64,000 bases of DNA from Hydrogenovibrio thermophilus. GTDB taxonomy: Bacteria > Pseudomonadota > Gammaproteobacteria > Thiomicrospirales > Thiomicrospiraceae. The stretch lies in NCBI RefSeq assembly GCF_004028275.1, contig NZ_CP035033.1, forward strand, positions 744,001 to 808,000, written 5' to 3'. The stretch's first letter is position 1, and every line of letters starts with the position of its first letter. The notes below the pieces were generated by a model. That model was given only the letters and a program-made list of their open reading frames with translations, ran no database searches and was not told the origin of the DNA. This document shows positions 1-64,000 of the stretch, in pieces. A program made the position numbers and the translations under genes.

Positions 1-1212
1 TATTCGTTGGCGGAAATCCAAGGGCAGAAACACGCGATGTTTGCCGAGCCGGGGTCTGCCGATACTGACGAATATCGGGCGTTTTGGGGTGAATTGAACC
101 ACGGAAAGTTTGTGTCCGGCACCTTTAAACGTGTGAAGAAAAATGGCGAAGACGTTTGGTTGGAAGCCAGTTACAATCCGATTTTGGATACCGAGGGGCG
201 GCCATACAAAGTGGTGAAATACGCCACTGATGTCGGTCAGAACGACAATATGAAATTGCTGCGCCGTGTGGTGGACGAAGCGACTCGAGTGATGCAGGCG
301 TTTGCCGCCGGCGATTTAACGCGCCGGATGCCGGAAGCGCTGCAATCGGGGCGAGGTTCGATGTTCTCGCCGGAAATCGAACGCATCAACGATGGTATCG
401 GTCAGATGTCTGACCGTTTGACGGAAGTCATCGCGCAAGCCACCGAGGCCACTCGCGTGGTGGCCTCGGCTTCCGATGAAGTTTCGCAAGGCGCGCACGA
501 TTTGAACGACCGAGTGCAAGAGCAGGCGGCGGCGTTGGAGGAGACGGCGCAGAACATGGAAAACATGACGCAGGTGGTTAAGAATAATGCCCAGCATTCG
601 CAGCAGGCGTCACACGTTTCCATCGAGGTACAAGGCAAGGCGTCGGATGGTATGCAGGTGATGCGTGCCACCATTGACGCCATGGGCGCAATTCAGGAGT
701 CCAGCCATAAGATTGCCGACATCGTTACTTTGATTGACAGCATTGCGTTTCAGACCAATTTGCTGGCGTTGAATGCCGCGGTGGAAGCGGCCAGAGCCGG
801 AGATCATGGCCGTGGTTTCGCGGTGGTGGCCGGAGAAGTTCGGGCCTTGGCACAGAAGTCGTCCGACGCGGCCAAGGAAATCCGTCAGTTGATTGATGAG
901 AGCGTGAAGCGGGTTGAACAGGGTAGTGAGCAGGCCTCCAAGTCCGGGGAAGTGTTGGAGCAAATCGCCCAGTCCATTGACAGTGTCACGGAAATGGTCA
1001 ATCAAATCGCCTCGGCAACCGCCGAGCAGATGACCGGCATCGAGCAGGTGCACCATACTGTGACCCAGTTGGATGACGTGACCCAACAAAACGCCGCTTT
1101 GGTCGAGGAAACCACCTCGGCGGCGGAAAGTTTACGTTATCAAGCCGATATTCTGGCGAAAGACATGTCGTTTTTCACGACGGATAAACCCTCGGAACTG
1201 ACCAAGAAGTAA
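1..1212 (+). CDS. Methyl-accepting chemotaxis protein with PAS domain (5' end outside window)
   Basis: The frame is open from base 1 (Tyr-Ser-Leu-Ala precede the first possible TTG start), so the gene begins upstream and only its C-terminal part is present. The first ~75 residues are the end of a PAS fold ([19 protein letters not shown], then a VVKYATDV strand). A HAMP-like linker follows at about 80-150, then the long antiparallel coiled coil of a chemoreceptor with the hairpin tip [13 protein letters not shown] near residue 246. No membrane segment lies in the visible part, so it may be Aer-like or soluble. Such receptors signal to CheA/CheW. It ends in ELTKK, with no CheR-tethering pentapeptide. 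It converges with the next gene, and no strong terminator is visible between them. Confidence 0.93.
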
Positions 1213-1340
1213 GGCATGTGCCTTTCAGGGCTTACGATAAAACGTCTTCGCTCTAAAGGGTATAAAGGCCTGTCCGTTTCCTGAAAAATGTTTCATCTCG
1301 GTTGTTTATTGTCGATGACGCCGGGTTGGTTTGAGCGGCA

Positions 1341-2657
1341 TCAAAGACCGGCGATGTCGGTGACTTTATAGCCGGTGGTGATGACCATGGTGTAAGCCGC
1401 ACGAACGTGTTCCTGACTGATGTCCAAATGGCTGAGAGCGTAATCGCGGGATTGTTTGAGCTCGTCGCTGACGTAGTTTTGCCCCATGGCGGAGCAGGCG
1501 ACAAAGTCGCTGAGCATCATCAACAGTGCCATGTTGCAGATTTTGTTGTGTGTTTGGCGAATCTGTGGCGTGATGTGGCGGGAGTGGTGCAGCAAAATCC
1601 CTTTGTAGATTTCGGGAATCATATCCCAGTTCTTGGCAATGATGACCCCGGCTTCACTGTGGGATGTGTCGAACATGTCCAATTCCTGTTGCCGTGCGGT
1701 ATAGGGTTTGGACAGGGATTTCAGGAAAATCGGCTTATAGGCGATGGGGTCGATTTTCGAGAGGAAAACGGCTCCGATGTTTTGTAGAAGTCCTGCCAGA
1801 TAAGCCTCGGAGCGACTGATGCCGTCAATGCTATCGGACAGTTCCGCTGCGGCCAAACCGGCGTTCATGCCGTGCTTCATAATCGCGTTTTCCAGTGGAC
1901 TGTTATTGTGTTGCCGCACCAGAATCGCGGAGGAGAACAGTTCGAATACATTGTCCAGTCCGATCAGGTTGAGAATGGTGCGGACCTTCATCAATTGGTC
2001 GATGGATTTTTTAGGATAAGCATCTTTGGCGATTTTAATGAATTCCGCCAATGTTTCGGGGCTTTTTCGGATGAGGGATTCAATTTGCGACAAGTTCGGA
2101 TTGGGTCGATACAGCTCTTCCTTGACGGCCAAGAGTTCCGGCGGCAAATGGTACACATACACCCGCTTCAGTAGCTCCAGCGCGGTGATCAGGCGACTTT
2201 CCAAGTGTGGGGAAATGCCGGACTTTTCGGCGCCGCAGGTGTCTTCCAGTAATGCATTAAGGCCAGCCCCGCCCTGAATCAGGGCATCGTGCAAGGTTTG
2301 CGCCGGCTCGGAAAGGTTGACCAGGCGAGCCCCGTAATAGTGGCGGTCGTGGCGTCTGCGATAGGAGCTGATGACCAGTGCTTCGATTTTATAGGGTTCG
2401 GTTTTCAGGGAAGAAACTTGCACGTTCGAAAAAAGCCGTCCGATTTGAAATTCCTTGACACTGGTGTCGGTGACAAAGGAAATGCCGCCTTGCGAAATGT
2501 CGTAGCCGTCCAGCTGAAAATTATTGAGGGTGACGGTGAAGTCGCGCTCGTATCGCGGGTGCTGGCGTCTATCCTCTTGGGTTTCAGGCGCTTCCGGGGC
2601 AGGTGGGACAGAATCGAGAGTTTGCAAGTGTTTGGAACCTAATTCGAGTTTTAACAA
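1341..2657 (-). CDS. PilZ-HDOD domain protein, putative c-di-GMP-responsive signalling protein
   Basis: A 438-residue soluble protein in two parts. Residues ~30-130 look like a PilZ domain: an RRQHPRYERD segment supplies the RxxxR motif and DISQGG the D/NxSxxG motif, the two c-di-GMP contact motifs of the family. Residues ~150-400 look like an HDOD domain (LIRKSPETLAEFIKIAKDAY, later HSEAGVIIAKNWDMI and HHSRH), a helical regulatory fold related to HD phosphohydrolases. The likely role is to turn c-di-GMP level into a change in motility or surface behaviour; this is inference from domains. The only start giving the full PilZ domain is TTG at 2657, with no clear Shine-Dalgarno site, so the start is uncertain. 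Confidence 0.82.
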   Translation of the reverse strand: MLKLELGSKHLQTLDSVPPAPEAPETQEDRRQHPRYERDFTVTLNNFQLDGYDISQGGISFVTDTSVKEFQIGRLFSNVQVSSLKTEPYKIEALVISSYRRRHDRHYYGARLVNLSEPAQTLHDALIQGGAGLNALLEDTCGAEKSGISPHLESRLITALELLKRVYVYHLPPELLAVKEELYRPNPNLSQIESLIRKSPETLAEFIKIAKDAYPKKSIDQLMKVRTILNLIGLDNVFELFSSAILVRQHNNSPLENAIMKHGMNAGLAAAELSDSIDGISRSEAYLAGLLQNIGAVFLSKIDPIAYKPIFLKSLSKPYTARQQELDMFDTSHSEAGVIIAKNWDMIPEIYKGILLHHSRHITPQIRQTHNKICNMALLMMLSDFVACSAMGQNYVSDELKQSRDYALSHLDISQEHVRAAYTMVITTGYKVTDIAGL

Positions 2658-2798
2658 GTTGATATTTAGTTGATTTTGGATACTTTAGCAAAAAATTTAC
2701 TCCCGAGTAGACGGAAATGTGTTTTAGAGGGATGATTTTTTTAATCCGTGAATCGGAAGTTTTTATTTTTTCAGGGAACTATGGAGGGTTGTCTGGCC

Positions 2799-2823
2799 AA
2801 AACCGCCAGGCCTGGCAGGTTTT
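2799..2823 (-). terminator. Terminator hairpin containing the CCAGGCCTGG word
   Basis: A near-perfect inverted repeat (AAAACC-GCCAGGCCTGGC-AGGTTTT) lies 22 bp past the stop codon of the DUF2062 gene and ends in a T run on the minus strand. Its core 2806-2815 is a full copy of the dispersed word CCAGGCCTGG. Confidence 0.6.
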
Positions 2824-2845
2824 GATAGTGGCTTTGTTGGGTGGT

Positions 2846-3376
2846 TTATTGGCCGGATTTAGCCGGTTTATGGAACAGTTGTTTCAACAGTTGGATACCG
2901 TGGAAATGGGCAATCAGCAGATAAAAGATGGTACCGATAATGACACCGAGGACCATGTTGCCGAGAAAGAACGGTTGCCAGATGTGCGGAAAAATATCGC
3001 TGAACCATTGCTGTGAGGCGATTTCGATGTTCGGGTCGATGTTTTTCAATGGCGGGGTGTCCAGCAACCAGGTGCCGAACCGATAGCCGCCGTACCAGAT
3101 GAAGCCCATGGTCAAAGGGTTGGTGATCCAAGCCAAAGCCGTGGCTAACGGGATGTTGGCACGGGTGTAATAAGCCAGAATCGATCCCAGCAACATTTGA
3201 AAGGGAACCGGCAACATCATGCAAAAAGCGCCGATGAAACCGGCGCGTGCAAAAGATAAACGGTCGCCGGCCCAATAAACGCGGTCGCGAAAACGAGGGA
3301 AATACTTGTTCAGGAACGGCGAGGCTTTGACTTTGCGGCCGATCTGGTGGACTTTCAGTTTGAGAAATCGAATCAT
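2846..3376 (-). CDS. DUF2062 family membrane protein
   Basis: A 176-residue protein with a basic N terminus and three hydrophobic stretches (about 40-70, 75-100 and 135-160), matching the pattern of DUF2062 proteins: an N-terminal arm, then FCMMLPVPFQMLLGSILAYY and a conserved WITNPLT segment. No biochemical function is established for this family; related domains are found fused to or near envelope and polysaccharide genes. It starts at ATG 3376 and is transcribed away from rnpB. It appears to be monocistronic, with a hairpin terminator just downstream. Confidence 0.8.
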   Translation of the reverse strand: MIRFLKLKVHQIGRKVKASPFLNKYFPRFRDRVYWAGDRLSFARAGFIGAFCMMLPVPFQMLLGSILAYYTRANIPLATALAWITNPLTMGFIWYGGYRFGTWLLDTPPLKNIDPNIEIASQQWFSDIFPHIWQPFFLGNMVLGVIIGTIFYLLIAHFHGIQLLKQLFHKPAKSGQ

Positions 3377-3708
3377 GACCGTTATTTTAACAGCCTATTC
3401 GTTCGGGACTCTGAAGAAATTTCAGTCTTTGCTTATTAGAATTCAGACAGTATCAATAGTAGTTGAAGAGGATAAAAATAACCGTCAGCACTAAGGCGAA
3501 TAAAAAAGCTGACGGCTTGCAAATGTTGATACTTGGTTTTTTCCCATCCTGGTGGTTCATATTATGATTAATCGCTTCCATGGACTAATACGCTCTTATG
3601 TTTCCGGAACAAAATCATAGCAATGCGATTTTGTTTTAGGAAATCAGAGGTTTTTATATCGGTATTTGATGGACTTTTACAACGGTCTACTGTAGAGTTT
3701 GCGCCTGT
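3377..3708. other. Intergenic region between the divergent DUF2062 gene and rnpB
   Basis: No convincing ORF. It should hold the DUF2062 promoter (minus) and the rnpB promoter (plus). Visible structure: an 8-bp inverted repeat CCGTCAGC (3482-3489) and GCTGACGG (3508-3515) around an A-rich spacer, and a 7-bp repeat CAAAATC/GATTTTG (3610-3633). I cannot assign a function to either. Confidence 0.5.
3666..3693 (+). promoter_or_regulatory. Possible sigma-70 promoter of rnpB
   Basis: TTGATG, a 16-bp spacer, then TACTGT, placing a start near 3700, shortly before the first paired base of the RNase P RNA. The -10 is a weak match. A shifted reading (TTTACA at -35) is also possible. Confidence 0.35.
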
Positions 3709-4066
<358 letters not shown>

Positions 4067-4076
4067 ATATTTCCCC

Positions 4077-4110
4077 CAAGTTGTTTCTTCAAACTTGTTC
4101 AGGCTTTTTT
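4077..4110 (+). terminator. Possible rnpB terminator
   Basis: CAAGTT (4077-4082) and AACTTG (4092-4097) can pair, and a T run follows at 4105-4110. The stem is short and the spacing to the T run is long, so this is a weak call. Confidence 0.3.
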
Positions 4111-4497
4111 GGCCTTTTCTTTTGGCGTCGCGCCAGACTTTATATTGTTATTTTTTCTGAATTGAAAATTTTCACCACTTTTTGCCACTTTCGACGCAGT
4201 TGCCTGCAAAAAATTACCACTTTTTTCCCTTTAGGGTTTTTGGCTCTATATGTGGTGTTTTATAAAATAAAACACCCTATATATGGTGCTTTGTCTCAAG
4301 AGGGCTCACAAGTCTTTCTTTGTTTTTAGTTTTCAAAACGTTAGTTTTTGTACTTAATTTTAATTATTTGTTTTGTTTTGTAACTTGTTGAAAATTAAAA
4401 GTAAAAAATTTTTAATGCTAAGGCGGTGCGCTATTCGTTAACGTCGCTAAGTTGTTGGTCTGTAAACAGAAATTCAAAAATCTTTGTTGGAGGGCGC
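4111..4497. other. AT-rich leader region between rnpB and the mra promoter
   Basis: No convincing gene. It contains a perfect 9-bp hairpin (GGTGTTTTA 4254-4262 with TAAAACACC 4268-4276) and a partial direct repeat of CTATATGTGGTG (from 4246) and CTATATATGGTG (from 4277). The inverted MraZ-type boxes at 4175-4189 are also here. The marked A/T richness compared with the rest of the window suggests a long regulatory region rather than a decayed gene. Confidence 0.5.
4175..4189 (-). promoter_or_regulatory. Inverted pair of MraZ-type boxes
   Basis: CCACT occurs at 4175-4179 and 4185-4189, exactly 10 bp apart, so the minus strand reads AAAGTGGCAAAAAGTGGTGA. This is the same AGTGG word with the same one-helical-turn period as the operator at mraZ, in the opposite direction. 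A third CCACT is at 4217-4221, out of phase. Recognition by MraZ is inferred from similarity. Confidence 0.5.
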
Positions 4498-4526
4498 TTG
4501 ACAGTGGTTGCAAAGTTCAATATAGT
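4498..4526 (+). promoter_or_regulatory. Sigma-70 promoter of the mraZ (dcw) operon
   Basis: TTGACA (4498-4503), a 17-bp spacer, and TATAGT (4521-4526): an almost consensus promoter. The predicted start near 4533 gives a short leader of about 32 nt to the mraZ ATG. The -10 element overlaps the first MraZ box. Confidence 0.8.
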
Positions 4527-4558
4527 GGCGACAAGTGGAAGAAAGTGGCGAAAAGTGG
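4524..4558 (+). promoter_or_regulatory. MraZ operator: four AGTGG direct repeats at 10-bp spacing
   Basis: AGTGG at 4524, 4534, 4544 and 4554, each one helical turn apart. MraZ is known to bind several direct repeats of a short G-rich word in its own promoter and to repress the dcw cluster. The boxes cover the -10, the start site and the ribosome-binding region (GTGGGG just before the ATG), so bound protein would block transcription initiation. A further AGTGG at 4503-4507 abuts the -35. Confidence 0.82.
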
Positions 4559-4564
4559 GGATAA

Positions 4565-5026
4565 ATGTTGTTCTTTCGGGGTATCAATTCAATCAATATC
4601 GATGCAAAGGGGCGTTTGGCTGTACCCAAACGTTACCGTGAGTCGATTGAAGAAGCGAGTGATAATCAGCTTGTCGCTACGATTGACTTGCATAGCCCGT
4701 GCCTGCTGATCTACACCATGGATGAATGGGAAGTGATTGAGCGCAAATTGATGTCACTGCCGAATATGGACCCACAAGCGCGTTTGGTACAGCGGCTGTT
4801 GTTGGGCCATGCTTCGGAAATGGAAATGGATGGCCAGGGCCGTGTGTTGCTGCCGAGCCTGTTGCGCGAACACGCCAAGTTGGAAAAAGAAGCGATTTTA
4901 CTGGGCCAGGGAAATAAATTCGAACTTTGGTCGCAAAAAGCTTGGGAAGCCAGTCGTCCGGAAATGTTGGATACGGCGTCCGGTGTGGGCGAGGTGTCTG
5001 AGTCGCTGGCAACTTTGAGCCTGTAA
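4565..5026 (+). CDS. mraZ: Transcriptional regulator MraZ
   Basis: A 153-residue member of the AbrB-like MraZ family with two SpoVT/AbrB half-domains: [19 protein letters not shown] at the N terminus (family pattern FRG..., DxKGR, P.RYR) and a second [16 protein letters not shown] near residue 85-100. MraZ forms ring oligomers that bind DNA repeats and repress the division operon. The start ATG at 4565 follows GTGGGG. It is the first gene of the operon, one base before rsmH. The length is normal. Confidence 0.96.
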
Positions 5027-5027
5027 G

Positions 5028-5966
5028 ATGACGGAGTCGACAACAAACGCCGGCCATTACTCTGTGATGCTGGCGGAATCCGTAGACGGGTTGGCGATTC
5101 GTCAAGATGGTATTTATGTGGACTGTACCTTTGGACGCGGTGGGCACAGTCGCACAATTTTGAATCAGCTGGGGCCGGATGGTCGTTTGATGGCGATTGA
5201 TCAGGACCCGGAAGCGGTGCAATACGCACAGCAATATTTCAAGGATGACCGTTTTCAGATTCAGCAAGGCAGTTTCGAGTGTTTGGCGCAGTATTGCGAA
5301 CAACGCGACTGGCTGGGAAAAGTGGACGGTGTCTTGATTGATTTAGGGGTGTCGTCCCCGCAACTGGATCAGGCTGAACGTGGATTCAGTTTTATGCGTT
5401 CCGGACCTTTGGACATGAGAATGAATCCGGAAAGTGGTTTAAGTGCACGCGAGTGGCTTAAACAGATTGACGAAAAAACACTGGCACAAGTGTTACGGCA
5501 ATACGGTGAAGAAAAGTTTTCCGGTCGCATTGCCCGTCAAATAAAAGAAGCGGTGGCGGCCGATGGCTTGCACACCACGAAGGAACTGGCGGAACTGGTG
5601 TCGAAAGCGACACCGAAAAAGGACAAAAACAAACATCCGGCGACACGCACGTTTCAAGCGATTCGCATTGCAGTGAATCGCGAGCTGGATGTATTGAAGA
5701 CGGTGTTGGAAGCGTCTGTCGAGGTGTTGGCACCCGGCGGGCGTTTATCGGTTATCAGTTTTCATTCGCTGGAGGACCGAATCGTCAAACAATTTATCCG
5801 GGACCAATCTCGTATTCGGGATTTGTTTCCGGATTCGCCGGTTCAGCTGGAAGTGGTGGAACCGGTGTTGCGGAAAGTCGGGAAGCCGGTTTTCCCAACC
5901 GAAGAAGAATGTCAGGAGAATCCGCGATCGCGTAGTGCGGTCTTGCGGATTGCCGAACGAATTTAA
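5028..5966 (+). CDS. rsmH: 16S rRNA (cytosine-1402-N4)-methyltransferase RsmH (MraW)
   Basis: A 312-residue SAM-dependent methyltransferase that makes N4-methyl-C1402 in 16S rRNA. Motif I appears as [16 protein letters not shown] near residue 30, then [26 protein letters not shown], and the C-terminal [15 protein letters not shown], all typical of MraW. It begins one base after the mraZ stop, so it is likely translationally coupled. In most proteobacteria ftsL follows directly; here ftsZ intervenes after a 96-bp gap. Confidence 0.96.
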
Positions 5967-5967
5967 T

Positions 5968-5983
5968 GCGATGACAGCATCGC
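5968..5983. other. Hairpin between rsmH and ftsZ
   Basis: GCGATG-ACAG-CATCGC, a perfect 6-bp stem one base after the rsmH stop, without a T run. It could be an RNA processing or stability element at the ftsZ boundary. The 96-bp gap also holds a weak promoter-like pair (TTGATT ... GATAAG) and a clear AAGGGGAG ribosome site before ftsZ. Confidence 0.4.
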
Positions 5984-6062
5984 GTAATCGAATTTATTGA
6001 TTCGCTGACGCCGGCGGTTCGATAAGTCATGGCAACATTGTGTTGATTAAGGGGAGTATCAC

Positions 6063-7259
6063 ATGAAGTTTAATTTACAAGAAACCATTTCCGCAGATGC
6101 GGGCATGCCGAAGATCAAAGTCGTTGGTCTAGGCGGTGGTGGCGGTAATGCCGTCGACTATATGGTGCGCTCGGAAGTCGAGGGCGTCGATTTTATCTGT
6201 GCCAATACCGATGTTCAGGCGTTGAAAAACGCCAATGTCGAAACCTGCATTCAGTTGGGTGCCAATGGTTTGGGCGCGGGTGCGAATCCTGAAAAGGGCA
6301 TGGAAGCCGCTAAGGAAAATATCGAACAGGTGAAAGAAGCGCTGAAAGGCGCGGATATGGTGTTTATCACCGCCGGTATGGGCGGTGGCACTGGAACCGG
6401 TTCTGCTCCGGTTGTTGCACAAGCAGCCCGTGAAATGGGTATCTTGACCGTCGGTGTTGTCAGTAAGCCGTTCAGCTTCGAACGTCGTGGCAAGGTGGCG
6501 GAAGCCGGTATTCAGCAGTTGGCGGAACATGTCGATTCTTTGATTACGGTGCCGAACGACAAATTGCTTAAGGTGCTTGGAAAAGATTTTGTGTTGGCAA
6601 AAGCGTTTGATTACGCCAACGAAGTATTGCACGGTGCCGTGCAAGGGATTTCGGAATTGGTCACTCGTCCGGGCATGATCAATGTCGACTTTGAGGATTT
6701 GCGTACCGTAATGACGGAACGTGGTGTCGCCATGATGGGTGTCGGACATGCGACTGGTGAAGCCCGTGCGGTGAAAGCAGCGGAAAAAGCGATTGCCAAC
6801 CCGTTGCTGGAAGACATTTCGGTTTCCGGTGCGCGAGGGCTGTTGGTCAATATTACATCCGGCTTGGATTTCACCCTGGGTGAATTCAACGAAGTGGGTG
6901 ACGTGATTGACCAAGTGGCGTCGGAAGATGCCAAGGTCATTATCGGGACCTCCATTGACGAAAGCATGAATGATGAAATTCGTGTCACCGTCGTGGCAAC
7001 CGGTTTGTGCGAAGTGGCGGAAGCCAAACGCCCGGAAGTGGTGAAGCCGAATTTGCAGGCGGTTGAAGCCAGCAAAGCCGAAGAAAAACAAGAAGTGCAA
7101 CGCCATGCCGCGCCGAAAGCTGAGACTGCACCAGAGGTGTCCAAATCACCGGAAACGGTTCGTCCGAAAATGGTTGTGAACGGGGGTGTCACCGGCAGCG
7201 TGGATTCCAGTTCCAACTACTTGGACATTCCGGCGTTCTTGCGTCGCCAAGTCGATTAA
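6063..7259 (+). CDS. ftsZ: Cell division protein FtsZ, at an unusual position
   Basis: The tubulin-like GTPase that forms the Z ring. All key parts are present: an N-terminal GTP site (GLGGGGGNAVDYM), the tubulin signature GGGTGTGSAP near residue 107, the NVDFEDLRTVM and GEFNEVGDVI segments, a variable linker (~320-385), and the C-terminal peptide DIPAFLRRQ that binds FtsA and ZipA. It is full length (398 residues) and looks fully functional. AAGGGGAG precedes the ATG. It lies between rsmH and ftsL, whereas the ftsA-lpxC interval later in this window, its usual home, is empty. A second ftsZ elsewhere cannot be excluded. Confidence 0.97.
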   Translation: MKFNLQETISADAGMPKIKVVGLGGGGGNAVDYMVRSEVEGVDFICANTDVQALKNANVETCIQLGANGLGAGANPEKGMEAAKENIEQVKEALKGADMVFITAGMGGGTGTGSAPVVAQAAREMGILTVGVVSKPFSFERRGKVAEAGIQQLAEHVDSLITVPNDKLLKVLGKDFVLAKAFDYANEVLHGAVQGISELVTRPGMINVDFEDLRTVMTERGVAMMGVGHATGEARAVKAAEKAIANPLLEDISVSGARGLLVNITSGLDFTLGEFNEVGDVIDQVASEDAKVIIGTSIDESMNDEIRVTVVATGLCEVAEAKRPEVVKPNLQAVEASKAEEKQEVQRHAAPKAETAPEVSKSPETVRPKMVVNGGVTGSVDSSSNYLDIPAFLRRQVD

Positions 7260-7288
7260 TCGTAATCGACGTCGCTAAACTCGTTTAG
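7251..7288. other. Tandem hairpins at the 3' end of ftsZ
   Basis: GTCGATTA-ATCG-TAATCGAC (7251-7270), a perfect 8-bp stem overlapping the ftsZ stop codon, is followed at once by GCTAAA-CTCG-TTTAGC (7274-7289). Neither has a T run. With the hairpin at 5968 they bracket ftsZ, which suggests mRNA processing or protection rather than termination. Confidence 0.45.
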
Positions 7289-7308
7289 CACGCTCCAAAC
7301 ACTTGCAA

Positions 7309-7665
7309 ATGGTGTCGCAAAAACTCCCCAGTCTGGGCCAGTTTTCTTCTGTGAACTGGCGTGGGCTTCTTGCGCTCCTTTTGCTTGTCATCGTTTTAAT
7401 CTCCCTCATTGCCATTATTCTGGTTCAACATCAGGTTCGTCATTTGGAAACCCAGTATGCACGTGCTTTGAAGCAAGAAGTTGCTTTGCATGAAGAGCAT
7501 GGCAAGTTGACATTGGAAAAACATCACTTGACCGCTCTGGCCCGCGTCGAGCACATTGCTCGTACCGAGTTGAAAATGACTTTGGATAAAACGCCGGAAA
7601 ATCACAACGCCCAAACCATTATTTTGGAAAAGAAAGATGCATCTGCAGTCGAACACCAGAATTAG
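7309..7665 (+). CDS. ftsL: Cell division protein FtsL
   Basis: A small bitopic protein: a short cytoplasmic N terminus, one membrane segment (LLALLLLVIVLISLIAIIL, about residues 20-40), then a periplasmic coiled coil (HLETQYARALKQEVALHEEH). FtsL pairs with FtsB and FtsQ to recruit and activate FtsW/FtsI. I chose the ATG at 7309; a TTG two codons upstream (7303) or the adjacent GTG at 7312 are alternatives, and the ribosome site is weak. The identification rests on topology, size and position directly before ftsI, which it overlaps by 29 bp. Confidence 0.9.
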   Translation: MVSQKLPSLGQFSSVNWRGLLALLLLVIVLISLIAIILVQHQVRHLETQYARALKQEVALHEEHGKLTLEKHHLTALARVEHIARTELKMTLDKTPENHNAQTIILEKKDASAVEHQN

Positions 7666-9409
7666 ACGGGATTGGATTATCTATGGCTTGATTGTCTTAT
7701 TGTTTTCGGCCATTTTCGCAAAAGCCTTCCATGTTCAGATTCTGGAAGCCGACTTTTTACAATCGGAAGGCAATAAACGTCAGATTCGCAGTTTGGAAAT
7801 TCCCGCACCGCGCGGTGAAATTTACGATCGGAACGGCAAGGTGTTGGCGTTGAGCACGCCGATTGACTCGATTTGGGTCGATCCGAAAATTCTCTCCTTT
7901 TATCTAGATCCGGCTCAGCAGCAGGCGCAATTGCTCAAGGAAAATCTCACCACTCAGCAGGTGGCGAAACGCAAAGCGTTGATAGACGCTAAGTACCTCG
8001 CCTATCAACAGATGTTGAAACTGCTGAATGTCTCGGAGGAAACGTTTACCCGTCAGGTGTTGGCAAAGAAAAATCGGCGTTTTATGTATGTCGAGCGCGG
8101 GGTCCTGCCGGAACTGTCCGCGCAGATTGAAGATTTGGATGTACCCGGGTTGTATGTTCAAAACCAATATAAGCGTTATTATCCGGCCGGTGAAGTGGTC
8201 GGGCACCTGATTGGTTTTACCAATATCGATGATACCGGCATCGCCGGCATTGAAAAAACCTATGATGACTGGCTGTCCGGTCATGCCGGTAAAAAACAGA
8301 TCATTAAAGACCGTGCGGGGCGGGTCATTGAGTTCGTAAAAGACATTGAACCCGCCGAACCCGGCCAGCCTCTGGTGCTGAGTATTGATGAAGATCTGCA
8401 GTTCTTTTTATATCATGCGTTGAAAAAAGCATTTATTCGTCACCAGGCGCAGTCCATTATGTCGGTGATTCTGGATGCCCAAACCGGGGAAGTGCTGGCG
8501 ATGGTGTCCTTGCCGGGCTTTAACCCGAACGATCGCAGTCAATTGACCGGCAACCGCTTGCGAAACCGTGTGATTGCGGACCGTATTGAACCGGGTTCCA
8601 CCGTCAAGCCGTTTATTGTCGCCAAAGCGTTGGATTTGGGCGTGCTTCACTTGGATGATGAAATCGATACCCGTCCCGGTTCCTTGCGCATTCAAGGACA
8701 ACGCATTACCGATACCCGCAATCACGGTGTGATTACGCCGGGTGAAGTGATCAAATTATCCAGTAATGTCGGGGCCAGTAAAATCGCGTTTAAGATGACA
8801 CCGCAACAAGAGTGGCAGATGTATCATGACGTCGGGTTCGGCCAGGATTTGGGACTTTTCCTGCCGGGTGAAACCCTCGGGTTTATTCGTCCGGCGACCG
8901 AATGGCAGAAAATCGACCAGGCCTCGGCTTCATTCGGCTATGGTTTTAACATCAATTTGATGCAATTGGCCCAGGCCTATTTGATTTTCGCTAATGAAGG
9001 CAAAATCAAACCGGTGAGTCTTTTGAAGTTGAACAAGGTGCCGGAAGGCACGCAAGTGGTGTCGAAGGAATCGGCGCAAGCGGTGCTGGGCATGATGGAA
9101 AAAGTGGCGGCGCGCAAGGGCACAGCCCCGCAAGCGAATATCGAGGGCTACCGTGTGGCTGGGAAAACCGGTACGGTGCACCGGACCAAAATCGGCGGCT
9201 ACGAACAGAATAAATACATTTCGTTATTTGCCGGCATTGTGCCGGTGTCGAATCCGAAATACATTATGGTCACCGCCATTAACGAACCCAGTCGCGGCAT
9301 TTATTATGGCGGGAAAGTGGCGGCGCCGGTTTTTCACGAAGTGATGCAGGAAGCGTTGCGCTTGAATAACATTCCACCGGACGAAGTTCTGGAGGAGGGA
9401 GCACCGTGA
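7637..9409 (+). CDS. ftsI: Septal peptidoglycan transpeptidase FtsI (PBP3)
   Basis: A 590-residue class B penicillin-binding protein. It has an N-terminal membrane anchor (IIYGLIVLLFSAIFAKAFHVQ), a PBP dimer domain with the R1 motif APRGEIYDRNG, and a transpeptidase domain with the three active-site motifs: STVK (in EPGSTVKPF, catalytic Ser), SSN (in KLSSNVGASK) and KTGT (in VAGKTGTVH). It cross-links septal peptidoglycan with FtsW. The start ATG lies inside the 3' end of ftsL, and the stop overlaps the GTG of murE (GTGA), so the three genes are tightly coupled. Confidence 0.97.
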   Translation: MHLQSNTRIRRDWIIYGLIVLLFSAIFAKAFHVQILEADFLQSEGNKRQIRSLEIPAPRGEIYDRNGKVLALSTPIDSIWVDPKILSFYLDPAQQQAQLLKENLTTQQVAKRKALIDAKYLAYQQMLKLLNVSEETFTRQVLAKKNRRFMYVERGVLPELSAQIEDLDVPGLYVQNQYKRYYPAGEVVGHLIGFTNIDDTGIAGIEKTYDDWLSGHAGKKQIIKDRAGRVIEFVKDIEPAEPGQPLVLSIDEDLQFFLYHALKKAFIRHQAQSIMSVILDAQTGEVLAMVSLPGFNPNDRSQLTGNRLRNRVIADRIEPGSTVKPFIVAKALDLGVLHLDDEIDTRPGSLRIQGQRITDTRNHGVITPGEVIKLSSNVGASKIAFKMTPQQEWQMYHDVGFGQDLGLFLPGETLGFIRPATEWQKIDQASASFGYGFNINLMQLAQAYLIFANEGKIKPVSLLKLNKVPEGTQVVSKESAQAVLGMMEKVAARKGTAPQANIEGYRVAGKTGTVHRTKIGGYEQNKYISLFAGIVPVSNPKYIMVTAINEPSRGIYYGGKVAAPVFHEVMQEALRLNNIPPDEVLEEGAP

Positions 9410-10893
9410 AAACCTTGTCCGCGTTGTGCGACTTTCTGAGGCTGGAGGTTTCCGGAGTTGCAGACCATTCAGTCACTCGTTTGACGATCGATTCCCGGCA
9501 GGTGGACGTTGGCACAGTGTTTGTCGCGCTGCCGGGCGCATCTTGCCACGGGATGACGTTTGCCGGTCAAGCCGAACAAGCGGGCGCCAGCGCCATCCTA
9601 ACCGATGCGGCAGGCCTGGCGGATTTTGATGTTTCTGGGCTGAAGTGCCCGGTGTATTCGGTACCGAATTTACAAAACCGTTTACCGGACCTGGCGAAAT
9701 GGTTTTACGACGATCCGAGTCGCCGGGTGAAAATTATTGGCATTACCGGCACCAATGGTAAGACATCGACCAGTCATTATATTGGCCAATTGTTGCAGTC
9801 AGCCGGTTACAAAGTGGCTTTAATGGGCACCTTGGGCAATGGCTTGATTGGAGATTTGCAGCCGAGTCGTAATACGACTTTGGAAGTGCTGGTGTTGAAC
9901 GAATGGCTGGCACATTTTGCGGAACAGCAGGTCGATTATGTGGTGATGGAAGTTTCGTCCCATGCCGTCAGTTTGAACCGCATTGCCGGTTTGCAATTTG
10001 ATGTGGTGGCTTTGACGCAGGTGACGCGTGATCATTTGGATTTTCACGGTTCCGAAGCCGGATACCGTGCCGCAAAAAAACAATTGTTCGAGGCGTATCC
10101 GAGCCGCTGTCAGGTGTTGAATCTGGAGGATGAAACCGGTGCGGATTTGGCTGAAAAAGCCCATCAAAGTATTTTGACTTACGCTCAAGTGGCGCCGAAC
10201 GCCGATGTCCGTTTACAATCGGTATCGTTTCAACCGACGGGCTTGAAAGGCCGATTGCAATTGCCTGTCGGTGAGTGCGATTTCGATTTGCCGCTGATGG
10301 GCGGTTTCAATGTGGAAAATCTATTATGCGCCGTCAGTTGTGCTTGGTGCTGTGGGTTGGAGTCCGGCGATATTCAAAAAGCCGTCACACATTTACGGGC
10401 CGTGCCGGGCAGAATGGAAGTGTTGACGCGCTCGAATCAACCGACGGTGGTGATTGATTACGCTCATACACCGGATGCCTTACAAGCTGCTTTGGCGGCG
10501 GTCGGGCAACATTTACCGACGGGGCAAAACGACTTGTGGGTCGTGTTTGGTTGCGGCGGGGATCGGGATAAGGGAAAACGACCGCTCATGGGGCAAGTGG
10601 CGGCTCAATTGAGTGGTCATGTGATTTTGACCGATGATAATCCTCGGTCGGAATCGCCTGAAGCGATTGTGGCGGATATTCAAGCCGGCTTCGATAAACC
10701 GGCCGACGTGATTCATGACCGTGAGCAAGCGATAGCCACCGCCATCCAACAAGCCGGACCGCAAGCGGTGGTCGTCGTGGCGGGGAAAGGGCACGAAGAT
10801 TATCAGGAAATCAATGGTCAGCGATGGCCGATGAGCGATCAAGGCGCCGTGGAAAAGGCGTTCCAATCGTTATCAAGACAAGGGGAGGCATAG
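9406..10893 (+). CDS. murE: UDP-MurNAc-L-Ala-D-Glu:meso-diaminopimelate ligase
   Basis: A 495-residue Mur ligase that adds the third stem-peptide residue. The ATP loop is GITGTNGKTSTSHY (about residue 110), and the C-terminal domain carries DDNPRSE, whose DNPR motif marks meso-diaminopimelate rather than lysine as substrate, as expected for a Gram-negative wall. GTG start within GTGA overlapping ftsI. A copy of the dispersed word lies at 9611-9619, encoding AGL in the N-terminal domain. Confidence 0.97.
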   Translation: MKTLSALCDFLRLEVSGVADHSVTRLTIDSRQVDVGTVFVALPGASCHGMTFAGQAEQAGASAILTDAAGLADFDVSGLKCPVYSVPNLQNRLPDLAKWFYDDPSRRVKIIGITGTNGKTSTSHYIGQLLQSAGYKVALMGTLGNGLIGDLQPSRNTTLEVLVLNEWLAHFAEQQVDYVVMEVSSHAVSLNRIAGLQFDVVALTQVTRDHLDFHGSEAGYRAAKKQLFEAYPSRCQVLNLEDETGADLAEKAHQSILTYAQVAPNADVRLQSVSFQPTGLKGRLQLPVGECDFDLPLMGGFNVENLLCAVSCAWCCGLESGDIQKAVTHLRAVPGRMEVLTRSNQPTVVIDYAHTPDALQAALAAVGQHLPTGQNDLWVVFGCGGDRDKGKRPLMGQVAAQLSGHVILTDDNPRSESPEAIVADIQAGFDKPADVIHDREQAIATAIQQAGPQAVVVVAGKGHEDYQEINGQRWPMSDQGAVEKAFQSLSRQGEA

Positions 10894-10897
10894 GCAA

Positions 10898-12304
10898 ATG
10901 GCCTGGACATTATCACAATTGGTGGAGGCGACAAACGGTGTCCTGACGGGTGAGCTGTTGGGGGAAGACCCGATTCGGTTCGACTCGGTCAGTACCGATA
11001 CGCGGACGTTGAAATCGGGGGCTTTGTATGCGGCCCTGAAAGGCGCTAATTTTGACGGCCATGCCTTTATTGCCGAAGCGGTCAAACAGGGCGCGGTGGC
11101 GGTGTTGATTTCCGAACCGGTGGAAACGATTGTTCCATCGGTGTTGGTCGAAGACACTCGCATCGCGTTGGGCGAATTCGCCGCCTGGCACCGTCAGAAA
11201 ATGCAGTTGAAAGCCTTGATTGGCGTGACCGGTTCCAATGGTAAAACCACCACCAAAGCCTTGCTGGCGAATATTCTCGCCAAGCAGGCGCAAGTGTTGG
11301 CGACGGCGGGTAATTTGAATAACGATTACGGTTTGCCACGCACCTTGCTGGAGTTGACGTCGTCTGACGATTACGCGGTGATTGAAATGGGTGCGAATCA
11401 TCACCGGGAAATACATTATTTGACCAAGATCGCCCGCCCGGACGTTGCCGTCATCACCTTGGCGGCGGGCGCGCATTTGGAAGGTTTCGGGTCGCTGGAT
11501 GGGGTGATCGAAACCAAGGGCGAAATCATGGACGGTTTGAAACCGGGCGGCACCATCGTGCTGAATACCGATTCGCCGGGGTTTGAGGTTTGGTGCGCCA
11601 AGGCCAAGCGTCTGGATTTAAAGGTCTTCAGTTTCGGAGAGAGCGAGCAGGCCAATGTCCGTTTGGCTGCGTTTCAGCAAAACCATGATCGCATCCATTT
11701 CACCTTGCGGTTGACCTGTCTGGACGGGGCGGAGCGTTCGGTTCAGACCAGCATGCCGATGCTCGGTTTTCATAATGCCATGAATGCGGCGGCGGCTGTG
11801 GCCGCGTGTTTGGCGGTCGGGTTGACGTGGGAACAAATTCAGCCAGGCCTGGAAGATTTTGATGGTGTGGCGGGACGCTTGCAAAAGTCAGCCTTACCGC
11901 AGGGTGTCTTAATCGACGATACGTATAATGCCAATCCGGCGTCGGTCAAGGCGGCGATTCGAACCTTGGCGGGCTTGCCGGGTGAGTCGGTGGCTTGCTT
12001 GGGGGCCATGGCGGAATTGGGCGCCGAATCGCAAAGTCTGCATGAGGACGTGGCCCGTTACGCCAAGGAAAAAGGTGTGGCGTCTTTGTTGGTGTTCGGC
12101 GTGGCCGCGCAATCCATGCCGGAGGCTTTTGGCGAAGGTGGAGAGTATTTCGAAACGCAGGACGCTTTAATCGCTCGTGCGATTCAATTACTCGAACAAA
12201 ACCAGGTTCAGAATGCTTTGGTGAAAGGTTCGCGTTCAACACAAATGGAAAAGGTCAGCCAAGCCATAGTGGCGACGGTGGCGGACCGGAATGATAACGG
12301 GTGA
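10898..12304 (+). CDS. murF: UDP-MurNAc-tripeptide:D-alanyl-D-alanine ligase
   Basis: A 468-residue Mur ligase that completes the UDP-MurNAc pentapeptide by adding D-Ala-D-Ala (made by Ddl, encoded later in this window). It shows the ATP loop GVTGSNGKTTTKALL near residue 108, an EMGANHHREI segment, and DDTYNANPASVKAA, the MurF hallmark near residue 337. It starts 5 bp after the murE stop region, inside the same operon. The length is normal. A full CCAGGCCTGG word is at 11843-11852, read as QPGLED. Confidence 0.97.
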   Translation: MAWTLSQLVEATNGVLTGELLGEDPIRFDSVSTDTRTLKSGALYAALKGANFDGHAFIAEAVKQGAVAVLISEPVETIVPSVLVEDTRIALGEFAAWHRQKMQLKALIGVTGSNGKTTTKALLANILAKQAQVLATAGNLNNDYGLPRTLLELTSSDDYAVIEMGANHHREIHYLTKIARPDVAVITLAAGAHLEGFGSLDGVIETKGEIMDGLKPGGTIVLNTDSPGFEVWCAKAKRLDLKVFSFGESEQANVRLAAFQQNHDRIHFTLRLTCLDGAERSVQTSMPMLGFHNAMNAAAAVAACLAVGLTWEQIQPGLEDFDGVAGRLQKSALPQGVLIDDTYNANPASVKAAIRTLAGLPGESVACLGAMAELGAESQSLHEDVARYAKEKGVASLLVFGVAAQSMPEAFGEGGEYFETQDALIARAIQLLEQNQVQNALVKGSRSTQMEKVSQAIVATVADRNDNG

Positions 12305-12335
12305 GAGCCCCTGAAGCAGATTTAAGGAAATCAGC

Positions 12336-13421
12336 ATGTTAATTTATTTGACGGATTACTTAGCACAATTCATTTCCGGGTTCGGGGTGTTTAACTACAT
12401 TACCATGCGCACCATTATGAGTGTGTTGACCGCCTTGATCATTTCCTTCATCATCGGCCCGAGAGTCATCCGTTGGCTGGTTCGCCTGAAGGTTGGACAA
12501 AGCGTGCGTTTGGACGGGCCGGAAAGTCATTTGGTGAAAAGCGGTACCCCGACCATGGGCGGCGTGATGATTCTGTTCTCGGTGTCCATTGCGGTGTTGT
12601 TGTGGGGCAATCTGAGCAACCACTATTTGTTGATTGCCACCCTGACCATGTTGGGATTCGGCATTATCGGGTTTATTGATGACTATCAAAAAGTGGTGTA
12701 CAAAGACCCGAACGGCATGCGTTCGCGGACCAAATTCTTTTGGCAATCGGTGATTGGGGTGGTGGCGGCTTACAGTCTCTACGCTCTGGCAAAGGTGCCT
12801 GCGGAAACCCAGCTGTTGATTCCATATATGAAAGACACCTTTATTTATCTGGGCGCCTGGACCGTGGTATTGGCGTACTTTGTGATTGTAGGAACCTCGA
12901 ATGCGGTGAACCTGACGGACGGGCTGGACGGTTTGGCGATTATGCCGACGGTGATGGTGTCGAGTGCTTTGGGTGTGTTCGCTTATATGTCCGGGCATTT
13001 GTATTTTTCCGACTATTTGCAGATTCCGTATATTCCGGGCGTCGGTGAATTGGCGATTTTCTGTGCGGCTCTGGCCGGTGCCGGGCTAGGCTTTTTGTGG
13101 TTCAATGCGCACCCGGCACAGGTGTTTATGGGTGACGTGGGATCTTTGGCGATCGGCGCGGCCTTAGGGGTTGTGGCGGTCGCGGTGCGCCAGGAATTGG
13201 TGCTGTTCATTATGGGCGGTATTTTCGTGGCGGAAACCCTGTCGGTAATCTTGCAGGTGGGATCTTACCGTTTACGAAACGGCAAGCGCATTTTCTTGAT
13301 GGCGCCGTTGCATCACCATTTTGAACAAAAAGGCTGGCACGAATCGCAGGTCATTGTGCGTTTTTGGATTATCACCATTATTTTGGTGCTAATCGGTCTG
13401 GCCAGTTTGAAAATTCGTTAA
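12336..13421 (+). CDS. mraY: Phospho-N-acetylmuramoyl-pentapeptide-transferase
   Basis: A 361-residue polytopic inner-membrane enzyme (about ten membrane segments) that moves phospho-MurNAc-pentapeptide onto undecaprenyl phosphate to give lipid I. Family motifs: GTPTMGG near residue 68, GFIDDYQKV with the DD pair near 115, [10 protein letters not shown] near 190, and the HHHFE histidine cluster near 325. AAGGAA precedes the ATG at a good distance. Typical length and position between murF and murD. Confidence 0.97.
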
Positions 13422-13511
13422 CGAATCGCATTCGAAAATAAAAGTGTGTTTGAACACCTATAAGAAATTAACCAGCAAGTTAATCAGAACGTAAATCAAA
13501 AAAGGGTTGCC

Positions 13512-14861
13512 ATGTATCTTGTTGCAGGGTTGGGAGTGACCGGCCAAAGTGTACTGAAATATTTCACCAGTCAGGGCGAAGCCTGTTACGCTTTCGACAC
13601 CCGTGAGCAGCTTGACACGAGCGAACTTCAGGCACAGTTTCCTGAAGTGCAGTTTAAGACCGGGCAGATTCCCCCCAGTTGGTGCGATAAAATCGATACC
13701 ATCGTATTGAGTCCGGGCATTGCCAAGTCCGAACCCTGGGTCAAAGCGTGTATTCAAGCCGGAAAGGAAGTCATTGGCGACATCGAGTTGTTTGCGCGTG
13801 CTGCCGGCCAACCGATTGTGGCAATTACCGGTTCCAATGGGAAAAGCACGGTCACCACCTTGGTAGCGGAAGCCTTGAGTGAAGCCGGTTATCAAGTCGG
13901 TGTGGGCGGCAATATTGGTTGTCCGGCGCTGGATTTGTTGACCGATGACACCGAATTCAATGTCTATGTGCTCGAACTGTCGAGCTTCCAGCTGGAAACC
14001 ACCTATTCGTTACGAACCATCTCTTCAACGGTTTTGAATATTTCAGAAGATCATATGGACCGTTACGTCGGCCTGGAAGATTATATTCAAGCAAAAATGA
14101 CGGTGTTGAACGATACCGAACTGGCCGTGTTGCCGCAGGAGTTCGAAATTTTGCATATGGCTAAACCGGATGAAGAAGTGCGTTTCGGACTGATGGAAGC
14201 CGAACGTCTGCCGGAAAAACGTTATGGTCTGATTACCCGAAACGGCCAGGCCTGGCTGGGTTGGGAAGACCATCCGTCGGTGCCGGTTTCTGCTATGGCG
14301 CAACAGGGGATGCATCACCAATTGAATGCCTTGGCGATGATGGCCTTATGCCGTCCGTTTCAGGTGTCGGATGCGGTGTTTGAAAAGGTTCTAAGTCATT
14401 TTCAGGGGCTGCCGCATCGCACTCAGTTGGTATTGGAAGCGGACGGGGTTCAGTGGATTAACGATTCCAAAGGCACCAATGTCGGCGCTACCGTCACGGC
14501 CATTGAGTCCGCGGCGGAAGCCTCGAAAGGTCGAGTGATTTTATTGGCCGGCGGTGTCGGTAAAGACGCCGACTTTTCCGAATTGGGCGACGCGGTGGAA
14601 CAGTATTGCCGTCAGGCGGTCCTGTTTGGTCGGGATCGGCAATTGATTGCTCAGAGTTTACCGCCGGCTAAAACCGTCTTTGTGGAAACGTTGGAAGAGG
14701 CCATTCAGTTGGCAAAGTCGGTCGCGAAAGCAGGTGATATCGTGTTGTTTTCACCGGCGTGTGCCAGTTTTGACCAGTTTAAAAATTACGTTGAAAGAGG
14801 CTTGGCCTTTGAAAATTGGGTGCATGAAACCGTGGGCGGCTTGCCCAAGGTGGCGCCATGA
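13512..14861 (+). CDS. murD: UDP-MurNAc-L-alanine:D-glutamate ligase
   Basis: A 449-residue Mur ligase adding D-Glu to UDP-MurNAc-L-Ala. An N-terminal Rossmann start (LVAGLGVTGQSVL), the ATP loop AITGSNGKSTVTTLV near residue 105, ELSSFQLE, and NDSKGTNVGAT in the central domain are all MurD marks. It follows mraY after 90 bp that hold short palindromes (GTGTTTGAACAC, TTAAC-CAGCAA-GTTAA) but no terminator. The stop overlaps the ftsW start (ATGA). Confidence 0.96.
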   Translation: MYLVAGLGVTGQSVLKYFTSQGEACYAFDTREQLDTSELQAQFPEVQFKTGQIPPSWCDKIDTIVLSPGIAKSEPWVKACIQAGKEVIGDIELFARAAGQPIVAITGSNGKSTVTTLVAEALSEAGYQVGVGGNIGCPALDLLTDDTEFNVYVLELSSFQLETTYSLRTISSTVLNISEDHMDRYVGLEDYIQAKMTVLNDTELAVLPQEFEILHMAKPDEEVRFGLMEAERLPEKRYGLITRNGQAWLGWEDHPSVPVSAMAQQGMHHQLNALAMMALCRPFQVSDAVFEKVLSHFQGLPHRTQLVLEADGVQWINDSKGTNVGATVTAIESAAEASKGRVILLAGGVGKDADFSELGDAVEQYCRQAVLFGRDRQLIAQSLPPAKTVFVETLEEAIQLAKSVAKAGDIVLFSPACASFDQFKNYVERGLAFENWVHETVGGLPKVAP

Positions 14862-16042
14862 GCGTTCGGGATTGGCGTGAACACAGTGCCGGTTGGCAGA
14901 CCGATTATTGGTTGATTGGTGCGATAGCGGTGTTGATGACCCTCGGGCTGGCGATGGTGGCGTCGAGTTCGATTGCCATCAGTGAAAAACGTTTCGGGGA
15001 CGATACCCATTATTTTTTACGGCAATTGTTTTCCATGGGGTTAGGGACTCTGGCCGCTTACATTGTTTTCCGAATCCCTTTGTCTTTTTGGCGAAAGCAT
15101 CGTGGTCAGCTGTTTATTTTGGGCTTGGTCTTGCTGGTGGCGGTGCTGATCTTCGGGCGGGAAATCAACGGCAGTAAACGTTGGTTGCCGCTGATCGTCA
15201 TGAATTTCCAAGTGTCGGAGTTTATGAAAATCGCTGTGGTGGTGTTTATGGCCGGCTACTTGGACCGGCACGCCACCGCCGTGCGGGAAAGCTTTGAAGC
15301 GGTGATTCGCCTGGCGTTACCGTTCGGGGTGATGGCGATTTTGCTCTTATTGGAGCCGGATTTCGGCAGTACCTTCGTGATCGCGGTCATTATTACCGGT
15401 ATGTTATTGATTGCCGGCGCCCCCTGGCGTTTCTTCGCTATGACGGTATTGCCAATCGGCACCTTGCTGGTGATGATGGTCATTACCTCGCCGTACCGTA
15501 TGGCGCGGGTGACCAATTTCCTTGACCCCTGGTCCGATCCGTTTGGTCACGGTTATCAGTTGACGCAGGCACTCATTGCGTCCGGTCGTGGTGAATGGTT
15601 TGGGGTCGGTATCGGTGAAAGTGTGCAAAAGCTGTTGTATCTTCCGGATGCGCATACCGACTTTCTGTTCTCGATCTATGCCGAAGAGTTCGGGTTGCTG
15701 GGGGTGGCGTTTCTGATTTTGCTGTATTTGTTTATTCTGCACCGTTGTTTCCGCATCGGTGGGAAGGCGTTTGACAAGCAGGAATACTTCGGCGGTTTGA
15801 TTGCCTATGGTGTCGGTATTTGGGTGGTGTTGCAGGCGATGATTAACATGGGCGTGAACCTAGGGCTTTTTCCAACCAAAGGCCTGACCTTGCCTTTGAT
15901 GAGTTATGGCGGTTCCAGTGTGTTGATTTTGATGGCGGCATTGGGGTTGGTGCTGCGCGTCGATTATGAAACCAAACAAAAACCCTTGTCGGCGCTGGAA
16001 CCGGAAGAGACACGTGAAATGGAACGGGAGGCCGCGAGATGA
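14858..16042 (+). CDS. ftsW: Lipid II glycosyltransferase FtsW (SEDS family)
   Basis: A 394-residue SEDS membrane protein with about ten membrane segments that polymerises septal glycan from lipid II together with FtsI. SEDS marks: GREINGSKRWLPL (about 102-114), an EPDFGSTF segment after membrane helices, and the C-terminal signature MGVNLGLFPTKGLTLPLMSY followed by GGSS. Overlaps murD and murG by ATGA junctions on both sides, so translation is probably coupled. The position between murD and murG supports FtsW over its paralogue RodA. Confidence 0.96.
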   Translation: MSVRDWREHSAGWQTDYWLIGAIAVLMTLGLAMVASSSIAISEKRFGDDTHYFLRQLFSMGLGTLAAYIVFRIPLSFWRKHRGQLFILGLVLLVAVLIFGREINGSKRWLPLIVMNFQVSEFMKIAVVVFMAGYLDRHATAVRESFEAVIRLALPFGVMAILLLLEPDFGSTFVIAVIITGMLLIAGAPWRFFAMTVLPIGTLLVMMVITSPYRMARVTNFLDPWSDPFGHGYQLTQALIASGRGEWFGVGIGESVQKLLYLPDAHTDFLFSIYAEEFGLLGVAFLILLYLFILHRCFRIGGKAFDKQEYFGGLIAYGVGIWVVLQAMINMGVNLGLFPTKGLTLPLMSYGGSSVLILMAALGLVLRVDYETKQKPLSALEPEETREMEREAAR

Positions 16043-17100
16043 AACGGGTGTTGATTATGGCCGGCGGAACCGGCGGGCATGTGTTTCCGGGTATTGCCGT
16101 GGCACAGGCCTTGGCAAAGCAGGGCGTGGAAACCGTTTGGCTGGGGACGGCCGGCGGAATGGAAAAAAATTGGGTAGAACAGGCGCAATTACCGTTTTAT
16201 GCCATTTCCATTAAAGGGCTGCGCGGCAATGGTTTAGTGGGGTGGTTGAAAGCGCCGTTTAATATTGCACGTGCCTGGTGGCAGGCCAGAAAGATTATTT
16301 TGCAAACGCAGCCGGATTTGGTGCTGGGCATGGGGGGCTTTGTATGTGGCCCGGGCGGTTTGGCAGCTTTGTCGTTAGGGAAAAAGCTGGTGCTTCATGA
16401 GCAGAATGCCATTCCCGGTCTAACCAATAAATTGTTGGCACCGTTTGCTAAACGGGTAATTTGCGCCTTTCCACAACACAAAATTCAGGGCCGTCAGGTG
16501 GTTCAGCTTGGCAACCCGGTTCGCGAAGGTTTGGAAACCTTGCCGACGGTGAGGCCGCATCATCCGCGTCAGCTGTTGGTCGTCGGTGGTAGCCGTGGGG
16601 CTTTGGCGTTGAATGAAACGGTTCCAAAAGCGCTGGCGTTGTTGCCGCCGGACGTGCGCCCTTGGGTGCACCATCAAACGGGTGAGAAAACACTGGCCGC
16701 CGCGCAACAGGCGTATGCCGAGGCGGGGGTTGAAGCCGAAGTCGTCCCTTTTATTGACGATATGGTTCAAGCGTATCGCGAAGCCGATTTGGTGATTTGT
16801 CGATCCGGCGCCTTGACGGTCTCGGAATTGATGGCGGCGGCCCGTCCGGCGATTATGGTGCCTTATCCACATGCGGTGGACGATCATCAGACGGCGAACG
16901 CTGGCGCATTGGTGGATTTGAAAGGTGGGGAAGTGATTCAGCAAACCGAATTGACGCCGGAGCGATTGGTTCAAGGATTACAGCATTGGTTGGATGAAAC
17001 CGTCTGCCGCGACGCTTCCGAATCGATTCGAGCCGGCGCGCCGAAAGCCGCCACTGAACGCATTGTCGCGGAATTGGAACAGGTGGCGAAAACGTCTTGA
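16039..17100 (+). CDS. murG: UDP-GlcNAc:lipid I N-acetylglucosaminyltransferase
   Basis: A 353-residue GT28 glycosyltransferase on the inner face of the membrane that turns lipid I into lipid II. The first glycine loop is MAGGTGGHVFPGIAVA, the second GMGGFVCGPGG near residue 97, then HEQNAIPGLTN, and in the C-terminal domain GGSRGALALNE and CRSGALTVSEL with PYPHAVDDHQTANA. Normal length. The last canonical dcw gene in this half of the cluster; murC, normally next, lies 17 kb further on. Confidence 0.97.
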   Translation: MKRVLIMAGGTGGHVFPGIAVAQALAKQGVETVWLGTAGGMEKNWVEQAQLPFYAISIKGLRGNGLVGWLKAPFNIARAWWQARKIILQTQPDLVLGMGGFVCGPGGLAALSLGKKLVLHEQNAIPGLTNKLLAPFAKRVICAFPQHKIQGRQVVQLGNPVREGLETLPTVRPHHPRQLLVVGGSRGALALNETVPKALALLPPDVRPWVHHQTGEKTLAAAQQAYAEAGVEAEVVPFIDDMVQAYREADLVICRSGALTVSELMAAARPAIMVPYPHAVDDHQTANAGALVDLKGGEVIQQTELTPERLVQGLQHWLDETVCRDASESIRAGAPKAATERIVAELEQVAKTS

Positions 17101-17127
17101 GGCATGATAATACTGAAAGGAGCAAGC

Positions 17128-17940
17128 ATGACGAATAGCGTGACATCGACACCACAATTTCCAGATTTAAAGCATAAACGCATTCTGGTTACCGGCGCAT
17201 CGAGCGGTATCGGTGCCGGGATGGCGAAAGTCTTGGCGCAAGCCGGATGCCGGTTGGTGTTGCACTACAACCGCAATGAGACCGGTATCGAACAGACGCT
17301 TGAAGCGGTACAGGCGATGGGGGCCGAAGCGGACGTCTTGCGGTGCGATTTTGCGGAGCTGTCATTGGTTCAACCCTTTTTTGACCAGGCCTGGTCGATT
17401 TTCGATGGGTTGGACGGGTTGGTGAATAATGCTGGCGTGGTGACCAAATCCTTGAGTTTGAAAGACAAACAGGGCGATCAGTTCAATCGAACCCTGGCGG
17501 TGAATTTACAGGCGCCGTATTTGTTGAGTACCGCCTTTGCCGATGCCTGTAAGCAAGCCGGGCATAAAGGTGCGATTGTCAATAACAGCAGCATTCACGG
17601 CCAGGCGACGTGCGAGTGGTTTGCCGCTTACGCCGCTTCCAAAGCGGGGATGGATGCCATGACCAAAGTCCAGGCTGTGGAATGGGGGCAGTTCGGGGTG
17701 CGCGTCAATGTACTGGCACCCGGTGTGGTGCCGGTGGAACGAACGTTTGATGTGTTGTATCGTCCGGAAATGGAACGTAAATGGGTGGGTGCCATGCCTG
17801 TCGGACGTTATGGTACGGTCGAAGATATGGGGATGGCGACGGCCTATTTATTGTCCGACGCCACGGAATGGATGACCGGTTCGATTCTGACGCTGGATGG
17901 CGGCTTGATTGCCCGAGGGCATTATCCGTATCGCGATTAA
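17128..17940 (+). CDS. SDR family oxidoreductase
   Basis: A short-chain dehydrogenase of about 270 residues with the classical motifs: TGASSGIGAGMA (cofactor loop), VNNAGVV, a Ser in NNSSIHG, and the catalytic YAASK. Related to 3-oxoacyl-ACP reductase or glucose dehydrogenase types; the substrate cannot be read from sequence. I chose ATG 17128 because AAAGGAG sits just ahead; an ATG at 17104 adds eight residues without a ribosome site. It follows murG closely and precedes a terminator, so it probably ends the dcw transcript. SDR genes are not a usual dcw member. The word CCAGGCCTGG is at 17385-17394. Confidence 0.88.
   Translation: MTNSVTSTPQFPDLKHKRILVTGASSGIGAGMAKVLAQAGCRLVLHYNRNETGIEQTLEAVQAMGAEADVLRCDFAELSLVQPFFDQAWSIFDGLDGLVNNAGVVTKSLSLKDKQGDQFNRTLAVNLQAPYLLSTAFADACKQAGHKGAIVNNSSIHGQATCEWFAAYAASKAGMDAMTKVQAVEWGQFGVRVNVLAPGVVPVERTFDVLYRPEMERKWVGAMPVGRYGTVEDMGMATAYLLSDATEWMTGSILTLDGGLIARGHYPYRD
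17385..17394. repeat. Dispersed word CCAGGCCTGG (representative copy; all copies listed)
   Basis: Full palindromic copies start at 2806, 11843, 14246, 17385, 20353, 27332, 34213, 36577, 47641, 50353 and 54728. Nine-base copies CAGGCCTGG start at 9611, 28190, 28280, 43852, 44068, 45577, 51949 and 57820; CCAGGCCTG starts at 43685 and 49939. Read in the CAGGCCTGG direction (better side for palindromes), 21 of 21 have a purine three bases after the word and 20 of 21 have only A/T at the next three positions. Nearest misses: CCAGGCCTCGG at 8917, CCAGGCCT at 8971 and 32444, CCAGACCTGG at 41250. Counts are by eye. Confidence 0.85.
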
Positions 17941-18081
17941 ATCGAGCAGAACTCGGAAATGAGATAAAGAGATGACGTTGCTTGTGATTTTGCCATTGGA
18001 AAGGATGTGGTATTTTTTACCGGGTCGAGAGAAAATCATGACAAAATTTTGACGAACATACGGAAAAAGCTGTATTTTTAT

Positions 18082-18107
18082 AAAAGCCACGGATGTGGCT
18101 TTTTTCA
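18082..18107 (+). terminator. Rho-independent terminator after the SDR gene
   Basis: AAAAGCCAC-GGAT-GTGGCTTTTTT: an 8-bp stem with tetraloop and T run. It marks the end of the mraZ-to-SDR transcription unit. Confidence 0.85.
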
Positions 18108-18185
18108 TTTTTAGATGTTAAATCTATTGTTTTTAAAGGTTTTTTGGTTTTTTAAGAATCGGCTCTGAAAAGACGTTTCTTAAAG

Positions 18186-18201
18186 TGGCACTGGCCTTGC
18201 T
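18186..18201 (+). promoter_or_regulatory. Sigma-54 (RpoN) promoter of a chemoreceptor gene
   Basis: TGGCAC-TGGCC-TTGCT: the GG and GC dinucleotides of the -24 and -12 elements are exactly 10 bp apart, matching the RpoN consensus. The start would fall near 18213, 24 nt before the ATG. No upstream activator site could be identified. Confidence 0.8.
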
Positions 18202-18236
18202 TGTTGCCACTATCGAATCAATGGTTTCAAAGTGGA

Positions 18237-20267
18237 ATGGATATGGAAAAGTTTTTACAGAAACTCACCATTAAACAAAAAATGCGTTTCGGCTTCGGGG
18301 TGATTTGGGCGGTATTGGCCATTATCACCATTCAGGCCGCGGTGAATTTGTTTATTGTGCGTCAGAATGTGGAAGAAGTGGTGGAAGTGCGTCAGCCGAT
18401 TGCGCTGCAAGCCAATGCCATGACCAATGTGCTGGAAAAAAGCATGAATGCCTTGAGCATGTATATGCTGACCGGCGATTCGGAAAACCTCCAATCCTAT
18501 GCGAAAGGCATCGAAGCGTCCGAAGCCATGTTGGTCCAACTGACCGAAAAAATGAGTGGTGAAACCTCGGCCGAAGATATGGCGATTTTGAAACGTATTT
18601 CAGAAGACCTGAAACGCTTGCCGCAATTCATCGAGCAGGTACAGGTGTTCCAAGCCGATCGCAGTAAAAAGTTCCCGGCCTTCGATTTCGTGAATCGCGA
18701 AATGATGCCTTATGCCGTGATTATCCAGCAGCAAATCAACTTAATGCTGAACTCGGAACTGGCGGACTTGAATGCCGAGCGTCAGCCGATTCTTAATACC
18801 TTGTTGGGCATGCAGAAAGATTGGCTCAACGTGCTGAGCGGTTTGCGCGGCTATGTGGCTTTCCGTAACGAAGGCATGGCCGCGGATACGGAAAATTATC
18901 TGAATTCGTTCGAGCGTGCCTTGGAGTTCATGATGACCCAACAGGATTACGAACTGACGTTGGAAGAAGAAGACGGGGTGGAAAAAGCCAAGACCGCTTA
19001 TGAAGCTTACCGTGAAAACTTTATGCGTTTGAAGCAGATTCATCAGGGACCGAAGTGGCGGATGGACACCTGGATGATGAAGAACCAGATTCAGCCGGTT
19101 TTCTTGGCGCTGGAACACGATTTGGAAACCATTTCCACCAGCTCCGTCGGCCATATGCAAGAAACCAGTCAGGATGTATTGGACAGCACTCTGCGCAATC
19201 TCATCTTATTGTTGAGCTTGTCGGTCATCGGCCAGTTGGTGGGCATGCTGATTTCGCGTAAAGTAACCAACTCTGTGGTGCGCCCGGTGATTCGTTCCGC
19301 CAATGCGATGAAAGACATCGCTTACGGCGAGGGCGACCTGACTCGTCGTTTGCATGTGGACGGCAAAGATGAACTGGCCGATTTGGCACGTTACTTCAAT
19401 GAGTTCATTGGTCGTATTCAGGATACATTGCGTGAAGTGACGGAAACGGTTCGCGAGCTGGAAATTTCGTCGCGCGGCCTATTGGAAGTGTCGCATGAAG
19501 CCAAAGAAGGCGCGGAACAGCAGTTGGCGGCGTCGCATCAATTGACGCATTCGATGGTGAGCATGTCCGAGAAAGCGAAGAGTGTGGAAGACCATTCGCA
19601 CAATACATCGCGCGCCACGGATCAGGCGGCGGCCAGAGTCAAAGAAGGTGGCCAGGTGGTTAAGGATGCCGCGGAAGACATTCGTAATGTGTCTGAAGGC
19701 ATGGAAAAAATCACCCAGGCTGTCATGCAGTTGAGCGACGACAGCCAGACCATCAGCACGGTCATCAATGTGATTCGCGAAATTGCCGAACAGACCAACT
19801 TGTTGGCCTTGAACGCGGCGATTGAAGCGGCGCGTGCCGGTGAGCACGGGCGTGGCTTTGCCGTGGTGGCCGACGAAGTTCGCGGTCTGGCGCAACGAAC
19901 TCAGGAGTCTACGGTCCAGATTGAACGTGTGATCGAGAAGATTCGTAAAGCCACGCATGAGACCGTGAAAGTGGTTGAGCTGGGGCGCGAAACCACTCAG
20001 TCGGGCTACGAGTCGGTGATGACGGTCGAGCGCGTGTTGAGTCCGGTGGTGATTTTGATGGACGACATTAACAAAATGAGTTCGGAAATGCTGACGTCGG
20101 CTCAGTCTCAGACCGGTTTGGCCAAAGAAGTCAACGAGCACATTAATCAAATCCATAATGTGACCGAGCGGACGGTGGAAGGTACCGTCAATACCGAATC
20201 GTCCAGTAATCGTCTGCAACAGTTGGCGGATAAACTGGATCAACTGGTCCACCAGTTCAAAATTTGA
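18237..20267 (+). CDS. Methyl-accepting chemotaxis protein, transmembrane
   Basis: About 676 residues. A first membrane segment ([21 protein letters not shown]) is followed by a ~280-residue periplasmic, mostly helical sensor region, a second membrane segment ([18 protein letters not shown]), a HAMP domain ([20 protein letters not shown]), and the cytoplasmic signalling coiled coil with tip [20 protein letters not shown]. The ligand is unknown; the long helical sensor resembles helical-bimodular types. ATG 18237 is chosen because the sigma-54 promoter ends at 18201; an in-frame TTG at 18201 would fall upstream of the predicted transcript start. A strong terminator follows, so it is monocistronic. 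Confidence 0.93.
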
Positions 20268-20290
20268 TTTTCGAGTCTTGTACGGTTTTG

Positions 20291-20318
20291 AAAAAGCGGT
20301 CTTTGGGCCGCTTTTTTT
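20291..20318 (+). terminator. Rho-independent terminator after the chemoreceptor gene
   Basis: AAAAAGCGG-TCTTTGGG-CCGCTTTTTTT, a strong stem with T run 23 bp past the stop codon. Confidence 0.85.
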
Positions 20319-20340
20319 ATGGGCGTATTGCTGGTCCAAA

Positions 20341-20368
20341 AACCGAAAGCCACCAGGCCTGGCGGTTT
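20341..20368. repeat. Intergenic copy of the CCAGGCCTGG word in an inverted repeat
   Basis: AACCGAAAGCCACCAGGCCT followed by GGCGGTTTT: the word sits at 20353-20362, with A/C-rich and G/T-rich flanks that pair in part. It lies behind an already strong terminator, so termination alone does not explain it. Confidence 0.6.
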
Positions 20369-20474
20369 TGTCTGTTTTAGGATTCACGGCGCGAAATCCT
20401 AGTTTTTTGTGTCTGATAACGGTATGATTAAGTCCGTTTTAAATTCCCTTTCCTAAGAGATTCCAAGAGAACGT

Positions 20475-21278
20475 ATGTGGACTTATCCTGAAATCGATCC
20501 CGTTGCCCTCAGTCTGGGGCCCTTGCAAATTCATTGGTACGGATTGATGTACCTGTTCGGCTTTGCTTTCTTTTGGATTTATGGCTCGCTGCAGGCCCGT
20601 ACCTCGCCGAACTGGAATAAGGATCTGGTGAGTGACTTCCTGTTTTACGGCGCTCTCGGGGTGATTCTCGGCGGCCGTCTCGGTTACATTCTGTTTTATG
20701 ACTTGGCGCACTATCTGCAACAGCCGCTGGACGTTTTTCAAGTTTGGAAAGGCGGCATGTCGTTCCACGGCGGTATGTTGGGGGTGATTCTCGCATCCTG
20801 GCTGTTCGCGCGCTATAAGATGAAAGTATCGATTTTCGTGGTGTCGGATTTTGTGGTGCCGATGGTGCCGGTCGGACTGTTTTTCGGGCGAATCGGTAAC
20901 TTTATCAATGGCGAACTCTGGGGGCGTACCACCGACTCTAACCTGGGAATGAAAGTCTATGACCCGACCGTACAACAAGTGGTCGCCAAGTATCCGACGC
21001 AGTTATTGGAAGCCCTTTTGGAAGGGCTGGTATTGTTCATTATTTTATGGGCTTATACCCGTCAACCACGCCCTTTGGGCGCGGTGTCCGGTTTGTTTGT
21101 CGGTTTCTACGGGTTGTTCCGTTTTTACGTGGAATTCTTCAGAATGCCCGACCCGCAGCTCGGGTACCTGCTGTGGGGCTGGGTGACGATGGGGCAGATT
21201 TTGTCCCTGCCGATGATCCTGCTCGGGTTCGGTTTGGCGGTTTGGGCCTATCGTCGCAGCCCGGTCGTCAGACCTTGA
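20475..21278 (+). CDS. lgt: Prolipoprotein diacylglyceryl transferase
   Basis: A 267-residue polytopic inner-membrane enzyme (about seven segments) that transfers diacylglycerol from phosphatidylglycerol to the lipobox cysteine of prolipoproteins. It carries IHWYGLMYL near the N terminus, HGGMLG around residue 98, and the family signature [14 protein letters not shown] near residue 140. Start ATG 20475. It leads a compact lgt-thyA-folA group, an order common in gammaproteobacteria. Confidence 0.96.
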
Positions 21279-21313
21279 ACGGCGTGAATATATATTAAGT
21301 AAATGAGGTAAGC

Positions 21314-22147
21314 ATGAAACAGTATCTGGAATTGTTGAAACACATCACTGAAAACGGTGTACAGAAAGGCGACCGGACCGGCACCGGAACGCGTTCGGTG
21401 TTTGGCTATCAGATGCGTTTCAATCTGCAGGACGGCTTTCCGATGGTGACCACCAAGAAGCTACACTTGAAGTCGATTATTTATGAATTGCTGTGGTTTC
21501 TGAAAGGGGACACCAATAATACTTATCTGAAAGAGCACGGCGTCCGAATCTGGGACGAGTGGGCGACCGAAAACGGTGACTTGGGACCGATTTACGGCAA
21601 GCAATGGGTGGCTTGGGAAAAGCCCAACGGCGAGACCATCAACCAGATTGCGGAAGTCATTGAAACGTTGAAAAACAATCCGAACAGTCGCCGTATGTTG
21701 GTGTCTGCCTGGAACCCGGCGGATTTGCCGGACGAATCCATGAGTCCGCAGGAAAACGTTCAGCAAGGACGAATGGCTTTGGCCACCTGTCATGCGTTTT
21801 TTCAGTTTTACGTTGCGGACGGCAAATTGTCCTGCCAGTTATATCAGCGCAGTGCAGATACCTTTTTGGGTGTGCCGTTCAATATCGCCAGTTATGCCTT
21901 GTTGACGCACATGATTGCGCAGCAGGCGAATCTGGATGTGGGCGATTTTGTCTGGACCGGCGGGGATGTGCATCTTTATAACAACACCTTGGAACAAGCA
22001 GAGCTGCAAATGGCTCGTACGCCTTATGCGCTGCCGAAACTGGTCATCAAACGCCGCCCCGAATCGATTTTCGATTACGAATTCGATGACTTCGAAGTGG
22101 TGGGCTATGAGTCGCATCCGCACATCAAGGCCGAGGTGTCGGTATGA
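21314..22147 (+). CDS. thyA: Thymidylate synthase
   Basis: 277 residues; converts dUMP and methylene-tetrahydrofolate to dTMP and dihydrofolate. Active-site cysteine in [12 protein letters not shown], the [20 protein letters not shown] block, and the N-terminal [12 protein letters not shown] are all present. It has an insertion after [11 protein letters not shown] relative to the short 264-residue forms, as some ThyA enzymes do. GAGGT precedes the ATG. Its stop overlaps the folA start (ATGA), matching the metabolic link: FolA recycles the dihydrofolate that ThyA makes. Confidence 0.97.
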
Positions 22148-22662
22148 AGCTTGCTAATGAATTGAAAGGATTGAATATTTCCTTGATTGCCGCGATGGAT
22201 CGGAATTTGGTCATCGGGGCCGATAATCAAATGCCATGGCATTTGCCGGATGATTTGAAGTTCTTCAAGGTCAATACGTTGGATAAACCGGTGATTATGG
22301 GACGCAAGACTTTCGAGTCTATTGGCTCCAAAGCCCTGCCGAAACGCCGTAATCTGGTGGTGACTCGTCGGGACGATTTTTCCGCGTCGGGTGCCGAGGT
22401 TTTCGATTCGTTGGAAACCGCGGTGCTCAGTTGCTCGGATGCCGATGAAATTATCATTATGGGCGGTGGGGAACTGTATCGGCAAATGTTGCCTTATGCC
22501 AATAAACTTTATGTCACCTTGGTGGATGCCGATGTGGCGGGCGATACCCATTTCCCACAGTGGTCGGAGTCGGAATGGGATGAAGTCAGCCGGGAAAAAC
22601 ATCCTCAGGACGAGCGTCATGCCTTTGCTTTTGAGTTTGTGATTCTGGAGCGGACCAAATAA
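22144..22662 (+). CDS. folA: Dihydrofolate reductase
   Basis: 172 residues; reduces dihydrofolate to tetrahydrofolate with NADPH. It shows the [14 protein letters not shown] strand, [13 protein letters not shown] with the catalytic Asp, GRKTFES, and [12 protein letters not shown] for cofactor binding. The N terminus is about nine residues longer than in E. coli. The start ATG at 22144 overlaps the thyA stop. No terminator is obvious downstream. Confidence 0.96.
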
Positions 22663-22819
22663 GGAATTGGTTCTATAAGTCGACCCTCTCTCGTCCATAA
22701 GGAAAATCAATCCTGTAAACGGTTATTTTCTATAGAATGACCCATTAAAAAAAGAACCTTTACTTCCCTGTAACAGTCGTATTTTCAGGGAAAATATTAC
22801 AGAGTGGATCGAATAAGAA

Positions 22820-25285
22820 ATGGGAATCAAAACTAGAATGTTCATTGGCATCTTCGGTGCCGTCCTTTTCCTGCTGGCCTCAAACCTGGTGGCGCAGTAT
22901 GTCTTCGGGGAAACATCCAAAACCATCAATCAAATTGTCAATGTCAATGAAGTGAAAGTGGCGTTGTTGAACCGCCTGAAAAACTTGGCGGACGAACGGG
23001 CGATTTTGTCACGCGATTTGGTGGTATTGGAAAACGAAGAATTGATTCAAACCTCACGAGCGCGTTTGACGGAAACCGCCAATGAAATCGCCGAGGTGTT
23101 CGATGCCTTGGAAAAAGCCAGTCTCGATCCGAAAGAGCAAGCCTATTTCGATGCCATCCGCCAAAATGTCGTGTCCGCGAATACGGCGTTCGGCAGTTTT
23201 ATGGTGATGGTGGATGAAGGCTTTATTGAGGATGCGGTGGATATTTTGGTCGGAGAGTTCGGTTCCAAGTATCAAGCCTTTTCCGACATCGTTTCCGAGT
23301 TCAAAGTCTATGAAGAAAACAAAAACAAGGCGTCCGTCAACGGTTTGGCTGAGCAGGAATCCTTCGGAACCTCTTTGCTTTGGGGGGTATTGATTGCCAG
23401 TGTGGTGATCTTCTCGATAGCCGGTACGATCGTCGCACGCAGCTTTATGAATCCGATTAACGCCATGCGGGAAACCATGGCGAAGATTATCGAAACCGGA
23501 GAGTTGAATCATCGTGTTGAAGTCTATTCCAAAGATGAACTCGGAGAGACGGCGCACTCCATTAACGACCTCTTGAAAACCATCCACGATGCGATTGATG
23601 ATGTGAACAGTGTGATGCACGAGGTTTCAAACGGCTCGTTCCACCGTAAAATCGAGCATGAATATCAGGGCGATTTCATGACCTTGAAGCAAGGTGTGAA
23701 TGAATCGGTGGTGCAGATTCATAATATGGTGCAGATGCTGCGTGATACCGCTGCGAATTTGCGAAATGGTGTGCTGAAGTCGGTGAAGGCGAGCGATGTC
23801 GAGCTTAGCGGGGACTATGCCAGTGTCATGGGCGACTTGGAAATTTCCATGAATCAAATGGCGAAAACGGTGAATGATATTTCCGTCACGCTGGGCGCTT
23901 TGTCACACGGGGACTTCTCGAAACGGGTGGAAACCGATGCGCGTGGTGAATTTACCGTTTTGAAAGACGCCATCAATACCACCGTCGAAGGATTGGAAGC
24001 CTTTGTGGAAGAGGTGGCCGTGGTTCAGACTCGCATCAGTGAAGGGGATTTGACCGAGCAGGTATCCGGACATTACCAGGGTAAGATGGCGGTCCTGAAA
24101 GACAGTTTGAACAGTTCGACGCGCAATATGTCGGAAATGATCGGTAAGGTCGGTGAAGTGACGCGGCTGGTCGCGGACGAATCCCGTAGCATTGCCGATG
24201 GCAGCGAGTCGATTTCCAACCGCATTCAGCAACAAACGGTGTCATTGGAGCGGACTTCAACCCAGATGATGCAAATGACCAATACGGTTCGAAATAACGC
24301 CGACAGCGCCAATAATGCGAATCAGATGACACAGGAAGCCCAACAGAAGTTGGAGGATGGGGTTGGCATCATGCAGAAAGCCCTGCAGTCAATGGACGAA
24401 ATGAGCGAAGCCAGCCAGAAAATCAATGACATCATTACGTTGATTGACGGTATTGCGTTTCAGACCAATTTGTTGGCCTTGAATGCGGCGGTGGAAGCGG
24501 CCCGAGCCGGTGAGCACGGTCGCGGTTTTGCAGTGGTGGCCGGTGAGGTGCGTAACCTGGCTGGAAAATCGGCTGATGCGGCGTCGGAAATCAAGAAATT
24601 GATTGAAAACTCGGTCAGTATCAGTGAGCAGAGCGGTGATTATGTCCGCCAAACCAGTGATGCTTTGACGCACATCAATACCTCGATGGGGGAGATTTCC
24701 GCGATGATTTCGACCATTGCCAAGGCGAGTAACGAACAAGCCGAAGGCATTGATAATGTCAGTCAGGCGATTAGCGAAATGGACACGACCACTCAACAGA
24801 ATGCCGGTCTGGTTGAAGAAGCGGCCGCCGGTAGTCAGGACTTGCTGCAACAATCTTCCGACCTGCTCGGTTTGGTGAGTGAATTCAAGGTCGATCATAC
24901 GGTGTTGGAACGGGTGCATAAGTTACAGCAATCTGCGTCGGCGCAAGAATTCGATAAAATGGTTCAGGCACACTTGGCCTGGAAAGCGAAAATTCGTGGT
25001 TTCGTCGATGGCATGGACATCGGTGTGACTTATGAAACCGCCACCGACCACACCGCCTGTGTGTTAGGAAAATGGTATTACGGTGAAGGGCAGGCGTATG
25101 CGCAATTGCCACTGATGCAGGAGCTTGGCAAAGAGCACGAGGAAATGCATCAAGGCATCAAGAAAGTCATGGATGCCAAGGAAATCGGTGATACCGAAAT
25201 GGTGGAAGCCGGCTTGGCCCAAGTGGACGACAAATCCGAAAAAGTGGTGGCGATTCTCCACCAGTTGATGGATGAGGTCGGTTGA
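22820..25285 (+). CDS. Poly-HAMP chemoreceptor with C-terminal CZB zinc-binding domain
   Basis: 821 residues. Two membrane segments (about 6-26 and 185-207) enclose a four-helix-type periplasmic sensor. Then comes a series of about five HAMP-like repeats ([33 protein letters not shown]; a degenerate third; [31 protein letters not shown]) up to about residue 435, then the signalling hairpin ([13 protein letters not shown] near 544). The last ~110 residues form a CZB domain: [16 protein letters not shown] and EHEEMHQ supply the one-Cys three-His zinc set of that family. CZB receptors are known to respond to zinc and to oxidants that release it. It lies next to znuB. Weak ribosome site. Confidence 0.92.
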
Positions 25286-25316
25286 TTCTGGGTTGGCTAA
25301 CGGCGATGAGCCCGGC

Positions 25317-26123
25317 TTAGGCCGATTCTTTTCGTAATAAGCTGATTAAGAAAATCATCGTGGCAATGGCGACGATGCTGGGGCCGGTCGGTAAGTCAAT
25401 CAGCAGAGATGCCAGAAGCCCCAGTAAAACCGACATGAAACCAATCAAAATGCTGATGCCGAGCATTTGTTCCGGAGAATGCGCGTACTTTCGAGCGGCA
25501 GCGGCCGGAATAATCAATAACGATGTAATCAGTAACACGCCGACAATCTTCATCGCGACCGCGATAATCAACGCCAATAACAACACGTAATACAATTGTA
25601 CTTTTCGGGTGGGTACGCCTTCGATTTGCGCCAATTCCGGGTTTAAAGTCAAGTTCAGCAAATCCTGCCAGTGCAGCTTGAAAAACAGTGCGACCAAGCC
25701 ACCCAATATTACGATGAAAAACACATCCAATCGTTCGATACTTAAAATGTCACCAAACAGGTAGGCCAGAATATCAAGCTGGATGTCGGTTTGAAAGCTC
25801 AATAGAATTAATCCGATGGCCAGGGAGCTGTGCGCGAGGATGCCCAGTAAGGTGTCGGACGACAGCTTGGTTTTCTCCTTGATGAGGTGAACGCTGATCG
25901 CCACCAACAACGAAATGAGGATGACGGCGAAGGTCAAGTTGATTTCCAGCAGCAGGCCGAAGCTGACGCCGAGCAACGCCGAGTGTGCCAAGGCCGCCCC
26001 GAAATAGGATTGTTTTTGCCAGACCATGAAGACACCCAGTGGTGCGGCAATCAGCGCGATCAGCAGGCCGCCGACTAAGGCGAGAATCAAAAAGAGCGGA
26101 GGGTTCAGCAGAAGGTCGATCAT
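25317..26123 (-). CDS. znuB: Zinc ABC transporter permease
   Basis: 268 residues with about eight membrane helices (LFLILALVGGLLIALIAAPL at the start; GVLLITSLLIIPAAAARKYA near 210), the pattern of the ABC-3 metal permease family. It forms the channel of the high-affinity zinc importer with ZnuC and ZnuA. The start overlaps the znuC stop (ATGA). Zinc rather than manganese is inferred from the His-rich loop of the linked binding protein and the ZnuC His tail. Confidence 0.92.
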   Translation of the reverse strand: MIDLLLNPPLFLILALVGGLLIALIAAPLGVFMVWQKQSYFGAALAHSALLGVSFGLLLEINLTFAVILISLLVAISVHLIKEKTKLSSDTLLGILAHSSLAIGLILLSFQTDIQLDILAYLFGDILSIERLDVFFIVILGGLVALFFKLHWQDLLNLTLNPELAQIEGVPTRKVQLYYVLLLALIIAVAMKIVGVLLITSLLIIPAAAARKYAHSPEQMLGISILIGFMSVLLGLLASLLIDLPTGPSIVAIATMIFLISLLRKESA

Positions 26124-26896
26124 GTTTGGGTTGGCCTTTCATCTGGCGTATGCGCGTGTCCGTGCGTGTGCTGGCATAGGTGCGAATCATGATGATGTTC
26201 ATAGACGGCGACTTCTTCAAAGCCGTCACCGAACAGGGCTTGGAAAGCCGGGCTTTCCGAAACGGTCTGAGGGTGCCCCGAACAGCAAACGTGTTGGTTG
26301 AGGCAGATGACCCGGTTGGTATTGCGCATCACGATGTGCAAGTCGTGGCTGACCATCAGGATGCCGCAACCGTATTTTTGGCGAATGTCTTCGATGTACT
26401 GATACAGTTCGGTCTGGCCTTGCAAATCCACGCCTTGTACCGGTTCGTCCAGTACCAGCAGTTCTGGCGAACGCAGTAAAGAGCGCGCCAGGAGAATTCG
26501 TTGCATTTCCCCGCCGGAGACTTGTTGAATGGGTTGCGTCAACAGGTTGTCCAACTTCAAGTCGTTGATGATTTCGTGAAGCTCTGTGGTATCATTCGCT
26601 TTTTTGGGAAGCCCCAGCTGTAAAAAGCGCAGTACTGTCAGGGGCAGGGAAGCATCCAATTGAATTTTTTGTGGCATGAAGCCCACACGCAGTCCTTTTT
26701 TGCGTTCTACGGTGCCGGACGTCGGATGAATCAGGTTCAACAGAATTTTGAGCAGCGTGGATTTTCCCGCACCGTTTGGACCGATTAAGGTGATGATTTC
26801 ATTGGCATGCAATTCCAATGAAATATCGTTCAGGACGGTTTTCGGGCCGTAAGCGTGGCAAATGTGCCGGGCGGTGATCAGCGGTTCGTTATTCAT
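26120..26896 (-). CDS. znuC: Zinc ABC transporter ATP-binding protein
   Basis: 258 residues. Walker A GPNGAGKSTLLK near residue 39, signature VSGGEMQRILLARSLL near 126, Walker B LLVLDEPVQGVDLQ, and the switch His in MVSHDLH. The C terminus is rich in histidine (EHHHDSHLCQHTHGHAHT), usual for ZnuC and probably zinc-buffering. It powers zinc import with ZnuB. Divergent from znuA across 99 bp; I looked for a Zur palindrome there and did not see one. Confidence 0.94.
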   Translation of the reverse strand: MNNEPLITARHICHAYGPKTVLNDISLELHANEIITLIGPNGAGKSTLLKILLNLIHPTSGTVERKKGLRVGFMPQKIQLDASLPLTVLRFLQLGLPKKANDTTELHEIINDLKLDNLLTQPIQQVSGGEMQRILLARSLLRSPELLVLDEPVQGVDLQGQTELYQYIEDIRQKYGCGILMVSHDLHIVMRNTNRVICLNQHVCCSGHPQTVSESPAFQALFGDGFEEVAVYEHHHDSHLCQHTHGHAHTPDERPTQT

Positions 26897-26995
26897 GATG
26901 CTTTATTCTAATTCATGAAAGGAAAAATAGGGCGGACTTTTTTAAACGATTCGGCAAGGGTGCCGGGTGTCATCGATAATACATAAGGAGTTTCA

Positions 26996-27997
26996 GTGAA
27001 AACACTGATGTTTATTTTGACCGGGTTGGTGAGCTGGCAAGCTCACGCACTCCAAGTAACGGTCACCATTCCGCCTTTGGCGGCCATGGTGAAGCCTTAT
27101 TTGACACCGGACGATACCTTGACGGTGTTGTTGTCGCCGGGAGCTTCGCCGCACGGTTTTCAGTTCCGTCCGTCGCATTTGACGGCTTTGAACGAAGCGG
27201 ATCTGATTTTGACCGTCGGGTCGGGGGTTGACCGCTGGGCGGATAAAGCGATTCGACAAATGATGGCGGAGCGAGCGGCGTCTGCGGATGATAAAACGCC
27301 TACGCCTGTCTGGGTGGTGATGCAAAAACAACCAGGCCTGGCCGTTTTGCCGAAACGGGCTACGGCCGATGGTGGGGATGCGCATCAACATGGTCATGAG
27401 GCACACGATGCCCATGATTCTCACGGGCATGAAGAAACCGAAACCCAAGAAAATCAAATCCATGGCGATGCGCAAACGGTGGCCCCACTGAAAATGGATG
27501 GCCACACCTGGCTGTCGGTTCACAATGCCGGTTTGATGATTGAAGCCATTGGCGAAGCCATCGCCACGTTGAAACCACAGGAGGCAGAGCGGATACGCGC
27601 TCAGCAAGAAACCAACCTGGTGGCGTTAGCGGAAGCCGATCAAGCTATTCAAACGCAATTGGCGTCGGTAGAGAAAGTGCCTTATCTGGTGTTACACGAT
27701 GCCTTCCAGTATTTTGAAAAACGTTACCATCTGAACAATCAGGGTGCGATTCAGGTGTCTGCCGAAGTGAAACCGAGCGTAAAACGCGTGTTGGCACTGC
27801 GTCAGCGTATTCAAAGCAACGGTATTCAGTGTGTGTTCAAGGAACCGCAGTTTTCGGACAAGCAGTTGCGTTACATTACCCGCGGTCTTGATGTGAAAAT
27901 CGGTGAACTGGACCCGTTGGGTCGTAATCAATCGCATCAGTCCTATCCCGAATTTATTCAAGGCTTGGCGATGCAATATCGTGCCTGTTTGGAATGA
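26996..27997 (+). CDS. znuA: Zinc ABC transporter periplasmic binding protein
   Basis: 333 residues with a signal peptide (MKTLMFILTGLVSWQAHA). A cluster A-I metal-binding protein: the first zinc His lies in SPGASPHGFQFRPS, a His/Asp-rich loop (HQHGHEAHDAHDSHGHEE, about 125-145) is typical of ZnuA, and further His ligands lie in MDGHTWLSVHN and VLHDAFQYFEKRY. It delivers zinc to ZnuBC. GTG start with AAGGAG at a good distance. The word CCAGGCCTGG at 27332-27341 encodes QPGLA just before the His loop, a poorly conserved site. Confidence 0.94.
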   Translation: MKTLMFILTGLVSWQAHALQVTVTIPPLAAMVKPYLTPDDTLTVLLSPGASPHGFQFRPSHLTALNEADLILTVGSGVDRWADKAIRQMMAERAASADDKTPTPVWVVMQKQPGLAVLPKRATADGGDAHQHGHEAHDAHDSHGHEETETQENQIHGDAQTVAPLKMDGHTWLSVHNAGLMIEAIGEAIATLKPQEAERIRAQQETNLVALAEADQAIQTQLASVEKVPYLVLHDAFQYFEKRYHLNNQGAIQVSAEVKPSVKRVLALRQRIQSNGIQCVFKEPQFSDKQLRYITRGLDVKIGELDPLGRNQSHQSYPEFIQGLAMQYRACLE

Positions 27998-28003
27998 TTG
28001 CCT

Positions 28004-28699
28004 GTGTCGGATGCGATTCGTTTAATCGGTTTGCCAGGCAGCGGCAAAACCCGGTTTAAAAATGCATTTCAGGCCGCTTTTCCGGAGGCGGTTGTGGACG
28101 AGGTTCCGGCGGAGGCGGCTTCGAGTGCGCAGGCGCAACGAACCTGGTGCGTGATTGATGTGCGTAGTCCGGTGCAGGATGCAGAAGCTCAGGCCTGGTT
28201 AAAAGCCATGTTGCAAACCGCTACCGGTATTGTATTCAGTTTTGTGGAAACCGCCGATATGACAATGCAGGCGAAATGGCAGGCCTGGCTGAAATTGGCC
28301 TGTCCGGACGCGTTACCGCGTTATCGCTGGTTCAGCCATGCGGCATTGGGCGATTGGAATTGGCGCGAGTTTGATGTGCCAGACGAGGTTTGTTCGGTCG
28401 ATTTTGCGGTGCCGTCGCTGGATACTTTCCGTTTCGATTTCGACTCTGGCTCCCTGCATTTGGAACATTTGCTGTTTGGTCTGGATACGATGAAGCAGAA
28501 TCTCGGTGCGCGACTTTGGCGGGTTCAGGGCGTGGTGATGACCTCCGAATACCAAAATCCGGTTGCGATTGAGGGGCAAATCGATCGTTGGGATACCTAT
28601 GCCGGTGTTCTGGACGGGTCAGGATATTTGTGCCTGCAAGGGGAGAATCTGCAACGGGCATTGTTGCAGGAAATTATCGACGCCAGTCGCTTGTCCTAA
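28004..28699 (+). CDS. P-loop protein of unknown function next to znuA
   Basis: About 231 residues, starting within ten bases of the znuA stop (GTG 28004, or TTG 27998). A nucleotide-binding loop GLPGSGKTRF is at the N terminus, followed by a hydrophobic strand ending in WCVIDVRS. The C-terminal part (LGARLWRVQGVVMTSEYQNP, then IEGQIDRWDTYAG) resembles the C-terminal domain of CobW/COG0523 metallochaperones. The CxCC metal motif and a full GTPase motif set are absent, so it looks like a degenerate relative. Linkage to znuA suggests a role in zinc homeostasis; this is inference. Two CAGGCCTGG words (28190, 28280) lie inside it. Confidence 0.7.
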   Translation: MSDAIRLIGLPGSGKTRFKNAFQAAFPEAVVDEVPAEAASSAQAQRTWCVIDVRSPVQDAEAQAWLKAMLQTATGIVFSFVETADMTMQAKWQAWLKLACPDALPRYRWFSHAALGDWNWREFDVPDEVCSVDFAVPSLDTFRFDFDSGSLHLEHLLFGLDTMKQNLGARLWRVQGVVMTSEYQNPVAIEGQIDRWDTYAGVLDGSGYLCLQGENLQRALLQEIIDASRLS

Positions 28700-28791
28700 A
28701 CACTGGAATCGGGATGGATTCGATTAAGGAAAAAATCGTATGGATGCTTTATAATCGGCGCTTTTCATCGATTTTAGAGCGAAACAATCAC

Positions 28792-28820
28792 TGGACAAAA
28801 AAGCAATTTCCGACTAGAAT
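28792..28820 (+). promoter_or_regulatory. Sigma-70 promoter of the suf operon
   Basis: TGGACA, a 17-bp spacer, TAGAAT, about 44 bp before the sufB ATG. A second, isolated TATAAT is at 28750-28755. No IscR or SufR gene lies in the window, and I did not recognise an operator. Confidence 0.6.
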
Positions 28821-28863
28821 GGTCAGAAATTAAATGATTCAGTTGGAAAACGAATAACAGACC

Positions 28864-30348
28864 ATGTCAGAAGCGACTCAATACCAAGAAATCAACGACT
28901 TGTTGAGCAAGAATAAAGGCTACAAGGAAGGCTTTTTTACGCAAACGACCGTTGAAACCTTTGAAAAGGGCTTGAACGAAGCGGTTATCCGTGCGATTTC
29001 GGCGAAGAAGAACGAGCCGGAATGGATGTTGGATTTCCGTTTGAAAGCGTTTGCGCATTGGCAGACCATGAAAGAGCCGCACTGGGCCAAGGCCGAATAC
29101 GAGCCGTTGGATTATCAGGATTACAGTTATTATTCCGCGCCGGAATGTTCCGCCTGCGGTGACCAGTGTGCGACGGACGAACCCATCGAGCCGGAAATGG
29201 ACCCGGAAGTGGCGAAGGCGTTTGCGGCGTTGGGTGTTCCGGTGTTCGGTGACGAAACGGCGGATAAAACCGATATCGCCGTGGATGCAATTTTTGATTC
29301 GGTGTCGGTCTCGACCACCAAACGTGAAGAGTTGTCCAAACTTGGCATTATCTTCTGTTCTTTCTCGGAAGCGGTTCAGGATCATCCTGAGCTGGTGCAA
29401 CAGTATTTGGGCACGGTAGTGCCGTATCATGACAACTATTTTGCAGCCTTGAACTCCGCGGTGGCTTCCGACGGAACGTTTGTCTATGTACCGGAAGGCG
29501 TTCGCGCGCCGATGGAATTGTCGACTTATTTCCGCATCAATGAAGCGAAAACCGGACAATTCGAGCGCACCATCCTGATTGCGGACAAGAACAGTTATGT
29601 CAGCTACCTAGAAGGCTGTTCGGCACCGGTGCGCGATTCGTACCAGCTGCATGCGGCGGTGGTCGAAGTCATCGTGCATGAAAATGCCGAAGTCAAATAT
29701 TCCACGGTTCAAAACTGGTATCCGGGCGACGAGGACTGCGAGGGCGGGATTTTGAATTTCGTGACCAAACGCGGGGTCTGTGAAGGCAAGAACTCGAAGT
29801 TGTCCTGGACACAAGCGGAAACCGGGTCGGCGATTACCTGGAAATATCCGAGCTGTGTTCTGAAAGGGGATAATTCTATCGGTGAGTTCTATTCGGTGGC
29901 CTTGACGAATCGTCGTCAACAGGCCGATACCGGTACCAAGATGATTCACATCGGTAAGAATACCCGCAGCACCATTATTTCCAAAGGGTTGTCGGCTGGA
30001 AAATCCGACAACACCTATCGTGGCTTGGTGAAAATTCTACCGACGGCCGAGAACGCCCGGAACTTCACCCAGTGTGATTCCATGCTGATCGGTGACCAAT
30101 GCGGGGCGCATACTTTTCCATACATTGAAGTGGAAAACTCCACCGCGAAGATGGAACACGAAGCCACCACGTCCCGAATTGGTGAAGATCAGTTGTTCTA
30201 TTGCCAGCAGCGCGGTATCAGCGAGCAGGACGCCATTTCCATGATTGTGAACGGTTTCTGTAAGGAAGTGTTCAGCGAGTTACCTCTGGAGTTCGCGCAG
30301 GAAGCGGAAGAGCTCTTGGCCATCAGCCTGGAAGGCTCGGTCGGATAA
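28864..30348 (+). CDS. sufB: Fe-S cluster assembly scaffold SufB
   Basis: 494 residues, the scaffold subunit of the SufBC2D complex on which iron-sulfur clusters are built in the cytoplasm. The C-terminal beta-helix shows the family segments [20 protein letters not shown] (cluster/persulfide cysteine region), [19 protein letters not shown] and [15 protein letters not shown]. An upstream [11 protein letters not shown] cysteine pair is also typical of proteobacterial SufB. First gene of sufBCDS, 44 bp after a good promoter. Confidence 0.97.
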
Positions 30349-30447
30349 AAAGAATAACGATAATATTTTAGACTGCCATGCATTGAGCGGTAATGGATTG
30401 AATTAAGTCGTTTGAAAGTTGTGCTTTCATCGAGTGAGAGAGATTAG

Positions 30448-31224
30448 ATGTTACTAAAAGTTGAAAACCTACATGCGGAAGTCGCTGAAGATAGCGGCAA
30501 GCAAATTCTGAAAGGATTGAACCTGGAAGTGAAGCCGGGTGAAGTGCATGCCATTATGGGGCCAAACGGGGCCGGTAAGAGTACTTTGTCCAGTGTGTTG
30601 GCCGGACGAGAGGATTATGAAGTCACCGAGGGGGCGGCTGAGTTCGACGGCGAAGATTTATTGGATATGGACCCGGAAGAACGTGCCCGTAAAGGCTTGT
30701 TTTTGGCGTTTCAATACCCGGTGGAGATTCCGGGTGTCAGTAACAAACTGTTTATGCAGACAGCCGTGAACGCCATTCGCGAAGAAAAAGGCTTGCCGGC
30801 GTTGGACATGTTCGACTTCGACGAATACGCCCAAGCGAAAATCGATTTGTTGAATATGCGCAAAGATTTGTTGGAACGTTCGGTTAATGTCGGCTTCTCC
30901 GGTGGTGAAAAGAAGCGTAACGATATTTTCCAGATGGCACTGTTGGAGCCGAAGTTATGCATTCTCGACGAAACGGATTCCGGCCTGGATATCGATGCCA
31001 TGAAAGTGGTGGCGAATGGTGTGAATTCCTTGCGCGACGATGAGCGTAGCTTTATCGTCGTGACGCATTATCAGCGTTTATTGGATTACATCAAGCCCGA
31101 TCATGTCCATGTGTTGTATGACGGAAAAATCGTCAAGTCCGGTGGCTTCGAGTTGGTGCATGAACTTGAAGAAAAGGGCTATGACGACATCATTCAAGCC
31201 CACGACGCATCTGGCTCGGAGTAA
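30448..31224 (+). CDS. sufC: Fe-S assembly ATPase SufC
   Basis: 258 residues; the ABC-type ATPase of SufBC2D. Walker A MGPNGAGKSTLSSVL near 33, the SufC-specific LFLAFQYPVEIPGVSN, signature GFSGGEKKRNDIFQMALLEP, Walker B LCILDETDSGLDIDA, and the His loop VVTHYQRLLDYI. ATP hydrolysis opens the SufB-SufD interface. It follows sufB after about 100 bp and precedes sufD by 8 bp. Confidence 0.97.
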   Translation: MLLKVENLHAEVAEDSGKQILKGLNLEVKPGEVHAIMGPNGAGKSTLSSVLAGREDYEVTEGAAEFDGEDLLDMDPEERARKGLFLAFQYPVEIPGVSNKLFMQTAVNAIREEKGLPALDMFDFDEYAQAKIDLLNMRKDLLERSVNVGFSGGEKKRNDIFQMALLEPKLCILDETDSGLDIDAMKVVANGVNSLRDDERSFIVVTHYQRLLDYIKPDHVHVLYDGKIVKSGGFELVHELEEKGYDDIIQAHDASGSE

Positions 31225-31232
31225 GGTGTCTC

Positions 31233-32546
31233 ATGACTGTAGCGGTTACCCCTAAAATGAGTCCGGCGGCGCGCCAAATGCTTGATCATCTGGTCGCCGA
31301 AGCCCGTAAGTTAAACGATAACACTCAAGCCGAAGCGCTTGTGCAAAAACGCTTGGAGGCTGAAAGCCGTCTGTTGGCGAAAGGTCTGCCGACCCGTAAG
31401 GACGAAGACTGGCAATACACCTCGTTACTGCCGTGGTTGCAGCACCATTTTGAAATCAAAGCGCCGGGTGCGGAACCGAGTTTGGAAGCTTTGCAGGCCC
31501 ATTTTCTGCCGGAAGACGCGATTCGGTTAGTGTTTGTCGACGGGACTTTCTCGGAAGCGCTGTCCGCCGGTTTCGATTTGATTCCCGATGCTTTGTCGAT
31601 TGAAATGGCCGACGCCGATGCGATTCAAACCATTGCTCCTATGGCGGAAGCGGATGCCTTTGAACTGATGAATGAATTGGTGTTGGATCAGGGGCTGACA
31701 TTGCGACTGGAAGATCAGGCGGCCTTGGACGTTCCGGTGTATGTGGTCCAAGTACAGACTCAGTCGGAACGTTTGACCAATCTGCGCATGCAGGTGGAAG
31801 TGGGTGAAAATGCCGAAATGGCATTGATCCAGCAGTATGTCTGTTTGGACGGCGTTGAATCTGTGTTTGTGAATGAGCTGGCGCACCTGCACTTGGCCAA
31901 GCACGCCCGTTTGAAACAGGTCGTCTTACAAGACTTAAGCCGAAACAGTTTTTACTTTAACCATCAGTATTTCCGTCAAGCAGAAGCGTCGGACTTGTCG
32001 ACGGTGTATCTTGGTTTGGGCGCGGAGATTTCGCGTCACCAGAACCAAGTGGCTTTGACAGGCTCCTATGCCGAATGTGAGCAGAACTCTATCGGGTTTG
32101 GTGCTGATAAGCAAGTGGTGGATTCCCGCACGGAAACCTTGCATCAGGTGGCGCACTGTAATAGCCGTCAGTTACACAAGTTTGTGTTGGACGGTCAAGC
32201 CCGCGGCGTTTTCAACGGCATGATTTACGTGGCGAAAGACGCTCAGAAAACCGATGGCCAAATGGATAATAAAAACCTGTTGTTGTCCAATGACGCCAAA
32301 ATGGACACCAAGCCGCAATTGGAAATTTATGCCGATGATGTGAAATGTTCGCATGGTTGTGCTTCCGGTCAAATTGACGAAAACCAATTGTTTTATGCGC
32401 AGGCGCGGGGCATTCGCAAACCGGATGCGATGCGGCTGATCACCCAGGCCTTTTTGTTGGAACCGCTGGAAGGCGTGTCCAATTTGGCGCGACATCAGTG
32501 GCTGGCGTCTCAGGTCATGCGCAAACTTGACCAAGCTATGGCTTGA
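31233..32546 (+). CDS. sufD: Fe-S assembly protein SufD
   Basis: 437 residues; a SufB paralogue that forms a heterodimer with it. An N-terminal helical region (GLPTRKDEDWQYTSLLPWL is the typical entry), then a beta-helix with FNGMIYVAKDAQKTDGQMDN and the C-terminal DVKCSHGCASGQIDENQLFY and ARGIRKPDAMRLI blocks. The conserved His near the SufB interface falls in KCSHGC. Tightly linked to sufC. Confidence 0.96.
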   Translation: MTVAVTPKMSPAARQMLDHLVAEARKLNDNTQAEALVQKRLEAESRLLAKGLPTRKDEDWQYTSLLPWLQHHFEIKAPGAEPSLEALQAHFLPEDAIRLVFVDGTFSEALSAGFDLIPDALSIEMADADAIQTIAPMAEADAFELMNELVLDQGLTLRLEDQAALDVPVYVVQVQTQSERLTNLRMQVEVGENAEMALIQQYVCLDGVESVFVNELAHLHLAKHARLKQVVLQDLSRNSFYFNHQYFRQAEASDLSTVYLGLGAEISRHQNQVALTGSYAECEQNSIGFGADKQVVDSRTETLHQVAHCNSRQLHKFVLDGQARGVFNGMIYVAKDAQKTDGQMDNKNLLLSNDAKMDTKPQLEIYADDVKCSHGCASGQIDENQLFYAQARGIRKPDAMRLITQAFLLEPLEGVSNLARHQWLASQVMRKLDQAMA

Positions 32547-32599
32547 TGGTTTCTGGTAAGACAGATGACTTTTTACAACCACGATAATAAGAACAGAAT

Positions 32600-33814
32600 A
32601 TGAACCTTTCGGACGTTAAAGACGCCTTTCCCATCCTGAAACAACTCGAAAACGGCCAGCCGCTGGTCTATCTGGACAGTGGCGCCACGGCGCAGACACC
32701 GGTATCGGTCATTGATACCATTGCCCGTTATTACCGTGAAGAAAACGCCAATGTGCATCGCGGCGTTTACGGTTTGAGCGAACGGGCGACCGACGCTTAT
32801 GAAGGCGCTCGCAGTAAAGTCCGACGGTTTTTGAATGCCGCGTCGGACAAGGAAATTATTTTTGTACGCGGGACAACCGAAGCGATTAACCTGGTCGCGC
32901 AAACCTGGGGACGCCGTCACCTGAAAGCCGGAGACGAAGTGGTGATTACCGAAATGGAACATCACTCCAATATCGTGCCTTGGCAGTTGCTGCGTGAGGA
33001 GCTTGGTATCAAATTGGTGGTGGTGCCGATGACGGATGACGGTGAAATCCGCCTGGCCGATTTCGAAGCCTGTCTGACGTCAAAGACCCAATTGGTGTCG
33101 GTGGTGCATATGTCCAATGCGCTCGGTACGATTAACCCGGTGGCGGACATGGTGCAAGCCGCCAAAAAGGTGGGGGCCAAGGTCTTGTTGGATGGCGCGC
33201 AGGCCGTGCCGCATATGAGCGTGGATGTCCGAGCATTGGATTGCGATTTTTATGCTTTTTCCGGTCACAAGCTGTATGGTCCGACTGGCATCGGTGTGCT
33301 CTATGGCAAAGAAGCGCTTTTGGACGCCATGCCGCCGTATCAAGCCGGTGGTGATATGATTTATTCCGTGACCTTTGACAAGACCGAATACAACGTGTTG
33401 CCGTACAAGTTTGAAGCCGGTACGCCGAACATTTCCGGTGCCATCGGTTTGGGGGCCGCCATTGATTTCGTCGAATCCATCGGGTTGGATACGATTGCCG
33501 CCTATGAGCACGAGCTGCTGACCTATGCCACCCGTCAGTTGCAAACCATTGATGGATTGCGAATCATCGGAACGGCGCCGAATAAGGGCGGTGTCATTTC
33601 CTTTATCGTCGAGGGAACGCACCCGCACGATATGGCAACATTGATGGATCAGGATGGCATCGCTTTGCGGGCCAGCCACCATTGTGCCATGCCGGTGATG
33701 CAGCATTTTGATGTGCCGGCTACGCTGCGAGCGTCTTTCGGCGTCTACAACACTCATGAGGATATCGACCGTTTGGTCGCGGCTGTTGAAGAAGCCCGAA
33801 CTATGCTAGTATAG
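32600..33814 (+). CDS. sufS: Cysteine desulfurase SufS
   Basis: 404 residues; a PLP enzyme that takes sulfur from cysteine for cluster assembly. The PLP lysine is in YAFSGHKLYGPTGIGVLYGK, the substrate region in EMEHHSNIVPWQ, and the catalytic cysteine in RASHHCAMPVM, with the type II context of SufS. SufS normally needs SufE or SufU to pass sulfur on; neither is adjacent. Confidence 0.96.
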   Translation: MNLSDVKDAFPILKQLENGQPLVYLDSGATAQTPVSVIDTIARYYREENANVHRGVYGLSERATDAYEGARSKVRRFLNAASDKEIIFVRGTTEAINLVAQTWGRRHLKAGDEVVITEMEHHSNIVPWQLLREELGIKLVVVPMTDDGEIRLADFEACLTSKTQLVSVVHMSNALGTINPVADMVQAAKKVGAKVLLDGAQAVPHMSVDVRALDCDFYAFSGHKLYGPTGIGVLYGKEALLDAMPPYQAGGDMIYSVTFDKTEYNVLPYKFEAGTPNISGAIGLGAAIDFVESIGLDTIAAYEHELLTYATRQLQTIDGLRIIGTAPNKGGVISFIVEGTHPHDMATLMDQDGIALRASHHCAMPVMQHFDVPATLRASFGVYNTHEDIDRLVAAVEEARTMLV

Positions 33815-33897
33815 GGTTTGAACCTTCATTATTGAACAGTCGTCAGTTTGCCCAGCGATTTTGAACGCTTCGCTCAAACGCATGTACGACGGCTTGA

Positions 33898-34251
33898 ATG
33901 AGACGTTTTATGAGCCCGTCAGACGAGTTGAACACATCCTCGGAGCCTTTTCACTGGATTCGACTGGATTTAGTGCCATTGCCCGATTCCAATCGGTGTG
34001 AAAAAACCTTGTTTTGGAACCCGAGTACCGAAGCCTTATTGGGCGATGGCGCGGAAGAGATTCTTGCTTTGGTCGATGAAGCCCTTCAAGCCGGACACCT
34101 GAACGGCGCCACCCTATCTCACTTTGAAATTACTCAGCCACTCAGCAAACCTTCCGAGCTCGCCGCGATTTTAACCCAGCATTATTGGGTGGTGCCCGAA
34201 CCGGTAAAATCACCAGGCCTGGCCGAAATCGAACCGGAATTACTGCATTGA
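33898..34251 (+). CDS. Hypothetical protein between suf and murC
   Basis: 117 residues, acidic and soluble, with no signal peptide or membrane segment. I do not recognise the family. A central region (LLGDGAEEILALVDEALQAG) is helical; the C terminus is Pro/Glu rich. A second ATG at 33910 could be the true start. There is no conserved cysteine of the SufE or SufU kind (its only Cys is in NRCEKT), so it is unlikely to replace them. It is co-directional with sufS (83 bp gap) and may be the last suf operon gene. A full CCAGGCCTGG word at 34213-34222 lies near its end. Confidence 0.7.
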   Translation: MRRFMSPSDELNTSSEPFHWIRLDLVPLPDSNRCEKTLFWNPSTEALLGDGAEEILALVDEALQAGHLNGATLSHFEITQPLSKPSELAAILTQHYWVVPEPVKSPGLAEIEPELLH

Positions 34252-34360
34252 CGTCGGGCGGAATACGCAGGTTGATTTCGACCGACTTTTTACCGAATTT
34301 CGTGAAAAAACACCCCGGAAGGCGGTATGATATGCCAGATTCAGAAGGGTTGTTTTTTTA

Positions 34361-35746
34361 ATGAAAGATCAAGTCAAACAAATTCATTTCGTCGGTATCG
34401 GCGGCGTTGGTATGGCCGGTATTGCGGAAGTCTGTCTGAACCTGGGATTCACCGTTTCCGGTTCGGATTTGAAAGAAAATCCGACGGTGAATCGCCTGAA
34501 ATCCCTCGGGGCCCTCATTCAAATCGGTCATGCGGCCGAGCATGTTCAGGACAGTGATGTGGTGGTGGTCTCCACCGCCATCGCCAGAGATAATCCGGAA
34601 GTCAGCTTCGCCAAGGAAAGCCGAATTCCGGTCATTCCCAGAGCCGCCATGTTGGCGGAGTTGATGCGCATGCGGTTCGGCATCGCCATTGCCGGTACCC
34701 ACGGCAAAACCACGACCACCTCTTTAGCGGCGGCCATTCTGACGCAAGGCGGTCTGGATCCGACGTTTGTGATTGGTGGCAAGCTAAACCAAGTCGATTC
34801 CAATGCCCGCTTGGGTGGAAGTCAGTATTTGGTCGCCGAAGCGGATGAGTCCGACGCTTCTTTTTTGCATTTGTCGCCGATGATGTCGGTGGTCACCAAT
34901 ATCGACGAGGACCACATGGACACTTACCAGGGCGATTACCAGAACCTGGAAACCACCTTTATCGAGTTCATTCATCGCCTGCCGTTTTATGGCTTGGCGA
35001 TTTTATGTTACGAAGACTCGAATGTCCGTGAGATGTTGCCGAAGTTGTCACGTAAAACCCGTACCTACGGTTTTTCGGACCAGGCCGATGTGTATGCCGC
35101 GAATGTCCGTCACGACGGTTTGGCGATGCTGTTTGACGTGCATGCCGAGAATAAACCGGTGTTTGAAGTCCGTTTGAATCAGCCGGGGCGCCATAATGTC
35201 TTGAATGCTTTGGCCGCCATCACTGTCGGTTTGGAGCTGGACGTGTCGGTGGAGGCCATTCAACAAGCGTTAGGTGAATTCGGTGGCGTCGGACGTCGTT
35301 TCGAAGTCTATCCGCATCGCTTGATTGGCGGCAAAAACGTGACGTTGGTGGACGATTACGGTCACCATCCGACGGAATTGTCGGCCACCATATCTACCGC
35401 GCGTCAGGCGTTTCCAAATCGTCGTTTGGTGCTGGTGTTTCAGCCGCATCGTTACAGTCGTACGCGCGATTTGTTCGATGACTTTGTCCAAGCCCTGGTG
35501 GAGGCCGATTTAGTGGTGTTGACGGATGTCTATGCGGCCGGCGAAGCGCCTTTAGCGGCCTTCGATTCCAAAGCCTTGTTGCAGGCGATGCGGTTGCGAG
35601 GGCATAAGGACAATCTGCACGTCGAATCCTTAGAGGAACTCAATGAATTGATGACGCCGGTGTTGTTGGGCGATGATGTGGTGTTGGTGATGGGTGCGGG
35701 CGATATCGGCCAAGTCGCACGTCAATGGAAAGAACAATCCGCGTAA
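34361..35746 (+). CDS. murC: UDP-N-acetylmuramate:L-alanine ligase
   Basis: 461 residues; adds the first stem-peptide residue. HFVGIGGVGMAGIAE at the N terminus, the ATP loop GTHGKTTTTSLAA near residue 107, ADESDASFLHL, and VDDYGHHPTEL in the C-terminal part are MurC marks. It opens the second half of the split dcw cluster. The ribosome site is weak. In most gammaproteobacteria murB follows; here ddl is next after 15 bp, so murB must be elsewhere or replaced. Confidence 0.97.
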   Translation: MKDQVKQIHFVGIGGVGMAGIAEVCLNLGFTVSGSDLKENPTVNRLKSLGALIQIGHAAEHVQDSDVVVVSTAIARDNPEVSFAKESRIPVIPRAAMLAELMRMRFGIAIAGTHGKTTTTSLAAAILTQGGLDPTFVIGGKLNQVDSNARLGGSQYLVAEADESDASFLHLSPMMSVVTNIDEDHMDTYQGDYQNLETTFIEFIHRLPFYGLAILCYEDSNVREMLPKLSRKTRTYGFSDQADVYAANVRHDGLAMLFDVHAENKPVFEVRLNQPGRHNVLNALAAITVGLELDVSVEAIQQALGEFGGVGRRFEVYPHRLIGGKNVTLVDDYGHHPTELSATISTARQAFPNRRLVLVFQPHRYSRTRDLFDDFVQALVEADLVVLTDVYAAGEAPLAAFDSKALLQAMRLRGHKDNLHVESLEELNELMTPVLLGDDVVLVMGAGDIGQVARQWKEQSA

Positions 35747-35761
35747 TGCGCGAACGAAGAG

Positions 35762-36709
35762 ATGGAAAGCATGCAAGAACCTTGGAACAGAACCGATTTG
35801 AATGATGCGCTGGGGCGGGTTGCGGTCTTGATGGGCGGCACCGCCGCTGAACGTGACATTTCGTTGAAGAGCGGGACCGAGGTTGCCAAGGCCTTGCAGC
35901 AAACCGGTGTGAATGCGACGGCGTGTGATGTGAAAAGTGTTCAGGACGTGCTGGCGGTGACCGAGCAGTATGACCGGGCTTTTATCGCGTTGCACGGTCG
36001 TTGGGGTGAGGACGGTGGTGTTCAAGCCCTGCTGGATGCGTTGGATTTTCCGTACACCGGCAGTCAAATGACGGCGTCAGCCTTGGCGATGGATAAGTTG
36101 CGCACCAAATGGTTATGGCAGGGTGTAGGCTTGCCGACGCCCGGTTTTCAGGTGGTATCGCCGTCCCGGCCGTTTGATAAAGGCGGGTTCGATTTGCGCT
36201 TTCCGGTCATTGTGAAACCGAGTCACGAAGGTTCCAGTATCGGCATGCGAAAAGTCGACGATTTGGATTCTCTGGAAGACGCCATTGCATTTGCGCAGGA
36301 TTACGATACGGAAATTTTGATCGAGCAATGGGTGACCGGGCGGGAATATACCTGTGCGGTTCTGGGCGATTCGGCCTTGCCGATGATTCATTTGAAAACC
36401 GATCACGATTTTTACGATTTTGATGCCAAATACCAATCCAGCACCACGCAGTATATCTGTCCCTGCGGGTTGCCGTCGGAACAGGAAGCCAGCATTCAAG
36501 CCTTGGTGGTGGAAGCGTTTCATGCCATCGGTGCGCGTCATTGGGGGCGAGTGGACTTGATGTTGGACGAAAACGACCAGGCCTGGTTGATTGAGTTGAA
36601 CAGCGTGCCGGGGATGACCGACCACAGTCTGGTGCCGATGGCGGCAAAGGCGGCGGGCATCGATTTTCCGGAGCTGGTGCGTCGAATCCTGTCGATGACC
36701 TTGGCGTAA
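35762..36709 (+). CDS. ddl: D-alanine:D-alanine ligase
   Basis: 315 residues; an ATP-grasp enzyme making the D-Ala-D-Ala used by MurF. VAVLMGGTAAERDISLKSG at the N terminus, ALHGRWGEDGGVQALL, the ATP-grasp segment PVIVKPSHEGSSIGM, and WGRVDLMLDENDQ with ELNSVPGMTDHSLVP near the C terminus. The family form is DdlB by context. ATG 35762 or 35771 are both possible starts. A full dispersed word (36577-36586) encodes DQAWLI. Confidence 0.96.
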   Translation: MESMQEPWNRTDLNDALGRVAVLMGGTAAERDISLKSGTEVAKALQQTGVNATACDVKSVQDVLAVTEQYDRAFIALHGRWGEDGGVQALLDALDFPYTGSQMTASALAMDKLRTKWLWQGVGLPTPGFQVVSPSRPFDKGGFDLRFPVIVKPSHEGSSIGMRKVDDLDSLEDAIAFAQDYDTEILIEQWVTGREYTCAVLGDSALPMIHLKTDHDFYDFDAKYQSSTTQYICPCGLPSEQEASIQALVVEAFHAIGARHWGRVDLMLDENDQAWLIELNSVPGMTDHSLVPMAAKAAGIDFPELVRRILSMTLA

Positions 36710-36737
36710 TCTCATCAAGATAGGGCCGGAGTTTGAA

Positions 36738-37436
36738 GTGAAAAAGACATTATCCTTAGCGCTGGGCCTGGTTTTAGTGGCCTTAATTGCCGTATGGGTG
36801 GCTTTTTCACCGGCACGAGTGATTACCGAGGTGCAGCTCAACGGCGATTTGGAACGTTTGAAGCCGGCCGATATCGAACAAATGGTGTCGCCGTATGTAG
36901 GGCAATCGTTCTGGCGCATCGACTTGGAACGATTGCATGCCGATATTCTGCACTTGGATTGGGTGTATAAAGTTAAGGTCAAACGTCGTTGGCCGAATAA
37001 GCTGATTTTGGAAATCACCGAACAGAAACCGGTGGTGCGTTGGGGTGATGATGGCTTATTGAATCAGGAAGGGGATATTTTTTACCCTTATAACATTGAA
37101 CCGTTTCAACGCATGGTGGTGCTGGATGGCGAGGCGATACAATCTCGCGCTTTATTGCAAAAGTTAACGGCGTTTCAGAACGCTTTTTCAACACTGGGTT
37201 GGACGATTGATGCCATGACAGCTCAGGCTGACGGGGTGTGGCGAATTCACTTTCTGTCGGGCGCCACAGTACTGTTGGATAATGAGGATTGGCAAGGCAA
37301 GTTGGACCGCTTTATTCGGGCCTACCCGAAGACCAATCCGGACTTAAGAAAATTCGCACACGTATTCGATTTACGCTATAGTAATGGCTTTGTAATCAAG
37401 CAAAAAACGCCGCAAAGTCGCCCGGCCTCCGAATAA
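36738..37436 (+). CDS. ftsQ: Cell division protein FtsQ
   Basis: 232 residues: a short N terminus, one membrane segment (LSLALGLVLVALIAVWVAF), a POTRA domain (ITEVQLNGDLERLKPADIEQ and the following strand), then the beta domain (VYKVKVKRRWPNKLILEITE, VVRWGDDGLLNQEGDIFYP). FtsQ links early and late divisome proteins and binds FtsL-FtsB. GTG start. The position between ddl and ftsA is standard. Confidence 0.94.
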   Translation: MKKTLSLALGLVLVALIAVWVAFSPARVITEVQLNGDLERLKPADIEQMVSPYVGQSFWRIDLERLHADILHLDWVYKVKVKRRWPNKLILEITEQKPVVRWGDDGLLNQEGDIFYPYNIEPFQRMVVLDGEAIQSRALLQKLTAFQNAFSTLGWTIDAMTAQADGVWRIHFLSGATVLLDNEDWQGKLDRFIRAYPKTNPDLRKFAHVFDLRYSNGFVIKQKTPQSRPASE

Positions 37437-37493
37437 CGAAAAATTCGCAAAAATGCGGTCTCGGCATTATGCATAGAAAGGTGAAAAAAACGA

Positions 37494-38747
37494 ATGGCAA
37501 GAAAGCAGCAGACTCCTCATTCCAATATTGTGATCGGACTTGATATCGGGACGTCGAAAATCGCCGCGATTATCGGTAAAGTGAAACCGGATGGTGGGAT
37601 TGAAGTCGTTGGAATGGGCACCCACCCTTCAAAAGGTTTGAAAAAAGGGGTGGTGGTGAACATTGATTCGACGGTCGAGTCGATTCAGCGAGCCATTGAC
37701 GAAGCCGAAAGAATGTCCGGTATCAAAGCGGAATCGGTTTCGGTGGGCATTGCCGGCAGTCATATCGGCAGCTTCAATTCCAACGGGATGGTCGCCATCA
37801 GCAATCAGGAAGTTCAGGAAGAAGACGTCCAACGCGTGATTGATGCGGCGCAAACCATTGCCATTCCCGGTGACCAGGAAGTGTTGCACATTTTGCCGCA
37901 GGAATTCATGATCGACAACCAAGGCGGCATTCGTGAACCCATCGGGATGTCCGGTGTGCGTTTGGAAGCCAAAGTGCACATGGTCACCGGTTCGGTCAGT
38001 GCGGCCCAAAACATTACCAAGTGCGTTGAACGCTGTTCCTTGAAAGTGGATAACCTGATTCTGGAACAACTGGCGTCTTCGGAAGCGGTGTTGTCGGAAG
38101 ATGAAAAAGAATTGGGCGTATGTCTGGTTGATATCGGTGGCGGCACCACCGACATCGCCATTTTCCAGAATGGCGCCATCCGCCATTCCGCCGTGATTCC
38201 GGTGGCGGGCGACCAGGTCACCAATGACATTGCCATGGCGTTGCGCACACCGAAACAAGCCGCGGAAGACATCAAGAAGAAATACGCTTGCGCACTGCCA
38301 CAGTTGATTTCGCAGGATGAAGAAATTGAAGTCCCGAGTGTGGGCGATCGTCCGGCTCGATGCTTGTCCCGCCATACCTTGGTCGAAGTAATCGAACCGC
38401 GTTATGAAGAACTGTTTCAGTTGATTCAAGCCGAGCTACGCCGTACTGATTTTGAAAATAAAATCGCCGCGGGTATTGTGTTAACCGGGGGCAGTTCACT
38501 GGTAGAAGGCGCGGTTGAGTTGGCCGAGGAAGTGTTCCACATGCCGGTTCGTCTTGGCATGCCATTGGAAGTTTCCGGTTTGAAGGAAGAGGTGCGCAGT
38601 CCGTCTTTCGCCACTACGGTCGGTTTGTTGATGTATGCGAAAGAACACCAACCGACGCCGGTTTCCGCTGAAAAACCGCAAAAAGCCAGCTCGGACAGAG
38701 AGTCGGTTCTGAACCGAATGAAAAACTGGTTCAGCAATAATTTTTAG
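37494..38747 (+). CDS. ftsA: Cell division protein FtsA
   Basis: 417 residues; an actin-like ATPase that tethers FtsZ to the membrane. VIGLDIGTSKIAAIIG is the phosphate-1 loop, VCLVDIGGGTTDIAIF the phosphate-2 loop, and IVLTGGSSLVEGAVELAEEV the adenosine loop; domain 1C lies at ~85-165. The C terminus NRMKNWFSNNF is the amphipathic membrane-targeting helix. Immediately downstream one expects ftsZ; instead there are 71 bp and then lpxC. Confidence 0.97.
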   Translation: MARKQQTPHSNIVIGLDIGTSKIAAIIGKVKPDGGIEVVGMGTHPSKGLKKGVVVNIDSTVESIQRAIDEAERMSGIKAESVSVGIAGSHIGSFNSNGMVAISNQEVQEEDVQRVIDAAQTIAIPGDQEVLHILPQEFMIDNQGGIREPIGMSGVRLEAKVHMVTGSVSAAQNITKCVERCSLKVDNLILEQLASSEAVLSEDEKELGVCLVDIGGGTTDIAIFQNGAIRHSAVIPVAGDQVTNDIAMALRTPKQAAEDIKKKYACALPQLISQDEEIEVPSVGDRPARCLSRHTLVEVIEPRYEELFQLIQAELRRTDFENKIAAGIVLTGGSSLVEGAVELAEEVFHMPVRLGMPLEVSGLKEEVRSPSFATTVGLLMYAKEHQPTPVSAEKPQKASSDRESVLNRMKNWFSNNF

Positions 38748-38818
38748 AATGGGCAATGTGACATTTGTGTTAAAATTTCACGCTTGTCGTTTGATTAAGC
38801 AAAATTGAAGAAAGTCAC

Positions 38819-39739
38819 GTGAAACAAAGAACGCTTGCCAATTCCATCAAAGCCAAAGGCGTGGGGCTGCACACCGGTCATAAGTCGGTGATGACACTTC
38901 GTCCGGCGCCGGTGAATACCGGAATCGTTTTCCGTCGGGTCGATTTGGATCCCATCGTCGAGTTTCCGGTTTCGCCGGAACTGGTTAAAGAAACCACCTT
39001 GTGCACCACCATCGTTCAGGAACAACAAGACAAGCGCATCAAAATCGCTACCATTGAGCATTTGATGTCGGCGTTGGCCGGTGTCGGTATCGACAATCTC
39101 TACATCGACATTACCGCCGATGAAGTCCCGATTATGGACGGCAGTGCGTCGCATTTCATCTTCTTGTTGCAGTCGGCCGGCGTTGAGCTACAGGATGCGT
39201 CGAAAAAGTTCATTCGTATCAAAAAGCCGGTCAAGGTTACGAATGACAAGGGCGGCGTCGCTCAGTTTGAACCTTATGACGGTTATCGCTTGAACTTCTC
39301 GATTGAGTTCGACCATCCGGCGTTTGACCAGACGGCGGAAAAAATGACCTTGAGTTTTTCCTCGACCGCCTATTTCAAAGAAGTCAGCCGTGCTCGTACC
39401 TTTGGGTTCATGAAAGACATGGAAAAGCTGCGCGCACAGAACCTAGGTCTGGGTGCGGGGTTGCACAACGCCATCGGCCTGGATGAGAACGGTGTCGTCA
39501 ACCAGGAAGGGTTGCGGGACAAGGACGAATTCGTCCGCCATAAAATTTTGGATGCCGTCGGCGATTTGTTTATGGCTGGTCACGCTATTATCGGTGAGTT
39601 CACGGCGCATAAGTCGGGTCACGCGTTGAACAATCAATTGTTGCGCGCGTTGATTGCCGATCCGGAAGCTTATGAAGTGGTGACCTTCGAAAACGAAGAG
39701 CCGCCGGTTCAATATGGCAGCAGCAAAATCCTGTTGTAA
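38819..39739 (+). CDS. lpxC: UDP-3-O-acyl-N-acetylglucosamine deacetylase
   Basis: 306 residues; the zinc enzyme committing to lipid A synthesis. [19 protein letters not shown] at the N terminus, zinc ligand His in [11 protein letters not shown] (about residue 79), and the [17 protein letters not shown] block with the remaining His and Asp ligands and the catalytic His. GTG start. The 71-bp gap after ftsA contains AT-rich DNA (near 38760-38800) that could hold a promoter. A 9-bp hairpin follows the gene. Confidence 0.96.
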
Positions 39740-39755
39740 TTCTCAAAAATGACAG

Positions 39756-39779
39756 CGCATTCCATCCCTTTGGAATGCG
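39756..39779 (+). terminator. Hairpin after lpxC, weak terminator
   Basis: CGCATTCCA-TCCCTT-TGGAATGCG, a perfect 9-bp stem 17 bp past the stop; only A-rich sequence follows, so it may be a processing element rather than a true terminator. Confidence 0.45.
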
Positions 39780-39983
39780 TCAAAAACACGTAAAAGTTCC
39801 CTTCATTTTTCCGCCCTTGAAATGTGTTAGAATTGTCCCCATTTAAAAGTGGCTTGTCAGGCTTTACAAGTCCGTCTTAAGGCGTAAACTGTGACAACAC
39901 TGTAATCGTTAGACATCACTCCGGTGAGGCGTGCCGAATGACGCCGATCTGGTTTTTAAACTCTTTACTGGATTCAAGCGCTA
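39780..39983. other. Leader region upstream of secA
   Basis: About 200 bp without a convincing gene; I see no SecM-like ORF with a signal peptide and arrest sequence. It contains an extended -10 promoter candidate (TG-T-TAGAAT, 39825-39833) and two small hairpins downstream: CTTGT/ACAAG (from about 39853) and GGCGT/ACGCC near 39930. A structured leader could regulate secA, but this is speculative. Confidence 0.4.
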
Positions 39984-42722
39984 ATGGCTCTTAACATTTT
40001 CAAAAAACTTTTCGGCAGTCGTAATGAACGACTTCTCAAGCAGTATCGCAAAAAAGTACAGCAAATCAACGCACTCGAAGACACCTTTGCCCAGCTCAGT
40101 GACGAAGACCTGAAAGCGAAAACCGATGCGTTCAAACAGCAGATTGCCGACGGGATGTCGTTGGATCAGTTGTTGCCGGAAGCCTTTGCCGTAGTGCGTG
40201 AAGCTGGGAAGCGGGTCATGGGCATGCGCCATTACGACGTTCAGTTGATTGGGGGGATGGCGCTGCATGACGGTAAGATTGCCGAAATGCGCACAGGGGA
40301 AGGGAAAACCCTGGTCGCGACCTTGCCGGCGTATCTGAATGCCTTGGCTGGCAATGGCGTACACGTCATTACCGTCAATGATTACCTGGCGTCACGTGAT
40401 GCGGAATGGATGAGCCAGCTTTATGGTTTCCTTGGTCTGACGACCGGGGTGATTCTTTCCGGCCAGCCGGCCAGTGAAAAGCAAGCCGCTTACAATGCCG
40501 ACATCACTTACGGTACCAATAACGAATTTGGGTTCGATTACCTGCGCGACAACATGGCAATCTTCGTGGAAGAGCGCGTGATGCGCGGCCAGCCGTTTGC
40601 GATTGTCGATGAGGTGGATTCCATTTTGATCGACGAAGCACGAACTCCATTGATTATTTCCGGACCGGCCGAAGACAAATCCGAGCTGTATCAGAAAATG
40701 AATCCACTGGTACAAGGCCTAGAGCGTGGTGAAGAAGACCTGGAAACCAAAACCGCCAGCGGCGATTACACCATTGACGAAAAGACCAAACAAATCCATT
40801 TGACTGATGAAGGTCACTCGAAGGTCGAAGCCATGCTGGTGGAAATCGGCCTGCTGAATGAAGGCGACTCGCTTTACGACGCCGAACACATCAGTTTGAT
40901 GAAATACGTCAATGCGTCTTTGCGGGCGCATTTGTTGTTTGAAAAAAACACCGATTACATCGTTCAAGACAATGAAGTCGTGATTATCGATGAATTCACT
41001 GGCCGTAAAATGGCCGGGCGCCGTTGGGGCGACGGCCTGCATCAGGCGGTGGAAGCGAAAGAAGGCGTCGCGATTCAAGCGGAAAGCCAGACTTATGCTT
41101 CCATTACCTTCCAAAACTATTTCCGTCAGTACGATAAGTTGTCCGGCATGACCGGGACGGCCGACACCGAAGCCGGCGAGTTTCTGTCTACTTATCAGTT
41201 GGAGGTGGTGGTGATTCCGCCGAATAAAACGCCGTTACGTCAAGATTTACCAGACCTGGTGTTTTTGGATATTGAAGGCAAGTTGAATGCCATCGTGCGC
41301 GACATCAAAGCCATGAAAGAATCCGGGCAGCCGATTCTGATCGGGACGGCTTCCATCGAGATGTCCGAAGTCTTGTCTTCCTTGTTTGAAAAAGAAGGCA
41401 TTAAACACAGTGTCTTGAACGCCAAGCAGCATGAGCGCGAAGCCAATATCATTGCCGATGCCGGGCGCCCGGGGGCCATCACCATCGCCACCAATATGGC
41501 GGGGCGCGGGACGGACATTGTGTTGGGCGGTAATCTGGAGTCCGAGCTGGAAGCCTTGGACAACCCGACCGACGAGCAAATTGCGGAAGTCAAAGCGGCT
41601 TGGCAGAAGCGTCATGATGAAGTCTTGGAAAAAGGCGGCTTGATGGTGCTGGGCTCCGAGCGACATGAATCGCGTCGTATCGACAATCAGCTACGCGGGC
41701 GTTCCGGTCGTCAAGGTGACCCGGGTGTGACGCGTTTTTATCTGTCGTTGGACGATGATTTGATGCGTCGTTTTGCGTCGGAAAAAGTCAAAAACATGAT
41801 GCGCCGTCTGGGCATGAAATCGGACGAAGCCATCGAACACAATATGGTCAGTAAATCGATTGAGCGTGCTCAGAAACAAGTCGAGCGCATGCATCAGGAC
41901 GAGCGTGCTAACCTGTTGAAGTTTGATAACATCGCCAATGAACAGCGTAAGGTGGTGTATTCACAACGCAATGAATTGATGGAAGAGGAAGACGTCTCCG
42001 AAATCGTCGATTCCTTGCGTGCCAATGTGATTGAGTCGATTATGGCGAACTACATTCCGCCGGGCAGCATCGAAGAACAATGGGATGTGGCCGGGTTGGA
42101 AAAACAGTTGCAGGATGACTTGGGCCACACGTTACCGATTCAACAGTGGTTGGAGGAAGACAAAGGGCTGTTCGAAGAAAAACTACGCGAACGTCTGGTG
42201 GACGAAGTCAAAGCCCTTTATCAGACCAAAATGGCTGTGGTGGACGAAAAAACGCGTCACCATTTCGAAAAAGAAGTGTTGCTGCGTACCATCGACAAAC
42301 AGTGGCGTGAGCATTTGAACGAAATGGATTATTTGCGTCGCTGGATTCACTTGAAAGGCTTTGCTCAGAAAGATCCGTTCCAGGAATACCGTTCCACGGC
42401 GGCGGATATGTTTGAGGCCTTTCTGGATGAAGTCATGTTCGAAACGGTGCAAACCTTGTCGATGGTTCAAATTCAAGGTGTGGACGATGTCGATGCCTAT
42501 GAACAGCAGCAAATCGACGAACGTCCGCAGGCGTTGGAAGCGACGCATCCGGCTGCGCAAGGCATTGCCGATGCGATGGGCATGCCGTCGGGAGAGGCTG
42601 AAGCGGAACCAACGGAAAAAGAAGGCACTTACCGACGTGAGGCGCCGAAAGTGGGGCGTAACGATCCGTGTCCGTGTGGTTCCGGTAAGAAATATAAACA
42701 ATGTTGCGGTAAATTGAGTTAA
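39984..42722 (+). CDS. secA: Preprotein translocase ATPase SecA
   Basis: 912 residues; the motor that pushes preproteins through SecYEG. Walker [16 protein letters not shown] near residue 103, [14 protein letters not shown] (Walker B), the [11 protein letters not shown] segment, the second motor domain with [14 protein letters not shown] and [10 protein letters not shown], a preprotein cross-linking domain at about 225-370, and the C-terminal zinc motif [14 protein letters not shown] that binds SecB. Full length. Start ATG 39984. Confidence 0.98.
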
Positions 42723-42733
42723 TATTTACCGAA

Positions 42734-42996
42734 GGAACCTCTTATTGAATCGGTTTGATTTCTGGCAACGCCAAACTTTCCAGATCTAGGCGTGAAGTTG
42801 AAGTAATGTCTAGACCTTACAAGACTTCACAACGCAGAACTGGTAATTTTGGCTAAGCCCCTTCGGGCGGGGCTTAAAGCCCATCTCTTCGTTGTTATGA
42901 CTCTTGACCTTAGAATGACTAAGGTCGGCGAGCCACGCCTAGAATAGGTAGGCTTTAAGTCCCGCAGAAGCTCAAACCGATTCAATCAGAGGTTCC
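42734..42996. repeat. 263-bp element bounded by 25-bp inverted repeats (MITE-like or structured RNA)
   Basis: The left end 42734-42758 and the complement of the right end 42972-42996 agree at 24 of 25 bases (beginning GGAACCTCT). No ORF lies inside. The interior is full of strong hairpins: AAGCCCC/GGGGCTT (about 42856-42876), a perfect 8-bp GACCTTAG/CTAAGGTC (about 42906-42926), GTGAAGT/ACTTCAC (about 42792-42830), and a long-range CTAGGCGTG (42776)/CACGCCTAG (42934). Terminal repeats favour a miniature transposable element; the nested pairing would also suit a structured RNA. No target duplication is clear. I know no family that it matches. Confidence 0.65.
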
Positions 42997-43009
42997 CTAA
43001 CGGAGATTG

Positions 43010-43074
43010 AAAAAATCCACGTTGAGCGGAGTGTCGAGAAGCGATCGGACATTTCCATTCACGTGGATTTTTTA
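43010..43074. terminator. Large-loop inverted repeat before argJ, probable terminator
   Basis: AAAAAATCCACGT (43010-43022) is the exact complement of ACGTGGATTTTTT (43061-43073), separated by a 38-nt loop. It has an A-run and T-run at its ends and could terminate from either side. Its 3' arm ends only 18 bp before the argJ ATG, so it may act as a leader attenuator. Confidence 0.6.
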
Positions 43075-43091
43075 GTTTGGAGAAAGAAAAC

Positions 43092-44300
43092 ATGTCGCAA
43101 CAACGTTTGATTCATCCGGTGGCGGGAGTGTACTTGGGCGCCACTCAAGCGAAAATTAAAAAAGCCGACAAAACCGATTTTGTCGTGGTGTCGTTTGTTG
43201 AAGGGAGCCGCACGGCAGCGACCTTTACGCAAAACGCTTTCTGTGCCGCGCCGGTGACGGTCGCGAAAGCGCATTTGCAGGCGACTGCCTGCCAAGCGCT
43301 TGTGATTAATAGTGGCAACGCGAATGCCGGAACCGGTCAGCAAGGTCTGAAGGACGCCACGCAAACCTGTGAATGGGTGGCCAGAGAGTTAGGGTTGCCA
43401 ACGGAAGCGGTGCTGCCATTCTCCACCGGCGTCATCGGCCAGAACCTACCGATGGATAAAATTGAAATCGCCATTCCGGATGCGATTGCCAATCAATCGA
43501 TTGATGGTTGGGAAATGGCGGCGAAAGGCATTATGACCACCGATACCTGCGACAAAATCGTCAGTCGTCAAATCGACATCGATGGGGTACAGGTGACGGT
43601 GACCGGAATTTCCAAGGGGTCCGGCATGATTCACCCGAACATGGCAACCATGCTTGGGTTTGCGGCGACGGATGCCAAAATCTCCCAGGCCTGCCTGCAA
43701 CAAGCACTCAGCGACGCCGTGAATGCCTCCTTTAACCGTATCACGGTGGATGGCGATACCTCCACTAACGATGCTTGTACGTTGACGGCGACGCAGCAAG
43801 CGGCGATGCCGGAAATCACCGAGACCGAGTCGTCCGCCTATCAAGCCTTTGCAGGCCTGGTCAAAGGGGTCATGACTGAATTGGCGCAAATGATTATCCG
43901 TGACGGCGAAGGCGCCACCAAGTTCGTCACAGTGCAGGTGGAAGGCGGCCAAAACTCGGACGAGTGTTTAAAGGTGGCGCATGCCGTGGCCTTATCGCCA
44001 TTGGTGAAGACCGCGTTGTTCGCGTCCGACCCGAACTGGGGGCGGATTCTCGCCGCGGTCGGTCGGGCAGGCCTGGTCGATTTGGATATTGACGCTTTGC
44101 AGATTTATCTGGGAGAGGTTTTGTTGGTGGAAAACGGTGGGCGTGCTGATTCTTACACTGAAGAAGCCGGTCAAGCGGTGATGGATGAAACCGATATTCT
44201 AATTCGCATTGTCTTGAACCGGGGTGAGGCGTCGGAAATTGTTTGGACCACTGACTTTTCATACGACTATGTGAAAATCAATGCGGAGTATCGAACGTAA
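43092..44300 (+). CDS. argJ: Ornithine acetyltransferase / N-acetylglutamate synthase ArgJ
   Basis: About 402 residues; transfers acetyl from N-acetylornithine to glutamate in cyclic arginine synthesis. ArgJ cleaves itself at an invariant Thr, visible here in HPNMATMLGF near residue 190; ITVDGDTSTNDACTL and KFVTVQVEGG are further family segments. ATG 43092 is chosen for the GGAG just ahead. An argA gene is also in this window, so ArgJ may be the monofunctional or the bifunctional kind; sequence alone does not tell. Three dispersed words lie in it (43685, 43852, 44068). Confidence 0.95.
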   Translation: MSQQRLIHPVAGVYLGATQAKIKKADKTDFVVVSFVEGSRTAATFTQNAFCAAPVTVAKAHLQATACQALVINSGNANAGTGQQGLKDATQTCEWVARELGLPTEAVLPFSTGVIGQNLPMDKIEIAIPDAIANQSIDGWEMAAKGIMTTDTCDKIVSRQIDIDGVQVTVTGISKGSGMIHPNMATMLGFAATDAKISQACLQQALSDAVNASFNRITVDGDTSTNDACTLTATQQAAMPEITETESSAYQAFAGLVKGVMTELAQMIIRDGEGATKFVTVQVEGGQNSDECLKVAHAVALSPLVKTALFASDPNWGRILAAVGRAGLVDLDIDALQIYLGEVLLVENGGRADSYTEEAGQAVMDETDILIRIVLNRGEASEIVWTTDFSYDYVKINAEYRT

Positions 44301-44362
44301 TCGAACGTAAATTGAACCTAAACCCAACTTAATTAGAGTGGAAATCTGTTCTAACGAAGCAT

Positions 44363-44391
44363 AAAAAAACGCCGGTCACGGCGTTTTTTTT
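44363..44391. terminator. Bidirectional terminator between argJ and hisC
   Basis: AAAAAAACGCC-GGTCAC-GGCGTTTTTTTT: strong stem with runs on both sides, between two convergent genes. Confidence 0.88.
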
Positions 44392-44427
44392 GTTTTGGGG
44401 CATATGAACGAACAAGTCGATACGTTT

Positions 44428-45486
44428 TTAGGCCAGAATTTCCATTAAGGCTTGGCATAAGGCATCGGTTTCCGCATCGGTGCCGATGGTGATGCGCAGG
44501 TATTCGTCAATGCGCGGTTTATTGAAGTAACGCACGATAATGGCCCGTTCGCGTAAGGCTTGGGCAATGTCGGCCGCGGCCTTATCCGGATGCGACGCAA
44601 ACACGAAGTTGGCCGCCGAGGGGATGACCTGAAAGCCTTGTTGTTGCAGGAATTCGGTCAGACGATTTCGGGTGGCGATGATTTTATCGCAACTCGCTTC
44701 AAAGTAGCTTTCGTCTTCCATTGCGGCAACGGCACCGGCCACTGCCAACCGATCCAGCGGGTAGGAATTAAAGCTGTTTTTGACACGTTCCAGCGCTTCG
44801 ATTAAGTCCGGATGGCCCAGTGCGAAGCCCACACGCAACCCGGCCAAAGCGCGGGATTTTGAGAAGGTTTGCACCACCAATAGGTTTGGATAGCGATGAA
44901 TCAATTGTGCAGCGGATTCACCTCCAAAATCGATGTAAGCTTCATCCACCACCACCACGGAATTCGGGTTGCCCTGCAAAATTTGTTCAATGGCTTGCAA
45001 TGGCAAGAGTCGGCCGGTCGGTGCATTCGGGTTTGGAAAAATAATCCCGCCGTTGTCGATTTGATAGTCGGCCGGTTGAATGGCAAATTCTTCATTGAGC
45101 GGTACGGTCTGGTACTCGACATCATACAGTCCGCAATAGACCGGGTAAAAGCTGTAGGTGATGTCGGGAAACAGAATCGGTTTATCCTGTTTCAGCAAGC
45201 CCATGAAAATATGCGCCAGGACTTCGTCCGAGCCGTTGCCGACGAAAACCTGATTGGTTTCCAACTGGTAATAATGCGCCAGCGACTGTTTCAGCGCATC
45301 CGAATTCGGGTCCGGGTACAGGCGGAGTTTGTCGTTGACCTGTGCTGAAATGGCTTCCAATACTTTCGGCGACGGCGGATAGGGACTCTCATTGGTATTG
45401 AGCTTGATGAGATTGTCCACTTTCGGTTGCTCACCGGGAACGTAAGGGGTCAGTTGATGAACGCGTTGGCTCCAGAATCGACTCAT
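44428..45486 (-). CDS. hisC: Histidinol-phosphate aminotransferase
   Basis: 352 residues; a PLP class I/II aminotransferase of histidine synthesis. [18 protein letters not shown] at the N terminus, [39 protein letters not shown], and the PLP lysine in [19 protein letters not shown]. Not clustered with other his genes here. An alternative role as another aromatic or imidazole aminotransferase is unlikely given the HisC-type motifs. Start ATG 45486. Confidence 0.93.
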
Positions 45487-45643
45487 GGCGTGTTTTCCGT
45501 TTCGTTTCTTTGAATTAGATTAATGCTGGCTATTTTAACGTTTATCGATTATGGCTTCATGAAAAATGAATACTTTCAGGCCTGGCCGTTTTTTGCCAAA
45601 ATAGAAGCATTCGAACCAAGGTTTCATAAAGGAAAAGACACGA

Positions 45644-46594
45644 ATGAGTGAAAGACTTCAGATTGCCATTGGCGTTTTACGGCGGGGGAAACAGGTGTTG
45701 TTGGCGCGCCGTCAGTCTCACCAGCATTTGGCCGGTTTGTGGGAATTTCCGGGCGGAAAGTTGGAAGCGGGCGAAACGCCTGAAGCCGCGTTAACGCGCG
45801 AATTTGAGGAAGAGGTCGGGGTGACGACGAGAGATTGGCAACCATTGATTCAAATTCCGTGGGATTATGAAAAGGTCTCGGTGTTGTTGAATGTCTATGA
45901 AACCGAGCAGTTTGACGGTGAGCCGCATGGTGCCGAAGGCCAAACGGTGCAATGGGCATCTATTTCCGAGTTAAGCCATTTTGAATTCCCCGACGCCAAT
46001 CGAGGTTTGGTGCAGGCCTTGCAGTTGCCCGAGCATTATATGATTTCCGGTGGTTTTCACGATGCCGAGGATGCGCTCAATCGATTGGAAGCGGCGCTGG
46101 ACGAAGGCATTCGTTTGGTGCAATTGCGGGCCAAAACCTTGGATGAATCGGCGTTTCAGGCGCTGGCGAAACAGGCCGTGGCGTTAACGCATCGTTATGC
46201 GGGCGCGCGGATTGTGTTGAATGGCAAACCGGAGGATTTGCAGGCGGTGCCGGACGCAGACGGCTTGCAATTGGCTTCAACGGCGATTATGGGATTGACG
46301 GAACGTCCGATTCCGGATGACAAATTGTTGGGCGTGTCCACTCACAGCGATGTTGAAATCGCGAAAGCGTTGGAATTGAACGCCGATTTTATTCTGCTGT
46401 CACCGGTGAAAAAAACCCAATCCCATCCGGAACTTGAGGGTTTGGGCTGGCCGACGTTTGCCGAGCAAGTGGCCAATGTGCCGGTGCCGGTTTTTGCGTT
46501 GGGCGGCATGAAACCAGCGGATGTTGGTGAAGCGCGTCAGAATGGTGGTCAAGGGATTGCCGCGATTTCCGGTTTGTGGCCGGAACCGATTTAA
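45644..46594 (+). CDS. Nudix hydrolase (MutT type) fused to a thiamine-phosphate-synthase-like domain
   Basis: 316 residues in two domains. Residues 1-130 are Nudix, with the box GKLEAGETPEAALTREFEEE followed by VGV; this matches MutT, which clears 8-oxo-dGTP. Residues ~135-316 form a TIM-barrel of the ThiE/TenI type (IRLVQLRAKTLDES, VLNGKPEDLQAV, GLQLAS, FILLSPVKKTQSHP, VFALGGMKPADV). The same fusion is known in pseudomonads and relatives. The ThiE part keeps only some catalytic residues, so its activity is unclear. A CAGGCCTGG word (45577-45585) lies in the upstream gap. Confidence 0.92.
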   Translation: MSERLQIAIGVLRRGKQVLLARRQSHQHLAGLWEFPGGKLEAGETPEAALTREFEEEVGVTTRDWQPLIQIPWDYEKVSVLLNVYETEQFDGEPHGAEGQTVQWASISELSHFEFPDANRGLVQALQLPEHYMISGGFHDAEDALNRLEAALDEGIRLVQLRAKTLDESAFQALAKQAVALTHRYAGARIVLNGKPEDLQAVPDADGLQLASTAIMGLTERPIPDDKLLGVSTHSDVEIAKALELNADFILLSPVKKTQSHPELEGLGWPTFAEQVANVPVPVFALGGMKPADVGEARQNGGQGIAAISGLWPEPI

Positions 46595-46607
46595 TTCTCT
46601 AATGTCT

Positions 46608-47033
46608 CTAAGTGTCCAGTTGCGCCCGTTCGGCATCGGAAAGCGGGGTTTTGGTCTTGAGGCTGTGGCTGATGTCCCGGCTTTTGATGGTGGTGACTTC
46701 AATGCGGTAAGCGGCGAGCGCTAGAGTCATTTTTTGCCAGTTGAGGCTTGAGACGGTCCAGTTGGTGTGAAAGTACATGCGTTCGTTGTTTTTCAAACAA
46801 AGGCTTTCGTAAATCAAGTCCATTTCCGGGTGGATTTCCACCAGTTCCAGATAAGCGGCTTCGTCCAGAATGTGTGCCGGGCTCAGTTCGCTGTCGTGCA
46901 CCACTTGTTTGAATTCGTTGAGAGTGAGTCCCAGGTCCGCCAGAAACTTGATGATGGTGTAGGCCAGTTCGCGTCTGGGAACGATGGCGGTGTAGCGGTA
47001 GTTGTCTCGAATGGATGTGACTTGGTAAGGCAT
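46608..47033 (-). CDS. Hypothetical protein
   Basis: 141 residues, soluble, no signal peptide or membrane helix. I do not recognise the family. The N-terminal part (YRYTAIVPRRELAYTIIKFL) and a later acidic region (AYLELVEIHPEMDLIYESL) look like an alpha/beta or helical fold; there is no cysteine or histidine cluster suggesting a metal site. It converges with the mutT fusion after 13 bp. An AGGCCTCG near-miss of the dispersed word lies just upstream. Confidence 0.6.
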   Translation of the reverse strand: MPYQVTSIRDNYRYTAIVPRRELAYTIIKFLADLGLTLNEFKQVVHDSELSPAHILDEAAYLELVEIHPEMDLIYESLCLKNNERMYFHTNWTVSSLNWQKMTLALAAYRIEVTTIKSRDISHSLKTKTPLSDAERAQLDT

Positions 47034-47188
47034 AAAAGGCCTCGTTTAAACCCGCGTTAAGAGGATTGGATCGCTCGGTAAAAGCTCGAAAATGTGTTTC
47101 GAATCGACTCTGTTTGGTTCGCATGACTTCGAATAGCTTAACTCGAAAATTAGCTTAACAGATTTGAAATACTCTGAATAGAGTAAGT

Positions 47189-47779
47189 TTAATTGCGATC
47201 TTCGAGTAAGGTTTGCAGGGTTTGCTTGATGCGTTCAAGCGGTGGGTCGGTGCGGATCACATGGTCGGCGATGGCTAAGCGCGCCTCTCGTGAAGCCTGG
47301 TTTTCCATCAGGCGCCGAATGTCCGCCTCGGGCAGGGTGCCGCGTTGTAATGCACGTTGCAACTGCATGGCTTCCGGCAAATCCAGTACGATGGTTTCGT
47401 CGATGTAATCGGGTTTTCCGGTTTCGGCCAGCAGTGGGATTTCCACTACAATGGCCGGAGGATTCTGCCGACGAAGCTGTTCGATGGCCGCTTGAGTGCG
47501 TTCGCGAATCATTGGATGCAGAATGGCTTCCAGCTTGTGCTTGGCGTCTGGATTTTCGAGTATGCGTTGCCGTAACGCGGCGCGATTCAGTTCGCCCTGT
47601 TCCGTCAAAACATCGGAACCGAACGTTTGAACGATTTTGACCAGGCCTGGCTGATTGGGCGCCACCAGTTCTCTTCCGATGGCATCGGCATCCAAGGTCG
47701 GAATGCCGAGTGCTTCAATGAGTTGTCGGATGGTGGTTTTACCACTGCCGATGCCGCCGGTGAGTCCGTATACTTTCAT
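47189..47779 (-). CDS. coaE: Dephospho-CoA kinase
   Basis: 196 residues from the ATG at 47779, which gives MKVYGLTGGIGSGKTTIRQL; longer readings add about 50 residues without family similarity. The P-loop GGIGSGKT, the LDADAIGRELV segment and VVEIPLLAETG are CoaE marks. It phosphorylates dephospho-CoA, the last step of CoA synthesis. In many proteobacteria coaE follows pilD, which is not seen here. A full dispersed word at 47641 encodes QPGLVK. Confidence 0.95.
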   Translation of the reverse strand: MKVYGLTGGIGSGKTTIRQLIEALGIPTLDADAIGRELVAPNQPGLVKIVQTFGSDVLTEQGELNRAALRQRILENPDAKHKLEAILHPMIRERTQAAIEQLRRQNPPAIVVEIPLLAETGKPDYIDETIVLDLPEAMQLQRALQRGTLPEADIRRLMENQASREARLAIADHVIRTDPPLERIKQTLQTLLEDRN

Positions 47780-47988
47780 AATTGACCGATATGGGTTGGG
47801 AACGAATCGCAAAATCGTAACGAAATCGCTTTTGGCGACTTTAAAGTGTCCGGCGGAAAGAGTCAATAATTTGCGGTGGGATTCGTTAAAATAGAGCCCC
47901 CTTGATTCGACCGCCATTTTCAATGGCATCAAGAGGAAGCGAAAACTCAGACAAAGGCATAAACAGGTAAGTAGCAGGTAAAAACTCT

Positions 47989-49806
47989 ATGTGCGGAATT
48001 TGCGGAGAAATCTATTGGGACGGTCAACTATCCAGTGAAGCCGGATTGCGCCCGATGTTGTGCGAAATGGAACGTCGTGGTCCGGATGATGGCGGCACTT
48101 GGGTGCAAAACCATGTCGGTTTGGGGCATCGCCGTTTGTCGATTATCGATTTATCCGATGCCGGGCATCAACCGATGGTCGACGACGAGTTGACCCTGGT
48201 GTTCAATGGCTGCATATACAATTACGAAGCGCTGCGCTTGGAACTGATCGAGCTGGGCCATGATTTCCGGTCGCACTCCGACACCGAAGTGATTTTGAAA
48301 GCCTACCGCCAATGGGGCATGGACTGCGTCACACGTTTTGAAGGCATGTTTGCGTTTGCGATTTGGGACGACCATCAGCACCAGTTGTTGTTGGCACGCG
48401 ATCGCTTCGGCATCAAACCGCTGTATTATGCGCCGGTCAAAGGCGGGGTGAAGTTCGCGTCCAATACCCAGGCGTTGTTGGCGTCGGGCGGCATCGATAC
48501 CGAAATCGACCCGGTTGGATTACATCACCAATTCACACTGCATGCCGTGATTCCGGCACCGCACACCATTTTGAAAGGCATTCGTAAGCTGGAACCGGGC
48601 CATTGGATGATTGTGAACCCGGACGGCCAAATCTTTAAGAAGGCATATTGGCACTTAACGGCACAACGACCGCAAACGCCGGAGGCGCCGCAAACCGAGC
48701 AGGAATGGGTGGATGCGGTGCACGAATCTTTGAAACAGGCGGTGCATAAACGTTTGACGGCAGCCGACGTGCCGGTGGGTGTGCTGTTGTCCGGCGGGTT
48801 GGATTCCAGTTTGATTGTCGCCTTGTTGGCCGAAGCGGGTGTGGAAAATATCCGCACTTTCTCCATCGGGTTCGAAGACGTGCCGGAAGAAAAGGGCAGT
48901 GAATTTGAGTACTCCGATCAGGTGGTCGAACGTTACCAGACCCGGCATCAAAAATACTTGATTCCGAATGAGACGGTGTTGCCGAGATTGACCGAAGCGG
49001 TGGACGCCATGGCGGAACCGATGTTTGGACAGGATGCCGTGGCGTTTTATCTGTTGTCGGAACAGGTTTCGCAAGACGTGAAAGTGGTGATGTCCGGTCA
49101 AGGCGCGGACGAAGTGTTTGGCGGCTATTTTTGGTATCCGCTGATGGCGCAGGCCGCGGCGGAATTGCCGGAAGGCGCCGACCCGGTCGACGCATTTGCA
49201 CCATTTTATTTTGATCGCAGTCATGCAGAATGGCTGGAAATGATTGAAGACGATTACCATGTCACGGACGTGACCCGAGCCTTGATTAATGACCGTTTAT
49301 CTGAAGAAGGCGCGGAGACGTATTTGGATCAAGTTTTGCGTTTGGATACCACTACGCTGATTGTCGACGATCCGGTGAAGCGCGTGGATAATATGACCAT
49401 GGCGTGGGGCCTAGAAGCACGTGTGCCGTTTTTGGACCATAAATTGGTGGAATTGGCGATGTCGGCGCCGGCGGAATTAAAGTTGAAAGACTTTAAGCAC
49501 CTATTGAAAAAAATTGCCCGTGGATTGGTTCCGGATTCGGTGATCGATCGTCCGAAAGGTTATTTTCCGATGCCGGCTCTGAAATATGTGCGTGGTCCGT
49601 TTTACGACATGATGAAACGCGTATTGACCGCCCCGGAAGCTCAGGCGCGCGGTATCTTTAAGCCGGACTATATTCAGCGCTTGCTGGATGCGCCGGAAGC
49701 GGAAGAAAACTTCACCGCCATTAAAGGCAGTAAGTTGTGGCATGCGGCGTTATTGGAGTTGTGGTTGCAACGACACGTTGATCCATATCGTGATATTAAT
49801 AATTGA
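47989..49806 (+). CDS. Glutamine amidotransferase of asparagine synthase family, NAGGN-synthase type
   Basis: 605 residues. The N-terminal class II glutaminase begins with the catalytic Cys (MCGICGEIYWDG), then MERRGPDDGGTW, LGHRRLSIIDLS and NGCIYNYEAL. The synthetase half has the PP-loop GVLLSGGLDSSLIVALLAEA (near residue 265) and VKVVMSGQGADEVFGGYFWY. The latter, and HAVIPAPHTILKGIRKLEPG, resemble amidotransferases that make N-acetylglutaminylglutamine amide, an osmolyte, more than ordinary AsnB. The usual partner (ngg) is not adjacent, so plain asparagine synthetase remains possible. Confidence 0.8.
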   Translation: MCGICGEIYWDGQLSSEAGLRPMLCEMERRGPDDGGTWVQNHVGLGHRRLSIIDLSDAGHQPMVDDELTLVFNGCIYNYEALRLELIELGHDFRSHSDTEVILKAYRQWGMDCVTRFEGMFAFAIWDDHQHQLLLARDRFGIKPLYYAPVKGGVKFASNTQALLASGGIDTEIDPVGLHHQFTLHAVIPAPHTILKGIRKLEPGHWMIVNPDGQIFKKAYWHLTAQRPQTPEAPQTEQEWVDAVHESLKQAVHKRLTAADVPVGVLLSGGLDSSLIVALLAEAGVENIRTFSIGFEDVPEEKGSEFEYSDQVVERYQTRHQKYLIPNETVLPRLTEAVDAMAEPMFGQDAVAFYLLSEQVSQDVKVVMSGQGADEVFGGYFWYPLMAQAAAELPEGADPVDAFAPFYFDRSHAEWLEMIEDDYHVTDVTRALINDRLSEEGAETYLDQVLRLDTTTLIVDDPVKRVDNMTMAWGLEARVPFLDHKLVELAMSAPAELKLKDFKHLLKKIARGLVPDSVIDRPKGYFPMPALKYVRGPFYDMMKRVLTAPEAQARGIFKPDYIQRLLDAPEAEENFTAIKGSKLWHAALLELWLQRHVDPYRDINN

Positions 49807-49875
49807 TGGATTGATGATTGCCCGAGTCGGAGTTCAAATACCGGCCTTATCCAATGGACAAGGTGAAATCCGGCC

Positions 49876-49903
49876 TCGATTTTTGAGTGGACTTTGTTAT
49901 AAT
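49876..49903 (+). promoter_or_regulatory. Probable promoter of grxD
   Basis: A consensus -10 TATAAT (49898-49903) with a poor -35 (TCGATT) at 16 bp. Between it and the gene lies CCAGGCCTG (49939-49947), 16 bp before the ATG and inside the transcribed leader. Confidence 0.45.
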
Positions 49904-49963
49904 AACCCAGCAAACAACTCAGGTATTGGCTAAAACGCCCAGGCCTGACTTTAGGAGAACAGA

Positions 49964-50311
49964 ATGGAAAATCAAGAAACCGAAACCCTTGCGAGAATTC
50001 ACGAACAAGTCAGTCAAAACCCGGTCGTGCTGTATATGAAAGGTACGCCGCAAATGCCGTCTTGCGGCTTTTCAAGCCGTACAGCAGAAGCGCTGGTGCA
50101 AACCGGTGAGAAATTTGCGTTTGTGAATGTCCTGGCGGATCCGATGATTTTTGAGTTCTTGCCGAAATATCAAGATTGGCCAACCTTTCCACAGCTGTAT
50201 ATCGGTGGTGAACTGCAAGGCGGTTGTGATATCACTTTGGAGCTGGCCGAGTCCGGTGAGCTGAAGAAAATGATGGCTGACGCCAACGCGCAAGCAACAC
50301 AAGACGCTTAA
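49964..50311 (+). CDS. grxD: Monothiol glutaredoxin (Grx4/GrxD type)
   Basis: 115 residues with the monothiol active site CGFS (in MPSCGFSSRT, about residue 30), the GTPQMP loop before it, the TFPQLYIGGEL segment and GGCDI near 86. Such proteins, with glutathione, bind and pass on 2Fe-2S clusters, working with Suf or Isc systems and BolA-like partners. AGGAG precedes the ATG. A bidirectional terminator follows. Confidence 0.96.
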   Translation: MENQETETLARIHEQVSQNPVVLYMKGTPQMPSCGFSSRTAEALVQTGEKFAFVNVLADPMIFEFLPKYQDWPTFPQLYIGGELQGGCDITLELAESGELKKMMADANAQATQDA

Positions 50312-50343
50312 GTGTTTTGAGCGGTAACCACGGTTGCCGAACT

Positions 50344-50372
50344 AAAAAACCGCCAGGCCTGGCGGTTTTTTT
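50344..50372. terminator. Bidirectional terminator built around CCAGGCCTGG
   Basis: AAAAAACCGCCAGGCCTGGC followed by GGTTTTTTTT: a perfect inverted repeat whose centre (50353-50362) is the dispersed word. It serves the convergent genes grxD and rnt. Confidence 0.85.
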
Positions 50373-50392
50373 ATCGATGGAATTTTGGCTAT

Positions 50393-51013
50393 TTAGAGGC
50401 CGGATGGCAAATTCAGCGGCCATTGATTGACGATTTTGCAAAACAAATCGGCGGTCTTAATGGTGTCGTATTCGGCTGAATGCGCTTTACTGTTGTCCCA
50501 GTCGATTTCTGCCATCTTGACGGCTTTGGCCAGCACGGTCTGACCATAGGCCAGGCCGGCCAGCGAAACGGTATCGAAGGTGCTGAATTCGTGAAACGGC
50601 GATTTGATTTTGCAGCGGTCGGCCGCGGCTTTGACAAAGCTTAAATCGAAAAAGGCATTGTGTCCGACCAGAATGGCGCGGCTGCAAGCGGTTTCCTTTA
50701 AACACTGGCGAATCGGTTGGAAGCATTTTTCCAACGCCTCTTTTTCGGAGACGGCCATCCGAAATGGGTGGGTCGGGTCTTCGACGCCGATGAACTTTAA
50801 CGCACTGGGATCCAGTTTGGAGCCTTTAAACGGTAGCACATTGGCTTGGACGGTTTGATCGCGTTCCAGATGACCGTCGCTATTCATTTTCAAGGTGACG
50901 ACGGCGATTTCGATGAGGGCGTTTTCCTGTGGATCGAACCCGGCGGTTTCGACGTCGACGACGACCGGTAGAAACCCACGGAAACGGTCTTTGATGTGTA
51001 TCACGTTATTCAT
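50393..51013 (-). CDS. rnt: Ribonuclease T
   Basis: 206 residues from ATG 51013, giving MNNVIHIKDRFRGFLPVVVD; the longer reading has no family support. A DEDD exonuclease: VVDVETAGFDPQENALIEIA (Exo I Asp/Glu), LVGHNAFFDLSFVKAAA (Exo II), and KAHSAEYDTIKTADLF with the His and Asp of Exo III. RNase T trims tRNA and other stable RNA 3' ends. The start overlaps the argA stop by 8 bp, so the two are coupled. Confidence 0.94.
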   Translation of the reverse strand: MNNVIHIKDRFRGFLPVVVDVETAGFDPQENALIEIAVVTLKMNSDGHLERDQTVQANVLPFKGSKLDPSALKFIGVEDPTHPFRMAVSEKEALEKCFQPIRQCLKETACSRAILVGHNAFFDLSFVKAAADRCKIKSPFHEFSTFDTVSLAGLAYGQTVLAKAVKMAEIDWDNSKAHSAEYDTIKTADLFCKIVNQWPLNLPSGL

Positions 51014-52295
51014 GCAGTGTTTTTTGTAAGACCTTTGATTGTCTTTGATGGTTGTAAAAGGATTTTCGATTGACCGGCAGGCTGTCCGGTGAGGTTTCGT
51101 TGAAACCATGGCCGATAAACCAATGATGGGTGTGAGTGGTCAGCAAAAAAAGTGTATTCAGCCCAGATTGAAGTGCCTTGGTTTGGATGGCTTGTAGCAG
51201 TTCCTGGCCCAGCAGCATTTTTTGATAAGCCGAGTCAACGGCCAAACAAGCCAGCTCGCCATTGTGTTCGTCAATCGGGTAGAGTGCAGCGCAACCGATA
51301 ATCTGTTGGTCGATTTCGACGACCATGAAGTTGTCGATTTCCAGCTCGAGATTTTCGCGTGATCGCTTGGTGAGAATACCTTGTTCTTCCAGTGGCGCAA
51401 TCAACGTGAGGATGCCGGCTACGTCTTCGATTTGCGCCGGGCGCAACTGATGATAACGGTCGGTGTAAATCAAAGTGCCGGAACCGTCGCGGCTGAAGAG
51501 TTCCAGCAACAGGGCGTTCGGATTGCTTTCCGCCATAAGGTGGATACGTTTGATTTGCTGTCCTTGGCTTTGCGCCAATTGCAGGATGCGCTGTGTTTCC
51601 GTATCTTGCGCGTCCAGATAATGGGAAATGTCTTTCAAGGACATGGCCTGCGGTAAAGAAGCCAGTGTTTCATCGGCTGAGAACAGCATCAGTTTGTCGG
51701 CTTGCAAAGCCGAGGCGATGGCAAACGCCTGTTCCAAAGTGTTGAGGTTGAACACCTCGCCGGTCAGGGAATAAGCCAAGGGTGTTAATAACGGGATTTG
51801 CCCGGCGTTCAGCAGACTTTCCACGGCGGTATTGTTGATTTTGCGCAGAATGCCGGTGTGTTGGAAATCGACGCCCTGAATCACGCCTTTGGGTTGGGCG
51901 ATGACCCAATTGCCGGACACGATCGGTAAATGCAGATGGTGTTCGGCGCAGGCCTGGCTAAAAGCGGCTTCGAGTTGGGAGCGAACGTAACCGATGGTTT
52001 CCTGGAAGGTTTGAAGATGTTCCCGTGCCGTGATGCGCACGTTTTGGTGACTTTCCCACTGAAGCCCTTTGGCTTCGAAAGCCTGGTCGATTTGGTGCGT
52101 GGCGCCCAGCGTCAAGACCACTTTTAAGCCGAGGTTGTTGAGCAGCACGCAATCCTTGGCCAGCTGCAGCAAGGCGGCCGAATGCGAAATGAGTTCGCCC
52201 GGCAGGTAGATCACGATGGTTTTATTGCGATGCTTGGCGATATAAGGCGAAGCTTGCCGCAAGTTATTCGTAAAATCTAATTCAGATTGCTGCAT
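51006..52295 (-). CDS. argA: N-acetylglutamate synthase ArgA
   Basis: 429 residues: an amino acid kinase fold (IVIYLPGELISH, LNNLGLKVVLTLGAT, GNWVIAQPKGVIQGVDFQHTG) followed by a GNAT acetyltransferase domain (~285-429: YHQLRPAQIEDVAGI, LACLAVDSAYQKMLLGQELL, LTTHTHHWFIGHGF). It makes N-acetylglutamate, the first step of arginine synthesis, and in relatives is inhibited by arginine through the kinase fold. I saw no clear ArgR box upstream. The word CAGGCCTGG is at 51949. Confidence 0.95.
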   Translation of the reverse strand: MQQSELDFTNNLRQASPYIAKHRNKTIVIYLPGELISHSAALLQLAKDCVLLNNLGLKVVLTLGATHQIDQAFEAKGLQWESHQNVRITAREHLQTFQETIGYVRSQLEAAFSQACAEHHLHLPIVSGNWVIAQPKGVIQGVDFQHTGILRKINNTAVESLLNAGQIPLLTPLAYSLTGEVFNLNTLEQAFAIASALQADKLMLFSADETLASLPQAMSLKDISHYLDAQDTETQRILQLAQSQGQQIKRIHLMAESNPNALLLELFSRDGSGTLIYTDRYHQLRPAQIEDVAGILTLIAPLEEQGILTKRSRENLELEIDNFMVVEIDQQIIGCAALYPIDEHNGELACLAVDSAYQKMLLGQELLQAIQTKALQSGLNTLFLLTTHTHHWFIGHGFNETSPDSLPVNRKSFYNHQRQSKVLQKTLHE

Positions 52296-52393
52296 AGATA
52301 TGAGAAAATGTTAAAAATTATAATTATATAAGTATAACAGGCCCGCGCGAAAAACGACACAGTCTGCGCGCCTGTGGGAGTAAGGAGAAAATA
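52296..52393 (+). promoter_or_regulatory. argA-ilvD divergent region
   Basis: AT-rich DNA with a possible promoter (TTAAAA, 16 bp, TATAAC ending near 52337) for ilvD, followed by a GC-rich bulged hairpin (CAGGC-C-CGCGC from 52339 with GCGCG-CCTG ending near 52374) that could act as a leader structure. No leader peptide rich in Ile, Leu or Val was seen. Confidence 0.35.
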
Positions 52394-54247
52394 ATGCCGG
52401 AATATCGCTCAAAAACGAGTACCCATGGACGAAACATGGCAGGCGCACGCGCTTTGTGGCGTGCGACCGGAATGACAACGGAAGATTTTGGAAAACCGAT
52501 TATCGCGGTGGCGAATTCGTTTACCCAATTCGTGCCGGGGCACGTTCACCTGAAAGACATGGGGCAGCTGGTAGCTGGCGTGATTGAGCAGTCCGGCGGG
52601 ATTGCCAAAGAATTCAATACCATTGCGGTCGATGACGGCATTGCAATGGGGCATGACGGCATGTTGTATTCCTTGCCGTCGCGCGATTTGATTGCGGATT
52701 CGGTCGAGTACATGTGCAATGCGCACTGTGCCGATGCCTTGGTGTGCATTTCCAACTGTGACAAAATCACTCCGGGGATGATGATGGCGGCGATGCGTTT
52801 GAACATTCCGACTATTTTCGTAACCGGCGGGCCAATGGAATCCGGGAAAACCGTCTTGGGCGGTACCGAAATCAAACTGGATTTGGTGGATGCCATGGTC
52901 ATGGCCGCCGATGAACATTGCTCCGATTCGGATGTGGACGATGTGGAAATTTCCGCTTGCCCAACCTGTGGGTCCTGTTCCGGGATGTTTACCGCTAACT
53001 CCATGAACTGTCTGGCGGAAGCTTTGGGGATTGCGTTGCCGGGGAACGGCACGACCCTGGCGACGCATGCAGATCGTAAACATTTGTTTGAAGAGGCCGG
53101 ACGACGCATTGTTGAGCTGGCCAAGCAGTATTACGAAAAGGATGATGCATCGGTTCTGCCACGCTCGATTGCGACCTTGGAGGCGTTTGAGAATGCCATG
53201 GCATTGGATGTGGCCATGGGCGGTTCCACCAATACGGTCCTGCATTTGTTGGCGATTGCGCGTGAAGCGGAAGTGAATTTCAGCATGGCCGATATTGATC
53301 GTATTTCACGGAATGTACCTTGTTTGTCGAAAGTGGCGCCGAACTCGAAAGTTTTTCATATGGAAGACGTTCACCGTGCCGGTGGCATCATGCGGATTCT
53401 GGGTGAACTGGACCGGGGCGGTTTGATCAATCGTGATGTATCGACGGTGCACGCTTCGTCAATGGGCGCGGCATTGGAGTTATGGGATATTACCCGCACC
53501 GACGATGAAGCGGTTCACACCTTCTTTAGAGCGGCGCCGGGTAATGTGCGTACTACAGAAGCTTTTAGCCAGAACAAACGCTGGAAAGAACTGGATGACG
53601 ACGATGAAAACGGTTGTATCCGCAGCGTGGAGCATGCGTACACCAAAGAAGGCGGTTTGGCCGTGTTGTACGGTAATATCGCCCTGGATGGCTGTATCGT
53701 CAAAACCGCCGGTGTGGATGAGGAAATTTTTAAATTTTCCGGGCCGGCGCGTATTTACGAAAGCCAAGATGCGGCCGTCAGCGGTATTTTGGACGGCGAA
53801 GTGAAGTCGGGCGAAGTGGTCTTGATTCGCTATGAAGGGCCGAAGGGCGGGCCGGGGATGCAGGAAATGCTGTACCCGACCAGCTATCTGAAGTCGAAAG
53901 GTTTGGGCAAAGAGTGTGCCTTGTTGACCGATGGACGTTTTTCCGGCGGGACATCCGGTCTGTCGATCGGGCACTGTTCACCGGAAGCAGCGGAAGGTGG
54001 CAACATCGGTTTGGTTGAAGCCGGTGATATCATCGAAATCGATATTCCAAACCGTACGATCAACGTCAATCTAACGGATGAAGAGTTGGCCGAAAGACGT
54101 CAGGCGATGGTGGCGAAAGGTAAAGCGGCCTGGAAGCCAGCGAAGCCGAGGGAACGTAAAGTCAGTGCGGCTTTGAGGGCCTATGCGGCCATGACAACCA
54201 GTGCGGCGTTTGGCGCTGTACGAGATGTCGAGCAGATCGAACACTGA
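52394..54247 (+). CDS. ilvD: Dihydroxy-acid dehydratase
   Basis: 617 residues; an Fe-S dehydratase in valine, leucine and isoleucine synthesis. Cluster cysteines lie in [13 protein letters not shown] and [20 protein letters not shown], and the C-terminal [14 protein letters not shown] and [13 protein letters not shown] segments form the substrate site. The length and motifs match the bacterial 2Fe-2S or 4Fe-4S IlvD forms. AAGGAGA precedes the ATG. Confidence 0.97.
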
Positions 54248-54293
54248 GCATTGAAAGATTTAATTAATTACATTGATTTAAAGGATTAAGACC

Positions 54294-54692
54294 ATGTTTG
54301 CAGACCGATTGACATCAGAGCAGCGTCAAGCTGTGTTTGATTTGACCGTGTTGCTTGCTCATGCCGACCATGATGTGTCGGAAGAGGAGCAACAGTATTT
54401 GAAAAATTTCAGCGATGCCTTCGGTATCGAGTATGATCTGGATAAGTCGTCGTTGAATATTGATGATACGTTAACGGCATTCCATGATAAACAATCCAAA
54501 ATCATCCTGTTGCAAGAACTGGTGAAGCTGTCATATAAAGACGGTCACTTCGGTGAAGAAGAGCAGGAGAATGTGTTTATGATTGCGCAGAAAGTCGGTC
54601 TCAACGATCCTGAATTGATTATTCGAATTGAACGATGGGTTCGACAGGGCTTTGACTGGGTCTATGAAGGTGAGCAGATGCTGGAAGCCTGA
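54294..54692 (+). CDS. TerB-like protein
   Basis: 132 residues, all helical and acidic, with two similar acidic loops: ADHDVSEEEQQYL near residue 22 and KDGHFGEEEQENV near 82. This duplicated D-x-x-EE pattern matches the TerB (tellurite resistance B) family fold, which binds metal ions; a link to tellurite or stress is only by family. Two terminators follow. Confidence 0.85.
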   Translation: MFADRLTSEQRQAVFDLTVLLAHADHDVSEEEQQYLKNFSDAFGIEYDLDKSSLNIDDTLTAFHDKQSKIILLQELVKLSYKDGHFGEEEQENVFMIAQKVGLNDPELIIRIERWVRQGFDWVYEGEQMLEA

Positions 54693-54721
54693 TAGAGGCA
54701 GAAGGTCTTTATGAATCATCT

Positions 54722-54746
54722 AAAACGCCAGGCCTGGGCGTTTTTT
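54722..54746 (+). terminator. Terminator with CCAGGCCTGG core
   Basis: AAAACGCC-AGGCCTG-GGCGTTTTTT, containing the full word at 54728-54737, 30 bp past the terB-like stop. Confidence 0.8.
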
Positions 54747-54767
54747 ATATCCAGAAGAGTGTAAATA

Positions 54768-54792
54768 GAAGCCGCATAATGCGGCTTTTTTT
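54768..54792 (+). terminator. Second terminator after the TerB-like gene
   Basis: AAGCCGC-ATAAT-GCGGCTT followed by a T run; it follows the previous terminator by about 22 bp, so the word-containing one may not be needed for termination. Confidence 0.8.
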
Positions 54793-54867
54793 GTGATGTC
54801 ATCTCAGCTATGTTTTAGAGTATTGGGGTGATGTCTAGCAGCGTTTGTTTGCATTAATTTCAGATAA

Positions 54868-54895
54868 TAAAAAACCCGCCGTAGCGGGTTTTTTA
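54868..54895 (-). terminator. Terminator of the sox operon
   Basis: AAAAACCCGC-CGTA-GCGGGTTTTTT, 18 bp beyond the soxA stop on the minus strand; the run of A at its left end reads as T in that direction. Confidence 0.85.
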
Positions 54896-54912
54896 TTAAA
54901 GCGGGTAAAAGC

Positions 54913-55743
54913 TTACTCGCGGTAACCAGGTCCGTCGATTTCCAGGCCGTTTGACATATAAGCTTGGAAGAACTCTAGGTTACGGTAGGTTTCACCCTGT
55001 GCCTTGAATGGCTTAGCACGCATGTTTTTGTTACAACCACCGTAACGACGGTGTAGCGTACCCAATTCTTGCCATTTCGCACGGAAAACCGGGAAGTGAG
55101 TCGTGTGACCCAACGCTGGCGAAAGGATGTTCGCACGCGCTTTACGACCGGCGTTATATACGTGACATTTTGCACAAGACAAGTTCAGCTGACCACGCGG
55201 CTGGATGAAAAACTCTTGGCCGGCTTCAAAGGCTTTACGAGCCCCTTCAGAATCGATTTTAACATCGATTTTTTGACCACGAGCGTTGTAAGCGTAGTAA
55301 GCGGATAGTTTGGCGATATCGCCTTTTTTCCACTTGAAGGCTTTCAGGCCAGCGTCGGTACGACATTTGTTGATTTGTTGTTCCAATGTTTCAACTTGCT
55401 GTGTTTTTTCGTTGAAAAGTGGATACTTCACACGTACTTTAGATACGTCCGAACCGAAGCACTTGTCGTAAACGGCTTTGTCTTTGTTGTAAAGCGCTTC
55501 ACCCGCATCGACGGCGTCTAGATACGGAGGGAATTCTTCAACCGATTCCCATTGCGCCATTTTGTCTTCAGAGTAATTATAGGCACCGAGTCTATAATTT
55601 TCGAATTCGATATTTGGATTCTTTGCTTTGAAATAGTCAACGAATTGTTTGTGACTTTGCTCAGGATCCACGTTACCTGCGACAGCTAGATTAGCTGTTG
55701 CTGTTGCACCTAATGTTAAGGCGACTAGCAATGTTTTCTTCAT
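54913..55743 (-). CDS. soxA: Thiosulfate oxidation cytochrome SoxA (single haem-binding motif)
   Basis: 276 residues with a signal peptide (about 1-22, ending ANLAVAG). It forms the SoxXA enzyme that links thiosulfate to SoxY. There is one c-type haem motif, CAKCH at 190-194, and the active-site cysteine in RRYGGCNKN (Cys237), which in known SoxA carries a persulfide and ligates the haem. Cys95 and Cys127 stand where the first haem of two-haem SoxA proteins lies, probably as a disulfide. GGAGG precedes the ATG. Last gene of soxXYZA. Confidence 0.95.
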   Translation of the reverse strand: MKKTLLVALTLGATATANLAVAGNVDPEQSHKQFVDYFKAKNPNIEFENYRLGAYNYSEDKMAQWESVEEFPPYLDAVDAGEALYNKDKAVYDKCFGSDVSKVRVKYPLFNEKTQQVETLEQQINKCRTDAGLKAFKWKKGDIAKLSAYYAYNARGQKIDVKIDSEGARKAFEAGQEFFIQPRGQLNLSCAKCHVYNAGRKARANILSPALGHTTHFPVFRAKWQELGTLHRRYGGCNKNMRAKPFKAQGETYRNLEFFQAYMSNGLEIDGPGYRE

Positions 55744-55805
55744 CCCATTCCTCCGTCCGAGAACTCTTTATTTATAAAGTATTATTATATGTAATATGGT
55801 TTTAA

Positions 55806-55832
55806 ACACCCCCTTTCTGAGAAAGAGGGTGT
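55806..55832 (-). other. Strong hairpin between soxZ and soxA
   Basis: ACACCCTCTTTC-TCA-GAAAGGGGGTGT on the minus strand: a 12-bp stem with one G-T pair, 16 bp past the soxZ stop. A TATAAT at about 55784-55789 (minus strand) lies downstream of it, so soxA may have both reduced read-through and its own promoter. Confidence 0.6.
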
Positions 55833-55847
55833 GGGACAATCAGTTGC

Positions 55848-56159
55848 TTATTTTAGCTTGATTGTTTCAGTACCTTTAGCACCAGTGTTGTCAGTTAGGT
55901 TAAGGGTAACTTCGTCACCTTTGTTTGCTTTAACCATAACACCCATGTAAGGGTTAGCGGAAACCGCACCAGACCATTGAGATTCGATCGCTTTAGTTCC
56001 GTTTACCAGAACTTCAACGTTGTTGATGAACTCAGCTGGATATGGCTTGCCAGTTTTTTTGTTCATACGAGCACCGGATTCCATTTTGTGCTTGATTAGA
56101 GCTTTAACTTCAGCTACGCCACCTTTTGACTTTCCACGCATTCTGATTTTAATTGACAT
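55848..56159 (-). CDS. soxZ: Thiosulfate oxidation carrier protein SoxZ
   Basis: 103 residues, cytoplasmic by sequence and carried out with SoxY through its Tat signal. It shows VKALIKHKMESGARM and GKPYPAEFINNVEVLVNG near the middle and the ANPYMGVMVKANKGDEV segment, the standard SoxZ pattern with an immunoglobulin-like fold. SoxYZ holds the sulfur intermediates on the SoxY cysteine. The fourth gene of the operon is separated from it by a hairpin. Confidence 0.96.
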   Translation of the reverse strand: MSIKIRMRGKSKGGVAEVKALIKHKMESGARMNKKTGKPYPAEFINNVEVLVNGTKAIESQWSGAVSANPYMGVMVKANKGDEVTLNLTDNTGAKGTETIKLK

Positions 56160-56202
56160 GTTATTTCCTTTAAATTTTGTTTGCAGTATTTAAAAAATTC
56201 TA

Positions 56203-56217
56203 AGTAACTTCGTTACT
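56203..56217 (-). other. Small hairpin between soxY and soxZ
   Basis: AGTAAC-GAA-GTTACT on the minus strand, then TAGAATTTTTT: a weak attenuator or processing site in the soxY-soxZ gap. Confidence 0.4.
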
Positions 56218-56225
56218 GTGTTGGA

Positions 56226-56693
56226 TTAACCGCCACAACCACCGATTGTTACTTTAACTTCTTGTTCTGCTTTGTATAGTTTTCCGCCTGCTTTTACGAT
56301 AGCGATAACGTTTTGAGTTTCACCCATTTTGATACGAGTGGAAACATAACCCATAGCAGGACCAGAGAAGCTGTATTCGCAAACCAAAGGCATAGGGTTT
56401 TTAGCGGCTAGGATTGAGATAGACTCAACGCCAGACATTTTAGTTGCGTCAACTTTGATTGGTGTAACCGCACCGTTTTCTGCGATAGCTGGCGCACCTA
56501 GATCGATGTCTCCAGATTTAGCTGCAGATGCACTTCCATATACTGCATTTAGAGCGTCATCAGTTGATTTTGCTTCGAAAGCTTTTTTATTCCATGCTGC
56601 CAAAACAGTTGAAGGTGTTAGAAGACCAGCGTTCACTGCAACAGCAGCTGCACCAGTTGCAAGGGTACCTTTAAGGAAAGATCTACGTTTCAT
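56226..56693 (-). CDS. soxY: Thiosulfate oxidation carrier protein SoxY
   Basis: 155 residues. A twin-arginine signal peptide (MKRRSFLKGTLATGAAAVAV), a beta-rich domain, and the invariant C-terminal GGCGG (151-155), whose cysteine carries thiosulfate-derived sulfur during oxidation. The protein is exported folded with SoxZ. It lies 37 bp after soxX in the operon. Confidence 0.97.
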   Translation of the reverse strand: MKRRSFLKGTLATGAAAVAVNAGLLTPSTVLAAWNKKAFEAKSTDDALNAVYGSASAAKSGDIDLGAPAIAENGAVTPIKVDATKMSGVESISILAAKNPMPLVCEYSFSGPAMGYVSTRIKMGETQNVIAIVKAGGKLYKAEQEVKVTIGGCGG

Positions 56694-56730
56694 AAGGTTT
56701 AAAACTCCCGGTTAAGGTTTAAAATAAAAA

Positions 56731-57105
56731 TTATAGTGTGTACATGAAATCAACAATTTTTGCGATTTCATCGTCTGACAAGATTCCGTTTTGTCCGAAC
56801 GGAGGCATCATGCTGTCTGGAATCTGAGTTTCAGGTTTACCCCAAATTTTGTCGTATAGCTTTTGTTTATCAGGGTAGCGTAATTTCATAGCAATTAACG
56901 CTGGTCCGATATTACCCGGTAGATTCCCTCCTGGAACCATGTGGCAAGCTAAGCAGTTTCCTTTCGAGCGACTAAAAGCCAATTCTTTACCTGCTTCAAC
57001 GTTGCTCGCACCTTTGTCGGCGGCTTGAGTCGCTAGAGGTGCAGAGACCATTGCTGTCGAGATAGTCAAAGCAGTTAACAATTGCTTCATTTTCGTTTTC
57101 AACAT
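56731..57105 (-). CDS. soxX: Thiosulfate oxidation cytochrome SoxX
   Basis: 124 residues with a signal peptide (about 1-28). A small class I cytochrome c: haem motif CLACH at 51-55 and a likely axial Met in PDSMMPPFG (99-100). It takes electrons from SoxA. TTAGGAGGATAAG gives an excellent ribosome site. First gene of soxXYZA; soxB, soxCD and regulators are not in the window. Confidence 0.95.
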   Translation of the reverse strand: MLKTKMKQLLTALTISTAMVSAPLATQAADKGASNVEAGKELAFSRSKGNCLACHMVPGGNLPGNIGPALIAMKLRYPDKQKLYDKIWGKPETQIPDSMMPPFGQNGILSDDEIAKIVDFMYTL

Positions 57106-57287
57106 TCTTATCCTCCTAAAAAAAGCTCTCGCTTTTCTAATATATTCTTCCCTATTATGGGTAGTTATTTTTGAGCACTTACCGCTCTTAGAAGCATAGG
57201 TTACTCATATAAACGAGTTTCGCAAGTTTTTTGTGGTGTATCTTCTATAGTAATATTTAATACTGATTAAATTATTTTTTATGACAC
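57106..57287 (-). promoter_or_regulatory. Upstream region of soxX
   Basis: AT-rich DNA that should hold the sox promoter. A tentative reading on the minus strand is TTGCGA, 16 bp, TAACCT. Just before the ribosome site is AAAAGC-GAGA-GCTTTTTTT, a small terminator-like hairpin. No repressor site could be assigned. Confidence 0.35.
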
Positions 57288-58703
57288 TTAAGAGGGCTGA
57301 CGTTTTTTATCCATCGGTCCTAGTTCGGTTTCCAGGCGTTTGATCTTTTCTTTGAGTTTAACGTCCTTGGCGCTTAAGTTTTGTTTGGCCTGTTTAAGCA
57401 AATAGATGGTTTTGGCGGTGTTTCCGATATTGTAGCTGGCAAGGGCGTCGTAATAGTAAGTGCGTCCGCGGTCTTGTTTTTCCGCATAGAGTTTGGCCAG
57501 TTCCGAATACAGCATGTATTGGTAATGGAAACTCGGTGTTTGCGTCTCCAGTAGTTTGATGGCTTGTTCACGTTTCCCTAACGTCGAAAGGGCTTTGGCG
57601 TGCAGGTAAACGATGCTGAAGTCCGACGGGTAGATGGCTTCCAGGTAGTCGTAGTCTTTGAGTGCGGTGGCATCGTTTTGGGCGACCTTGATCTGAGCTT
57701 TCAATAAGCGGTAGAGACGTTCGTTTGGGTGTGACTCTATGGCTGAATCCAAGCATGGCCGGTCAAATGACACGGTTTGGTTTTGATAAGCATAAAGCGC
57801 TTTGAGGTTTTTCAAATAGCAGGCCTGGTCGTTTGTTAGGTTTTTGATTTGAAAGTCATCCAGTGTCGTGCGCGTGGTGAAGTTCAGGCGTAATTGAATC
57901 AGCGCCAGGGTTGCGTTTTCTTCTTTTCGGCTGGCGTCGTTGAATTGTCTGGCGCGATCGTCGGCCTTGGCTAAACGGTTGGCGGTGACCGGGTGGGTGG
58001 AGAGGATCTCGGGCATCGAACCCTCATAAATCTGGGCTTCTTTGGACAGGCGAGCGAAAAAGTCGCCCATGGCATAGGGGTTGTAACCCGCTTCGTTGAG
58101 GTATTCGATGCCGAAGTAGTCCGCTTCGTTTTCGTGGATGCGGGAGTTCTTGAGTTGTTGTTGGATGCTTAGCCCCATGCCCCCCATATAGGTGGCGATG
58201 CCGGCACTGGGATCTTGGGTTCCGATCAGAATCGCGGCAATCAAGGAGGCGATGCTGGTCATGTTGATTTCGCTTTGGTACTCATAGGTACGTGACAGAT
58301 GGCGCTGGGTGACGTGGGCGACCTCGTGGGCGATGACCGAGGCCAATTCGTCTTCCGAGCGCGCACTGGCAATCAAGCCGGTATGAATGCCGATAATGCC
58401 GTTAGGCCCGGCGAAGGCGTTGATTTCCGGGTTGTCGATGACGAAAAAGTTGAAATAGCGGCTTTTACCGGTTTGGCTGGTGATTTTTTCACCGATACGG
58501 CGGATATAACTCAACGTTTCCGGGTCGTAGTCCAAGTCGTAGTAGGTGTGCAGTGCGGTCGAAAAGGCTTGGCCGAGTTGGGTTTCGGTTTGCGCGTCGT
58601 AGTCTTTAAGGTCAGGGGCGCCGAGGTCGGGCAGGTTATTGGAAGCCCAACTGGTGGAAGCGATGAACAGTAGCAGGAATGCGGCCCTAAAAAGCTTGGT
58701 CAT
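57288..58703 (-). CDS. M48 family periplasmic metalloprotease with TPR repeats (BepA-like)
   Basis: 471 residues with a signal peptide (FRAAFLLLFIASTSWA). A zincin: HEVAH (in VIAHEVAHVTQRHLSR, near residue 135) plus the downstream Glu in ENEADYFGIEYL, then a C-terminal TPR region at about 320-450. BepA-type proteins help outer-membrane protein assembly and degrade stalled LptD or BamA substrates. E. coli BepA is of similar length. Divergent from tusA. Confidence 0.93.
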   Translation of the reverse strand: MTKLFRAAFLLLFIASTSWASNNLPDLGAPDLKDYDAQTETQLGQAFSTALHTYYDLDYDPETLSYIRRIGEKITSQTGKSRYFNFFVIDNPEINAFAGPNGIIGIHTGLIASARSEDELASVIAHEVAHVTQRHLSRTYEYQSEINMTSIASLIAAILIGTQDPSAGIATYMGGMGLSIQQQLKNSRIHENEADYFGIEYLNEAGYNPYAMGDFFARLSKEAQIYEGSMPEILSTHPVTANRLAKADDRARQFNDASRKEENATLALIQLRLNFTTRTTLDDFQIKNLTNDQACYLKNLKALYAYQNQTVSFDRPCLDSAIESHPNERLYRLLKAQIKVAQNDATALKDYDYLEAIYPSDFSIVYLHAKALSTLGKREQAIKLLETQTPSFHYQYMLYSELAKLYAEKQDRGRTYYYDALASYNIGNTAKTIYLLKQAKQNLSAKDVKLKEKIKRLETELGPMDKKRQPS

Positions 58704-58780
58704 AATTGACTTGAATATATTGTTATTACGTCATGCTATTGTAAGATAAGTCCATTAGGATTGCATGGTAAGGAGTATGA

Positions 58781-59011
58781 ATGAATTCTGAACCCGATGT
58801 ACTGGACGTTTCCGGATTACCTTGTCCGATGCCGTTGGTGAAGCTGAAGAAATATTTGTCGCAAAATCCAAATTCGGAATGTGTGACCTTGATTGCGACC
58901 GATAAAGGCGCCTTGAAGGATATTCCGGCCTTTTGTCAAGTATATGGCTTGCCTTGTGAACTTGTTTCCTCGGAGGAAAAAATTACCTTTTTAATTGGAT
59001 TGAAAAACTAA
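58781..59011 (+). CDS. tusA: TusA-family sulfur carrier protein
   Basis: 76 residues with the family motif CPMP (in LPCPMPLVKLKKYL), whose cysteine accepts persulfide sulfur, and an IATDKGALKDI segment. TusA relatives move sulfur for tRNA thiolation or, in sulfur oxidizers, for sulfur oxidation in the cytoplasm. A second Cys pair member (LPCELVS) is near the C terminus. Its nearness to sox suggests but does not prove a role in sulfur oxidation. Confidence 0.88.
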   Translation: MNSEPDVLDVSGLPCPMPLVKLKKYLSQNPNSECVTLIATDKGALKDIPAFCQVYGLPCELVSSEEKITFLIGLKN

Positions 59012-59095
59012 TTCCCACTTTCATTTTAGGTATTGCGTATTTTCGATTAGAATGTCATAGAGAGATTTGAAAAATAAAAGAGTTGAAGAGTTCAT

Positions 59096-59974
59096 ATGGC
59101 CTATAAGAAATTGACCAAAGCTGTCATTCCCGTTGCCGGTCTCGGCACCCGTTTCCTTCCTGCTACCAAAGCCATTCCTAAAGAGATGTTGACGGTTGTC
59201 GACAAACCCCTGATTCAATACATTGTGCACGAAGCGGCCGAAGCCGGTATCACCGATATCATTCTGGTGACCCATTCCAGTAAAGGCGCCATCGAAAACC
59301 ATTTCGATAAACATTACGAGCTGGAAAACGAGTTGGAAGTGCGCGGTAAGGAGGACCGAATGATTCCTCTCAAGGAAATTACCCCAAAAGGCGTGCGCAT
59401 TGTCAGTGTGCGCCAGCCGGAAGCCTTGGGATTGGGGCATGCGATTTTATGCGCTTCGCCGATCATAGCCGATAACGAGCCGTTTGCGGTGTTGTTGCCG
59501 GATGTATTGATGTATCACCCGAAAAAAGGCTGTTTGGCCCAGATGGCTGAGCAGTATCGAAAAATGCATACCAGTGTTGTGGCCCTGGAAGCGGTACCCG
59601 ACGACCAAGTGGAAAAGTACGGCATTGCCGCGGTGAAGGGGCCGGATTTACGCATCGTGGAATTGGTCGAGAAGCCGAAGCCGGCTGAGGCGCCGTCGAA
59701 TTTGTCCGTTGTGGGGCGTTATATTTTCACGCCGAGAGTGATGGAAATCCTGAAAACGACCAAGCCTGGCGCCGGTGGTGAAATCCAGTTGACGGATGCC
59801 ATGGACGAATTGTTGGGTGAAGAGGTGATGTTCGGATTCGAATTCAAAAACGGTAAGACGTATGACTGCGGCGATAAGCTCGGTTATTTGCAGGCTAACG
59901 TCGAATATGCCTTGAGAGATAAAAAACTGGGCGGTGATTTCAAAAAATACCTGAAAACACTCGAATTGAAATAA
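59096..59974 (+). CDS. galU: UTP:glucose-1-phosphate uridylyltransferase
   Basis: 292 residues; makes UDP-glucose. AVIPVAGLGTRFLPATKAIP is the nucleotide-binding N terminus, KEMLTVVDKPLIQYIVHEA follows, and KGCLAQMAEQY and EIQLTDAMDELL are GalU-like. It is the first of three genes (galU-pgi-ugd-like) turning hexose phosphates into UDP sugars for polysaccharide or LPS. Confidence 0.97.
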   Translation: MAYKKLTKAVIPVAGLGTRFLPATKAIPKEMLTVVDKPLIQYIVHEAAEAGITDIILVTHSSKGAIENHFDKHYELENELEVRGKEDRMIPLKEITPKGVRIVSVRQPEALGLGHAILCASPIIADNEPFAVLLPDVLMYHPKKGCLAQMAEQYRKMHTSVVALEAVPDDQVEKYGIAAVKGPDLRIVELVEKPKPAEAPSNLSVVGRYIFTPRVMEILKTTKPGAGGEIQLTDAMDELLGEEVMFGFEFKNGKTYDCGDKLGYLQANVEYALRDKKLGGDFKKYLKTLELK

Positions 59975-60033
59975 GACCCGGCCACAAAGGTGGTGGATCA
60001 AGGAAAACAACAATAAAGCATTGAGAGGATTGG

Positions 60034-61665
60034 ATGGGCGTTGAAACATCAGCAGCATGGCAAGCATTGCAGTTGCATTGTGATTCCGGTATGGGCGCGA
60101 TGCACTTGTCCAGTTTGTTTGGCGAAGCAAACCGGGTAGACCGCTTTTCGTTGGAGCTCGACGAGCTGTATATCGATTTTTCCAAGAACCGTATCACTGA
60201 AGAGACTTTGAGTCTTTTGCAAGCGCTGGCCGAACAGCAAGGCCTTAAACACGAAATCGAGCGTCTGTTGGTCGGTGAAGAAGTCAATGATACCGAGGAA
60301 CGCCCCGCGCTTCATTCAGCCCTTCGTGCCCAAGGTCAGGATGTTTCCGGAGTGGCGGAACAGGTGCAGGGTGACGTGGAAGCCGTTTTGCAAAAAATGA
60401 CACAAATGGTCGACAAAATTCGTGCCGGGCATTGGCGAGGCTACAGTGGCAAACCGATTACGGATGTCGTGAATATTGGTGTGGGGGGGTCCGACCTGGG
60501 GCCGCTGATGATTACCCACAGTTTGCAAACGGTGCATTCGCCGGTCAATTTGCATTTCATTTCGTCGATTGACGGAACGCAAACTTCTAACTTATTGCGC
60601 GGTTTGAACCAGGAAACCACCTTGTTCATTCTGGCATCCAAGTCGTTTACCACAATCGATACCCTGTCGAATGCCGAAACCGCTAAAGATTGGTTGCGTG
60701 AATGCATCAAAAGCGACGATGTCATCCACGCTCAACATTTTATCGGGGTGTCGACCAAACCGGACAAAATGACGGAGTGGGGCATTCCCCCGGAAAACCA
60801 ATTGCTGTTTTGGGATTGGGTCGGCGGACGTTATTCGCTTTGGTCCGCCATCGGCTTCCCGATTGCGTTGAAAATCGGCATGCCCGGCTTCCGTGAACTG
60901 TTACAAGGCGCGCACTTGATGGATCAGCATTTTGCGACGGCGCCTTTATCGGAAAATATTCCGGTCGTTTTGGGCCTGATTGATATTTGGAACATCAATT
61001 TCCTGAATATTCATGATAAAGCGATTCTGCCGTATGACGCGCGTCTGAAATACTTGCCCTCTTATTTGGAGCAGCTGGTGATGGAAAGTAACGGTAAGTC
61101 GGTCGCGAAAAGCGGCGACAGTGTCGCCTATAAAACCTGTCCTGTTTTGTGGGGCGAGGTTGGGCCGAACGCACAGCACGCTTTCTATCAGTTACTGCAT
61201 CAGGGAACACAAGCCGTGATGTGCGATTTTATCGCGCCGGTGGAACGGGATGATTTTGACGCTACGTCACATGCCGAGAAGGATGAAAGCTTACGCCATC
61301 AGCATGAGTTGGCCTTAGCCAACTGTTTCGCTCAATCTCGGGTATTGATGCTGGGGGATGGTGCGATTCCGGATAATTTAAAATCCAGTTTCGATTCGCC
61401 GTTCAAACACTATCCTGGCAACCAACCCTCGAACACCATTTTAATGAAAACCATTTCTGCGAAAACTTTGGGGATGCTGGTGGCGATGTATGAACATAAA
61501 ACCTATGTCGAAGGTGTGATGTGGGGAATTAATTCGTTTGACCAGTGGGGGGTTGAACTCGGAAAACTGATTGCCAAGGAAACCTACAGTGCGATTAAAG
61601 AAAAAACATTGGCCGAGCGTTTTGACAGCTCGACGAAAGCGTTAATTGATAGGGTGGCAAAATGA
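60034..61665 (+). CDS. pgi: Glucose-6-phosphate isomerase
   Basis: 543 residues; interconverts glucose 6-phosphate and fructose 6-phosphate. The family signatures are VNIGVGGSDLGPLMI near residue 148, ILASKSFTTIDTL, WDWVGGRYSLWSAIGFP near 264, and the C-terminal SFDQWGVELGKLIA. GAGAGGA precedes the ATG. The stop overlaps the next start (ATGA). In an autotroph it serves gluconeogenic flow. Confidence 0.97.
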   Translation: MGVETSAAWQALQLHCDSGMGAMHLSSLFGEANRVDRFSLELDELYIDFSKNRITEETLSLLQALAEQQGLKHEIERLLVGEEVNDTEERPALHSALRAQGQDVSGVAEQVQGDVEAVLQKMTQMVDKIRAGHWRGYSGKPITDVVNIGVGGSDLGPLMITHSLQTVHSPVNLHFISSIDGTQTSNLLRGLNQETTLFILASKSFTTIDTLSNAETAKDWLRECIKSDDVIHAQHFIGVSTKPDKMTEWGIPPENQLLFWDWVGGRYSLWSAIGFPIALKIGMPGFRELLQGAHLMDQHFATAPLSENIPVVLGLIDIWNINFLNIHDKAILPYDARLKYLPSYLEQLVMESNGKSVAKSGDSVAYKTCPVLWGEVGPNAQHAFYQLLHQGTQAVMCDFIAPVERDDFDATSHAEKDESLRHQHELALANCFAQSRVLMLGDGAIPDNLKSSFDSPFKHYPGNQPSNTILMKTISAKTLGMLVAMYEHKTYVEGVMWGINSFDQWGVELGKLIAKETYSAIKEKTLAERFDSSTKALIDRVAK

Positions 61666-62972
61666 GAGTAACCGTTTTTGGATGTGAGTTGAGCGGTTTG
61701 GTAACCGCAGGGTCCTTGGCGCATACCGGTAATGAAGTGCTGGCGTTGCCAATCGGAAACTTGAAGGTCGAGGATTTACGGCAGGGCATTTTGCCGCGCG
61801 ATGAACCCGGGTTGGATCAACTGATTTTAAGTCAGTTAAAAGAAGGGCGTTTGGCGTTTTCCGATGATTGGAAAGCGGGCATCGAACACGGTGAAGTGTA
61901 TATGCTGAGCATGCCGTCCTGGCGTGCCGATCGCGCTGAATTGGTGATTGATGAAATCGGCAAGCAGGCGCAAGGCGATGTATTGGTGGTCAATCAAAGT
62001 ACCTTTCCAATCGGCACCGCCGATCGCTTTGAAGCCTCGATTAAGTTGGCGTTTGCCCAGCGCGGTCTGGTGGCGAAAGTGTCCGTGGTGTCCATGCCGG
62101 AATTCATCAGTGAAGGCTCGGCCATCAACGATTTTTCCAAGCCGTCGCGAGTCATTCTGGGGAGTCAGGATGAGGATGCGATTGCGATTATGCGGGATTT
62201 GATGCGCCCGTTCAATCACGTGACCGATCAGGTCAAGGTGATGTCGACGCGTGCTGCCGAATACACCAAATACGCCGTCAATGCTCTGTTGGCCACGCGG
62301 ATCAGTTTGGTGAACGAACTGGCCAATAATGCCGAACATTTCAATATCGATATGGAAGAGGTGCGGCAAGGTTTAGGGTCCGATTCCCGCATCGGGTTCA
62401 GTTATCTGTTTCCGGGGTGCGGTTTCGGCGGGCCGAATTTTGCGGCCGACGTGCAAGCCCTGGTGGGTACTTTGCAGTCGAAAGGCTATGATGCGGACTT
62501 GTTGAAAGCGGTGCTGCAAAACAATGAAGTCCAGAAAGAGGTTTTGTTCCGCAAAGCCTGGCGTTATTTCAAAAACGATTTGCGCGGTTTGAAAATCGGT
62601 ATCTGGGGTTTGTCCTTTAAACCGAATACAGCTACGGTCGATAATGCACCCAGCGTGAAAACCATTGAAGCCTTGGTGGCTCAAGGGGCTGAAGTGGTGG
62701 CGTATGACCCGAAAGCCAATCCGTCGTTCAAGGCTTATTGGGGGGAGCGTAACAGTGTCACACTGGTTGAGGATATGTACGAAGCTTTGGAGCAAGTGGA
62801 TGCCTTGATGATCCTGACCGAGTGGCGACGCTTCTGGAGTCCGGATTACCAGAGAATGTTCGATTTGATGAAACGACCGGTGGTTTTTGATGGCCGGAAT
62901 ATTTACGAGCATGATGTGATGGTGCAGCATGGGTTCCGGCACTTCGGTGTCGGCCGCGGTGAGGTCATTTAG
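61662..62972 (+). CDS. UDP-glucose/GDP-mannose dehydrogenase family protein lacking the catalytic cysteine
   Basis: 436 residues with the overall layout of UDP-glucose 6-dehydrogenase (two Rossmann domains and a central helix). AEYTKYAVNALLATRISLVN, GSDSRIGFSYLFPG and IGIWGLSFKPNTATVDNAPS align well. Three hallmark sites are altered: the GxGxxG nucleotide loop is GCELSG; VGTP is replaced by a MPSW segment (residues 84-87); and GGSCFPKD, which holds the thiol nucleophile, reads GGPNFAAD, so Asn259 stands in its place. It may be a dehydrogenase with changed chemistry or a non-catalytic homologue. Overlaps pgi (ATGA). Confidence 0.85.
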   Translation: MRVTVFGCELSGLVTAGSLAHTGNEVLALPIGNLKVEDLRQGILPRDEPGLDQLILSQLKEGRLAFSDDWKAGIEHGEVYMLSMPSWRADRAELVIDEIGKQAQGDVLVVNQSTFPIGTADRFEASIKLAFAQRGLVAKVSVVSMPEFISEGSAINDFSKPSRVILGSQDEDAIAIMRDLMRPFNHVTDQVKVMSTRAAEYTKYAVNALLATRISLVNELANNAEHFNIDMEEVRQGLGSDSRIGFSYLFPGCGFGGPNFAADVQALVGTLQSKGYDADLLKAVLQNNEVQKEVLFRKAWRYFKNDLRGLKIGIWGLSFKPNTATVDNAPSVKTIEALVAQGAEVVAYDPKANPSFKAYWGERNSVTLVEDMYEALEQVDALMILTEWRRFWSPDYQRMFDLMKRPVVFDGRNIYEHDVMVQHGFRHFGVGRGEVI

Positions 62973-62983
62973 TGACGCTGCCT

Positions 62984-63014
62984 AAAAAAGCCCCGAAAGG
63001 GGCTTTTCTTTTTT
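62984..63014 (+). terminator. Terminator after the galU-pgi-ugd-like group
   Basis: AAAAAAGCCCC-GAAA-GGGGCTTTTCTTTTTTT, strong stem with a GAAA loop. Confidence 0.88.
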
Positions 63015-63094
63015 TGAAAAGCGTTTAACGGTTGTTTGGCCGAGGGATTGTTTATAAAATGAATCTTTCCTTCCAAATTAATGAATAGGATTTT

Positions 63095-63901
63095 ATGAAA
63101 CCTTTTGAAAAAGGCATTTATTTATTGCCGAATTTGATGACGACCCTGGCGCTGTTCGCGGGATTCTATGCAGTGATTGCCGGGATGAATGGTCAGTTCG
63201 AACTCGGTGCCATCGCAATTTTCGTCGCCATGATTTTTGACGGCTTGGATGGCCGTGTGGCGCGCATGACCAACTCTTGTAGTGCTTTCGGTGCCGAATA
63301 TGACAGTTTGGCGGATATGGTGTCATTCGGTTTGGCCCCGGCGTTATTGGTCTATCAATGGGCGTTGCAGGATTTCGGTAAGCTGGGCTGGCTGATTGCC
63401 TTCATCTTTACCGTGGGAGCCGCATTGCGTCTGGCTCGTTTCAATACCCAAGTGGGGATTGCCGATAAACGTTATTTCCAAGGCTTGCCGAGCCCGGCCG
63501 CTGCGGCGTTGCTGGCCGGTTTTGTTTGGATGATTGAAACCAATCATATCGAGACAGGATTGGAGTCCTTGGCGGTGTTGCTGTTGACATTGGTGGCTGG
63601 GTTGATGATGGTCAGTAATATCCGTTTCAGTTCCTTTAAAGAACTGAACCTGAAAGACAAGGTACCGTTTGTGACCTTGCTGGTGGTGGTGCTGGTGTTT
63701 GTGGTAATCACCTTGAAGCCAGCCATGATTCTGTTCATTCTGTTTTTCGGTTACACCTTATCCGGCCCGGTTATGACGTTGAAGCAATTACAGCAAAAAC
63801 GGGCCTTGCGCCGCCAAGCCAAGTCGCAGGCGAAACCGGAAAAATCACCTGCGACCGAGCCGCAGAATGAACCCCCTACCGAAGAAACTTCAAAAGAGTA
63901 A
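63095..63901 (+). CDS. pssA: CDP-diacylglycerol:serine O-phosphatidyltransferase
   Basis: 268 residues, polytopic, with the CDP-alcohol phosphotransferase motif DGx2AR...G...D...D read from [20 protein letters not shown] and the following YDSLAD. It makes phosphatidylserine, leading to phosphatidylethanolamine. The length suits the membrane-bound (subclass II) PssA rather than the soluble E. coli type. A charged, Lys/Glu-rich tail of about 40 residues follows the last helix. The next gene (leuA) begins 7 bp after its stop. Confidence 0.93.
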
Positions 63902-63908
63902 TCCATTG

Positions 63909-64000
63909 ATGAAAGAAGAATTGGTCATTTTTGATACCACGCTACGCGACGGGGAGCAAAGCCCGGGCGCGTCCATGACGAAAGAAGAAAAGATTCGTAT
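63909..64000 (+). CDS. leuA: 2-isopropylmalate synthase, N-terminal fragment (cut by window end)
   Basis: Only 30 codons are visible, beginning [20 protein letters not shown], with the DTTLRDGEQ metal and substrate motif shared by 2-isopropylmalate synthase, citramalate synthase and homocitrate synthase; the SPGASM continuation fits LeuA best. First step of leucine synthesis. The pssA-leuA neighbour order is common in proteobacteria. It continues beyond the window. Confidence 0.85.

Follow-up and report, generated by a model that had tools for sequence, protein, structure and literature searches.

Gene X, which lies directly behind galU and pgi in Hydrogenovibrio thermophilus, probably encodes an ancient pseudoenzyme derived from a UDP-glucose dehydrogenase (Ugd), which would bind a UDP-sugar and sense or organize the GalU/Pgi branch of metabolism (a reading that we hold at a probability of roughly 0.6). 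The evidence comprises the pattern of lost and kept residues, the grouping of Cys-less homologs in one conserved clade, and the gene neighborhood.

An intact Ugd homolog behind galU and pgi

The following features were located in the window, that is, the whole stretch of 64,000 nucleotides analyzed.

59096–59974, + strand: galU, UTP-glucose-1-phosphate uridylyltransferase (NCBIfam TIGR01099, 339.7 bits, cut-off 326.8)
60034–61665, + strand: pgi, glucose-6-phosphate isomerase (NCBIfam NF001211, 717 bits, cut-off 492)
61662–62972, + strand: gene X, Ugd homolog of 436 aa lacking the catalytic Cys and the NAD site (PF03721, PF00984, and PF03720)
61680–61697, + strand: GCELSG in place of GxGYVG, the NAD loop (codons 7–12)
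61749–61751, + strand: Pro in place of the beta-2 Asp (codon 30)
61911–61922, + strand: MPSW in place of VGTP, with about 7 further residues deleted (codons 84–87, M84-P-S-W87)
62268–62270, + strand: retained active-site Lys (codon 203; Lys204 of S. pyogenes Ugd)
62388–62390, + strand: retained Arg contacting glucose in the partner subunit (codon 243; role from PMC3184952)
62427–62450, + strand: GGPNFAAD (codons 256–263), with Asn259 for the catalytic Cys, Ala262 for the NAD-contacting Lys, and Asp263 kept
62619–62621, + strand: retained Lys coordinating the UDP diphosphate (codon 320; role from PMC4794789)
62640–62642, + strand: Asp in place of a conserved Arg (codon 327; human Arg346 by alignment offset)

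The reading frame of X is intact, running from an ATG start through 436 aa with no internal stops, and its start overlaps the pgi stop by 4 nt (ATGA, 61662–61665). A preliminary description of this DNA as holding an intact Ugd-like frame coupled to galU-pgi and devoid of the catalytic thiol is therefore borne out, and the GGPNFAAD, GCELSG, and MPSW residues are as it gave them, although its list of altered positions omitted the beta-2 Asp and the Arg after FKPNT (D327). Downstream of X lies pssA (TIGR00473 over cut-off). Elsewhere in the window, the reverse strand (54913–57105) has genes that by eye resemble a cluster for sulfur oxidation of the sox type (SoxA, Z, Y, and X-like), and these occupy the same place in several relatives.

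X belongs by descent to the NDP-sugar dehydrogenase superfamily. All three Pfam domains (UDPG_MGDP_dh_N, middle, and C) were found in the right order and over cut-off, NCBIfam TIGR03026 (nucleotide sugar dehydrogenase) calls the protein over its cut-off, and the sequence match to Burkholderia cepacia Ugd 2y0e has an E value of 3.6e-101. An AlphaFold2 model built with 27 related sequences reached a pLDDT of 92.3 (61.8 with 6 sequences), and its top structural matches were solved UDP-glucose dehydrogenases, with a Z of 50.5 and an rmsd of 1.6 Å over 433 residues at 41% identity against B. cepacia BceC (2y0c-e); the model speaks for the fold only, which may be biased by an input alignment consisting mostly of canonical Ugd. 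The dimer helix is conserved. X resembles long-type Ugd (BceC, TuaD-like; TIGR03026) in its full-length fold and in Lys204, Asn208, Arg244, Gly257/258, Lys320, and the DGRN motif, whereas it differs from that type in lacking the catalytic Cys, GxGYVG, the beta-2 Asp, the VGTP loop, Lys263, and the Arg after FKPNT, and in being linked to galU or galU-pgi.

Cofactor and thiol positions are lost and UDP-sugar positions are kept

A survey of 229 superfamily sequences identified 18 invariant residues, including the catalytic Cys, the glycines of GxGxxG, and Thr83 (PMC4794789). The window protein has 15 of the 18; of the three it lacks, Gly9 and Thr83 belong to the NAD site and Cys260 is the thiol. 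At the GYGGSCFPKD motif of UDP-glucose dehydrogenases, X has GCGFGGPNFAAD, with Asn259 at the Cys of GGxC. Both GxGxxG and the acidic residue after beta-2 are replaced (GCELSG and Pro30), and of the two residues known to contact the nicotinamide ribose, Thr83 is gone with the deleted loop and Lys263, which in S. pyogenes Ugd sits 2.9 Å away from the ribose of NAD, is Ala262 (PMC4794789). The sugar-C6 residues Lys204, Asn208, and Asp264, by comparison, are present as K203, N207, and D263.

The same division runs through a table of sites in which 87 Cys-less homologs were aligned with 65 Cys-containing ones (residue numbers are those of S. pyogenes Ugd). Cys260, whose presence or absence defines the two sets, occurs in 0/87 Cys-less homologs. 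Retention in these is also minimal for Gly9, the second Gly of GxGxxG (1/87), Tyr10 (3/87), Lys263 (3/87), Asp29, the beta-2 Asp (practically none), and the conserved Arg after FKPNT (3/87, with Asp or Glu as the usual replacement), and the VGTP stretch is deleted in 78/78 Cys-less homologs of a smaller alignment. The beta-2 Asp of Rossmann folds binds the adenosine ribose of NAD, and the Arg after FKPNT also has an NAD role. The 65 Cys-containing homologs retain, along with the thiol, all other NAD residues. On the sugar side, Asn219, Arg244, Gly257, Gly258, Lys320, and the Arg of DGRN are retained in 87/87 Cys-less homologs, Lys204 in 86/87, Asp264 in 73/87, and Asn208 in 72/87; the pocket residues Gly257/258, Lys320, and Arg244 are all present in the window protein. 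Human Arg260 reaches the glucose of the partner subunit (PMC3184952), equivalences in human numbering resting on an alignment offset.

Judged from these residues, X very probably lacks dehydrogenase activity: the normal mode of NAD+ binding would be closed to it and the thiol is missing, and with both lost it would not oxidize UDP-glucose. The preliminary description had argued that loss of the thiol blocks the second oxidation. The thiol is indeed gone, but that account is incomplete, since the NAD+ site is lost too, which makes even the first oxidation unlikely. That X is a still working Ugd with unusual residues is accordingly very improbable. The fold, the 15 of 18 invariant residues, and the TIGR03026 call would fit such an enzyme, but the invariants missing are precisely those for NAD and the thiol, Asp29, Lys263, Tyr10, and the conserved Arg are lost as well, and among human Cys mutants, Cys to Ser accumulates a covalent adduct and Cys to Ala is unable to complete the reaction from UDP-glucose (PMC3184952). 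Cys253, put forward earlier as a displaced thiol, was discarded: the position varies in both groups, being Cys (GCGYGGSCFPKD), Ala, Pro, or Val in canonical enzymes and Val, Ala, Thr, Ile, or Leu in Cys-less homologs.

An enzyme catalyzing a different, NAD-independent reaction on a UDP-sugar through the retained Lys/Asn/Asp cluster is conceivable but unlikely. Its three residues are kept in most homologs, the pocket is strictly conserved, and the fold may be open to repurposing, given the ribonuclease activity reported for S. elodea Ugd (as mentioned in PMC4794789). However, the Cys position varies among Ser, Asn, Ala, His, Tyr, and Gly, and Asp264 is changed to Thr, Asn, His, Gly, or Gln in 14/87 homologs, which is unlike one conserved new catalytic set. 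One Cys-less sub-group reads GGEAFLQT, with Asp264 lost too. Loci L194–L200, mostly behind pgi or galU-pgi, read GG(E/D/Q)AF followed by T at the general base Asp264; they belong to family f171, described below.

Cys-less homologs form one clade under purifying selection

In the window's own family (f1), 58 of 63 genomes had a family match at E 1e-10, and the best matches were mostly Cys-less; named carriers are Hydrogenovibrio halophilus, Thiomicrorhabdus cannonii, and Thiomicrospira sp. WB1. Across a class-wide draw of 369 gammaproteobacterial genomes, Cys-less matches fell into three families, f1, f102, and f171, the last of which we presume may resemble Halomonadaceae. All matches read from other families (L068–L090, L137–L156 apart from L145 with its unclear frame, and L239–L268) have the Cys; class-wide matches were read in part, so other families may also have Cys-less members. 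With a stringent cut-off, by which divergent members such as L194–L200 would be missed, a phylum-wide search recovered the clade in f1 and f171 only, and a DNA pattern search for the motif returned true matches and one chance match (L057).

The decisive tree, from which NAD and thiol columns had been removed, placed its 31 Cys-less proteins in one clade (SH-aLRT 100), and the all-column tree likewise placed the Cys-less proteins on one side of a branch (SH-aLRT 100), both trees being quick ones with long branches. Canonical copies from the same families group with other canonical enzymes, outside the X clade. Independent losses in each family are unsupported, as the single clade persists without the NAD and thiol columns and canonical copies from the same families fall outside it. 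The preliminary description had looked to homologs sharing the same changes to form a clade, and they do.

X is under purifying selection as strong as that on pgi. Pairwise dN/dS ranged from 0.018, in a pair 97% identical, to about 0.03, similar to pgi, counting only the closer pairs, since dS is near saturation in most. Catalytic and cofactor residues have thus been lost across a clade under purifying selection, as expected of a pseudoenzyme. A decaying gene, a change peculiar to the strain, or an error in the sequence, the possibility of strain-confined change having been raised in the preliminary description, has a negligible probability: the changes are common to 87 homologs in three families, dN/dS is about 0.02–0.03, frames are intact, and the neighborhood is conserved. 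On the other side stands one related genome (G424), in which X has one frameshift. A pseudogene or error is ruled out by the clade and the selection estimates. The G424 copy (L092:5483–6765) stands behind galU; as the rest of the gene aligns, its frameshift, near L092:6590, arose either recently or through faulty sequencing.

Gene neighborhood and other Ugd copies

Linkage to galU and pgi is a feature of the clade. One or the other lies immediately upstream on the same strand in 88/89 X loci with readable flank (91 Cys-less loci in all, with a few genomes counted twice and two loci having too little flank), and neither was present within 1.1 kb of L200. Of the 54 canonical loci whose upstream flank spans 600 bases or more, only 2 have galU in that position. 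The genes run galU-pgi-X in f1, in f102, and in some of f171, most of which has galU-X instead, and galU-pgi adjacency occurred only in X-bearing genomes among the 30 pgi loci compared. A phosphomannomutase/phosphoglucomutase-like gene (family match below the curated cut-off) lies 3' of X in genus group g5. In genome G004 (L110:1368–2534), a HipA-like gene (TIGR03071 over cut-off) is located between pgi and X.

In other gammaproteobacterial families, six canonical loci (L239, L241, L247, L252, L258, and L260) have galU or pgi within 1.5 kb, pointing to an origin of X from an active Ugd in a cluster of this kind. Their Ugd, a GGSCFPKD enzyme, shares the superfamily and an X-like neighborhood but, unlike X, has the thiol motif and GxGYVG intact and stands outside the X clade; the arrangement is a plausible picture of the active ancestor.

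The genome of H. thermophilus has a second, intact Ugd, which the preliminary description had proposed looking for. This copy (L002; GTGYVG and GYGGYCLPKD) lies beside an epimerase-like gene, scores 670 bits against NF011631 (below the cut-off of 757), and exceeds the TIGR03026 cut-off. Its existence, together with the conserved dimer helix, would allow X to act as a regulatory or structural partner of canonical Ugd in a mixed oligomer. We consider this improbable, as L002 is a different, short-type enzyme (26–28% identity), and as four complete genomes carry X without any other PF00984 protein. In these single-contig genomes (G026, G030, G032, and G062), X is the sole protein with the PF00984 central domain and a PF00984 search found no canonical nucleotide-sugar dehydrogenase, so X is in general independent of a canonical partner; an obligate partnership is out. 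The four organisms probably make no UDP-glucuronate by the Ugd route.

X as a putative UDP-glucose sensor or scaffold

X retains the fold with its three domains, the dimer helix, and the residues of the UDP-sugar pocket, and it is encoded in one cluster with galU and pgi. We propose that UDP-glucose or a close UDP-sugar would occupy its pocket, and that this occupancy would let X sense or organize the branch of glucose-6-phosphate, glucose-1-phosphate, and UDP-glucose, perhaps through an effect on GalU or Pgi. A kept substrate side with a lost NAD side would be the expected look of a sugar-nucleotide sensor or scaffold. Binding of UDP-glucose or a close UDP-sugar is likely on the strength of the conserved pocket. 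Conservation of the altered version in at least three families indicates that X is probably a UDP-glucose-binding regulator or scaffold and not the enzyme named by databases, and the regulatory or structural homolog listed among the options of the preliminary description is a serious one. The gene neighbors suggest the UDP-glucose pathway and not a specific target; GalU or Pgi as the regulatory target is a guess we would make with some doubt.

Regulators related to UDP-glucose exist elsewhere. GalF, a GalU paralog ("GalU regulator", NCBIfam TIGR01105), is, as X would be, a regulatory homolog of a UDP-glucose pathway enzyme, but it is a nucleotidyltransferase of an unrelated family, and this works-like analogy follows the NCBIfam name. 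UgtP and OpgH are UDP-glucose-related cell-size regulators that report carbon status; they differ from X in being glucosyltransferases without the Ugd fold.

We found no description of a Cys-less Ugd group in the open-access literature, which is weak evidence of absence. Tentatively, the X clade might be an undescribed family of UDP-glucose sensors feeding back onto GalU/Pgi or another cell process, in relatives of Hydrogenovibrio/Thiomicrorhabdus and in two or more further families of Gammaproteobacteria. Here, a clade that is old and conserved departs from the 229-sequence survey (PMC4794789) at invariant positions for the cofactor and the thiol while leaving the substrate side intact, and with those positions altered, the annotation of X as a nucleotide sugar dehydrogenase (TIGR03026) is probably wrong on activity. 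If X does sense UDP-glucose, it would offer a tractable handle on how these bacteria split carbon between central metabolism and cell-envelope sugars.
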